Below the pieces are notes generated by a model. The model was not told the origin of the DNA. It saw only the letters and a list, made by a program, of their open reading frames with translations, and did no database searches. The translations under genes were made by a program, and so were the position numbers. Positions 1-64,000 of a stretch of DNA of 64,000 nt are shown piece after piece. Source of the stretch: Chondrosia reniformis (Eukaryota > Porifera > Demospongiae > Chondrillida > Chondrillidae); NCBI GenBank assembly GCA_947172415.1, contig OX359191.1, forward strand, positions 7,983,130 through 8,047,129. Reading direction: 5' to 3'. The number at the start of each line of letters is the position of its first letter. Position 1 is the first letter of the stretch.

Positions 1-169
1 TATGATGCGTTCACTTGCACATCATATATGTATGTATGTATGAATCACTATGTACACACGCAAAGTGGACGTTTAGGACATTTGTGCAAGTGGTCCTTTA
101 AGCATTCCATTGCTAAGGACTCACAGAGATCAAGAAGAAGACAAAGATTCCCAGGGCCCCTAATGAAGA

Positions 170-330
170 ATTGAATTCCCAGAACCAGCTGTCTGGCCCA
201 GTGGAGAAGAAGGAAAGAAGAAGGAGAAAACTCTTGTAACCTCATCCCAAACTCTCACTAGGTTTAGTTCCCTATAGGACTTTATTCTAAAGCAGATGAG
301 CATGTTGAAAAATGTGTATTAGTCCATCCA
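170..330 (+). repeat. dispersed repeat family R, copy 1
   Basis: This segment resembles stretches at about 11130-11165, 17705-17880, 55660-55840 and 55855-56025. Shared landmarks are a CCAGTGGAGAA block, an A/G-rich GAAAGAAG run, a CTCT..AGGTTTAGTTCC block, CCTATAGG, and a tail with a GTAGGAAAATG-like motif. In one frame the left part encodes a short peptide containing L-S-G/D-P-V-E-K-K, so the family may be the 3' end of a transposon ORF. The element class is unknown. Confidence 0.55.
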
Positions 331-3300
331 TAAATTGAACCTGCAAGGGCAGAAGACTGCACAGATGAATCTGATTGGTCAACTGAGAGAGACTAGGTCT
401 TCTGTTTTTCAGAAAAAGCAAGTTGTTAAACAGATTTTTCCTATTTAATAAAAATACATTATTATTTGTAAAAGTACACTCTAATTAAGTGATTTCACTT
501 ACAGATGGTCCCAAGCCACTGAAAGTGGTACGCACATTCCTAATTACACAGTGTTTTGTTCAACCCAGTTACAAGTTGCCAAGGTCATTAGTTAAGAAGA
601 ATACCCTTAACTACCAGCTGCAAGGCCAATTAAAAAAATCCAAGCAGCATTTCTGTACAAATTAACTTTAGGAAACGTCACCAAATGCACATTATAATAT
701 TTACAATATAGTGAAATGCCTGTAACAAGGCTACTCATTTTAATAGAGGTAAAAATATTTATCTCATCTCTTCCTTTAATTATTGTTTGTTATTACATAT
801 TTGTCAATTCTGAATATATAGCCATTGCATCAAAGGGAAGTTTGGGAAATAAACTATTGCATCTATAGTTAACATACTATGCCTGACAGAGGACTGTGAT
901 AGCAATCAGTGCTTTCCTTTGCAAAAGACAACAGAAGCCATATTTGATTGTCAGGAAGTTAAATTTAACGGTCCAATAAAACAAACACAGACCTACAGTC
1001 AATTCCACTCTTACAAAAGTATATAGAAATTTAGAAAGTTCACCTGATGCAAGAAATGTTAAGAAAGCTGACTTTTACTTCTACTCAACTTTCATCACTA
1101 AGAGAGGGAAGATCAAAGATTACAGACTGACTTTCTCTTCTTAAACTATTCACACAGCTAACATTGTACATGTAAATAGGTTTAGGGGGATCCCAGTGAA
1201 AGAGCACTGAAATCTAAAGCATTTTCCACTGGGTCACACTTAACTTAATACAACTGGTAGATATGTGCCTTTTTGTGATTAACTAAATCTAACACCATTT
1301 GAGTGTGAGATCATTTGTTTAATACAAAACAATGACTCCAGGGCATCAACATCTATCTGTGGTAATCAATTTAATGTGAGGAGGAAGTGGGTATTCCCTG
1401 GGAAGTGAAAAGTCAAAGCTAACCCTAGCTAGTAGTATGGATGTATTTCCTAGGTCAAGTTAATAGGAACTGTACCAAGTTCCTTTTACTACCAAAACAT
1501 GTAATGCTTCAAACATCTACATGCACAGCCTAAAGTGTCTTATACAAACATCAACCACAATAACACCCAATGAAATTCAAATCCTGACTGATTAACCTAT
1601 CAGAACATACTAAAAAGAGTTATATTTAAACTCAACCAAGCAAGGAACATTTCACAAAAATGAAGAAAATGTACTGAAATGTCTGTCATTTGAACAAGAT
1701 AAGATTTTAGAACAATACACAAATGAATGCAGTGCTAAACAAATATATATAATATACAGAAGCTAGGACTATATTACAAAGCCATATATGTAAAGCATAT
1801 ACTGTACGTATGTAGTAGTATGAATGAGAAATGGTAATTATAATAATATAACCACAAGCTAAAGGATAGTTACAACAATTAAGCTGCTTGCTCCTATAAC
1901 TAGGTCAGAATGTTCTGGACTATGGAAGCAGTGTGGAGTAGCCTGTCACTCAGTACTATTCGGTTCATTGGTGAAAAGTGCCACTATGTGATATCAGAGT
2001 TGAGTAAAGCTTACTTGCCCTCCATTGAGATTTACTTTCAAAATCAACCATCAGTTGAAAAAACTTGAACATGAAATTGAGTCTTCTGAATGAAATCCCA
2101 ATTTAATTCAAAAGAACAATTGTACCTTTTCAAGAGGGCACACAAAGACTTTGAATTCGTAGAATTTTGTAATGAGCATTCACCTACTTGCCTGCCTTAA
2201 GCTGCTTTATTCAATTAATAAATAATCCCATACTAGGAGAGGTAAACAAATTTGCAAAAGAGCACAAACATTGATCAATCTTAATAAGGTTTGTACACAC
2301 ATATGTATCTCAAGTTAAATGCCTTCTTAACTTAAGAGGTAGTGTCTTAACAAGGAAGAATTTCAATATGTAGTCACTTCTCTCATTATCTGACTAGTTA
2401 ATTACTTCAGATTTAACAGTTGCAGTGTAACCACATCATGTAATCATATTATATTGATTAGCATTTAATTTCCTTTAAATTGTATAATCAACATATAGTG
2501 CCTATGTATACAACATGAGGTAAATGTCTTCGCTTCAGAATCTAACCCACACACAAAGGAATGCACAGAATTCCTAATGCATACAATCTTAACAGAGGAA
2601 TGTCGGATCATATCCAACAAAATAGCTTCTTTACCGGTTCTAGAACCAGAACATATTGAACACGAGTATTAAACTAGAAGCTCTTCTGACTTAAGCATGA
2701 ATAAGCTTCCCTCTATGAAAACTATACATAAAGTGCTGTTATGCAAAGAGAGGATGTCAGCTGACATAAGATCACATCCCGTTCTATTTGGAAGTATATT
2801 CACATCCTAATCACCTTCAATGAAATAATAACAGAACTAAAATATATTGATCCCTCCTCCAATCCTGTTATGGGAGGATCATACAATATGATCATATGTA
2901 ACAAAACAAATTAGGTTTCATTATAACTATATACAGTATTCTCCTCTGTAAACTGTGAATAGCAGCTGATTAGAGCCATGACGATATATTATTAATCTTC
3001 CACAAATGCAGAAAAATGCTTAGAAGATATATCAACTATACTTCTGAATCAACTCAATTAACCAGTTCTTTATCATTCTGGATAACCACAACTTCTTCTC
3101 GGGAATAGTGAGCCATGTAAAACTGTAAATGATGACAGCCTAACTACTCATACATAGTACAAGGTTTTAAAGACATATACGTACGTACATCTAGTAATAA
3201 CCAGAGAGTTTGGAAAAAGATTTTCATGTGCCCATGTATTTGAGAGAACCTTAGTTTTAATATAACTGTGACATATATACAGTACATAGGGAGTTGGTCG

Positions 3301-3738
3301 ACCTAATAAATGTCAAAATAGTACGTCAAACAAAGTGTGAATAGCATTCTTGGAAACTGAACTGGTTTTTAAATTTTCTTTGAGATCAAGTAAAACACAA
3401 CCAGAAAGTATATAAAACACAAAGTAAATTTAAACATTATAAGAATATTATTGTAAGCTTAAGCCAATCATTTAGAAAATAAATTTGGATCGTTTAGGCA
3501 ATTTCACAAAAAGTAGTAGACGTCATTGTGAAAAGAAAAGAAAGATTTAGTCTGCGCTAAAGATGCTTCTTGATTTAAGTGAAATAGAAAGACTTAACAG
3601 CTCAGTCTGCCAACCATCCTACAGCCTGTCACCAATGACCCCAAAACACATAATAGAAGTTGAGAATAACACTTAGAACAGCACAGATCTACTGTAACAT
3701 GACACTCAAATAGTTGACCCTTAAACATATCAGTTATT

Positions 3739-3800
3739 CAGTGAACCTGTACAGGACAACCATAACCTATTCAGTGAACCTGTACAGGACAACCATAACC
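3739..3800. repeat. 32-bp direct duplication
   Basis: The segment beginning ATTCAGTGAACCTGTACAGG occurs twice back to back, with the CATAACC ending in both copies. It is a simple tandem duplication in noncoding sequence. Confidence 0.7.
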
Positions 3801-4004
3801 AAAGGGGCTTTGCATACAAAGCATCAAACGTAATAGCTACAGACACTTTGCTATTCCTTCAACAGAACTAGTACGACAGGATGGACAGAATTATAGATAA
3901 GTACATAGTAAATTGTGTTAAAACTGAACCTATATTTTCTAGTTCTACTGGTACAACTACTTTCCTATCAGAAAACTGAGATATTCAGTGTTCAAAACAA
4001 ATCT

Positions 4005-4152
4005 TATCCCCATATCCACTCCTATCCTTAACCCCTATATATATATCCCCATATCCACTCCTATCCTTAACCATATATATATCCCTATACCTATTCCTAT
4101 CCTTAACCCTATATATATCCCTATACCTATTCCTATCCTTAACCCTATCTAC
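4005..4152. repeat. short minisatellite (CCTATCCTTAACC-containing units)
   Basis: About four imperfect units of roughly 34-40 bp carry TATATATCCC, CTATTCCTATCC and TTAACCC blocks. The array explains the repetitive open frame on the minus strand, which is not a gene. Confidence 0.65.
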
Positions 4153-5074
4153 GTATATTATCCTTAAATGCAACTTTTGTGAGTGACACAGTTAAGCTCT
4201 TTTAGTTCTGGCATCAGAGCTCAGACGAGGCTTATATAAGGATAACTTTGAAAATGAACATATTAACGTTATATTTGTCATCTACTTAAACCGAACATAC
4301 TTAAAGACATTCTATTTCGTAGCACAATTTCAAACTAAAACATAACGTTGATACATTCAGTTTAATAAAAAATTAACACAGATATTAATAAGATAAAGAT
4401 TCCCTTAGCACAACAACGGATAAAATTTAAACACCATTAAACTCAAAGTCTCTGGGAAGGAGTGAATAGGTGTAGCTTCTAGCCCTATTGCCATAGCAAC
4501 ACAGGTATGATGCAAGGGTGACTACACATGAGATGACTGCTATTGAAAATAGGCAAAATGAAACTGATGGCTGGTTGGCCCTGTAACAAACTGACATAGA
4601 GCAATGCATTCAACATTCAGCAACTTGAAACTACAAGAGAACAACAACATTCATCAATTACTACCAAGCATTTCTCTACTGGAACCTCTAAATATGGTAA
4701 ATTATTTATAATACTGTACATATTATATAAATTCCATTTTCGTGAACAAATATGAATTAATTTTACCATTTCTGCGAAGTACGTACATTCCTATTTTGTA
4801 TTTACACACAAGTTACATGAATCAACTGAAAAGGAATGATTACACCAATCCTAGTACCATCTTTACAACCACTTTAAGCCATCTAGATAGAGGATAACGC
4901 TATTATGCGCAACACGGTCTTTAGAAGATAGTTCCATCATTCAGACAGTGTTTACTAAGAGTAATTTAACAATTACCTAATGACTCAATTAAGCTCCGAT
5001 GGATTTTAAACATTGAATGTTTCCCAAAAGAGTCTAGTTTTTAGACCTGTTACTTAGACACCGGGAGAAAAGTC

Positions 5075-8000
5075 TTAATTGATTCCATTAAAATTGCTAA
5101 CCAGCTCTTCAACTATTTTCATGATAGCATCTTTGGCATCCTTCACTTGATGTTCGTAACCTGTGATTTCAATCACATCCTGAGATTGACTGTCTTTCTC
5201 AGGAAATTGAATCTGAACTCCAAATTGCTGCCTTATTTCCTTGACCTGCGCCCCCTTCCGTCCAATGATCTTCGGATGATGCTTTGGGTCAACATGAAGT
5301 ATTTCTTTGTAGCTGCGCAGTTCCTATGAAAATAGAAAGACTGTGGTGAACCAAGCATTATGTTTTCACAACAATGCCATTTGGATATATAAAAGGAATA
5401 TTCAAAAATGACAAGCTCAAACAGAAATCAAAAACTGTGATTTTCTAAAGAAATAACAGTGCAAGATTAAGATGACAAAATTAACACCTATCTTAAGTTG
5501 AAAGTAATTCCACCCCAAACCTCATACCATAATTTCTTCTTGTAGATTGGCTTTAGATATATTGCATCACTGAGATAGCCAAAATCTACCAATTGCACTT
5601 GGATTTGAATTTAATCTGATAGTTTGAAATCAGCTAACTTAGACCAGTCCTATCTAATCAGGTTCAGTTACAGGCTCTTAGTTTATTGCTTACAAATTAC
5701 AAACAAAATATCCTCCTATTCCCAAAGTCTCAAAAGGAAGTACAAAAATACTTGTTACTATTTAAAGTACTCCTCCCAAAACAGGAAATACCAGACACTG
5801 GTTCACATTCCCAACACCGATTCTACCTGTCAATCCATTGTTATAAAGTTATGTAAGTGATGATGACCTACAAAAACTAGTAGGAGGAAGAATTGTCTGA
5901 CAATTTAGTAAATTGATTCTCCCTGTAATTTGTGGCTGATGGTTTATATGAATAACATCCATAAATAGCACTTGTAGCCTCATTGCGCAATACAGTCAAG
6001 AATGTAAGATAATAGAAACCACCGCTATACATGAGAAAGCTAATGTATGGTTCAAAGTGATAACTACATGAAAGGAATTGTAAGCAATTAGAAAGTACAC
6101 AAGAACAATGGTCTAAAAGTATTAGACTCCCAATTTTCACTCTTTTTGAGGGTCATCACTATAGGGACTGCAGTTAGGCAGTTGGGTACCACTGAGACAG
6201 AAATATGGCTAAAAAGTTTCATTTTCAAGTTTGACCAATTGCTACAACATGTAAACATACACACCCTTCATCATTATATCTGCACAATAGCATGCAATAG
6301 AATCTTTCCAGCTAACGCTCTCAGATTACCCACATAAGGTCAAACAAAAAGATTCTCTAAATATTACCTTATCAACGTTTATATTAACAACCTGGTAAGG
6401 AACTGGTCTAGTACTTCCTAATTCAAGGACAGAATTTCCTAATATCCATGCTGCCACTAATTAGGGAAACATTCCATATACAAATATATGTAATAGTTAT
6501 ACACTCCGTCCCTAGGCTTTTCTTGCATTTTCGAGGGATAACACAAGCTTTTAGGCATTTACTGAGTTATCAGCGGGATACGTACATCATTGTATAACTA
6601 TAATAAGAGGCCAAAGTGCCTCTTATTACACGTAGATATACTTCAGTTGTGGAATATAATTTGCCTTGGTTGCCCCAGCAACGGAGTGTATGTGCTCTTA
6701 TGCAGGTACATACTCAGTATAGATTTTACTACTAGTATACACTTGTGATACATTTATAATGATATATGAATACATACTCTATCCTCCTTTTCTGCCTCTA
6801 ACTGCTGAACTTTCTGTTTAACTGCCTGAATAGCCTCTTCAACGTGTGACGGTGGACCAGTGATGGTAATAATATCCAGCTGCTTATCAGGGGACGGGAT
6901 GGTGATCTGAACACGAAACTCGTCCATCAGAGCTCGAACCTCTCTTCCTTGTTGACCTATAATGTAACGATGATATTCATTGGGTACTGGAACTTCCACC
7001 GAAGTAGGAACCAAACTCTACATTCAAAAAAATTCCAAATTTTTTTTTCCAAAATCTGCAAATCATATACGTATCTAAATGTATATCTATGAATATCAAG
7101 TAAATGTAATTAATAAAACTTTAGAACATATGTACATACTGTATATATATTAAGGGGCAGTTATAAAAAATGCAAAAAATATTACTAAAAGCAATTAGTA
7201 CAGTGGACCTTCAGGTGACACAACCTTTGTACATTTCTTAAAGTATATGCGGGGAGTAAAAAGTTGCTGTTCTAAGTAAATTTATAATAACTGGGGAAAG
7301 ATTACAACCATACAACTATTCTATCATAATTGGTACTTTTTCTTCACAGGTGAGTTGAAGGAATGTTTTCTAATCTCACAGGTGAGTTGAAGGAATGTTT
7401 TCTATAGATTAGTCAGTACTCTGTGACTAAGGAGGAGTGCCCAGTAACTGGATGTGCTATTATGCTGTGTAATTAGATTTAGATTTGTGATTAGTTTGCC
7501 GGTAAACGGGATGACACCAGATAACCACCATTAGGAATAGGAGGAGGAGACAGGTGGGTTGGAGAGTGAAACTGAAGACTTTGGTAATTTGGAGTTTACA
7601 AGAAGAAACAATGAACAAGAAGAAGAGGGAGTTACACTCCATACAGGCCAGCCTAGGAAGAAACTATCTTGTGGGATAAAGAGGCAGGTATTAAAGATTC
7701 TCATTGTCTGATACACAATAACCATGATCATGCAATATCATGGTATAAATCTTAATAATTTACTTCACCACAACCCTAATACTGTACATGTCTTAGATTT
7801 TTCATGTACTTGGGAAAATGTAGAAAATGCTTAGAAAGGGATGGAGAGAGCTGAAAACAGCTCATATGTCTAAAGATTTACTCTTAGTTTAACAAAGAAA
7901 ATTACACAAATTAATAAAAAAAACTTAGCAAACCTTTATCGGTATTAATGATAGAGAAGAGGTTACAGAGAGATAGAGGTGAAGAGACTCACCAAAATAG

Positions 8001-11000
8001 CTTCTTTAGCTGCCTCACAATCTTCCTTCCTTCCTGTAATAATTATCAAGTCTCGCGGATCCTTCTCCTCACTTCCCTCTTCAACAGGTTCATCCACTTC
8101 GGCTGTAGATTGAGAATCTCTGTTCCGCTCTGGGAACTTGATGTGGACGTTATGGTCCTCGGTCACTTGCTGTATGTTGCTTCCACGCGGTCCCATGATG
8201 GAACGATGGTGCTTGTGTGACACTGTACATTCCATGGTTATCTGGGCCTCCTGTGTAAGTATAGGACAAAGTCGTTACTAGAATGCAGTCAATTTCAAAA
8301 AGACATTCTGTCATTATCAGTTGATGGATGCACAAATACAGAATGTCAAAGGGGTGATATATGTGAGGTCCCTCGCACCAAAATAAGGTCATTAAAGCAA
8401 GCAAGAAAATCTCAATAATTAATTATATGAAAGCTACATTTCATGACAATATTGCATTCTCACTACTCAATAGGGGTGTAAGGATTTAGAGGGTTAATTG
8501 ATAAAATCTTTATCTTTCTTGAGTTGTTCAGGAAATATTAACTATGTAGTCAAGCTATGCGACTGAATACAGAGACAGTCCTTGAAAAGTTTGTAAATAC
8601 AGTACACACAGCACTGCTAATGCTTGGTCATATACGTAGTAAGTGTATATATGGATATTAGTATGTATGGTAGATATTCGGATAACAAATTCACAATGAA
8701 GCAGATCGTTTTAGGCTTAATTTTGAATTATTTAATATATGTAAATACATTTACACAAACTGCTCCACAGCGAATACATTGAAACTGTTCACTCTGTTCC
8801 GTATTCTCTGAATAGAGGCATAAATAGTTGGTGGAATAGTAGGGACAATGGCAGTCTGAATGAGAGAGATAATCCAGCTAGGTAATACACTAAATTGAAA
8901 ATGCTTTAAATAGAAAAGCCCTTAAAATAATTGTCCATTGTTCTCATAGGATGCAGGCTAAGGGAGATAAATGGATGCCTCACAATACTAGTAGCTAGTG
9001 TCAATCAAAGCTCATACACATGTTGAAAACAGACTTTTCAAAATGAATGAAAATGAAAAAACCGTTTTAAATTCACTAATATGCCCATTTTATTCCAAAA
9101 CTCCATTAAGCTATGGTACGATGTGTATGTTTATGCAAGCTAATAGCCTATTGTAGTACAGTAATTCACACATGTGACTTAAGATGCAATATAAAAGGTA
9201 GCAGGGGAAACTTTACTAAAATTCGTATATCATAGGTACGTAAGCTGTAAGAGGCCAATCGGAATATAAATTAGCTAATTAACCCCCTTTGCTGAAGGTG
9301 GTCAATAATTACTCACATTCCATATGTCCACAAATAAACGTTTGTAGCCTAGAATGACATGTTGCAGGTGATGTGATATAACATTAATCATTCAATCCCT
9401 ATTGAAGATGCTACCCAGTCAATTTAGTATAAAAAAGTATTTATGTACATAACATTATATACAGGAATCAGTGACGATCATTCATCCGATCTTGGGAACA
9501 GATACGTATATCTATATAACGTGTTATGGTAAAATGCTATAGCAATTGGTTACCATAACGACTGGTTGCCATAGTAACAGTGCACAACACAGGAAGTAGG
9601 TGGGTGTGGGAATGCATACCAGGTCTTCAATAATTTCCTTGATTCTATCTTTAGCCCCTTGAATGCATTCTGCAGCTCCTTTCAATAGAACCCGACTCTG
9701 GCCTGACCCTTGTTTGGGGAAACTGATGATTATTCCTCCATTTTCATCAGCTATCTCCTTAATGACCTGCAAAAGATGCACACAAGGACACAAATGTGAA
9801 TACAATACAAGGACAAAGTAAAGACTTGCAGCCAAACACACAAGTTCCAATCTTACTTGGCCTCTCTTCTGAATGAAATACTTATGATGTTTAGGGTCCA
9901 CGTCCATCTGATCCTCCACAATCTTCTCCTACAAAGTCAACAAAAGGCAAGTACTTTGTATTCAGTTGCTAAGCAACAAAACGTTTTGTACTAAAGACAG
10001 GTATTACATATGTTTTCTGCAAGCATGCATTGTATGCACACAAGCATATTCAGTGTACGCTGCAGCAGAGGTGAGCTAAAATTGAAGAAAAACAAGTCTT
10101 ATTACCAAGTCTGCAATCATCTTTTCAATGTGGGCCTTGGCAGGAATCACTTTCTTCTCTCTTCCTAATATGGTAATGGTCTCAGGGTCATCCTCAGTTA
10201 ACTTTTGTGGAAATATTACTCTGGCACCAAACTCATCTCGGACCTACACGTATGGACAGTTGAAGAGCAAGATACTGTTTGTATACAATATACAACATTA
10301 ATTTTATGACATTAATTAGATATTTTAAGGTACTCTTGTTAGATTAGTCTGGCTAAAAGAGTTAATTCTGTACTTATCACAGAAATGATAATGATGATAA
10401 TGCTATACATACGTATATGTATATTTAGATTACCTTAGTATATTGTAACTTGTACTGTATATATATATATATGTATATATACGTATGTATCACACTGTTA
10501 CAACACTTCAAAGTGCTACTTTTGTGTTTCTCTCTCTTTGTGATATTGGAGTTCAATTACTTGTGGTTTGCTTTAGGCATACGAATACATGGGAACATTT
10601 GAATCCGGGACAGCTGGCTATGACCACCAGTGCTCTGCCACTGAGCTATAATGGCCACAGCAATGCTACACTTACACTTTCCTCTTGTGGTAACAATAAA
10701 CTAAGCACTCAATACAAGCTGCGTGTAACTGGAGCAAGTGGCTGGGGAAGTCTAAAACCTTTTTTGGTCAAGTTTTACAGGATACTGAAGTGGACGGTAT
10801 CAATCAATCCATCTCCGAGAGAAATGCCTTGTCTGCAGCATTACTCTCTGTGCGGCTTCATCTTGTGGATTACTTATGGAAGACTACTAACTGCATCTTT
10901 AGATGCTCTAAATTATCAGATATGCCAACTTAAAGATAGGTTTGACAATCCCTTTTATCACTAGTTACCATAGTTACTGTAGCTAGGTGATGGCCTTGAG

Positions 11001-14000
11001 GTTGCCAGATGGCTTGGAGCAGGTTTGTAAGGAGGTACAGCTCCAGTACTTCCCCAAACAGGGCTATCAGAAGACCACACAAGTTAAAATTCCCTGGTTG
11101 ATTGATACAATTGAGTTTCAGAAACAGTTGTCTGACCCAGTGGAGAAAAAGGAAGAAATGTATACTTTATCTTTATCTAAAGCTCTGCAGCTTTTATTAA
11201 CTTATCTAGTCTAAGTTCCAGGAAAAATGGTGTTTAGGTAGTTAATGAGGTTAGAGTATAATCAAAGCCATGTTGCCTAGCAACACATAGTTTGAAGTAC
11301 TGCTGCCTTGGAATAAATGTTTTACTATTGTTTTTATACATACTAAAGTTTAAACTAGAGATGGGAGGAGTTATTTAGCAACACAAATTTAGTTTTTTAA
11401 AATATCCTAAAATATCCTACATCAACCTAATGACAATCTACTGGTCCAGCGAAAAAGTCTAAAGTACATCCCACTCAATCAATGACATCATACCTCTCAC
11501 TGACCTAGATATATAAGTATTTACATTATAATGTTATGATGAATTTGTAGTTAAGGAAGAATGTATTACATATTACATAACTCCTTACAATATCTAATTT
11601 TCATATCTATGAATATCATTAGCTATGAAGTCAGTCATCAGAATAGCCCCTGTATACAAACATTCTACAAGTTTGGAAAAAATTGCATTTTTTAACTGTA
11701 GAATGTTCCATGCTTTACCTTAAAGGTACTAGACTATAGTAAGAGTACAGACATGCACTCTGAAATCATCTGATTGATCTATCTGTGCATCCTTTTTGGT
11801 TCGATACAATTTCACCCCCTGTACCTCAGGGTGGGGATGGTACGACTTCACCCCCTGTACCTCAGGGTGGGGATGGCACAACTTCACCCCTGTACCTCAG
11901 GGTGGGGCACGACTTCACCCCCTGTACCTCAGGGTGGGGATGGCACGACTTCACCCCCTGTACCTCAGGGTGGGGATGGCACGACTTCACCCCCTGTACC
12001 TCAGGGTGGGGATGGCACGACTTCACCCCCTGTACCTCAGGGTGGGGATGGCACGACTTCACCCCCTGTACCTCAGGGTGGGGATGGCACGACTTCACCT
12101 CCTGTACCTCAGGGTGGGGATGGCACGACTTCACCCCCTGTACCTCAGGGTGGGGATGGCACGACTTCACCCCCTGTACCTCAGGGTGGGGATGGCACGA
12201 CTTCACCCCCTGTACCTCAGGGTGGGGATGGCACGACTTCACCCCCTGTACTATACGTTTGTACAATGAGTTAATATTTAAGGATTAACCAACCTTCTTA
12301 ATTCGGCTGCCATTTTTTCCAATTAAGAACTTGTGATACTCTGCTTTGCACTTAATCTCTTCACTGTAGTTGTCAAGATGAATCTCCTTGGCCATTTCAA
12401 GCAAGCATTCCTTGGCCTTCTCCACGTCCTCCTTGGGTCCCTGTATCTTCACCTCGTTGCTCTGAGCTGCACTCTGAGGGAAAGAGATCCTTACGCCGTA
12501 CTCATCCATGATGGAACGGACAAGCCGGCCCTTGGGACCTATGATGGCATTGTGATGCTTCTGTGGTATAGAGATGGTTGCCTCGGTTACGGCAGCCTAA
12601 AGGAATAGATACACAATGAAAATGAGAAGGATAATCTAATAACTTTAAGTGAATACTAATTAAGTTTTTAACCAATCTATTAAAAACAGACACATATAGA
12701 CATTCTCGGTATATGGTTTTGACTTCGTAAAAGGTTAGGTGCACCCAGCTTCCTGCTAATTGTATACATTACCATACATGGGAGGTATGGGAGGGCACTC
12801 ACCAACTGCCTTTCCATGGCAAGAATCTTCTCTCTGGCCCTCTCCACGTTCTCCCTTCGACCAGTAATGACTATGTACTCGCTGTCGCTCTTCTCTGTTG
12901 GGAGATCAATCTTTGTGTTTGTATCCTGGCGAATCTGAAGGACACAATATACATATAAGAGTTTTCATCTATTGCAACACCAAATAACTGTGAAAATATT
13001 TGTTTGATGGAACTATGGATAGAATTGCCTAACAAAAGTGTGACTGTAATGCATACGTATGACGATTATGCGGTACTGTAGGGTTCAGGCAATTTGAAAA
13101 TGTATTTCTTATCTTATGGACAACCCATAACAAACAACAGGTTGGAATTTGGCAGCATCTATAGGTTGGGGATAATTGACTGACAGGGTCATCCCTATCA
13201 AGTGGACCATTAGATCATTGTTCAAACTATTGACCCAATTGGAGAATGTAATTAATTTCTGAAGGAATTAAATTCAATATCAATTACATAGTTGATTAAA
13301 CAGATAGTTATCAAGTTATGAATTCTGACCTATTCTATTACAATACACTTCACAAAATAGTAATATTGTATTTCCTTAATTTCCAGTCCAACTTGTATAC
13401 ACAACAGAGGTGCAGGAGGTGCAGGATGTAAAGAGATGGTTTTATGAAAACAAGTTTACTTAACTGGCTAGTAATACTTGACCAAAGTATGATTGACTGT
13501 GAAGGTTGCTAGGGAAACACAGTCTTAGACACTGTTCCTAAGCAACCTCAAAACATACGTACTGTTTCCAAAAATAGATTTGCAGACCATACCTAATAAG
13601 GTCTACAAACATTGCATACTCAGAAATAACTATGCATAAGAAAGTTGAGGCAACTGTCAAAGTGGAAGTGTCAAAAAACCAAATTATTGCCTGAGATCAA
13701 TGAGCACATATTCACAGAAATACAAGCAACGCCCACGGGCCTGTTACATACTACAATGTTCTCTGCTTATACAGCAAATCAGTTACAACACTCAAAGCCC
13801 ACACAATTGTTTAGAAATATGGCTTTGCATGTAGCTTTGGTTAAACCAAACATACCCTAGGTAAATCACCTGACCACATAAAGGGGATAGCAAAGCCATA
13901 AACACAATATCAGGGCCTTGAGGAACACTGGGTGATTTACCAAACAGAGTTGGTACTGAATGGAATGGCCAAAAGGGAAGCGCTTAGTATGACAAGAATT

Positions 14001-17000
14001 AAAGTTTTCAGCTAGATGGACCATTTGTATGTTCTTTTCAAGTGTACCAGGTGCAGCTTCTAAACAACCAATCATCTCATTCAAACACCAGCTAATTATA
14101 GCATGCACTACACACATACCTACATTTGCATTATACAGCTTCAGACTGTACAAGTGTTTGACCACAATATTCCCCTACTCAGTATTGTAGTGTTGGCCAG
14201 TAAGGAGGAGAGTGGGGATGTGGTAAGAGGGAGTTTGGGAAATATAACCCAAATAGAAGAAATGAAACCAAGTTACTGGAGAAAGGAATGCGGAAGAAAA
14301 TGTTAACAAGAGAATGTATGGCTAAGTCTAGCATACGTATGCAGCAACCTTCAGCATTCACAAGTATCTTTGCAGTAAACTTAATGCATCAAATCTGTCC
14401 ACTTAGATATGAAATATTTAACAATAAACTATTTGTGCACATCTATTAGACACATTTCATTAAAATGGAAAAGGGTCTTGTGAGTGTAATTACCTTCAAA
14501 GCAAAGAGCATGTGAAGAAACATTACAGTTACGTGCGTAATTCCCTTGCTTCATAATAGCATGAAGAAAGGTAATTTTACAATAATTTCTCCTGGTGTCA
14601 GAAAAGGAAGGGAGAGGAGGATGATATCAGCCAATACACATGCCTTTTGTAACATTTGACACTCTTCTGGATTCAGTTCAAAACAATTCCTCTTTCTAGG
14701 CTACCTTCCCTGGAGATTCCTAGAATAGAGATCTCCTGTATCCTCCACAATCAAAACAGACCATTTCATCCCCTCTATCTGCAAGAATCCTTAAAATCAG
14801 CTCAGAACAGGAAACATAAGTTGGATCACAAACTATAGCAAGCAGGCTGGTATCCTTCCTGTACGTGCTAGGTAATATTTTTGTTTAATACAGACAGCAA
14901 AATTGTGGTGAAGTTCCTATACACAGTCACATGTACCCAAAATCTAAAAACTAAAAACTAAAAAGTAGATAATCTATAATTCAATCCAAAAAAACAGATT
15001 AGGTATAATGAAAAGGTGATATTAATGAATAAACCCACTTCATGTATGAATGAAGGTAAACTTGACCAGTGGCAGTTAAATTCCCTACCATGCCTTCCTA
15101 TCTTCCAAAACAGAGAAAATATCCCCTTTTTTATCAAGCTGGTTACCGCCACACATGTCCCATTGACAATTGAATCATATCACATTGATTGTTCAATTGT
15201 GCTAGGACCAGAGGGAGAGAATGTGGTTCAGCTGCCATGGAGACAAATAATTTGATAAATACGGTTTCCAAGGAAGAGAGAGGTAAGTACCATCCTGAAA
15301 AATATCCTTTTCCGTGTATATAGTAAACACCATATAGTCTGAGCGTCTTTATTGAAAGTATACACCAGACGTATGTATATACTACTTACAGGTTGCCTTG
15401 ATTTATCATGAAAGCTAAAATCAGTGATGCATGGCAAAAAAACTATTTTAGTTAGGTAATGAAACAATAAAAACCAGATGCGTACATTTAGGTCAAGAGA
15501 AAGTTGTAAATGAAAGGATATTCAAGCTATAATAGAATTCACCTGGTTGGCCAACCATAAAGCTGAAATTGATGTAAAAATAATAAAACATTCAAAATCA
15601 CCTTTTGTTATGTTGGGATAGTGTCTAGACAAACCCATTCTAGGAACAAATCTACCCTTCTCCAAGTACCTAAAATCAGCCAATAGACTAAAGATTTATA
15701 GTGCAGCACTTAACAATCATAATTCAATTAGGAGGAGTCTACCAATTTTCATATCATACTCCAAAACCAAAGGACAATATTTTTGAAGTACGTACATGAG
15801 AAAATCAAGTCATGTGACAATATTGCAGGTAGTCCTTCAACGACACATATTCTTCTCACAACATGTATTTTCCTAAACAAATCTTACAGACATTCCAAAA
15901 ATAAAAATGACAAGTAACCTTCGATGTTTACTATTTCAATCCTGTTGTCACGACTACCAAGTTACTGTTTACAAAACGAGAGGAGTTACACTACAGTTTC
16001 AATTTTAACAATGACCGTGTATCATTTTAGGTGTCTAATGCTAACATTTTAACACATCTAACCCCTATCATAACATGCTATATACAGTAAACAGTCCTAC
16101 GTCAGGCATCTTATGAGCAAAAAGATGAAATGGCCAATTTACAGTCCTTGAAGCAGTCACACATGTCCTAGCATTCATTGAGCTATAGAGAACTGAGTTT
16201 CCACGTTCTTACATTTGGAATGTTTTCATACTTTTAGTGAATGCTGTTCAGGTTGAATAGATTAAATTAATTTGATGGCTAGTGGAGAGCAGGTATGGCT
16301 AGTGGATAATGGGTATGGTCAGTGGAGATCACCCTGGCATTGTACCTTCCAGCAAGTGCAGTAGTGGTTGATGCAGTGGCAGGAGGATGGTTAGATTGTC
16401 AGTTGAGCTGCTACGTATGTATCATTAATAGTAATCTACGTATGTATCATTAAAGTAATCTTAAGACATGTACTTGTGAGTGCTGTAGCTTAATTAGGGC
16501 TCCCTCTACTCTTTATTTATATATGAATGTATGTGTTACATGTGTACATATTTATACCACTCCTGACATTATACATATATAGGGATGAATTGGTTACAAT
16601 TTGAGCATCATCGTGTCATTTATTGCTGAGGAAGACCTACGGGTCGAAACGTCCTAATACTTTGATTAATAGTAAGTGTTGCTGATACTCAAATCGTAAA
16701 CACTTCATTATGGACACAACAAGTACCCCTTATTACTTCATATACAGGGATATATACGTACGTATATACATGCATATGAATATATATACAATTAGATATG
16801 TATGTAACATAAGAGACTAGTAGTATTTTATCTTCCAATGTTAGCTGGACTTATAATAAATAAACACTCAATATTTCTACCATCAAAGTAGATAAATTTA
16901 TGCATGCAATGTCTATTATGCAGCTCAGGTTACAATTGGCTAACATCTTCCCCCACCCCCCACCCCTCAGCCCTAAAAGAAATCCTGATATATGAATATG

Positions 17001-20000
17001 TATACATTGATCATTCATGAGTGTTTAAAGGCTGCACACTCCCACGCTCATGCGGCTTCATGTAAAAACTTTCCATGACATGGCATTGTAGGCAGAGTAC
17101 CATTAACGTATATCTTGGTGCTTGCAAGGCCTAAACACACCTTCTTTAAGTTGGATCCGCCCTTTCCAATGATGCTGCCATGAAATTTCTTAAAAACTTT
17201 GACCTCCATACGAAAATTGTTTTCAACCTTTAAAATAAACAAAATATTCTTAATATGAAATAATATACATGTTTCAATTTACCAATAAAGTGAACTGTCA
17301 TGATTCTACGTAGTATACCAAATGCTAATTATAGATCACTAAATATTGCAATGGGGCTATACGGTGACCATGGCAACCACCTATCTATCCAGGCACTATA
17401 CTGACTAGATCATACAGATGTTCTTCATATTTACATTTATGTATATACGTACCACTATCAAACAGGGTGTAGAAAGGCCAATTGACTATATATGTACATG
17501 CTCATGAAGTGGAAAAACATAAAAGAAGCAATTGCTGGGAGTCAAACCCAGAACAGCTGGTTATGACCACCAGTGCTCTGCCACTGAGCTATAATAACCA
17601 CAGCAATGCTCCCAAGCACTAGTAACGATAATACATATATATATAAGAAGCCTAAATGTTTGACCATAATTCTCAGAATAATGAGTGCAGATATATTTCA
17701 CAATTAGTTCACACATACGAGAAGAAGATGAAAGAAAGGAAAGAAGAAAGAAAAGACTCCTTTAACTTCATCCAAAGCTCTCTTCAGGTTTAGTTCCCCT
17801 ATAGGCTCTTTTACAGAATAGGCATAGCATGTAGGAAAATGGTGTATATATTTCACAATTAGTTCACACAGATTTTTCATACGTACGTACCAGCTCCTTG
17901 CTCATCTTCTTCAGGGCGGTAGAGCACCCTTCTACTTGATCCTTTGGACCTCGAACTTGCACAATGTCACTCTTCTCTTTTTGACGTGGAAAATTCACTT
18001 GAGCATCAGGGAACTTCTTCTTCAACTCTTGAATGTTTTCCCCTCCAGCTCCAATAATTTTGGAGTGGAACCGCTGCTCAATGATGACATCTTTAGCACG
18101 TTCATTTTCCTACAAGAGAGGGTAATATGGTTATTTAATTTTGGCTGAAATTGAAGGTTGGCCAAAATGAAGGAAATTCAATGAGGAAAATGTCAACACA
18201 GAATTGATTATAAAGTATGGAATAGTCAATTTGACCCAGAAAGATAATCTTTATCTTCTTCCTATTTCAGGGACACCACCACAGTTCAACTAGCAAGTAC
18301 ACACATATATAAGTACACATATGTAGGTCACACAGCGTATAGGCAGGTACGTATGGGCAAATATATATATACATAGTAATTATTGTGAATAGCCTAAATT
18401 CTGCTGGGCCACCATTTCCAAATAACTCCACAAATTTGTACATATTGACTTGTTATATACATATACGTATGTATGTACATACGTATACATATGTATACAA
18501 TTTAACAATTCATTAACAATCTGCACTGTAATATTGCAGAATTATCATTGAATGTCTGACATGTGAATAGAGTACCTGACACTACTATGTGTGCAGTTCA
18601 TAGTGTCAGCTATAAGTGGGAGTGTCAGCTATAAGTGGGAGTGGCAGAAGGGGCTGAAACAAGTGGAATTTAAGATGACACTGGTAGACTAAGGAAATTC
18701 TGAATAAGAAAAAGTACCTCATGAAGTTCTCAGAGATAATGGTTTAGATTGGGGAAACTTCTACTTTTCATTATATCAGAAGTATGCTTTTATAAAAGGT
18801 CAAAATGTGAAAATTGACTTGATTACCACCGGACATGACGCACAGTTGAAATTAAAAGTCACACACCAGAGGAGGTGTATCCATTAGAAAGGGAAGAACC
18901 AGAGACCATAGCTTAAAACTGTGGACACCACCGTGAGAATGCATGCTTAAGTCCCTACAAAGAGTGCTTCAAATTGAAAATTAAACAACCTTGTGAATTT
19001 TAAAATGAGCTAAGCCTTTTCATGTAACAATCATTATCACAAACCACTCCTCTAGAAGAGCTAAGGTTTGGGGAACATAGTGCTGTAACTAATTATTTAA
19101 TCAAAATAAGGTCACAGTTCCCAACACTGGAATCTCTACATGCAACAAAGATACATATATTTAACAAAATGGGCACTTTTGAGAATGAGCATCTACGTAC
19201 GTATTTCAAAGGCTGCAGTAGAAATGAAAGGTCTTCTAATTTCACTTCATAACACCATGAACTGAATTTTCACTTCTGAATACAACAATCATATTAAAAT
19301 TAGTATTTCAATTAGTTAAGAAAGATTACACTCTCTAAATATTATTTCTTTGGAAAATATACATATTTCTGTTATGGTAAAATGAAAAAATCACAAAGAT
19401 CTTAAGGGCTAAATGGTATTCCGTTATACGTAAGTAATTCACTTCATGCTTACAATCGTAGTCAGGTGATGGAATATTCTAGACAATACAGCACTTGCAA
19501 TAGATGTTGCAATAGATGTTGCAATAGATGTTGCAATATCAGTGTAAGGGGATTTCCCATGATGTCATGCACTCACTATTTTCTTGACAAGATCCAAGAT
19601 GGCCGTCTTGGCCGCAGCCACTCCTCGTGGATCTCCCTCAATTCGAATGACACTAGTTTGATTGCCATCTGATGGAATCATGATTGCAGTTCCAGTTTCC
19701 TTTTTAATACGGTTAACTGAAAAAGAAAGTAAATTGTTAAAAAGTAAAGATTATTTGTAGAAAGTGAAAAAAAGACAAAAGAGAAATGTAAAAAGGAGGT
19801 GATTTTTCCTTTTTTTCCCCCTTAAAATTTGAAAGATGTGCCATCAAGAGGTTGTGAACATTCTGAAAGATTAGATATTGCATGGATACTAGTATGTCCT
19901 CTTACAAGAAATCCTAGCGGTGAGCACTCACTGTTAGCTCCTCCCCTTCCAATGATGTGTCTGTGATACTGGGAAGGAATGCTGACCTCAACAAAGTCCA

Positions 20001-23000
20001 TAGTATCCATCTGCAAATCAGAACGGAACAACAAAGAAGAAAAAAGAAAAAAAGAATAGCATATGGACATAAAGCAATCAGTAGGTCCTACTTAATTCAA
20101 ATATACGTATGTATATACTTACATAAAGCATTAAAGACAAAGGCGATGGATGTTTAAATTTTTTGAACAAAAAACAAAAAATGACATATTTTAAGAATGT
20201 GTAGAATACTAATGGAATTCAGGGACAGAACAAGAGGTTTTTATACTATAAATTTACTGAGGCACTTACCCCTGCATCCTATTATCACCTATTAAAGACA
20301 TACATACATACATACATACACCATTAAATTTTATTGCAATAATTTTTGTGCACACAAAAGTAGTGACTACGTACATCTAATTATCAGTGTAACGTACAAG
20401 ATCACTAGTGAAGCTTTCTAGCTTCTCCCTGGCAACTTTAACCTCGGCCTGCGGTCCCTCCAGAATGATAACATCCTGATCGTGGCTAAACTCGAGGTGC
20501 ACCTTGGGGAGGTCTGTGATGATGCTTTTGATGTTTGATCCATCTCTGCCAATGACAAAACGGTGCAACCAGTGTGGGCATTTAATTTCCTCGCATACAA
20601 TACTGTTAGCCTGAAGGGCAGATGAGGTAAGATAGAAACATTCAGTACCATTTATCATTGGTTTCTAAATTATAACTTTACCTAATGTACGTAGCAGTAT
20701 ATGGTAGAACATACAATATTGAAGAAATTGGCTAGAAGTGAGAAGGAATCATTTTGGAGTATGCTTCATACCTTACCTTTTCATACACTTTTGATAGTGC
20801 AGTCCCAAGCTTCTCCTGAGGTCCCCGAAGGGTGACAGTACAAGAATCACTGTCAGAAGGAGGAAGCTCCACAGACACGCCAGTCTCCTCGAGGATCTCC
20901 TGGAGACTGTGTCCCTTCGGACCAACAACATACTTGTGCTGCGATTTTTTCACTTCCACAGACACAGTTCCACAGGCTCTCTTCTACATGAACATGTCGG
21001 GATAGAATGTACAAACGTAAGAATGGACTCAGTGTGTAAAGTACGCAAAACCACATTGCATGCGTGTTGTTCTTTGTCACAGTAAAATCATTTCAAACAA
21101 TCGTATGTAATTTTTGGTAAGAAAAGTTGATGGTCTATTTGGAGCTATTAAAGATTGCAATATGATGTCACTAGCAGAAATTACAGGAAAAGACTAAAAT
21201 GGCTGATAAATATCTTTGATATGGTAAAATATACATACCTAAGTACGTATGTATATATGCATGGTTGTGGTACACTACATATTTCCAAATGATTACGTAC
21301 ATCTTAAATGATTGATTAATTTTCACTTCAACTTATGTACATTATCTAATATCCATGATATAAACCTTTTCAGTTGGGTACATTATAGGAACCATTTTTT
21401 GTCGGCCACTTTTAGCAGCTCAAATTTTCAATTTTCTTTAAATTTTCTGTAATATCTACTACTCACACAAGTATTGTATTGTATAGGTGTTGCGCAATCA
21501 ACTCCCTTTGTTTCATCATTTCACATGCTGCATTGTCAATTGTCAACCAATTACACTAGAATAACTATTACATTGCATTGATCTGTTGTACCAGCCAACA
21601 TGTCTGGACAAATTGGATTAACTAATGAGATTGATACATACCTACAACATGGAGGGGTCACCGAGTTTAATTCCCAGCAATTTCATGTTTTTAGGGGTTG
21701 CCCCTATGTATATTGTTTTCAATTCCCAAATGCCTATGTACACATAAGTTAACTAAGCTTTTCTATCCTTTTGTATAAGGATATTCAAGGGTCCAAAATT
21801 GTTAAGATCATAACTATGTACGTACGTACTGTAGTTCAGGAAATTTACGTGTTCAGAAATTTTCGTGTTAAAATATTTTCGTGGTCTGGGGGCTACCACG
21901 AAATATATTACCACGACAACTTATACACCTTACGTAATTACATTGAGAAAATGGAGGATTACAAAAGGGATCTCTATGTTCGCAGCTTTCACGTGTATCG
22001 CGACATATGGGAGGCGGCTGTTGGGGAGGTGCTTGACTGTGAAAGAGAACCAGGAAACGCTGTGTTGTGTTGTGTTTACATATACGTAGATTGTACAACG
22101 TGTTATTATTCCTTGTTAAAAATATTTCGTGTGACAAATTTTCGTGGTTTGAGCCAACCACTAAAATATTTTAACAACGAAAATTTCCCGAATTATGGTA
22201 TGAGCCTTACAAAGCTGCCAACTACGTACATAATTTGAGTGTCACAAGTTTTTTAACTCGAATAACGTACTTGTTCCCTCTAATATAGTACACATATGCA
22301 ACTATTAAACAGTTGTGGTCTGATTATCAAGCCAATTATTAAACAGTTGTGGTCTGATTATCAAGTCAATTATTCATGAGGTACTAACCAGTTCTTCATA
22401 CTGCTTCTTGATGGTCTTGGCAACTTCTGCCACTCCGTCCTTCTCCCCCGAGATGGTAATGTCATCCTTCTTCACAGACGGAGGGGGCATATTGATTCGT
22501 GTTCCAGTTTGATCAGCAAGAGACTTGACTCGGGAGCCGTTTGGGCCATTGATAAAGGGATGATACACCTTCTCCACCGTGATAACTTCAAAAGCAAGCT
22601 TGGCCTTAAAAGATACAATCATAAATACATATGTACATACATTAAATTAAACAGAACTTTTAGTGCATTTAGAATTATTTCACAACCAAATACTGCCAGC
22701 AATTTATATGGCAAATCTAAGCATGTACCGCTTCACTCATATGAAATATTTACATAAACTTATGCTAAGCAGAGCCTATATGATAAACCTGAATAGATAT
22801 GTTCTCTTTAGATAATATCTCAAGGGAGTGGAATAATACAATATAGATGATAAGAGAAGGTTCATGGGAAGTGGAGGGGAAAGTGTTTCATGATGTTAAG
22901 AGGGTAACCATATACGTACATCTCATATACCTACGTACATACCTACGTACATATGTACGTCGTTCAATACATTTATTTGCTTATTAAAAAGTGCCAATAA

Positions 23001-26000
23001 GACTTTCTCCAAGAGAAAGTAGTAAAATAATCTCAAGGGTCCCGGTACACACATTTGTTGAGACACACAGCACTGGAGGAGACTTACCTGTTCTTCGGAG
23101 ATAGTGAGGATCTCATGCCGAGCCCTGTCGATACCCTCCTTTGTTCCGGATATCTTGATGGTGTCGGACGGGTCCTCACTCTTTGGCACTGTGATTTTGG
23201 TGGCTGTCATGTTCTCAATCCCTTTCAACTTGTTTCCACTCTTTCCCAAAACAAATTTATGGTGACCCTTTGGCACTTGGATATCAATGAAAGCCTGAGG
23301 GGGGAGGGGAGGGGAGGGGTTTGAACCATCAGACACACAAAAAAGAGAAAAAAGAAAAAATATTGTAACTACGTACGTATATCATTTAGAAATTTCTGAA
23401 TCTATTAAAGACCTCTGGTTGAAGCGTATTTATAAGTGGTGGACACATTAGCTAAAAACTACTACAGTACATAAACATGGACAAAAGATGGAGTGAAAGA
23501 CTATAAAGCCATGATATTTTACCCAGACAAGAAAGAACATACGTAAGATAATCATCTTCCTCCATTGGATACACAATAAATTAAAAATCAATCATCTCAA
23601 GATATAAATGTCCGAAAGGAAACTAAATTTAACTAAGTCTTTACATATGAAGAAGAAAGAGTAATCGAGTGGACTACATCGTGCATGCTCCTCCTTCCTC
23701 CTACAGAGAGCACATCACATTATTAAAGGTATAAACTCAGTTGAATTGGTAGGACAGAAGGATGCCTTTCAATTGAATTAGAGCTTATTGAATTTCCTCT
23801 CTCCCTCTCATGGGTAAATGAACATAAACAAAGAGCGTATTGAGCCCAATCATACCTATAACGTATAACTTCAAATCAAATCTAGATCTTCACATTATAC
23901 AAGTTACACCATAGAAGTCAACTAGGAACTTCCCATTGAATAATGGTAGTATGTTCACAGGAAATCTTTCAGTACAAGACTGAGTAATGAGTAAGAATGC
24001 AAGATTGAATGGGTAATTGTACACCAGTGCTGTCTATACGAGTAACGAGTTATCCTACAGTGGTCGAAATAACGTCCGGTCATCAGTCAATTTCCGAACG
24101 TTTTTTAAACGTTAATACTGAGGCTATAGGATTCCTATAGTCTCAGTATTAACAATTAGAACAGTCATTGAAGCTATCTACCATATCCTATTACATAACA
24201 GGTTGGAAATTGACTATAGTGTTAAGAATAGTAGACCACGCCATAGCTTTGCCACGCCCACCCTGAGGTGTATTCAAGGTATGTACGTAGCTAACAGTGA
24301 ATCGTTTTCCATGAACTTAAGTACGTACATTGAAGTAGTATGTATAATTTCAAGTGAGTGTTTAGAAACAACATAACAGTTGTGGTTGGCCTATCAGTGT
24401 GATTATTCATATACACAGTATAAGACAAAGGACATGTACCTGAGTCTGAAGCTGGTTCAAGATGAGTTTCCTAGCCTGGAGGACAGCTTCGGGTCGCCCG
24501 GTTACCATGATTGACAGACTCATATCCTTAGCCTGGCAGACCTCAATGTTACAGCCAGTCTTCTGCATAACCTCCTTCACAATCTGGGTCTGCCGGGTCT
24601 CCCCACCAAAAGGCTTGTTCAGCTCCTTGAACCTCCTCTCCTCCAAGGGCACATGGAAAACCTAAAGTTGGTAAGAGGAATACAGAGATAGAAATACGTA
24701 TGTATGCCGGAATTTGACAAAAATTACAATCCCAGAAATTAATTCAACATTTTACTAGCTAGAAAACATTAGCATGAAACTACTTCATGTTACGTATGTC
24801 ATGCAGCGGTAAATAAATCTTTTCTTTTGAAAATATATTCAACCTTTCAAAGGTATTTAAACAAAAATACAAAACAGCAGTGAAGTGATAAACCTCACCA
24901 ACTCATTAGAATGTAGCCTTTTAGGAACATTTGAAGTTAGGTGCACTAACAAAAGAGGTTAACATACTTGCAAGCACTACCAAAACGCTACACTATGACC
25001 TACAAATATATATCATTGTTCCACAAGCAATAATTATAATATCTAATTGAAATGGCACACTTCATCAACCAAAACAGTTGTTACAGCACATTACATATAG
25101 ATGAGTTCATAATTAGCTTTCCTCCTTGTCTCAAGTACTCATATTAATAAGACCATCTGTAGGTATATCAAATTTGAATAGCATACGTAGTTGGGGAAAC
25201 CATCAAAAGAAGACATTTTAGGATGCCCTAACTGAAATGGATGCCCTAACTGAAATGGATGCCCTACCTGTAATGGATGCCCTAACTGAAATGGATGCCC
25301 CCTGAAATGGATGCCCTAACTGAAATGGATGCCCTACCTGAAATGGATGCCCTAACTGAAATGGATGCCCTAACTGAAATGGATGCCCTAACTGAAATGG
25401 ATGCCCTACCTGAAATGGATGCCCCCTGAAATGGATGCCCCACCTGAAATGGATGCCCTAACTGAAATGGATGCCCTAACTGAAATGGATGCCCTACCTG
25501 TAATGGATGCCCTAACTGAAATGGATGCCCTACCTGTAATGGATGCCTCCTGAAATGGATGCCCTACCTGAAATGGATGCCCTACCTGAAATGGATGCCT
25601 TACCTGAAATGGATGCCCTACCTGAAATGGATGCCCTACCTGAAATGGATGCCCTACCTGAATGTGATGACAAAACACTCATCTAACACTACCTATATAC
25701 ATATATGTAAATAGCTTCCAATAATGACCTGAGGTGATAATTGGTTCATTAGGAAGTTGACTTAATATAGTTATGAAGTAAAGAAGGAAGAAAATGAAAA
25801 TATGAGAGGGCTTCTATCTACACTTTACTAAAGCAATCAATTTATAAGCTCAAAGGTTGAGCAATTGAACAATATACATTTGTGGTTACTATCCAAATGT
25901 TGATGTTAGCTATTCTTTACTTGTGGTGAAATGGCAATCTTTGATCTAATACAAACTACACTAGGAGGCAGCCATTCATGTAGAGTGTGGGCTATATCGC

Positions 26001-26517
26001 AGATACCATAATAAGAACAACATTTGTTATTTTGCCAATACTTATCAAATGAACAGTACAGAAGGCAGAATGGGTAACTTATAAGTTTAAAACGTTCTAA
26101 AACCATGTACATACATACTGGACACGAGGTTATGAAGTTAACACATTCCAACAAGAAATGGTTAACCTTGAAGGAGCGTGTGCACTAGAGCATGGTTAAA
26201 GGGACAGTCTTGGGAAATGAATTATCCGTAATATACAGCTTGCCCTTCTAAGGGAGTACCCAAAACCCTTTCTGGCTATTCGAGAGTTAGCATAGAGTCT
26301 AATATCCATCAAGCAAAATTGAACACGCTCTGAGGCGAGTCCTCCTAATCGTATTTACCTGGGTTACGTTGGAGACAGGTAGTGACTTGACAGGTGCGTG
26401 GGAGGACGGTTCCATGGCGACCACCGGAGAGGATAGGGGTGGGAAGGCATCCCCATAGGTTTGTACTGAGTCGTCTTCAGTTTGTTCGCGGCCGTTGTAC
26501 ACAGATGGCTCAGCCAT
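5075..26517 (-). CDS. HDLBP: vigilin (multi-KH-domain RNA-binding protein), 18 coding exons
   Basis: Exons, 5' to 3' on the minus strand: 26517-26359, 24661-24440, 23294-23088, 22604-22389, 20983-20777, 20610-20398, 20010-19932, 19716-19577, 18109-17891, 17227-17141, 12934-12803, 12596-12294, 10243-10106, 9928-9857, 9766-9620, 8250-7993, 7017-6778, 5323-5075. They sum to 3288 nt (1095 aa plus stop). All junctions are GT-AG and phase 0 except 19932/19716. The N-terminus has the vigilin TYGDAFPPL motif. The second exon (FHVPLEERR) is the degenerate first module, followed by KH1-KH13 with GXXG loops such as GKSG, GPNG, GPKG, GRDG, GRGG, GKGG, GQQG and GRKG. KH10 has QKRG instead; KH11 has an acidic insertion, both as in vertebrate vigilin. 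Vigilin is a cytoplasmic and ER-associated RNA-binding protein linked to mRNA translation and stability. The protein ends after KH13: the KH14 module and C-terminal tail of the human protein (about 1268 aa) are not found. A GTTAGC at 5101 could be a weak donor to an unseen exon. Confidence 0.93.
6601..6628. repeat. perfect 11-bp inverted repeat, 6-nt loop
   Basis: TAATAAGAGGC and its exact reverse complement flank CAAAGT, in the vigilin intron downstream of the KH12 exon. It could fold as a stem-loop in either strand. No promoter or terminator role is implied. Confidence 0.7.
7345..7406. repeat. tandem duplication in vigilin intron
   Basis: The block CAGGTGAGTTGAAGGAATGT is present twice in about 60 bp. 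Each copy contains a CAG-GTGAGT donor-like site on the plus strand, the opposite strand to vigilin, so it is unlikely to affect vigilin splicing. Confidence 0.6.
10600..10670 (-). repeat. tRNA-derived SINE head, diverged copy
   Basis: Read on the minus strand, the segment contains an A-box-like TAGCTCAGTGGCAGAGC followed by an anticodon-arm-like CTGGTGGTCATAGCCAG. It closely matches the better-preserved copy at 17526-17612, but its T-arm is degenerate (CCCGGATTCAAAT). It lies in the vigilin intron between the KH9 half-exons. It is a retroposon remnant rather than a functional tRNA gene. Confidence 0.6.
11090..11175 (+). repeat. dispersed repeat family R, copy 2
   Basis: The stretch encodes an L-S-D-P-V-E-K-K-E peptide in the same frame as copies at 190-235 and 55855-55925, and the CCCAGTGGAGAA block is conserved. 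The open frame extends upstream to 10987, so this copy keeps more 5' sequence than the others. No protein family was recognised. Confidence 0.45.
11806..12252. repeat. 36-bp minisatellite, about 12 units
   Basis: The unit contains GACTTCACCCCCTGTACCTC followed by AGGGTGGGGATGGCAC. Units are nearly identical apart from shortened early copies near 11880-11930. Because 36 is a multiple of 3, several frames on both strands stay open across the array; these frames are artefacts. The array lies about 40 bp inside the vigilin intron, just past the donor of the exon ending at 12294, and is much more GC-rich than the surrounding sequence. Confidence 0.95.
12935..17140. other. large vigilin intron (4.2 kb)
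   Basis: This intron splits the KH7 module and is the largest intron of the gene. I see no coding exon of another gene in it. It contains the hammerhead-like core at 16620-16656, short duplications (CTACGTATGTATCATTAA twice near 16411-16456; GGCTAGTGGA repeats near 16275-16325) and a C-rich run near 16950. Confidence 0.6.
16620..16656 (+). ncRNA. hammerhead-ribozyme-like core
   Basis: The sequence has a CTGAGGA core (16626-16632, matching CUGANGA), a stem II of GACC/GGTC closed by a TACG tetraloop (634-645 of the 16000s), and GAAA at 16646-16649. C-GTC follows, which could be the NUH cleavage triplet with a minimal stem III. This is the arrangement of the short hammerheads known from Penelope-like and related retroelements. 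Stem I pairing is weak by eye, so activity is uncertain. It lies antisense within the large vigilin intron and probably marks a retroelement remnant. Confidence 0.5.
17526..17612 (-). repeat. tRNA-derived SINE head (CAT-like anticodon arm)
   Basis: On the minus strand the order is an A-box-like D arm (GCTC-AGTGGCA-GAGC), an anticodon stem CTGGT/ACCAG enclosing GGTCATA, and a T arm CTGGG-TTTGACT-CCCAG with a B-box-like core. The acceptor stem does not pair fully and U33 is displaced relative to a normal anticodon loop, so this is not a functional tRNA. A second copy at 10600-10670 supports a dispersed SINE family. It sits in the vigilin intron after the KH6 exon. Confidence 0.65.
17705..17880 (+). 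repeat. dispersed repeat family R, copy 3
   Basis: A GAAAGAAAGGAAAGAAGAAAG run is followed by AAAGCTCTCTTCAGGTTTAG, CCCCTATAGGCTCTTTTACAG and a GTAGGAAAATGG block. It closely matches the copy at 55855-56025 and lies next to the SINE head at 17526-17612. It is within 15 bp of the donor of the vigilin exon that ends at 17891. Confidence 0.65.
21827..22200. mobile_element. MITE-like element with terminal inverted repeats
   Basis: Left end TACTGTAGTTCAGGAAATTT and right end (reverse complement TACCATAATTCGGGAAATTT) match over most of their length. Inner repeats of AAATATTTTCGTGG-like sequence are also inverted. The interior (about 21949-22064, +) stays open and encodes residues including SFHVYRDIWEAAVGEVLDC, followed by a REPGN motif. 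This resembles part of a HIRAN-like domain seen in invertebrate genomes; that comparison is from memory. The element lies in the vigilin intron between the KH2 and KH3 exons. No clear target-site duplication was seen. Confidence 0.55.
24086..24214. repeat. nested inverted-repeat element
   Basis: A near-perfect 43-bp palindrome at 24111-24153 has GTTAATACTGAG arms around CTATAGGATTCCTATAG. It is flanked by outer inverted arms GTCAATTTCC (24086) and GGAAATTGAC (24205). The nested arrangement suggests a small foldback or MITE-type insertion. It lies in the vigilin intron upstream of the KH1 exon. Confidence 0.6.
25222..25672. repeat. 18-bp minisatellite, about 25 units
   Basis: Units read GAAATGGATGCCCTAACT, with variants ending CTACCT, CCCCT or CACCT and some GTAATGG changes. 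The period keeps frames open on the minus strand, which is an artefact. It lies in the first vigilin intron, which is also where regulatory sequence might be expected. Confidence 0.95.
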
Positions 26518-27085
26518 TTTAAGTCAATTTGTTGATCAACCAATATCAGAATTCCAGATAGGGGTCTGCAATGTCTGTTTAAGAAAGAGAAAGCGAATCT
26601 GTAGATGGTCAACTGGTAAATAAAAATGGCTGATGACTGGGATATACATCTAAATTTCTTTACTAGAATAGCTTATGTCTCCCCAAGGAAACATGATTAG
26701 CATCAAAACATATTTAACTGAGAATCTACCGACACTCCAACAAGTTACAGGTTCAGATTGCATGGGATTCACAGTAGACCATAATAAGGCTAACTAAATT
26801 GCCCAATCCTTACCTCTTGATTAGAGTACACTGCTCCAGAAAGTCTGTCCGGTTTAATATACTAACAAGATATGCTTTCCACCTTCACCGCTCAGAGCCA
26901 AATGGAAATAAATCTCAGATATCTATCCCCAGGGGTTCGATCGATTGTTACGAGACAAAGGTAGTCACGTGATTATAGAAAAGAAATGGATTGGTTAATG
27001 TATCGCCTTCGGTTATGTGCGTTACCTTTCGGGTTTTAGAATTATAATTGTAGGTGTATCATAAAAACAGGGCGGAGCCCACTCC
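26518..27085. promoter_or_regulatory. divergent intergenic region, vigilin / GPCR
   Basis: 568 bp separate the vigilin start codon (minus) from the GPCR start codon (plus). The region should hold both promoters and 5' UTRs. No TATA box at a typical position or other specific site could be assigned. An untranslated first exon of either gene could also lie here. Confidence 0.5.
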
Positions 27086-30000
27086 ATGGAGTCTGCGATG
27101 ATGAATGCAACCGAGAGTCCTTTAATGCCTGACTACGGCAAGGGAATCACATTATTCGTATTCTGGATAGTCTCCCTTTTAGGAAACACGACGACCGTTA
27201 TCTTTCTGTTGAAGTTTAAGAAGTCAAGAATACCAGACACCCTGGTGATTGCATTAGCATGTACTGACTTGGTAGCTTCCATTATACCGGTCCCGATGGC
27301 TATGTATTATTACTTTAGCGGTTATCAACTAAGCAAAGGTACACCGGAGTGTAATTTCTTTGGTACAATAGCGCAGTGGACTCGATATACAGCCGCTATT
27401 CTGGTGACCTTGATATCTATCGACCGTTATATGTCAGTTGTGCATCCTGTAGTGTATAGCATCAAAGCGCGAATTTGGCATGCTGTTTTGGCTATTGCAA
27501 TTGTGCTGGTAATCGCGACCACTTTGGCCATTGTCCCCTGGTTGTCCCCTAGCACGCCCATCGTACCTTCCGACCAGTACTGCCTCTTTTCTTTCGTAAC
27601 TCCCTACGCTATGGTGATCGTCGCCTATGGAGCTATACAGTTTGTGATAGTGATGTTTTGTTTTGCAGTCGCGACAGTTGCTCTTTGTCGGGTTTACGCT
27701 AGAAGAAGGAAGATGAAGCGTCAAGGGGAAAGAAACTGGAATTCTGCGCGTCGTTCGAATCAAGGACCTCTTTTTATCAAACCAGGGCTATCGGCGAAAT
27801 TGGATACCTTTAAGAAGGCTGCTCCAGTTGTAAGCGAAACACTAAAGCTAAGCATAGAAGCTCAGTTTGCTCGGATGCTTCTGGCAATTACACTGCTGTT
27901 CTATGCAAGCTGGCTACCCATAGTGGTAAGAATGATAATGAATAGGCTACTAGCAAAAAGTCATATCACTAAAACCAATACGTGGAATTGGTTCTATAGT
28001 GTTCTATTCTGTTTCTAGGTTCTCATAATATATGCTTATGCAATTGGAGATGAGGATGGAGGAACATTCAAGGAGATTCTCTTTTGGTGTATTCGATTTA
28101 CAGTCATAAGCACTGCTGTAAACCCCATTCTCTACGGACTCCTTTGTCGACAGTACAGACAACTCTATATCTATTTGTTGAGGAGGATTTTCAGCTATTG
28201 CTGCAGCTGTATTCACAAGCCATATTACAGTCCCTTTCGTAAGAGCCATACACTCATAATAATATTGTACACAATATGAATAGATGCATCTAGCATTGTC
28301 TTTAGCTTTAAATACATGCATAACTCAAGCTGAAGTCCATTTCTAAGCAGATATTTAAAGATACTGTTTCTTATATAGAATACAGAGATCATCCACCACA
28401 ACATATTGAAGCTAAAATGCAGAGAGCTAAGGAGAGTAGAAAGCCAATGGAGAAAATTAAATTTCATGGAAGCTATCGTAGTTTGCAATCCTTGCAAAGT
28501 CAAACTTCTAGTCAAAATAGTCATCCGATAACTCGTGCCACTACTAATACAAATGTTTCTTTGCATGGTCTTTTTGGCATTGAGGAAGAACTTTCATCGT
28601 TTGACACTTCTATATTTTACCAAAATGATGGTAACATTAAATCAGAAGACCTCTTTCGATCCGAATATCTTCAAAACAGGAATTTTGGCAAGAAGATTGT
28701 CTCCTTGGAACAGTTTTCTGGGGATGGCATTGATGATGAAATTGCAGACTTTATTTCACCAACAGAAGTGCTAATTCATGACAATAAAGCAGTGACTAGG
28801 TATGTTCCATATATTTGTTAAATGCATATAGATTATGGATTCCATGCTAAAGTTAGGAAGAATAGTATATATATGACATGCACTGTTTACATTACTTTTT
28901 ATATATACTTCTAAAAGTTTAAGACACTCATTGAAGAAAAGTAAAACTATATCATTTAGAGCACAGTGAGCTTATAGGTGGAACTGGAGTTGGTTTACAG
29001 AAACCAGAACCACTCAAAAGGAGAAGCAATCATAGACAGCTGTTTGTCCTTAGCATAGATTTATAGGATTAGCAGTGCACCTTAAAATCCCCTGATAAAA
29101 TTCCATATCTGTTTCTATATGCATATGTACCTTCACTGTTTATGTATGTAAGTATATAATATGTGACACATCAGCAGAAATATTGCATGCATTGTGCTTA
29201 TAATATTCATTGCTATTTTTTTCAGGTTTAATCCTCTTCATGGTTTGGAGGAAGATCAACTCTTGCCAAATGAATATTTTGAGCAAGGACAATATGGCCA
29301 GACCATTGCAAATCCAGCCTTTCAAAAGAAGCCAAGGTTCAATTCATCCAGCTCATCCAAGCAAGGTAGAGAGCTTGAAGGTGACAGATACCATATGAAT
29401 ATAAATGCCTCAGATTCTGACAGTGACTTTGACATTGCTCAATTGCCTTTAAAACAAAAGATTTTGCAATTTGAAGGAAGGGCCTGTAAAGACCAACTTG
29501 GGCATTTCAGTGATGAATCAGATGCTATAACCAGTGAAAAGTCAAGTCAAACATCTAAAAATGAGGAGGATTTTGAAACAAGTCCTATCTCCCTCACAAA
29601 AGTAGCCGGAGACAGGCTATTTAATGCTGAAGAAAAGTCTGAACTTAGTCAGATCACTTTACAGGAGTCAGAGGACGAGCAGACGGATGCTGAACCTAGT
29701 CAGGTCACTTTACAGGAGTCAGAGGACGAGCAGACGGATGCTGAACCTAGTCAGGTCACTTTACAGGAATCAGAGGACGAGCAGACGGATGCTGAACCTA
29801 GTCAGGTCACTTTACAGGAGTCAGAGGGCGAGCAGACGGATGCTGAACCTAGTCAGGTCACTTTACAGGAATCAGAGGACGAGCAGACGGAAGCTGAACC
29901 TAGTCAGGTCACTTTACAGGAGTCAGAGGACGAGCAGACGGATGCTGAACCTAGTCAGGTCACTTTACAGGAGTCAGAGGACGAGCAGACGGAAGCTGAA

Positions 30001-30696
30001 CCTAGTCAGGTCACTTTACAGGAGTCAGAGGACGAGCAGACGGATGCTGAACCTAGTCAGGTCACTTTACAGGAGTCAGAGGATGAGCAGACGGAAGCTG
30101 AACCTAGTCAGGTCACTTTACAGGAGTCAGAGGGCGAGCAGACGGATGCTGAACCTAGTCAGGTCACTTTACAGGAGTCAGAGGACGAGCAGACGGAAGG
30201 CCAAGTAGAAGAAGATATAAGGAGTAGTCTAGAGTCTAGCCAGAGTACATTAAATCACTCTACTAAGGCAAAAGATGAAGGGGAATCAAGTGTTGAATAT
30301 TCTGCCATTGATATAGATGAGGTTTCCATCAATGAACCACATTCTACACCCTCAATATCTTATTCTACAGAAGAAGATTCAGAAGTTGAGGTGGTGACTA
30401 AAGGTTCAAAACAAAGAGAGGTAGCAGAGATGCATCCACAGCTGAGAGTAGATAGTGATTTAATTGTTGTCAACAATGACAGGGATCACAGATTTGCAGC
30501 AACTGATTCAGTTAATATTAGACAAGACACACTTCAGCAAACATGGCAACATGCTGCTTCTAAGAAAAAGAATATTCTGGAAGACACAACACTTATTCAT
30601 CAGTTTAGTGAACTAGAAAAGCTTTTACAAGAAGCAACATCAGACTTACCAAACTTTGATTCTTACAGTGAAACCACCCTTACTTCTTATATTTAG
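27086..30696 (+). CDS. class A (rhodopsin-like) GPCR with long acidic-repeat C-terminal tail
   Basis: Exons 27086-27925, 28019-28238, 28379-28799 and 29226-30696 join in frame (phases 0, 1, 2; introns GT-AG) to give 983 aa. Class A hallmarks: Asn-Ala-Thr glycosylation site at the N-terminus, GN in TM1 (33-34), LACTD in TM2 (D61), Cys89 and Cys166 for the TM3-ECL2 disulfide, DRY at 113-115, a SWLP form of the CWxP motif at 274-277, and NPILY (NPxxY) at 315-319. A CCSC cluster near 341-344 could be palmitoylated. The cytoplasmic tail is about 660 residues, low-complexity and acidic, with eleven 17-aa repeats from residue 633. It ends in TSYI, which fits a class I PDZ ligand. Ligand and subfamily were not recognised. 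The chance that exons 3-4 belong to another gene is low because the split codons close exactly. Confidence 0.85.
29641..30199 (+). repeat. 51-bp coding tandem repeat, 11 units
   Basis: Each unit encodes EPSQVTLQESEDEQTDA with D/E, D/G and first-unit variants (ELSQIT). Codons are almost identical between units, so expansion or homogenisation is recent. The SEDE and SEGE motifs fit the casein kinase 2 consensus (S-x-x-acidic). The repeat is in the predicted cytoplasmic tail of the GPCR. A second frame also stays open across it (RSLYRSQRTSRR), but that is a shadow. Confidence 0.95.
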
Positions 30697-33600
30697 CTCA
30701 ATTGTAAAGGTTTAATATATAAAAGTGTTGAAATTTACAAGTACATACATGTGCTGCAAGAAATCAAAGATACCATGTTTATCCGCTGCATACAGATACA
30801 TGCTGTATTATGTATTTTCACAATGATGCACTTTATGCGGAGGCTGATATACGGCAAGATGCGTATATTGTGTGAACCACATGATTGCAAGAAAATTATA
30901 ACTCATACACAAACTTTATGATATAAGCAATTATCGTTTGTCATCAAATGTTCAAAACCTCATTGGATTGCATGTAACTCATCAACTGACAAACTGGTTG
31001 TGGTTAACTGCCGACAAAGGATTATCAACATTAAGAGGAGAACACTTGGATTGAGGAGTTGTCTTCCATTCAGATCATTAACTATAAAAGTAATAAGTTA
31101 AATGGTAAGTTGCAATAAAAATAAGAAAGTGATATGTATTCTAGGTTCCAGTCTATTCTATTAGTATTAGTCTCATATTGCTGTTAACCAAGTCTATGTA
31201 CATGTAGGTAAATGGTTATTCGTAATATGCATGTTTCACTAATTTGTCCAAGCAATTTAGTTAAAGTTTAAAAGTCAGAAATTAAAGTGATTGTTCTTGA
31301 CAATGATTACAAATTGATAACACTAGAGGGCAGTCAAAGTACAGAAGGACACAGCTATTACCATGGTTACACGAGGTACTATTGCCCAACATATCCACTT
31401 TATATAGCACCAAGGCAACACATATACCAAAGCTTCGCATGTTATACTTATTGACAATTACATAGACAAAACAAATAATAACTACAAAATAAAGGTGTAC
31501 AATGTATAGTGCAATAAGTTAACCTTAAGCTATAAGAATTCCATTGCTCTATACTGCATGGAAAAATGGGTAAAGTTTTCTAGACTATAACAAGAAGGCC
31601 TTGTAACCCCCAAAGAAGTTGTTATTCAATAAGTGCATGCTCAGGGAGTGTCAATGATAATTTAATAAATCTACAAAGTAATTCTCTACTCTCATGGGTA
31701 TACCATTCAGACAAATTTAAGCTCAAACCTAGATTATTAAAGTATTTATCTAATTATCATGGAAACATAAGATGAGTAAAAACAAAAAGATTATCCAAGT
31801 AGCTAAATAAAGAAACACTTTTTGAACAGTTTTATAATTTACTTACTAACTAATGTCAAAACCAATTAAGTTTAATAATCTTGCTCAAAGGGATTGTACA
31901 GTTTCATAGTCAAATAGCAAGGCAAACTGATACATAGGATACAGAGAACCTGGTAAGCATGTACTACACACCTCCCCCAAATGAACTATGGTAGCTGGGA
32001 GTTACTAGGGACTGGTAGACATGCTAGATCTTGTGGTCCCATTGAACAGATGTATGTAATCCAGGACCTTTACAGCTGTTATACTCACTGTAAATTTCAT
32101 GTAAATATTCCCTTGATCCAACACTTTCTTTCACTATCTTTTCCCAACTGAATGGGTTAAGCCAATAACTTTAATAATAATTGCACTCAGGCCTCCTTGT
32201 TTCTTTTATTTGGACATGTTGCTAGGTAACTGATATTTCAATTCCATGACAATGCTATAAATAGATGAATATACAGGAAATCAAGAATATAGGCTGCACA
32301 ATAAGACTGACATATACTTGTCTAATCAAAATTTAATGTTAAACGTTAAGTACAAATTACATTTTGAACAGTCTCACAAAAAAAGGTATTTTACACGAGG
32401 TAAAGATGCTGAAAGAAAAAGAAACATTATAGACTTCATTTATAGTAGCTATATAGTTTGTCTGATTCTCTAAACAAGATGACCTACCAATGAGTGTAGT
32501 TTAGGACATGGACAACGCCAAAGTTTCATACAAAGGTTCAGCAACGGCCATTTTGGATTCACAAATTGATTGGGCAATAACACAATGGCGCTAGCTAAAC
32601 CAGACATACTTGACTATTACACTTTGTTATAGTGACTCATGGGCCCGATTAAGAAAGATCCTTGTGTAAATGTGACGTTCTGTGTTGTGCATGAAACATG
32701 TCGATTGACATGTCGATTCATGCGCTTGCAAGAGTTTGTGAAATAAACGATCACTGCTGAAATAATCAAAGGTTCATTAAGCTATTGATAACTTGTTTAT
32801 TAATTAAGCATTTCTATTCATGGGGTCACTGTACATTTTATGATTTGCTTCACTGGATAGCCATGATTGATTTCTAGTCGAAGCTCAATAACAATAACAA
32901 CTTGCTGAATAGGCCGGGTCGTGTTCTGCATGTTGTCTATTGTTCTTGAACAGGACCTCGAAAACAATAAGCAAAATTTTAATTCCATGATTTTCCGCCA
33001 AGTTCACGATGTTTCCCGCCGACCATTTCTAATAAATAGTCGAGGACATTTTCAGTCTTTGGCCTCCGGGCTATCAACTCTGGAGGTCTACTTTGGTGTG
33101 GATCGATGCGCCAACCGTGGTAGGAGCACGACCATGGTACCATGCGACGAAGGGTCATCGGTGTTCGTATAGTGGGGTGGTCTCTCTACCTATGGGTTAG
33201 TGCCTGGAGATGTATCTCACTATTAATCCTGCTTGTGTGTTAAATTGGCACTTGCGGATTCTTGCTATACGACCCGTACCTGGAGGAGCGTGGGTCCAGT
33301 GCCACTACGTAGTCGGTCAGGAACCCCTGTTGTAGGCTGCAGCTTCAGGTTGGTTTGGAAGGCATTTGCATTTCAATTTGTATTCAATTTTCCTATCCAT
33401 GCATCAATGTAGTATTTCATTGTATATCATGTATTTTGAATTCTTTTCTTATAGTTCATTGAACTGATGGGTCCCTACTCTAAAGCGCCTGGCCGATCCC
33501 AATGAGCTAAAGTCTGTGTGCAGTGTTCCCAAGCTACGTTGTGTGCACATGATGATTCTCATTGGTGGGAGTTTGTGGTCCGCCAGGGTCGGGCTTGTTC

Positions 33601-34633
33601 TGTTCGTAGCGTGGCAGGGCAAGACTAGTAACTGGTCAGAGGTCGGTCAGGTACGCCGGATCGCTCCCGTGCAACTTCTCTTACGACGCAAGTAGTGGAA
33701 GTGTCAAACAGAGTTGAGAAACCGGAGGCCATTTGGGGCACGAAGTACTTCTACCTCCTCGTGGTGTGCCCTGGGATCACCTTTACACTCAGTAGTAAAG
33801 TGATGCGAAACGAAGTACTGCAGCACCGTTCCAGTAACACTCAAAAGGATCGAGAAGATACAGCATGGTCTCTTTACAACCATGAAGAACTTGTTTAAGA
33901 ACATTGTTTGAACATTTTTTAAATTTAAAACCATGTACATGTAATTGTCAAACAAAAATGTGGTTATTATACAATCGATAAATGAATGAGATTACTATTA
34001 TAGATATGTAGATCATCGCAAATGCATCTATGTAAGCATTCAGTATACTCTTGTAAATTATTGCATAACAAGCTTAAGACTCATTCGCAGGAAAGTAAAA
34101 CGAAAAAGTAAAAAGGGAAAAAGTAAAGAAAAAAGAAAAAAGGAAAAAGAAAATGTATTCTGTCTGCATGATGTGTACTCCAGAGAATAATAAGAGAGGG
34201 GTAGTGTACCAAGTCCCTTGCAGGGAGTGCAACAGGACCTAGGATGAAGAGGATGAAATCCAGCATGACAATATGGAAGGATCAACTCAAAATAATGTGT
34301 TAATTGCTGTTAATATACTGGACTTGAACATATTTGATTATTTTACCATAGATATATATATACCATGACTTCACACTCTGTGGTTATTCCACTAACTTCT
34401 TGTGTTGAAGGTTATATACTGTGTTAATAATTCATTTATTAATTTCTGACATGTATTAGTGCTTTGTTCGATCCTTTTTCGGTGTCCTAGCACTCTATGG
34501 TGCGGTGTACTTTAGTAATGACTGATTAAATAATTGACCAAATACAAACGTGTATATATTGTCAGGTTAGTATAGTAGATGTATAACTCTGACATATTAA
34601 TAATAGATTTAACAGTGAAGCTTAAATTATCTG
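30697..34633. other. gene-poor interval between GPCR and Frizzled-like gene A
   Basis: An AATAAA at 31115 is a plausible GPCR poly(A) signal about 420 nt past the stop. A relatively GC-rich stretch at about 33000-33890 has short open frames but no recognisable domain. A decayed retroelement fragment lies near 34150-34240. A TTTATT at 34435 (AATAAA on the minus strand) is a plausible poly(A) signal for gene A, about 200 nt past its stop. Confidence 0.5.
34150..34240 (+). pseudogene. retroelement fragment with GIY-YIG-like motif
   Basis: One plus-strand frame reads GVVYQVPCRECNRT and then a stop. The GVVY-x-V/I-PC-xx-C spacing resembles the start of the GIY-YIG endonuclease region of Penelope-like and similar reverse-transcriptase elements. 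Only about 25 residues can be read, with no RT domain upstream, so it is a remnant at most. Confidence 0.35.
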
Positions 34634-37600
34634 TTATTCAGAAGGAGAATGTCTACAGATCCTCTTCCAAGTATTCACAATGACAGACTTGATTCTCTGG
34701 AAATCCCTTTTAGACAGAGGAAAAATCAAATTCACTATGGTGACCAATCCAAGACAGCTTGTGGCAATTAAGCGAAATGAAATGGCTGTGGTATAATCAT
34801 AGTCACTGTTGAACTGACATTCTGGATTATATCCACTAAATTGACAAATTGAATACTCAACTGTACTCCTGACGTCATTTGCATAATGAGCCATGCTATG
34901 AGAGAACACAGCAAGAAATAGCACTCCAAGAAACACTGCAGCGGAGCAGAGCACCACAAATTTAAATTGAGCGGCAGTGATAGAATCTGTCTTTTTCTGA
35001 TCACTCTTGAAATGATGGCTGCTCTGGGTCATAGATTTTTCTGAGTATATCTGTATTGAATAATTATGATTTGAAAAATTTCATAAAGTCGTTTTTACAT
35101 ATAATTATTTAAACTTAGTTTGTATACATGCATTTGTATAATTCTGCCAATAATTGGTCAGGTACATTTCTGTATATAATTGGTCAGGTACATTTCTGCA
35201 TATAATTGGTCAGGTACATTTCTGCATATAATTGGTCAGGTGCATGCATACCTTATGCAACTGCTGTACTAGAAAAACCATCATTATGCAACCAATGAGT
35301 AGAAGTACAATAGTTGGAAGAATAAAGCTGTAAAAGACTGCATCTAGACTTTTAGCAAGGCAAAAGAGAGCTGGAAAGGTTGCCACGGTATAAGGACTGA
35401 CGATGGCAACCACTACTGGTCCAATTGCTCCAATCAAAACCACTATAGGTACAGTTATGACGTGGATCATACAGGTATTCTTGACAAGCCATCTCTTTCC
35501 AAAAAATGGAAACTTTAAAATCACAAGAATGTATGCAAAGTGAACTATCATAAAGCCAAAGATAACTGGTTGAAAGTGTATTATAAAACCTGGATTAGTA
35601 GGTAAGAATTAGTTAAAATTACTAAATGATTGACCTGTTCATTATAAGCGGCTTACCTGAAAATATACAAAGAGTTGTGGATGGACTCGTAAGAGTTCTA
35701 ATTACATCAGGATGACTACAAAGCAACTGTGGTCCACCAATTGCTATTATCAAGAAAGTGATCCCTAAAGAGACATTAGATAAGCAATTTAATAGTTACT
35801 GCAGGTATATACATAGCATATTACATAGTGCAAACATATTAGTGAGCATATATATATATACGCACATGTACGTACATGAATAAAATACTATATATATATA
35901 AAAATACATGCCACCTACCAGCTGCCATTTCAATTATATTTTCATAAACCACGAGGACAGTTGGGAATATAAACCTATAACAAGTTATTTATAATATATA
36001 TCACATGCAGTATCATATGCAGTGCACGTATATACGTACTTACATTTCCTTCCTTCTAATAAGAGAGAGTACAAGAAATAGAGTGCCAGCAATCAGAATT
36101 ACTGCAGAACCTGTACCAATGATAACTCGAAAGCCTATATATCCATGATCTGGATAGATAGCCTCTGTACAGCTTGGAATGCAGATTGAGGGGCAGACGT
36201 TAAGGAACTGAGGATGACAAGTGACTGTTGTGTTAAAGCTGTTAGTCCTGCTGCCATTGGTACCATTACACTCTGGTACATATTTGGTGTACTCAGGGCG
36301 TGCTAAGCTTACAAAACTAAACTCAGTACTACAGTTGTCTCTAAGAGATTCACATTGCTGCTGGCTTATTCTTGTTAGCTGTCCATCTTCATTGCAGTGT
36401 GGGAAGAGATACCTGCAATATGCCTCTAACGGAAGCTCACCCTCAACAAGACATTTTTGTGAAACACTTTGTAGTATTAGTGGGTTGTTTTGAATATACA
36501 TAATAAGTCCATCTATATCCTTAGGACTAATGTTGTTTATTATAGCAACAGATTTTGAACCATTTCTGTGTATACCAGGGAGTGTTGGTAAATATGGATA
36601 GCATGCACTCTGTGGAGGTAGTGTGATACAGCTGTTAGAAGTGGACTCCATTTCCTAAGGGGAAATAGCATTATAATATACATATATTAGCTACATTAAG
36701 TTTGTATAATGTACATTAAATTTTAGTGCTGTAACTCTTACAAATGGATAGGTATGCAGCTGATACCTATCATTTACAGACATCCATTTAATTATATCTA
36801 AAGAGTTTTGCAAATTTTGATGTTTACTTATATTTGCCCTAGGTCTAACTCTCATGATCACCATAAATTTAGTTTGTATACCAAAATGTTATGTACATTA
36901 TAGTGCTGCAATTTTGTCAAATGGAGATATATATATATATATATGAAACTTGCAATTGGTGTCAGCATTCGCAGACATCCATAAAACATATCCAAAGAGG
37001 TTTACAAATTTGATGTGACTCCTGTTTAATTGCCTAGGTTTACATATAGCTTTAATTTCCAAAACTATATATTGTTAAAGCAGATGCATGCATCATGAAA
37101 ATGATGAGGAAATTACAAAAGAAGTACTAGTCAAATCAAAGTTGTTTGACATGTGGTGATGCATACAAATTAAATTGAGGTATTATAATTATTATTTGAT
37201 GGTGTTAATGAAGGACTTCATGCTCCAAGTGGTGCTTGCCCAAGCTCATATACTGTGTCTCTAAAGGACATGCATGATTAAATGTCTCATATTTCCTTCT
37301 TACAATTGTTCTGTGCTGTTTGTTTTGTATCAGTACCTTCAGACACGGTACACGTTTCATGAGATATGTTATGTGTATATATATTCTTTGAAGAGTATGA
37401 CAACAATATATATGCATATATGTATGTATATATATATATACACGTTCCTTCTCAACTCATATATAACCTATATAGACCTCTATATATAAAGATTTCTTTT
37501 TATTAGCTATTTTACTTTCCTCATCATTTTGCCAATGAATACATCCATGCAAGTTGAACATATACACCCAGACCTAAAGAAGCTATTTATACCGAACTAT

Positions 37601-38171
37601 AATAGTTAGATGACTTCATCTCATGGTCTAGGGACATATTATGCAGTTGGCATATAGAATCTTGTGTCAGATATTTCAAGTCAGAGGGCCGGCGCCAGTG
37701 TTCGTCAGTGATTGAAAAATGAACTGTCTCAAAGATAAGCTCAGTGCACACAGTTTGAAGAAAGTCCATCATTTCGGTTTTTGATGAAGTTCAATATTTA
37801 AATATATAAATATAGAAGATACCCCAGCTCCTATAACTTCACATTGTAATATAGCTATATAATAACCTTTAGTATTTTAGTATTAGTATTATACCTTTAG
37901 TATTTATATATACATATATATCCCATCCTAATACTTACATACCGATTACAGATCTACTTACTGGTCTTTTGGCCACTTGAGGAGATTGTGCACAGTTGTT
38001 GATAGTCTCAGCTAAGAGAAGAACATCAGTGGAGGTGGGACTTCGGTAGACATAGTATATGACTACAGGAATACTGAAAAATGCAACAAGGAATAGCGAA
38101 ACAGCTACAACAAGTACTTGACTTTTGTATCGACAGATAATATATTTTCTTGAGCTAATTTCATCTTCCAT
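34634..38171 (-). CDS. Frizzled-like 7TM receptor A
   Basis: Exons 38171-37962, 36654-36044, 35974-35919, 35764-35657, 35589-35252 and 35050-34634 give 579 aa; all split codons close. Exon 1 has a basic N-terminus and one hydrophobic segment, so it acts as a signal anchor rather than a classic cleavable signal. Exon 2 is a cysteine-rich ectodomain (EAYCRYLFPHC, QQCESLRDNC, a CPSICIPSC linker; several NxS/T sites) ending in TM1. Exons 3-4 encode TM2 (FPTVLVVYE) and the ECL1 Cys, exon 5 TM3-TM5 (ILPTIVLLLIG), exon 6 TM6-TM7. The C-tail (NTWKRICRHSPSE) is short and has no KTxxxW Dishevelled motif. The fold and Cys spacing fit the Frizzled family (plasma membrane); Wnt binding is not shown. It is the first gene of the array, 333 bp from gene B. 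The MEDE start was chosen because it is conserved in B and D. Confidence 0.75.
35146..35245. repeat. 28-bp tandem repeat in gene A intron 5
   Basis: The unit ATAATTGGTCAGGTACATTT plus CTG(T/C)AT is present about 3.5 times just downstream of the exon 5 donor. The paralogous introns of B and D do not show it. Confidence 0.75.
36697..37035 (-). repeat. two diverged monomers of the 170-bp satellite family (gene A intron 1)
   Basis: On the minus strand each unit has the order ATCAAAATTTG(C), AACTCTTT, GGATGTCTG, TTGTAAGAG-like or TTGACAAAATT-like, GCAGCACTA and AATGTACAT. This is the same order as in the arrays at 60560-64000. A copy of the pair recurs at 45825-46115 in the paralogous intron. Confidence 0.6.
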
Positions 38172-38504
38172 TCTTAGTATCAAAATTGGATAGGAAAGCT
38201 TTTCTGCTTTGTGTTGTATGACCACTTATATACCTACTACTATACTGTATACGTATGTAATTGGTTAACTCAAATGAAGTGAATAGACACAAAAGCCGTA
38301 TAGTGATCATGACAGATCGATGCATGGTGTTATATAATATATTATGGCTAGTGTTGTTTCCCCCCATATATATTTCAAAATCATGTATATTCAGTTAATA
38401 AATTATATTTTCTGACCTTTGTATGCAAAATTGATTAATATTATTGCTTTAGCAAACTTAAAGTATAACTTAAAGTGGGTTTTCTTCTGTATTATATATC
38501 TCTG

Positions 38505-41500
38505 TTATTCAGAAGGAGAATGTCTACAGATCCTCTTCCAAGTATTCACAATGACAGACTTGATTCTCTGGAAATCCCTTTTAGACAGAGGAAAAATCAA
38601 ATTCACTATGGTGACCAATCCAAGACAGCTTGTGGCAATTATGCGAAAGATACCACTTGTGGTAAAATCATAGGTGGGTTTGAACTGGCAATCTGGATTA
38701 TATCCTCTAAGTTGACAAGCTGAATAATCGACTATACTCTTGAAATCATTCTCTCTTTGAGCCGCTCCAAAAGAGAACACAGCCAGAGTTAATACACCAA
38801 AAAATATTGCAAGTGAAGACAGCAAAACAAATTTAAGTTCAGCAGTAGTTGTAATTTCTGTCTGTTTTTGATCACACTTTAATTGATGTCCTGTTCTAAT
38901 AATTTTTTCCGAATAGATCTGTATATATATTCACAGTATGACGTATATAAATGCACTGTAAACAACATTTAAAATTCACTTCAAAATCAAACATTTAGAC
39001 CCGTGGGTCTTCATCAGTGACATGATGAGAAACTGGAAGGAACATTGAATGATGAGTAGGCATAATAGACTGGTGGTGTCATAGGTGATGTCATAGAATG
39101 ATGTAAGAATAATAATAAGCTTAAATTATGTATGTACATATATAAATTGCATGTATAAACATAATCTATATATGTAAATGCATGCACATCTACATGCATA
39201 TACCTTATGCAACTGCTGTAGTAGAAAAACCATCATTATGCAACCGATGAGTAGTAGCACAGTACTTGGAAGAATGAGACAGTAAAATGTTGCATCCAAA
39301 CTTGCAGCAAAGCAAGAGACAGCTGGGAACGCACTCACTGTATAAGGACTGACGATGGCAACCACTACTGGTCCAATTGCTCCAGTCAAAACCACTATAG
39401 GTACAGTTATGGCATGGATCAAACGGGTATTCTTGGCAAGCCATCTCTTTCCAAAAAATGGAAACTTTAGAATCACAAGAATGTATGTAAAATGAATTAT
39501 CCAGAATCCAAATATCACTATTGGTTCAAAGTGTAAAAGGAAACCTAAATATAGAAGTATATAGGTAGGTAAGGATACTATATGAGAGTGATTGAGTGAT
39601 TATAAGAAACCTCACCAGAAAAGGTACAAAGAGATGTTTGAGACCTGGTAAGGCTTCTAAGTGCATCAGGATGACTGCAAAACAACTGAGGTCCACCAAT
39701 TGATGATATCAAGAAAGTGATTCCTAAAAATAATTACTGAAAAGCTAGTGACAATATATATGTACAGACAGTGTTTTCATTAATTATTTTATAGGTAGCC
39801 AGCTATAGGGTATTGATATGTATAATATAATGTATATGTATGCACCTACCAGTCACCATTTCAATTATATTTTCATAAACCACAAGTACAGTTGGGAATT
39901 TAAACCTAACAAGTTAAACAAATGCATATAAACATTTATATAGGGATGCATAGTGCATACATATGTATAAACAAATATAATTTGTGATAAGGATTATTTG
40001 TTGCCTTGATAACAATGCTGATGAAGACTTCAAGCCAAAACGGTTCAATTTCTGTTAAATTAAATACTTGTGTCAGCAATGCTCAACTATATGTCAACAT
40101 AGAGCATTTTACATAAAAACGTCACAGTGTATAGGTACTTACATTTCCTTCCTTCTAATAAGAGAGAGTACAAGAAATAGAGTGCCACCAATCAGAGTTA
40201 CTACAGAAACTACACCAATAATAATTCGATGAGCTATGTGAATTTGAGGAAGACCAAAAACACTTCCTGTACAGCTTGGAATGCAGATTGAGGGGCAGAC
40301 ATTGAGGAACTGAGGATGACAAATGACTGTTGTGTTAAAGCTGTTAGTCCTGCTGCCATTGGTACCACTACACTCTGGTACATATTTGGTGTACTCAGGG
40401 CGTGCTAAGCTTACAAGATCGAACTCAGTGTTACAGTTTTCTTTAAGAGATTCACATTGCTGCTGGCTTATTCTTGTTAGCTGTCCATCTTCATTGCAGA
40501 GTGGGAAGAGATACCTGCAATATGCCTCTAACGGAAGCTCACCCTCAACAAGACATTTTTGTGAAACACTTTGTAGTATTAGTGGGTTGTTTTGAATATA
40601 CATAATAAGTCCATCTATATCCTTAGGACTAATGTTGTTTATTATAGCAACAGATTTTGAACCATTTCTGTGTATACCAGGGAGTGTTGGTAAATATGGA
40701 TGGCATGCACTCTGTGGAGGTAGTGTGATACAGCTGTTAGAAGTGGACTCCATTTCCTAAGGGGAAATAGCATACACATATTGAAAGAAGATATAGCTGA
40801 CAAGTATTCAAAAGTTGAAGATGGAATGGCAACATCAGTCACCTATTTCAATTATTAGTGCATGAGTTAGGTTTTGAAAGTGATTCAGAAGTAATATAAG
40901 GTTCAAAACTCCAGAAGTTCATTAGTATTGCACGCACACACACGCACACGCACACACATAGAGAGAGACACATTGTTAAGTTTTATTTAGTTTGGAAAAT
41001 ATAGCAAAGCTCTAGATCTGTTAAAGTATACATACTTCAGTATTTGTGTAAAAGGAGGCTGTATATATATACTTTATATATACTGTTGTTCAAATTGACA
41101 AATGCAGCGATATATATAGTATTTATGATAATTGAAGCACATAGTCCAAGTTCTATATACATGTATCTAAACATACATAATATCAAACCCTGTAGCTAGC
41201 TGTTAAGATTTTCCTGGGTAAATTAGGCACAAGGCTAAGAATAGTATTAAAGGAATAGTAAATAAATAAAGTAAACCATGCACAACACAGCATATAGGCT
41301 TATATATATACAGTGCAAGTTACAAATATATATATATATATATGACCGAGCTTTGGATGAATTAAGAAAGTTACATTAATTCCCAAATTTATAATAATGT
41401 TCTATATAAGAGAGTATAGGAAAATTCACTTTCAATATTAAATCATCATGTACATTTGACATCATGTAATAGATTTATATATAGTTGAGCACCTTCAACA

Positions 41501-42329
41501 CAAAACTGAACATTGAGGTGCTCTAAAAGTTCATGTTAACAGCATTATAAACATGTAAGTACAGATACGTAAAACTAATATATATCGGCCCTGCATGTAA
41601 AAATTGTATTCATTAATTTGTTAATCATAAAACACATGCACATATATAAACCCACATGATTAGAAGCTATACAAGCTGCATAATGACATATATAGGCTAT
41701 AATATATATAATAAGAGAAGAGCATAAGAAAATAATTACAGGAGTGTATTGGGCTATTCCAGCGATTATTTCATAGCCTTTGCTCGGCTCAGTGCAATTA
41801 ACATTAACTCCCTTATATGCTATATATAACGAGTTGAGTTAAATTGAGGATCCACTCACCCATTCATGATTTGGTTTCTTTGATGTGATATATAGGACAC
41901 ATGCATATAGGTTTCATGCTATTTGCAGTTATATAGTATAGTGCAGAATTATATACAATATATAAAACACATACATAAAGATCCCTAGATCTAGTATGGA
42001 ATCCAAGGACTTGGAAAAGACTAAAAAGAAGAAAGTCAATCAATATATAGGTCACATTAATGGTACTAGTAGGTCAGTGGAGAGAGGATTAAGTAAAAAG
42101 CGATTGATTAATTACTTACTGGTCTTTTGGCCACTTGAGGAGACTGTACACAGTTGTCAATAGTATCGGCAAGCTCGTAGAGAATTTCAGTACGGATGGG
42201 ACTTCGGTAGACATAGAATACAACTACAGGAATACTGAAAAACGCAACAAGAAAAAGAGAAACAGCTACCGCAAGTACTTGGCTTTTGTATCGACAGATA
42301 CTACATCCCGGTCTGATTTCATCTTCCAT
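38505..42329 (-). CDS. Frizzled-like 7TM receptor B
   Basis: Exons 42329-42120, 40756-40143, 39905-39850, 39723-39616, 39544-39204 and 38918-38505 give 580 aa with the same phases as gene A. Exon 1 is a signal anchor with the conserved CRYKSQVL start of the hydrophobic region. Exon 2 is the cysteine-rich domain plus TM1, with a Gly-Leu-Pro-Gln juxtamembrane stretch that differs from A. Exons 3-6 carry the remaining membrane segments, and the tail again ends RHSPSE without KTxxxW. It is nearly identical to gene D (offset about 9.7-9.8 kb). The last roughly 145 bp of coding sequence are essentially identical to gene A. Intron 1 is 1.36 kb and contains a CA-rich microsatellite. Confidence 0.75.
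38985..39040 (-). other. hammerhead-like motif, decayed core
   Basis: The minus strand reads CTGATGA, then an AGACC-CAC-GGGTC stem, then TAAAT where an active core needs GAAA. The CUGAUGA half and stem II are intact but G12 is changed, so catalysis is unlikely. It lies in gene B intron 5, and the same motif recurs in gene D intron 5 at about 48770-48825. Confidence 0.4.
40005..40050 (+). other. CTGATGAAGAC motif related to hammerhead-type repeats
   Basis: The plus strand has GCTGATGAAGACTTCAAGCC followed by AAAACGG. The layout matches the hammerhead-like repeats, but the GAAA box and stem II are degraded. The paralogous site in gene D (about 49796) has lost the ATGAAGACTTC portion. Confidence 0.35.
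40928..40962. repeat. CA-rich microsatellite
   Basis: A CACACGCACACGCACACACA-type run lies in gene B intron 1. The paralogous run in gene D (about 50711-50762) is longer and continues into GA repeats. Confidence 0.85.
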
Positions 42330-43176
42330 TCTTGCAAGTGGTACTGCTTCGATTCGCTATGTCTGCTTATTCATAAATTGAAATACATTCATAAGTTTTT
42401 GTTAAAAGGTTGCACTTTAAATTGGGGACTAACGGAAAGCCATACAGTGTCTAGTGGAATTTCTATAATACGGCTTTTCAAATCTCTTTCATGATCATTT
42501 ACAGAACTTTGTCTGTTATCCATATAACACCCCTTGCAAAACTGCTATTGATGTGTATCACTGTGTGCATATTCTCGCTCATCGTTGTCTCGCCAGACAG
42601 ACCGCCATCTATTTATCTAACCCTCCATTTTTGTTTTAACGTTAACCCTTCACACTATTAAATGCATCCCTATTATCTCAGGAAGAGATAGTGCTGGAAA
42701 ATTACCCATTTATGATTATATGGGAACCAACGAAAGCTACTAGTCCAGTCTAACTGTTTCAACACCATTGGTTACAATGGTATAGTAATGGTATATATAG
42801 CAAGCAATTGAAGTATATCTCTCAAAGTAGGAATGGCCGAAAAAACATGGCCGCCCTATCCAATATATTAAGCAACTTAATCATACACTTCTGTGTTTGG
42901 TTAAGTTACTTAAATTACAGTATATATGCAACTTCTGTATAATTAGCCTTATCACTGTTTTGTTTTAATACTTTTTGCAGATGTACCTGCCATTCCTACT
43001 TCTAACATCATTTTAGTAAATGTTTTTTATTTACTTTATACTTATATTTGCCTTATCTCTCATCCTACAATAAGCTATATATTTAGTGCTGCAAATCTGT
43101 GAGTTAACACTTGGTGTAAGCATTCACAGATATCTATAAAGGATGACCAATATTAAGTTTTAGAAAGTTTGATGTA
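42330..43176. other. 5' flank of gene B
   Basis: No exon was seen. The whole stretch is closely matched by 52111-52955 upstream of gene D, so it belongs to the duplicated block. The promoter of gene B should lie in its left part. A diverged 170-bp-family monomer lies at about 43070-43165. Confidence 0.5.
43070..43165 (-). repeat. partial monomer of the 170-bp satellite family
   Basis: The order AGTGCTGCAAATCTGTGAG...TTGGTGTAAGCATTCACAGATATC...TATAAAGGATG matches the reverse complement of the array unit. The same partial unit lies at 52860-52945 in the duplicated block. Confidence 0.5.
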
Positions 43177-44668
43177 TATTATATATATAGTGGTTGAAAG
43201 ATACAGCTATCTGGGTCTCTCCATAAACACTTGGACCTTTTAAAGATGATGGAAGAACATGTAGCAAACAGTAATAGAACTCTAAGTGCACTTATATGTA
43301 AATGTAGAGATATTGATCCTCAGTTTGTTTTGTTTTCTAAGCTGTATAATACCTTAGTAACCCCAGTCATGGATTATGGGGCTGAAGTATGGGGGGTTAG
43401 GTCACCTGAGAGGATGGTAGATAAGGTACAGAATAGGGCCCTAAGGAATACATCTCCCTATCACAGCCTTAGAGACAGAAAGTAATTGGATTCCTGCAAG
43501 ATGGAGAGTTAGGATGAGAGTAGTGTTGTACTGGAGAAAGCTGTTAATTAGGCCAGAATCTGTAATGGTTAAAAGAGTAATCGATTACATTTTAGCTAAT
43601 AATATAAGGGTTGACTGGGTCTCAAAGATTGTTAGCATATTTGATAAGTTGAAGCTAGGGGACCCTACTGACTGTAAGAGCCTATCCAGCAATGAGTTTA
43701 GAGCAGTAGTATTCAGTTGCCTTAAGAGAGAGCTACAAAGTGAATGGAAGGAAAGTATAGCTAGTAGCAGTAAATTGCAGGACTTAGCTGGCCTACTGTC
43801 TATTAGTGAACCTAGTTATATAGTACTGATATTAGAAATAGAGAAGTTAGAAGCCTTATTTCTAAGATAAGAGGAGGCTGCTAGACTGAGAGTAGAGGAG
43901 GGTAGATGGTCTAGAATAGCGAGGAGCGAGCGTCTTTGTCAGCACTGTGAATCACAGGAAGTAGAAGACAGTAGCCACTTCATTCTTAGGTGTGAAAAGA
44001 TCGGTGATGAAAGAAGTAGTTTGTTTGAGGAGTTAAGAGAGAAGGTTGCTGAATTCGATAGTAAACTAGATAGTGAAAAACTGATAGTGGCATTGACTGA
44101 GGCTTGCAGGAGATATCGGGTTTTTAATACTAAAAGTGTGAAAAAGACGAAACTACGTTGGATAATAACCCCATGGCTCCCTCCCCTGTATATATTTCAT
44201 ATTTCATATATCTCCTGGATACCTTATTTGCTTTCTTTTATTACCTGTATACATTATATATACATACATGTATAATACAGTATTATACATTATTATATAA
44301 TACATTATGTATACATACATCTATATTATCTATATTACCCACATCATCCCACTCTGTAAATCACCCTTCATCCTTTATTTCACTTGAACTATAATATAAT
44401 GCACCACCTCTGAACTCGGTGCTTGTGTATGTGACTGTCTGGGAAGTGCGGCCTGGTAGCCTTAAGTGGCGATGGCTTAATGCACCCAGGCAGTCGGGCT
44501 ATGTACCTGGGCGGACGGCCTGGTAGCCTTAAGTGGCAATGGTTTATACGTGTCCAGGTAGAGCCCTGTGCCCCTTAACCACCTTTGGTTTGCATTTTAT
44601 ATACATCTGTTGTATGCAAGGGCACTATAATAATAATAATATATAATAATAATAATAATAATAAATAT
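43177..44668 (+). mobile_element. 5'-truncated LINE fragment with (TAA)n tail
   Basis: Broken plus-strand frames read as the C-terminal half of a non-LTR reverse-transcriptase ORF: a YLGLSI-like motif, KLYNTLVTPVMDYGAEVWG, a YWRKLL region, and a C-terminal Cys/His cluster (CQHCES...HFILRC). Stops near 43484 and 43868 and frame changes mark it as dead. The 3' part (44400-44625) is noncoding and ends in an ATAATAATAATA run. The paralogous D/E interval lacks the whole insert and joins directly at about 52955, which defines the element ends. A TATATTA-like target-site duplication is plausible. Confidence 0.8.
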
Positions 44669-45824
44669 ATTAAATATTATACAATATTTTCAACAAGTTA
44701 ATCAAATTACAAGAATAACTTGAGTTGGTAGAAGAAAAACTCTTTAATTTCTTCCACATACGTACAATTGTAGACTTAGCTTTTTTAAAATCTCCGGGAG
44801 ACGAAGGGAAAATAAGGTTCACCAAGCTAACCAATCCCGGAGACAAAGGGAAAATAAGGTTCACCAAGCTAACCAAAACTTGTCCTACTCAAGACACTGG
44901 TATATACAGTTCTGTTGTAAGGGGTTACGTATTGACAGCTGGGATCATGTCCACTAAACTGACATTTGGCATAAGCAATCAGGCTCTCATATTCAGCTCC
45001 TGCAATGGCCACACGAAAAGTAAACATAGCTAGGACCAGTACACCTAAGAAGACTGCCACGGCTGAGAGTAATATAAACTTGATTTCAGGAGTACTGAGA
45101 AGACTCACTCTGGTACATATTTGGTATACTCAGGGAGTGCTAAGCTTACAATATTAAACTCAGTACTACAGTTTTCTCTAAGAGATTCACATTGCTGCTG
45201 GCTTATTCTTGTTAGCTGTCCATCTTCATTGCAGAGTGGGAAGAGATACCTGCAATATGCCTCTAACGGAAGCTCACTCTCAACAAGACATTTTTGTGAA
45301 ACACTTTGTAGTATTAGTGGGTTGCTTTGAATTTGCGTAATAAGTTCATCTATTTTGACAAGTTTTTCTAATTCAGTATGTACAATTACAGCTGAGTCGT
45401 TTCCAGATGCCGAGACATGTGTATGGCATTTACTTTCTATGGGCAAGGCATGGCAGCTCTTGGATCCCTAATTATATAAAGGAAGAAGAAAGAAAGGTAT
45501 CAAAAAATTAAGTAGAGATAGTCGAATCAATTTGTCAACAAATGAAAAATATATACAAATCCTTACTGCATGTTACAGTAAAAGGATTTCGTATTGGCAA
45601 CTACAATAACTAATAAGTCCATCTATATCCTTAGGACTAATGTTGTTTATTATAGCAACAGATTTTGAACCATTTCTACATATACCAAGGAGTGTTTGTA
45701 AATGTAGATATATATAGCATGCACTCTGTGGAGATACAGTACTAGTGTGATACATACAGCTGTTAGAAGTGGAGTCCATTTCCTAAGGAGAAATAGCATT
45801 AAGTTTGTATAATGTATACATTAA

Positions 45825-46115
45825 ATTTTAGTGCTGCAACTCTTACAAATGGATAGGTATGAAGCTGATACTTAGCATTTACAGACATCCGTTTACTAAA
45901 GAGTTTTGCAAATTTTGATGTTCACTTATATTTGACCTATATAGGCCGAACTCTCATGATCACCATTAATTAAGTTCGTATACCAAAATGCTATGTATAT
46001 TTTAGTGCTGCAATTTTGTCAAATGGAGAGATATGAAGCTGAAACTAGCAATTGGTGTCAGTATTCGCAGACATCCATAAAGCATATATCCAAAAAGTTT
46101 TACAAATTGTGACTC
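45825..46115 (-). repeat. two monomers of the 170-bp satellite family (pseudogene C intron)
   Basis: This is the paralogue of the pair at 36697-37035, with the same order of blocks (ACATCAAAATTTGCAAAACTCTTT on the minus strand, then the GTCTGTAAATG-like block). It was carried along in the segmental duplication. Confidence 0.55.
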
Positions 46116-46129
46116 CTGTTTAATTGCCT

Positions 46130-46625
46130 ATATACATACGCATACATACGTATACATACGTCCCTACATACGTATACATAGGTCCCTGAATACGTATACA
46201 TACGTACCTACATACGTATATATATATACATATGTATACATACGTACCTACATACGTATAGATACGTATATATACATACGTATACATACGTCCCTACAAA
46301 CGTATACATACGTATACCTACATACGTATACATAGGTCCCTGCATACGTATACATACGTACCTACATACGTATATATATATACATATGTATACATACGTA
46401 CCTACATACGTATAGATACGTATATATACATACGTATACATATGTCCCTACATACATATACATACGTACCTACATATTAACGTATACATACGTCCCTACA
46501 TACGTATACCTACATACGTATACATAGGTCCCTACATACGTATACATAGGTCCCTACATATGTATACATACATCCCTACACACGTATATAAATATACGTC
46601 TATACATACGTATACATATAGGTTT
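46130..46625. repeat. TACGTA-rich minisatellite
   Basis: Units of about 22-24 bp carry ACATACGTATACATACGT and CCCTAC or ACCTAC for roughly 490 bp. The array lies exactly where gene A intron 1 has a simple CCTAGGTTTAC junction, so it expanded after the duplication. The open frame of alternating Tyr/Val/Ile residues on the minus strand is an artefact. Confidence 0.9.
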
Positions 46626-48197
46626 ACATGTAGCTTTAATTTCCAAAACTATATCAATCACCTATTGTTAATATAAAGCAGATCTAGATGGATCATGAAA
46701 ATGATGAGAAAATTACAGGAAGTACTAGTCAAATCAAAGTTGTTTGACATATGTGGTGATGCATGGTGTCACAGTAATACAAATTAAATTGAGGTATTAT
46801 TTGATGGTGTTAATGAGGGACCTCCATGCTCCAAGTGGAGCTTGCCCAATTAAGCTCATATACTGTGTCTCTATGTGACCTCATGCTCCAAGTGGTGTGC
46901 CCAAGCTCAAATACTGTGTCTCTAAAGGACATGCATGATTTCTCATATTTCCTTCTTACAATTGTTCTGTGCTGTTTGTTTTGTATCAGTACCTTCAGAC
47001 ACGGTACACATTTCATGAAATCTAGATATGTTATGTGTATATATATTCTTTGAAGAGTATGACAACAATATATATGCATATACATATGTATATATATACG
47101 TACCTTCTCAACTCATATATAACCTATATAGACATCTCTATATATATATAAAGATTTCTTTTTATTGGCTATTTTACTTTCCTCATCATTTTGCCAATGA
47201 ATACATCCATGCAAGTTGAACATATACACCCAGACCTAAAGAAGCTATTTATACCGAACTATAATAGTTAGATGAATTCATCTCATGGTTTAGGGACATA
47301 TTATGCAGTTGGTATATAGAATATTGTGTCAAGTCAGAGGGCTGACGCCAGTGTTCATCAGTGATTGAAAAATGAACTGTCTCGAAGATAAGTTCAGTGC
47401 ACACAGTTTGAAGAAAGTCCATCATTTCGGTTGTTGATGAAGTTTAATATTTAAATATATAAATATAGAAGATACCCAAGCTCCTGTAACTTCACATTGT
47501 AATATTTGTAACATGTGTATATTTTTAGCTATATAACCTTTAGTATTTTAGTATTAGTATATATTATATCTTTAGCATTTATATATACATATATATCCCA
47601 TCCTAATACTTACATACTGATTACAGATCTACTTACTGGTCTTTTGGCCACTTGAGGAGATTGTGCACAGGTGTTGATAGTCTCAGCTAAGAGAAGAACA
47701 TCAGTGGAGGTGGGACTTCGGTAGACATAGTATATGACTACAGGAATACTGAAAAATGCAACAAGGAATAGCGAAACAGCTACAACAAGTACTTGACTTT
47801 TGTATCGACAGATAATATATTTTCTTGAGCTAATTTCATCTTCCATTCTTAGTATCAAAATTGGACAGGAAAGCTTTTCGGCTTTGTTTTATATGACCAC
47901 TTATATACCTACTACTATACTGTATACGTATGTAATTGGTTAACTCAAATGAAGTGAATAGACACAAAAGCCGTATAGTGATCATGACAGATCGATGCAT
48001 GGTGTTATATAATATATTAAAGAGCTGTATACGTGCATGGCTAGTGTTGTTTCCCCCCATGTATATTTCAAAATCATGTATATTCAGTCAATAAATTACA
48101 TTTTCTGACCTATGTATGCAAAATTGATTAATATTATTGCTTTAGCAAACTTAAAGTATAACTTAAAGTGGGTTTTCTTCTGTATTATATATCTCTG

Positions 48198-51100
48198 TTA
48201 TTCAGAAGGAGAAGGTCTACAGATCCTCTTCCAAGTATTCACAATGACAGACTTGATTCTTTGGAAATCCCTTTTAGACAGAGGAAAAATCAAATTCACT
48301 ATGGTGACCAATCCAAGACAGCTTGTGGCAATTATGCGAAAGATACCACTTGTGGTAAAATCATAGGTGGGTTTGAACTGGCAATCTGGATTATATCCTC
48401 TAAGTTGACAAGCTGAATAATCGACTATACTCTTGAAATCATTCTCTCTATGAGCCACTCCAAAAGAGAACACAGCCAGAGGTAATACACCAAAAAAGAT
48501 TGCAAGTGAAGACAGCAAAACAAATTTAAGTTCAGCAGTAGTTGTAATTTCTGTCTGTTTTTGATCACACTTTAATTGATGTCCTGTTCTAATAATTTTT
48601 TCCGAATAGATCTGTATATATATATTCAATTTTATTATGTAATATATTATGTACAGTATGAAGTATATGAATGCCTATATATATAAATTCATTGCTACGT
48701 TTATACTGGGTTACGAATTCTTACTGAGCTTATACGTAGCACTGTAAACAACATTGAAAATTCACTTCAAAATTAAGCATTTAGACCCGTGGGTCTTCAT
48801 CAGTGACATGATGAGAAACTGGAAGAAACATTGAATGATGAGTAGGCATAATAGACTGGTGATGTCATAGAATGATGTAAGAATAATCGTAAAGGAGCTT
48901 AAATTATGTATGTACATATATAAATTGCATGTATAAACATAATCTATATATGTAAATGCATGCACATCTACATGCATATACCTTATGCAACTGCTGTAGT
49001 AGAAAAACCATCATTATGCAACCGATGAGTAGTAGCACAGTACTTGGAAGAATGAGACAGTAAAATGTTGCATCCAAACTTGCAGCAAAGCAATAGAGAG
49101 CTGGGAACGTACTCACTGTATAAGGACTGACGATGGCAACCACTACTGGTCCAATTGCTCCAGTCAAAACCACTATAGGTACAGTTATGGCATGGATCAA
49201 ACGGGTAATCTTGGCAAGCCATCTCTTTCCAAAAAATGGAAACTTTAGAATCACAAGAATGTATGTAAAATGAATTATCCAGAATCCAAATATCACTATT
49301 GGTTCAAAGTGTAAAAGGAAACCTAAATATAGAAGTATATAGGTAGGTAAGGATACTATATGAGAGTGATTGAGTGATTATAAGAAACCTCACCAGAAAA
49401 GGTACAAAGAGATGTTTGAGACCTGGTAAGGCTTCTAAGTGCATCAGGATGACTGCAAAACAACTGAGGTCCACCAATTGATGATATCAAGAAAGTGATT
49501 CCTAAAAATAATTACTGAAAAGCTAGTGACAATATATATGTACAGACAGTGTTTTCATTAATTATTTTATAGGTAGCCAGCTATAGGGTATTGATATGTA
49601 TAATATAATGTATGTGTATGCACCTACCAGTCACCATTTCAATTATATTTTCATAAACCACAATTACAGTTGGGAATTTAAACCTATAACAAGTTAAACA
49701 AATGCATATAAACATTTATATAGGGATGCATAGTGCATACATATGTATAAACAAATATAATTAGTGATAAGGATTATTTGTTGCCTTGATAACAATGCTG
49801 ACAAGCCAAAACGGTTCAATTTCTTTTAAATTAAATACTTGTGTCAGCAATGCTCAACTATATGTCAACATAGAGCATTTTACATAAAAACGTCACAGTG
49901 TATAGGTACTTACATTTCCTTCCTTCTAATAAGAGAGAGTACAAGAAATAGAGTGCCACCAATCAGAGTTACTACAGAAACTACACCAATAATAATTCGA
50001 TGAGCTATGTGAATTTGAGGAAGACCAAAAACACTTCCTGTACAGCTTGGAATGCAGATTGAGGGGCAGACATTGAGGAACTGAGGATGACAAGTGACTG
50101 TTGTGTTAAAGCTGTTAGTCCTGCTGCCATTGGTACCATTACACTCTGGTACATATTTGGTGTACTCAGGGAGTGCTAAGCTTACAAGATCGAACTCAGT
50201 GGCACAGTTGTCTCTAAGAGATTCACATTGCTGCTGGCTTATTCTTGTTAGCTGTCCATCTTCATTGCAGAGTGGGAAGAGATACCTGCAATATGCCTCT
50301 AACGGAAGCTCACCCTCAACAAGACATTTTTGTGAAACACTTTGTAATATTAGTGGGTTGTTTTGAATATACATAATAAGTCCATCTATATCCTTAGGAC
50401 TAATGTTGTTTATTATAGCAACTGATTTTGAACCATTTCTGTGTATACCAGGGAGTGTTGGTAAATATGGATAGCATGCACTCTGTGGAGGTAGTGTGAT
50501 ACAGCTGTTAGAAGTGGACTCCATTTCCTAAGGGGAAATAGCATACACATATTGAAAGAAGATATAGCTGACAAGTATACAACAGTTGGAGATTTAAATG
50601 CCAATATCAGTCGCCTATTTCAATTATAATGCTGCTAAATGCATGAGTTAGGATTTGAAAGTGATTCAGAAGTAATATAAGGTTCGAAACTCCAGAAGTT
50701 CATTAGTATTGCACGCACACACATGCACACGCACACACACACACAGAGAGAGAGAGAGAGACATTGTAAAGTTTGGAAAATATAGCAAAGCTCTAGCTAT
50801 TGATCTGTGAAAGTATACATACATCAGTATTTGTGTAAAAAGAGGCTGAATATATATATATATATATACTTTATACTGTTTAAATTGACAAATGTAGTGA
50901 TATACTGTATATAGTATTATGATGATTGAAGCACATATACGTACATATATATCAAACCCTATAGCTAGCTGTTAAGATTTTCCTGGGTAAATTAGGTAAA
51001 CATGCACAAGGCTAAGAATAGTATTAAAGGAAAAGTAAATAAATAAAGTAAACCATGCACAACACAGCATATAGGCTTATATATATACGTATGACTGAGC

Positions 51101-52110
51101 TGTGGATGAAGAAAGTTACATTAATTCCCAGAAATTTATAATTATACTTATACTGATGTTCTATATGAGAAACTATAGGAAAATTCACTTTCAACATTAA
51201 ATCATCATGACATCATGTAATAGATTTATATATAGTTAAGCACCTTCAACACAAAACTGAACATTGAGGTGCTCTAAAAGTTCATGTTAACAGCATTATA
51301 AACATGTCAGTACTGATACATAAAACTAGTATATATCAGCCCTACATGTAAAAATGGGGATTCTTTAATTTGTTGTTATTTATATATTAATCACAAAACA
51401 CACGCACATCCATAAACCTACATGGTTAGAAGCTATACAAGCTGTATAATGACATACATATAGGCTACATATAATAAGAAAAGAGAATAAGAAAATAATT
51501 ACAGGAGTGTATAAGGCCATTAATATTCCAGCGATTATTAAAATAGCCATATACACATATAAACAGCCATATATTTGCTTGGCTCAGTGCAATTAACATT
51601 AACTCCCTTATATGCTAGTTGAGTTGAGGATCCACCCACCCATTCATGATTTGGTTTCTTTGATGTGATATATAGGACACATGCATATAGGTTTCATGTT
51701 ATTTGCAGTTATATAGTATAGTGCAGAATTATATACAATATATAAAACACATACATAAAGATCCCTAGATCTAGTATGGAATCCAAGGACTTGGAAAAGA
51801 CTAAAAAGAAGAAAGTCAATCAATATATAGGTCACATTAAAGGTACTAGTAGGTCAGTGGAGAGAGGATTAAGTAAAAAGCGATTGATTTAATTACTTAC
51901 TGGTCTTTTGGCCACTTGAGGAGACTGTACACAGTTGTCAATATTATCGGCAAGCTCGTAGAGAATTTCAGTACGGATGGGACTTCGGTAGACATAGAAT
52001 ACAACTACAGGAATACTGAAAAACGCAACAAGAAAAAGAGAAACAGCTACCGCAAGTACTTGACTTTTGTATCGACAGATACTACATCCCGGTCTGATTT
52101 CATCTTCCAT
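48198..52110 (-). CDS. Frizzled-like 7TM receptor D (near-identical to B)
   Basis: Exons 52110-51901, 50527-49914, 49683-49628, 49501-49394, 49322-48982 and 48611-48198 give 580 aa. Each exon is exactly as long as its counterpart in gene B and all phases match. Differences are a few substitutions, for example RPSPSE instead of RHSPSE at the C-terminus and small changes in the cysteine-rich domain. Signal-anchor exon, cysteine-rich ectodomain, seven membrane segments and a KTxxxW-less tail are as in B. The 5' flank and introns are also nearly identical, so the B/D duplication is recent. Whether both copies are expressed cannot be told from sequence. Because pseudogene C lies downstream of D on the same strand, its free exon 1 cannot serve D by ordinary splicing. 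Confidence 0.75.
48770..48825 (-). other. hammerhead-like motif, decayed core (copy in gene D)
   Basis: This is the paralogue of the motif at 38985-39040. It has the same CTGATGA plus AGACC/GGGTC stem and the same loss of the GAAA G, so the decay predates the duplication. Confidence 0.4.
50711..50762. repeat. CA/GA compound microsatellite
   Basis: CACACACATGCACACG...ACACAC is followed by AGAGAGAGAGAGAG in gene D intron 1. It is longer than the run at the matching position in gene B. Confidence 0.9.
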
Positions 52111-52989
52111 TCTTGCAAGTGGTACTGCTTCGATTCGCTATGTCTACTTATTCACAAATTGAAATACATTTATAAGGCTTTGTTAAAAGGTTGCACTTTA
52201 AATTGGGGACTAACGGAAGCCATACAGTGCCTTGTGGAATTTCTATATTTAATACGGCTTTTCAAATCTCTTTCATGATCATTTACAGAACTTCGTCCGT
52301 TATCCATAATACCCCTCGCAAAATTGCTATTGATGTGTGTCACTGTGTGCATATTCTCGCTCATCGTTGTCTCGCCAGACAGACCGCCATCTATTTATCA
52401 AACCCTCCATTTTTGTTTTTAACGTTAACCCTTCACACTATCAAATGCACCCCTATTATCTCAGGAAGATATAGTGCTGGAAAATTACCCATTATATGAG
52501 AACCAACGAAAGCTACTAGTCCAGTCTAACTGTTTCAACACCATTGGTATAGTAATGGTATATATAGCAAGCAATTGAAGTATATCTCTCAAAGTAGGAA
52601 TGGCCGAAAAAAACCTGGCCGCCCTATCCAATATATTAAGCAACTTAATCATACACTTCTGTGTTTGGTTAAGTTACTTAAATTTCAGTATATATGCAAC
52701 TTCTGTATAATTAGCCTTATCACTGTCTTGTTTCGATACTTTTTGCAGATGTACCAGTGAACACTGCCATTCCTACTTCTAACATCATTTTTGTAAATGT
52801 TTTTATTTACTTTATACTTCTATTTGCCTAATCTCTCATTATACAATAAGCTATATATTTAGTGCTGCAAATCTGTGAGTTAACACATGATGTAAGCATT
52901 CACAGATATCTATAAATGATGACCAATATTAAGTTATAGAAAGTTTGATGTATATTAAATATTATACAATATTTTCAACAAGTTATTAA
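52111..52989. other. 5' flank of gene D and empty LINE site
   Basis: No exon was seen. The stretch is collinear with 42330-43176. At about 52955 the sequence GATGTATATTAAATATTATAC is continuous, whereas at the B/C interval the same words are split by the LINE fragment. A partial 170-bp-family monomer lies at 52860-52945. Confidence 0.6.
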
Positions 52990-55585
52990 CTAATTACAAG
53001 AATAACTTGAGCTGGTAGAAGAAAAACTCTTTAATTTCTTCCACGTACGTACAATTGTAGACTTAGCCTTTTTAAAATCTCCCGGAGACAGAGGGAAAAT
53101 GAGGTTCACCAAGCTAACCAATCCAAGACTTGTCCTACTCAAGACACTGAAAATGGTATATACAGTTCTGTTGTAAGGGGTTACGTATTGACATCTGGGA
53201 TCATGTCCACTAAACTGACATTTGGCATAAGCAATCAGGCTCTCATATTCAGCTCCTGCAATGGCCACACGAAAAGAAAACATAGCTAGGACCAGTACAC
53301 CAAAGAAGACTGCCACGGCTGAGAGTAATATAAACTTGATTTCAGGAGTACTGAGAGGACTTTCTGTTTGCTGGCCTGGACGTCTTTTGAGACGTCTACT
53401 ATTTCTCAAAACTTTGGCATTATAAGCCTACATTGAACATAAGCATAGTTAACATTAACCTTACAATACTGTGAATGACCAGTTGAATTTGTGAATACAT
53501 AATACAGTAACTGTAAAATTTTAATGTACCTTATGCAACTGCTGCACTAGAAATACCATCATTATACAACCGATGAGGAGTAGCACAGTAGTTGGAAGAA
53601 TGAGACTGTAAAAGACTGCATCTAAATTCCCAGGTAGGCAGTAATTTGGTGGAAAATTGGCCACAGTATAAGGACTGACAGCTAGAACTACTACTGGTCC
53701 AACTGCACCAATCAAAATCACTATTGGTACAGTTATGGCATGGAGAAAGCAAGCTCTCTGCTTCAACCTTTTCCTTCCAAAAAAGGGAAATTTTAGGATA
53801 ATAAGGATGTATGAGAAATGTACAATCCAAAATCCAAGCACAGCAATTGGTCCAAAATGTAAAATAAATCCTATGAGACAGAGCCAACAGTGAATCAATT
53901 ATCAAATATGAAGGTATAAGTTCAAAAATATATAGACTCACCAGAAAGAGAGCAGGAAGGAGTTGGAGGACTTGTAAGTGTTCTTAATGCATCAGGATGA
54001 CTACAAAAAAGGTTTGGGCCTCCAATAGTTGATACTAGGAAAATCAACCCTGCATGTGATAAACAAAGCACTTTTACATAGCATAAACAAAATGAGCAAA
54101 TATGGCAGCAAAACGAGCCTGGCATTAAAAGAAAATATATAAATGCATAAACATACCAATCAACATTTCAATAAAGTTTTCATAAACCACTAGGACAGTT
54201 GGGAATGTAAATCTATTGAAAATAAAATAATTACTATAAACTTGGCAATGAATATGTAATGCACAAACAACATAATAAAAACATAATGATCCATTATGTT
54301 ACCTCCAGTTTGTCAGGTAGCCAATTAACTATGTATGAATTCTAACTCAAAGGTGTGAACATTTGTGTATATTATGTACATAGTATAGCTATATTCATAA
54401 TCCCATTGGAAGATATGCTCATATGAAAGTCTGTTGCAGATTAAGGCTGTGACATAAGAAAAATAGAGCAGTCAACCATACATAAATATACAACTTTTTC
54501 CTTGAAACGAGAGCACTATGCTAAAATGTATATATATGTATATGTGACACTGTCTGGGCTGTAGTGTATAATATATATACTCTCACATTTCCTTCCTTCT
54601 AATAAGAGCAAGAATAAGAAACAGAGTACCGCCAATCAGAGTTAATATAGGCACTAAGTATGTCAAAGCAAGGTTAGCTTCCAATAGCTCAGGCTGAATA
54701 AACACAGCCTCTGTACAGCTGGGCACACAGAAGATTGAGGGGCAGACGTTGACGAACTGAGGATGACAAGTGACTGTTGTGTTAAAGCTGTTAGTCCTGC
54801 TGCCATTGGTACCACTACACTCTGGTACATATTTGGTGTACTCAGGGCGTACTAAGCTTACAAGATTAAACTCAGTACTACAGTTGTCTCTAAGAGATTC
54901 ACATTGCTGCTGGCTTATTCTTGTTAGCTGTCCATCTTCATTGCAGAGTGGGAAAAGATACCTGCAATATGCCTCTAACGGAAGCTCACCCTCAACAAGA
55001 CATTTTTGTGAAACACTTTGTTGGATTAGTGGGTTGTTTTGAATTTGCATAATAAGTTCATCTATTTTGACAAGTTTTTCTAATTCAGTATGTACAATTA
55101 TAGCTGAGGCGTTTCCAATTGCCGAGACATGTGTATAGCATTTACTTTCTATGGGCAAGGCATGGCAGCTCTTGGATCCCTAGAGGAAGAAGAAAGAAAG
55201 GTATCACAAAAGTAAGTAGAGATAGTCGAATCAATTTGCCAACAAATGAACAATACGAATCCTTACTGCATGTTACAGTAAAAGGATTTCGCATTGCATG
55301 GCAACAACTGAATTTAGCTTTCAATTCAGAAGGTTATGTAGGTCGATGATCCGGAGAAGCTAGCAATACACTTACTAGCAAATGATCTACTGAGTCTTTT
55401 GCACAAATGTCGATACCGTCAGCCAATTCGTGGAGAATATCAAAGTTTTCAGGACTGCGATAGACATAGAATATGGTAACAGGAATACTGAAGAACGCTA
55501 CCAGAAAGAACGAAATAGCGATAGCAAGCACTTGGCTTTTGTATCGACATATGCTTTTTCTCCTCTTAGGTGTACCCTCCTCCAT
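52990..55585 (-). CDS. Frizzled-like 7TM receptor E (divergent member)
   Basis: Exons 55585-55376, 55179-54587, 54212-54157, 54049-53942, 53870-53530 and 53427-52990 give 581 aa with the same phases as A, B and D. An ATG at 55594 (MAKM) could add three residues; 55585 was chosen because exon 1 is then the same length as in the paralogues. The N-terminus of exon 2 (SKSCHALPIESKC), TM1, exon 5 (SPYTVANFPPNYC) and exon 6 are clearly diverged from A/B/D. The core of the cysteine-rich domain (LPLEAYCRYLFPLC and onward) is almost the same, even at silent sites. The C-tail (TWKKLKSFSSTSSSYSCN) is Ser-rich and lacks KTxxxW. Introns 2-5 are compact. The exon 6 and exon 2 fragments of pseudogene C derive from an E-like gene. 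Confidence 0.75.
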
Positions 55586-55654
55586 CTTCGCCATATCTAT
55601 ATATAGTCTATATACGACACCTAACATTATACAACAATAATATTACATTACATG

Positions 55655-56030
55655 GGTGACACAGAAACTGCTCAGTGGAGCAGAAAAAGAAAGAAAATTA
55701 AGAAGAAGGAAAAGATAAGAAAAGACTCCTGCATGTGTCTTCATCTAAAGCTCTCTCCAGGTTTAGTTCCCTATAGGCTTTTTTACAGGGGTAGGCATAG
55801 CATGTAGGAAAATGTTGTATTAGATTTTTCATGCACAAACGGAGGAATACATACGACTGTCTGACCCAGTGGAGAAAAAGATGAAAGAAGGGAAAAGAAG
55901 GAAGAAAAGACTCTTGTATCTTCATCCAAAGCTCTCTTCAGGTTTAGTTCCCCTATAGGCTCTTTTACAGAATAGGCATATAGATATAGCATGTAGGAAA
56001 ATGGTATCTTAGATTTTCATGCTTTGAACA
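55655..56030 (+). repeat. dispersed repeat family R, two tandem copies (4 and 5)
   Basis: Copies at about 55660-55840 and 55855-56025 both have the A/G-rich run, the AAAGCTCTCT(T/C)CAGGTTTAG block, CCTATAGGCT and a GCATGTAGGAAAATG block. The second encodes L-S-D-P-V-E-K-K in frame, then a Lys/Arg-rich stretch. They lie just upstream of gene E. Confidence 0.65.
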
Positions 56031-56639
56031 CACACAAGTCATTCTATGAGGTTCAGATAACAGTAATTCATCATCACTGCCATATGTCTGTAGCCACACT
56101 ATGTTGAGCAGCTAATCTATGGTCAGATGTGTACATATAAATTCAATTGTAACACCTATAGTATATTATTTATTCATGCCAACGTGGACTTATACTTCTA
56201 TGATGCCAACTAAGATAGGCAGTTGATATATCTGTTTCCATGGTATATTGACTGCATTAATAACTTATGATGCTAGTAAGCTAATTAGATTATATAAAGG
56301 GCAACTGTATAGCTATATAATGTGCATCTTAGTGATATTTGACATGTTCTGCATTTCAACATTGACATCACCATTAACCAAAAATTGTAATCACTGATAC
56401 ATTTAAATGTTCAACATGTGATTTGACCTCTCAACATCCTATCAATAGAGAAAAGAAGATGCGAGCAGTATACAAGCAATTACCATTTCTCACTAATATT
56501 CTTAGAAAATCACTTAATCAAGTCGTCAAAGCCTTGTTCATAGTCGAGATTTGCTCATAACAATTCATTGAATATGCACTGGGAAATTGCCTTTGCTAAT
56601 ACTCCATGCAGGGACACCTAAGATATATAAAGCACAACT
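56031..56639. other. intergenic, gene E to SRP receptor beta
   Basis: AT-rich sequence with no recognised exon or repeat. It contains the 3' flank of the SRP receptor beta gene. A TTTATT near 56166 (AATAAA on the minus strand) is a possible but distant poly(A) signal. Confidence 0.4.
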
Positions 56640-58359
56640 TTACTCACAACAGAGTTGCATTATCCAGTTCTCCACTTCTTCAATCTCAGCTCTACTTGAA
56701 GCTTCATCTACTCCATTTCCTCTTGCACTGCACTCAGCAAAACATACTTCATTGTGCAAATCAGAAAATTCAAAATTCTTTCCTTTCTTCCCAACTGTGA
56801 CTGTCTTAGCACCCTTAGCAGTTTCCTCCAAAGTAGATGCACGGCTCTTGCATAGTCGGCTACTACAGTTTAGAGGAAATGCCTTTAAAGACTTCTTGAA
56901 CTTTGTTTGAGGTTAAACATATACAATAGTCTGACAAGCAATTAAGTTCAATTTCCTAGCTCACATTTCTTGTGCCAAATCTCTTTGAATAATGTCTGAA
57001 TTTTTAGAAAGTGACATGTCTGAAGAAATTTTACAAAGAAATTGAAGCACACATTGAACAAATAAATGTTGCCTCATTTTAGTTACCGAGTATATAACGT
57101 GGAGTACCTTGCTTGTTGCAGGCAATGAGTACAGAAAGCCTCTTTTTTGCCAGTGCTTTGTTAGAAAAAAGTTCATACAACATGGCTGCCACATCAATGC
57201 ACTCCTTTGGAAAATTAAAGCTGTCTATTAGAATAATCAGTGCCCTATAGAATAGAGCATGTCATATATGAATAGCATATATAGAAGTGTTAAATGATCC
57301 TAAAATGGCCACCAATTAGTCAGCCATTTTAAATGGTGCACTAAATCTCTATCAGAAGTCTACCTCAGGTTTGGTGTATACTTTTCTAATATAGTTCCCC
57401 TCACTCTCTCGTGTCCAGGTACATCTACCAACTCAAGAGTGCCATTACTCTGTGGAAGAATAGAACTATCTAATTCAATTATGCACTGTACATCATAAAA
57501 TACATGTGTCGTGTTATTATTTACTCATTAATGGAGAAAACAACATATAACTAAAACGGCGAGAATGAAATATATAACCATTACTGGAATCAAAGTTTAA
57601 AAACAGGTAAATGTAAACAAATGCATCAAAATTCTGGCCTCCCTCCCCCTCACACACACTTTATATTTTTATTTTTGGAGCAAACAAATAATTATTTAGA
57701 ATGTGCATACTTTAGTATCACTTTCCCAATATGTATACATACCCATGCAGTCTACCAAACTCTAACCTTTGGCACTTGGTACACACCTGTGTTTTCCTTA
57801 ACAGAAGCATAAGTCTTCTTGTAAGACTTAAATAGCAGCTAACACAAAATGATATAAGCTAAATACAAGCAGTTCCGCAGATACGGGACGAGAACACACA
57901 AATATTTGTACTAGCAACATTGCCACACTGAGAACCAGGGAAGGGGAATAGTTTAGCAGATATTAACTACTGCTTAGCTGCTAAGCATTAATCATAGATA
58001 TTACCAATTCCTGTCTAACCCAACACTAAATAAGTATATCACAAACTATCGCAAATATGTGAACTGCACAACTGCACGACTTATTACCCTACGTGTTCTA
58101 TTTACGTACTCTGTAATACAACAGCGTCTTCCCAGAATCAGAGAGACCAACAATGGCGACTACATTCCTCTTCTTTCTTCTCGAGAAGAGAAAATAAAAT
58201 ACAGCTGGAATAAACGGAAACATAATTTAGTCGATAAATTGAAAGATAGGCCAAACCTTTTGCAAAATTACAATTTTATCACTGTCTAATTAGCTTCATT
58301 AACTCACTCAACAAGAGGAGTAGTGTTGCAGTGCCAGCTATTGTGAGGAGAGTTTCCAT
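56640..58359 (-). CDS. SRPRB: signal recognition particle receptor subunit beta
   Basis: Exons 58359-58308, 58204-58110, 57838-57767, 57449-57364, 57244-57108, 57019-56965 and about 56900-56640. The protein starts with one membrane anchor (METLLTIAGTATLLLLL) followed by a basic RRKKR stretch. The GTPase domain has a P-loop GLSDSGKT, switch-region residues KTYASVKEN, a DVPGHE (G3) motif, an ACNKQD (NKxD-type) G4 motif and a CSARG G5-like motif, with GKKGKNFEF before it. This order is diagnostic of SRP receptor beta, which anchors SRP receptor alpha at the ER membrane during co-translational targeting. All junctions close except the last: the donor after LAQE leaves two nucleotides, but the only nearby acceptor (CAAAG) is in phase 0. 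That points to a sequence error, an unusual site or a missed microexon. Confidence 0.88.
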
Positions 58360-58419
58360 TCTCCTTCAATCAAATACTCGACCACAGAGAGAAAACGCGT
58401 TTCATTTTGATCCACAAAA
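58360..58419. promoter_or_regulatory. 60-bp bidirectional promoter region, SRPRB / YEATS4
   Basis: Only 60 bp separate the two divergent start codons, so 5' UTRs and core promoters must be very short or overlap the other gene's first exon. No TATA box is visible. Confidence 0.6.
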
Positions 58420-60208
58420 ATGGCCGCTGGGCTGGACGTAGCTACTCCTACAAGTGGTAGACGGAAGGTTTGTACTCGTCGAATGCGCTCGTTGTAACTT
58501 ATATTTATGCATTAATTGATATATATATTCTTATATAAGCCATATTTTTGTTATTTGCAGGGCACCATGCTAAGCAAGCCAATTATCTACGGAAATATGT
58601 CAAAGTATTTTGGAAAGAAACGGGAGGACGATGGCCACACTCACCATTGGACATGTTATCTGCGACCGTACAAGTCAGAGGTCAGTATATTTCCTTCAGT
58701 TGCTGTGCCAGTTACTCGTGCTCTCAATGCTCAGTTACTTTTGTACTGCGTGTTTATCCATTGTAGGATATGTCAGTTTGGATCAAAAAGATACACTTTA
58801 AACTTCATGAGAGTTACAACAACCCCGTAAGAAGTAAGCTGAAAATAGTCTTCAATGCATGCATACACTCAGAGATCTTGCTTCAGTGGAGTCACACATG
58901 ACATATGATGTGTACCATGTGTCTGCTGGAGGTTAATAAATCAGCTGTGGGAGATTTATAAATGAGCCATTGGAGATTATAAATCAGCTGTGGGAGATTT
59001 ATAAATGAGCCATTGGAGATTATAAATCAGCTGTGGGAGATTTATAAATGAGCCATTGGAGATTATAAATCAGCTGTGGGAGATTTAATAAATATACTAG
59101 CTGATTTATAAATCAAACAATTGCATGCAACTTTGGCAGGAACAGCACCCCATATGTGTAACATGACTTTAGAAACTTGGCTCATTATCTTTCTTTATAT
59201 TCTTTGGTGTGCAGTATACACCAGACCTCCTTATGAAGTGCACGAAACTGGTTGGGGAGAATTTGAGATTCAAATAAAGGTGTACTTTCAAGATTCAGCT
59301 GAAAAACCAGTAAGTAGGACAAAGAACACAAGTCAATATTACAGGTGTCACTTGACTCATTTTCGACTGCTAAAATTGACTGTAGCTTCAACTTGTGCAC
59401 CAGAAAGGAAGCTTTAGATATTTTCATTTCTGTCTTGCGTACCTGTAGGTAACTATTTACCACTTACTGAAGTTGTTTCAAGCTGATCCACTAGTTGTTA
59501 CGGGCAAGAAAAATTTGGTGTCAGAGCACTATGATGAGATAGTCTTTACTGACCCAACCAATACAATGTACAACCTTCTAACTAACCCAAAGCCACTTGT
59601 ACCAGCTGTTAGACATGAAGCAGGCATCAACTGTTAGTAGTACATGTACTGAAGCACTTTGCATAAATAATCTAAAACACCATTTTCAACATATATACTA
59701 TATCTTTGAATTTAGAGACAAGTGTCTTCTCCTTCTCCTTTACTTCTTGTCCACTGGGACAGACAGCTGTTTCTGGGAATTCCACACTTCATCGGTGACC
59801 TGGGAATCTTTGTCTTCTTCTTGTTCTTTTGTGAGTCATAGTTCATGTTTATTGGTTTTGGAAAGTTCAGTGAGCAATGGACGAGGAATTGACATTATAT
59901 ATACTGGTTTGAAAGATTTATTGATTAATTTTATAACTGTTTCTATAGTGACACTGAATTCATTAAATACTATCTCTTTGGTAAATGCATGTACTTCCTA
60001 CAACTATACTAATTGTGTCCTACTGTCTTGTCTGACAGATAAGGAGAGAGAGGAGAAGACTCTTACTGCGATATTTAGTGCCAGAAAGAGGATCACAGCA
60101 GAGATACAGGATTTGAGTGATAGATTAAAGAACAACAGAGAAGCTGTCCACCGATTAAAAGAGCAAATAGAAGAACAAGAAGAGGACTTTGAGACTGTAT
60201 TGACTTAG
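58420..60208 (+). CDS. YEATS4: YEATS domain-containing protein 4 (GAS41)
   Basis: Exons 58420-58467, 58561-58680, 58767-58833, 59215-59309, 59449-59632 and 60039-60208 give 227 aa, the same length as human GAS41. The YEATS domain shows [58 protein letters not shown] and YHLLKLFQ. The HETGWGEF segment is part of the acyl-lysine-binding pocket. The C-terminus is a coiled coil ([12 protein letters not shown] to the end). GAS41 is a nuclear histone acyl-lysine reader in the SRCAP and TIP60/p400 complexes that deposit H2A.Z. The exon 3 donor was set at 58833 rather than 58826 because only that choice restores the conserved NPVR...PPYE frame. AATAAA at 60254 is a plausible poly(A) signal. It is head to head with SRPRB. 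Confidence 0.93.
58935..59105. repeat. 43-bp tandem repeat in YEATS4 intron 3
   Basis: The unit AAATCAGCTGTGGGAGATTT plus ATAAATGAGCCATTGGAGATTAT is present nearly four times, with the last copy diverging into TTAATAAATA. It ends about 110 bp before the exon 4 acceptor. Confidence 0.9.
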
Positions 60209-60361
60209 CTTATATACTTCCAAGTGATCATGCATGTTATTGATTGTTATTATAATAAAATGTACCATGTATTCCTATACAAAGGTTACAGATTAGTATC
60301 CAACAAAATATATTAGTACACGTGATATTGACAAAATACTTGTGAGCATATAATCTTATAT

Positions 60362-60540
60362 AGTTGGACCTAATAACAGTGACGATGGCCTGCTTCCAGC
60401 CAGCTGGGCTGTGGACAGCTTGCAAGTGGCAATGGCTTATACATGCCCATGCAGGTGCATCCCTGTACCCCATAATCCAATAGTGGCTGGCTATTTCTTT
60501 TGATTTGCTTTGGGCAAAGTAATAATAATAATAATATATA
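60362..60540 (+). mobile_element. LINE 3' tail fragment ending in (TAA)n
   Basis: The blocks AAGTGGCAATGG, TTATAC(A/G)TG(C/T)CCA, GCAGGT...CCCTGTACCCC, and TTTGATTTGCTTTGGGCA before ATAATAATAATAAT match in order the 3' noncoding end of the LINE fragment at 44500-44660. Only the tail is present, as expected for extreme 5' truncation. Confidence 0.6.
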
Positions 60541-60559
60541 CCCCACTCTCATGATATAT

Positions 60560-61560
60560 CAGTTAATGTATGGGGAGAGATATGGCAAATATGAATATAA
60601 ATCAAAATTTCCAAAACTCGATCATGCTTATAGAGCTGTGAATGCTGACACCAAGTAACAGCTTCATATCTTTCCATTTGATAGAGTTACAGAAGTAAAT
60701 GTACAAAAACTCCTAGTATATATAAAAACTAAATGTATGGTGAGAAATATGAGTATAAATTAAAATTTCCAAACTCTTTGAGTATACTTCAGGGATGTCT
60801 GTGAATGCTGACATCATGTCACAGCTTCATATTTTTCCAATTGACAAAGTTACAGCACTAAATGTACATTAGATTCTATTATACAAATTTAATGTATGGT
60901 GAGAGTTACGTAGGGCAAATATAAGTGAACATCAAAATTTGCAAAACTCTTTGGATATGTTTTATGGATGTCTGTGAATGCTGACACCAAGTTTCAGCTT
61001 CACACCTTTCCAATTGACAGAGTTGGGGCACTAAATGTACATTAGACTCTGGTATACAAATTTAATGTATGGTGAGAGATAGGGCAAATTTTAAGTTTCA
61101 TCAAAATTTCAAAAACCCATTGTCCATATTCTATAGATGTTTGTGAATGCTGATACAAAGATTAAGCTTCATATCTCTCCATTTGATAGAGTGACAGCCC
61201 TCAATGTACATTAAATTCTGGTATACAAAGTTAATGTATGGTGAGAGATAGGGCAAATTTTATATAAGTTTCATCAAAACTTCAAAAACCCATTGGACAT
61301 GTTCTATAGACGTCTGTGAATGCTGATACAAAGATTAAGCTTCATATCTCTCCATTTGATAGAGTGACAGCCCTCAATGTACATTAAATTCTGGTATACA
61401 AAGTTAATGTATGGTGAGAGATAGGGCAAATTTTAAGTTTCATCAAAATTTCAAAAACCCATTGTCCATATTCTATAGATGTCTGTGAATGCTGACACAA
61501 AGATTTAGCCTCATATCTCGCCATTTGATAGAGTTACAGAACTACAGTTAATGTACTGTT
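60560..61560 (+). repeat. satellite-like array, block 1 (about 6 diverged units of about 170 bp)
   Basis: Recurring blocks are TATGGTGAGAGATAGGGCAAA, CATCAAAATTT, TCTGTGAATGCTGA(C/T)A, AGCTTCATATCT(T/C)TCC and GTACATTA(A/G)ATTCTGGTATACAAA. Units here are more diverged from one another than in block 2. Confidence 0.85.
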
Positions 61561-61944
61561 TTGTTAGAGAAAATTGCGTAATACTATATATGGCCGACCG
61601 TTAGAAGGTATAATATTAAAAAAAGACAAAAATTCCATACTATATCTGAAAATCTAGAATACTTTCCAATTTTTTATACATAGGGATATGCACTGTGTAG
61701 TACTTGATTGTTATTGAAGTACTATCTATCCATATATTTTATATGGATCTCGTTAAAGTGAAATTTCGTCAATCGACAGCCAACGAAACTCCAAAGAAAA
61801 AAAGTTGGACCATACCGAACGCTACCATCCACGACGCTCAGAGGCCGGGATCGTTGGTAACGTTCAATCGAATCTGCCGAAGCAAATTACTGCCGAGTTG
61901 AGCATTGGGTGTCACTTGCGTGAGAAGAACCAGCTCTTCTCGAT

Positions 61945-62130
61945 ATGGCCGACTCATATGAATCCTTAAAGATATCAGATGCCAATCCCACATTACGTGG
62001 AACCCCCCCGAAATCCGGATTATTGGTGAGCACGTCTCTATGGCACCAACCGATTAGGAGACAGCTTCAGAGTCTAAGCGCTACCAACCTCTATGGGAAC
62101 CGCAACCACCATAGAGATGTGTCCAGGTAG
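61945..62130 (+). CDS. candidate first coding exon, unknown gene
   Basis: An ATG-initiated frame (MADSYESLKISDANPTLRGT...) runs to a good donor-like CCAG-GTAGGC at about 62128. Base composition is more GC-rich than the flanks and the sequence has no similarity to the surrounding satellite. A short frame just upstream (61743-61901, MDLVKVKFRQSTANE...) could be a leader ORF or part of a different exon. No domain was recognised. The remaining exons would lie beyond the array and outside the window. Unspliced, the frame ends within two codons. Confidence 0.35.
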   Translation: MADSYESLKISDANPTLRGTPPKSGLLVSTSLWHQPIRRQLQSLSATNLYGNRNHHRDVSR

Positions 62131-62254
62131 GCCTACTATTATAAGGTTTTATCTTCTATTTAAATAAAGTAATTGCCTATGAAAACGCTTGTGGTTGGCG
62201 AATCTTCAATACTTTAGAATAGGGTATTTTTGGATCTGCAGTAACTCGGGTATC

Positions 62255-64000
62255 CTTTTTTGAAATTTTACAAAACTAGCAGGATATACTGTATAGCTAT
62301 ATGTGCATACAGCCAAGAGGTTTCAGCTTCATATCTTTCCAATTGACAGAGTTACGGCACTAAATGTACATTAGATTCTTGTATACAAATTTAAAGTATG
62401 GTGAGATAGGGCAAATATGAGTGAACATCAAAATTTGTAAAACTCTTTGGATATGCTTTATGTATGTCTGTGAATGCTAACACCAAGTTTCAGCTTCACA
62501 TCTTTCCAATTGACAGAGTTACAGCACTAAATGTACATTAGATTCTTGTATACAAATTTAATGTATGGTGCGAGATAGGGCAAATATGAGTGAACATCAA
62601 AATTTGTAAAACTCTTTGGATATGCTTTATGTATGTCTGTGAATGCTAACACCAAGTTTCAGCTTCACATCTTTCTAATTGACAGAGTTACAGCACTAAA
62701 TGTACATTAGATTCTGCTATACAAATTTAATGTACGTATGGTGAGAGATAGGGCAAATATGAGTGAACCTCAAAATTTGTAAAACTCTTGGGATATGCTT
62801 TATGGATGTCTGTGAATGCTGACAGCAAGTTTCAGCTTCACATCTTTCCAATTGACAGAGTTACAGCACTAAATGTACATTAGATTCTTGTATACAAATT
62901 TAATGTACATATGGTGAGAGATAGGGCAAATATGAGTGAACATCAAAATTTGTAAAACTCTTTGGATATGCTTTATGTATGTCTGTGAATGCTAACACCA
63001 AGTTTCAGCTTCACATCTTTCTAATTGACAGAGTTACAGCACTAAATGTACATTAGATTCTGCTATACAAATTTAATGTACGTATGGTGAGAGATAGGGC
63101 AAATATGAGTGAACCTCAAAATTTGTAAAACTCTTGGGATATGCTTTATGGATGTCTGTGAATGCTGACAGCAAGTTTCAGCTTCACATCTTTCCAATTG
63201 ACAGAGTTACAGCACTAAATGTACATTAGATTTTTGTATACAAATTTAATGTATGTTGAGAGATAGGGCAAATATGAGTGAACATCAAAATTTGTAAAAC
63301 TCTTTGGATATGCTTTATGTATGTCTGTGAATGCTAACACCAAGTTTCAGCTTCACATCTTTCCAATTGACAGAGTTACAGCACTAAATGTACAATAGAT
63401 TCTTGCATACAAATTTAATGTACGTATGGTGAGAGATAGGGCAAATATGAGTGAACATCAAAATTTGTAAAACTCTTGGGATATGCTTTATGTATGTCTG
63501 TGAATGCTAACACCAAGTTTCAGCTTCACATCTTTCCAATTGACAGAGTTACAGCACTAAATGTACATTAGATTCTTGTATACAAATTTAATGTATGGTG
63601 CGAGATAGGGCAAATATGAGTGAACATCAAAATTTGTAAAACTCTTTGGATATGTTTTATGGATGTCTGTGAATGCTGACAGCAAGTTTCAGCTTCACAT
63701 CTTTCCAATTGACAGAGTTACAGCACTAAATGTACAATAGATTCTTGCATACAAATTTAATGTATGGTGAGAGATAGGGCAAATATGAGTGAACATCAAA
63801 ATTTGTAAAACTCTTTGGATATGCTTTATGTATGTCTGTGAATGCTAACACCAAGTTTCAGCTTCACATCTTTCTAATTGACAGAGTTACAGCACTAAAT
63901 GTACATTAGATTCTGCTATACAAATTTAATGTACGTATGGTGAGAGATAGGGCAAATATGAGTGAACATCAAAATTTGTAAAACTCTTTGGATATGCTTT
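62255..64000 (+). repeat. satellite-like array, block 2 (about 10 units of about 172 bp, continues past the window)
   Basis: Units recur every 169-176 bp, with GAGATAGGGCAAATATGAGT, GAACATCAAAATTTGTAAAA, CTCTTTGGATATGCTTTATG, GTCTGTGAATGCT, CAGCTTCACATCTTTC and TTGACAGAGTTACAGCAC. Alternating sub-variants (CTAACACC/CTGACAGC, ATGTATGG/ACGTATGG) suggest a higher-order repeat of two or more units. No ORF. Confidence 0.92.

Follow-up and report, generated by a model that had tools for sequence, protein, structure and literature searches.

Does a sponge receptor of the rhodopsin family carry on its own transcript a very long, acidic and repeat-bearing cytoplasmic tail, and, if so, what might such a tail do? 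The question was raised by a locus of Chondrosia reniformis, an animal without neurons. The locus lies in a window of 64,000 nucleotides (C3:7983130-8047129), by which we mean the whole stretch of DNA that was analysed. The answer was sought in the gene model, in the repeat array, in a nearby paralogue and in the other receptors and arrestins of the genome.

Receptor core and gene model

A first-pass annotation had joined a canonical class A seven-transmembrane (7TM) core, through split codons, to two large tail exons. This joining was upheld. The four receptor exons (table 1) were joined in frame to a product of 983 residues without any internal stop, and the splice sites were canonical, with the donors GTG/GTAAGA, TTC/GTAAGA and TAG/GTATGT and acceptors ending in ctgtttctag, tcttatatag and tttttttcag. 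Residues 34-319 matched the Pfam family 7tm_1 (E 2.3e-29; 103.1 bits, cut-off 30.5). The core also matched Srx, more weakly but above that family's own cut-off (25.7 against 23.8 bits), and a match to cytochrome b561 fell below the curated cut-off. The transmembrane labels and motif names were assigned by eye. In this way, DRY at TM3, WLP in TM6, NPILY in TM7, the cysteines of TM3 and ECL2, and a NAT glycosylation-type site in exon 1 were recognised; TM5 had no internal proline, and the middle of TM4 had no clear tryptophan. The class A core agrees with the Pfam score and with DRY, WLP and NPILY, and, judged from its sequence, this demosponge receptor belongs to the rhodopsin family (class A) of GPCRs. 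Among the best 60 of 452 matched PDB sequences, GPR50 was the best match to the core (E 4.4e-14), and somatostatin, neuromedin and other receptors scored just behind it. Because these follow so closely, no orthology is claimed. In a survey of sponge receptors, sponge-specific rhodopsin groups are reported and the rhodopsin-family receptors of Amphimedon reportedly have no eumetazoan orthologues (PMC4302439); the words 'tail' and 'PDZ' do not occur in its main text.

Table 1. Features of the receptor gene, numbered from the first letter of the window
Feature	Position	Strand	Basis
Exon 1: N-terminus to TM6, class A 7TM receptor	27086..27925	+	Joined product, Pfam 7tm_1
Exon 2: end of TM6, TM7 with NPILY, helix-8-like stretch, to PYYSPF	28019..28238	+	
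Read-through end of unspliced exon 2: RKSHTLIIILYTI, then stop	28239..28279	+	Open reading frame 28019..28279
Exon 3: proximal part of the tail, with its earliest in-frame Met at 28417	28379..28799	+	Codon score
Exon 4: remaining tail including the repeat array, up to the stop	29226..30696	+	Codon score
Repeat array: eleven 51-bp units, each encoding a EPSQVTLQESEDEQTDA-type repeat	29641..30201	+	
TSYI codons, class I PDZ-type C-terminus	30682..30693	+	
AATAAA, earliest 3' of the receptor stop codon	31114..31119	+	

Several other features were noted in the window. Four tandem copies of an apparently Frizzled-like receptor gene lie on the minus strand (34634-36654, 38505-40756, 48198-50527 and 52990-55179); of their four first exons three were tested, and each gave a weak, sub-cut-off match to the Pfam Fz domain (E 0.0006 to 0.0024), whereas two 7TM-like exons from the first of these copies had no Pfam match. 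The two tested exons of a KH-domain gene (22374-24661, minus strand) matched KH_1 and Vigilin KH. Tandem repeats occur at 11811-12251 (36 bp x 12.4, open in three plus frames and one minus frame, apparently a non-coding minisatellite), at 25221-25662 (18 bp x 24.9, with a higher-order period of 124 bp), and at 60561-61544 and 62320-64000, where a 173-bp satellite has a dimer period of 342 bp and its latter block reaches the end of the window.

The acidic array and its possible role

C-terminal to the NPxxY motif (NPILY) the receptor has 664 residues, 132 of which are Ser or Thr. The array in this tail consists of eleven units of 51 bp, or 17 residues each (187 in total), and the first unit reads ELSQITLQESEDEQTDA. 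Tandem Repeats Finder (TRF) counted 11.0 copies at 96%, and the mean pairwise identity of the units was 0.959 (range 0.90-1.0, 55 pairs). The array contains 22 Ser, 22 Thr and 64 acidic residues but no Lys, Arg or His, giving a net charge of -64. The earlier description of eleven near-identical acidic repeats of 17 residues therefore held in count, identity and charge, but EPSQV was lacking from the first unit and present only in the other 10. The CK2-type sites that it had listed were confirmed as well: the pattern [ST]xx[DE] was found 32 times in the array, three times in the standard unit, and 47 times in the whole tail.

The units vary at 8 of 51 positions; the variation is nonsynonymous at five of these (codons 2, 5, 12, 16 and 17) and silent at the other three. 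Units 2, 6 and 8 are identical, and so are units 4 and 10. Codon 16 alternates perfectly between Asp and Glu from unit 5 to unit 11, which suggests that the array was duplicated in two-unit (102-bp) blocks. The proposal of a recent expansion is borne out as recent expansion or homogenisation. We read the array as an in-frame 51-bp minisatellite in the last exon that recently grew to eleven units.

No other known domain was found in the tail by Pfam or by a PDB search with exon 4 (best E 0.98). The TRAF2-type pattern [PSAT]x[QE]E occurred 12 times against a shuffle mean of 6.3, and 11 of the 12 were one per unit. Three other identities were rejected. A neuropeptide precursor was ruled out by the absence of dibasic sites, as K, R and H are lacking; the SUMO-interaction pattern did not fit the units, its 3 hits all lying outside the array (shuffle mean 2.95); and two sub-cut-off Pfam hits of the array's +1 frame (25.6 bits against 33.1 and 19.8 against 27) were taken as repeat artefacts.

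The C-terminus TSYI has the class I PDZ-ligand form [S/T]-x-hydrophobic, as had been stated. A PDZ-type end also arose in 19 of 300 shuffled tails, so that of the receptor could be due to chance. Arrestin-type phosphocode hits were not in excess in the tail (22 against a shuffle mean of 21.97), and YxxPhi motifs were near the shuffle level (5 against 3.45). Acidic di-leucine motifs numbered 3 against a mean of 1.26, a count reached by 38 of 300 shuffles. The case for phospho-regulation would thus be carried by the charge of the tail and its CK2-type sites.

We consider it about an even bet that this is a class A receptor to which a disordered, multiply phosphorylated, acidic regulatory tail was added, favouring arrestin-mediated shut-off and placement through PDZ and sorting signals. 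Kinases (CK2-type and perhaps GRKs) would add to the bulk negative charge of the tail, this charge would favour arrestin binding and the shut-off or internalisation of the receptor, and the sorting motifs and the PDZ-type end may help to place it. The tail may thereby act as a scaffold or in desensitisation. Rival readings of the tail are not all mutually exclusive. The one that survives best, possible although clearly less probable, accepts the joins and regards the array as a coding minisatellite that is neutral, or nearly so; the tail would then be a disordered tether, and its number of repeats would be irrelevant to receptor function. The array may be neutral because such arrays are common in the sequence examined: in 134,037 bases, a non-random sample, 10 distinct arrays with a length of 150 bp or more (period at least 10) were counted, this one among them. 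Moreover, with five of the eight varying positions nonsynonymous, there is no clear purifying selection between units, and no homologue of the tail was found elsewhere in the genome. On the other hand, the length of the unit is divisible by three, none of the 11 units contains a stop, the composition is strongly acidic and hydrophilic, and the translation of the other arrays is putative.

Origin and structure of the tail

The open frame of the array is by itself no proof of coding, because another minisatellite (27 bp x 10), which lies 3' of a 7TM-like exon in L028 and is presumably intronic, is open in 4 of 6 frames. It is the unique open sequence flanking the array on either side that serves as evidence of coding. 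In all four tail segments scored (exon 3, the array itself, and the parts of exon 4 on either side of it) the best codon score among six frames was that of the called frame; the score was trained on other open frames of the same genome, 12,600 nt in total and assumed to be coding, and penalised frames with stops, which the non-called tail frames contain. Of 2,825 stretches of 140 codons sampled at random from the rest of the window, 12 (0.42%) had no stop. These 12, among which there may be real exons, scored about as high as the tail. Thus, the openness and the codon score of the tail suggest coding without proving it.

The tail exons are likely to belong to the receptor's own transcript. We consider it improbable that exons 3 and 4 form a separate downstream gene starting from the Met at 28417, with the receptor stopping at 28279 or nearby as its paralogue does. 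That in-frame Met is present, the tail of the paralogue is short, and the read-through of exon 2 yields a plausible short C-terminus. However, exons 2 and 3 are separated by a gap of just about 140 bp, no AATAAA or ATTAAA occurs from exon 2 to the first Met of exon 3, and the good GTAAGA donor at 28239 and its acceptor keep the frame, which is preserved at both tail junctions. Unspliced exon 2 is nevertheless a possible candidate for a short-tailed form, and short and long receptor forms may possibly be produced by alternative splicing.

A paralogue (L015, C3:7922376-7926926) lies about 84 kb from the receptor on the opposite strand. It is 34% identical to the receptor over query residues 9-214 and 31% over 319 aligned positions, and both genes have an intron at the same site at the end of TM6, which in the receptor precedes exon 2. 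In contrast to the receptor, the paralogue product, joined from two exons, has only 397 residues; it ends in NPFHLT, has 37 residues after its NPxxY equivalent and carries no array. Its stop lies three codons past the point at which the receptor splices into the tail. Searching the tail against 20 kb around the paralogue (tblastn) gave chance hits only (best E 2.0). Across the genome (117,379,552 bases in 15 contigs), two tail queries, one covering exon 3 and the beginning of exon 4 and the other the last part of exon 4, recovered the receptor gene only, and repeat searches with peptide and DNA found no second copy outside it. Considering that the paralogue is short and that no copy of the tail was found elsewhere, a gain of the tail by the receptor, rather than its loss by the paralogue, is the simpler reading; this polarity is drawn from one paralogue, whose short form could also be a loss. 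As the joins read, splicing into two additional exons lengthens the C-terminus by about 630 residues. In prokaryotic contigs, a pattern search for a contaminating sponge relative matched 18 stretches, none of which was confirmed.

The preferred reading of an added regulatory tail could be carried further, to an acidic phospho-acceptor array whose copy number differs among individuals and whose minisatellite length tunes shut-off or scaffold valency; we regard this extension as doubtful.

In a charge-hydropathy analysis, all tail segments tested fell on the disordered side, and we consider a disordered, cytoplasmic tail most likely. Within the tail lies a PEST-like stretch of 194 residues free of K, R and H, with a PEST-type score of about 20 by an approximation of the published formula. 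That this stretch is a PEST-type degradation signal or a calpain site, limiting the lifetime of the receptor or freeing the distal tail, is quite unlikely, as such scoring reflects composition only and cleavage or ubiquitination is hypothetical. AlphaFold2, given exon 4 alone, drew a beta strand in 11 of 11 units, with a pLDDT of 55-74 per ten-residue block over model residues 141 to 320. A control with the array DNA in the +1 frame gave helices (mean pLDDT 46.1), so the strands are not a property of any reading of the repeat, and they speak weakly against complete disorder of the tail. For perfect repeats, however, AlphaFold2 is known to produce unrealistic beta-solenoids in which uncompensated charges are stacked, as described in PMC11795689, and the solenoid was not relied upon for that reason. 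A beta-solenoid rod with one strand QVTLQ per 17-residue coil, holding the distal sites off the membrane, is therefore a very remote reading, given also the low mean pLDDT from single-sequence input (best model 48.6; five models 35.8-48.6) and the very high acidic density.

Other receptors, arrestins and known systems

In a genome search with 7tm_1, 29 candidates were scored and 16 matched, 14 of them above the cut-off; some matches were exons of one gene, and 1 of the 14 passed only with its in-frame neighbours. Six other 7TM loci that could be read in one open frame were compared for tail length (L024, L025, L029 and L031 were left out). After the NPxxY equivalent, five of them had 385, 135, 133, 40 and 21 residues, and the sixth (L027) had about 100 as counted by eye. 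In L026, L028 and L030 the open frame seems to stop short of TM7. In L028 (601-2058), two divergent 7TM-like open frames, 601-1377 on the minus and 1360-2058 on the plus strand, overlap slightly and look like a head-to-head pair. The 385-residue tail belongs to L020 (C3:6450362-6450808 and flanks) and ends in SEV; this locus matched the FSH, TSH and LH receptors and is a glycoprotein-hormone-receptor-like 7TM locus. The receptor tail of 664 residues was the longest among the loci read, a small sample. Accordingly, the rarity attributed to so long a tail was only partly sustained: the tail is very long, but that of L020 shows that it is not unique.

An arrestin partner may be available. Of six matches in a search for beta-arrestin-like pieces, five lie in collinear order on C5 (48-73% identity; individual E values from 0.0016 to 0.07), and the sixth was one of the alpha-arrestins. 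The five make up a beta-arrestin-like gene split over small exons (L045-L049, C5:6555724-6560669, minus strand), a probable beta-arrestin gene. Pfam genome searches gave 4 Arrestin_C matches from 6 candidates and 5 Arrestin_N matches from 5; the latter were the four Arrestin_C genes, which we take as putative alpha-arrestins, and one VPS26C-like gene (labels by eye). These exon-wise searches missed the split gene on C5, and exon-wise counts, including that of class A receptors, are therefore lower bounds.

Among the papers listed in literature searches, none dealt with this receptor gene or with acidic 17-mer repeats in the tail of a receptor, which does not prove their absence in print. Among known systems, cephalopod (squid) rhodopsin is a class A receptor with tandem PPQGY-type repeats in its C-terminal tail; these are proline-rich pentapeptides on an opsin core, whereas the sponge repeats are acidic 17-mers. 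GPR179 and GPR158 also have long cytoplasmic tails, in which short motifs recur and serve as a scaffold, but they belong to class C and their motif is unrelated. The tail of melanopsin is not known to contain a tandem array. As described in PMC7112210, bulk negative charge from phosphorylation of the long melanopsin tail can drive shut-off. The mouse tail is given 38 Ser/Thr, compared with the 132 after NPxxY in the sponge receptor. For bulk charge the functional analogue is melanopsin; the evolutionary analogue is GPR50.

If the transcript is confirmed, the receptor and its short-tailed paralogue would form a natural pair for testing what a long repeat-bearing tail adds, and for asking whether repeat number tunes desensitisation. 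The closest published parallel is GPR50, the mammalian melatonin-related receptor, which is likewise of class A and likewise gained a long repeat-bearing tail. According to the description in PMC2323367, its ancestral stop codon was replaced by this tail, for which a phospho-dependent, flexible scaffold was proposed; a receptor that acquired such a tail is to that extent already in print. In that description the GPR50 repeats are degenerate heptads with a conserved basic residue, whereas the sponge units are near-identical, acidic, 17 residues long and without basic residues. Compared by description, the two tails show no apparent relation and we infer separate origins. If our reading is true, the sponge receptor would join GPR50 as another example in which a tail with repeats was acquired beyond an ancestral stop.
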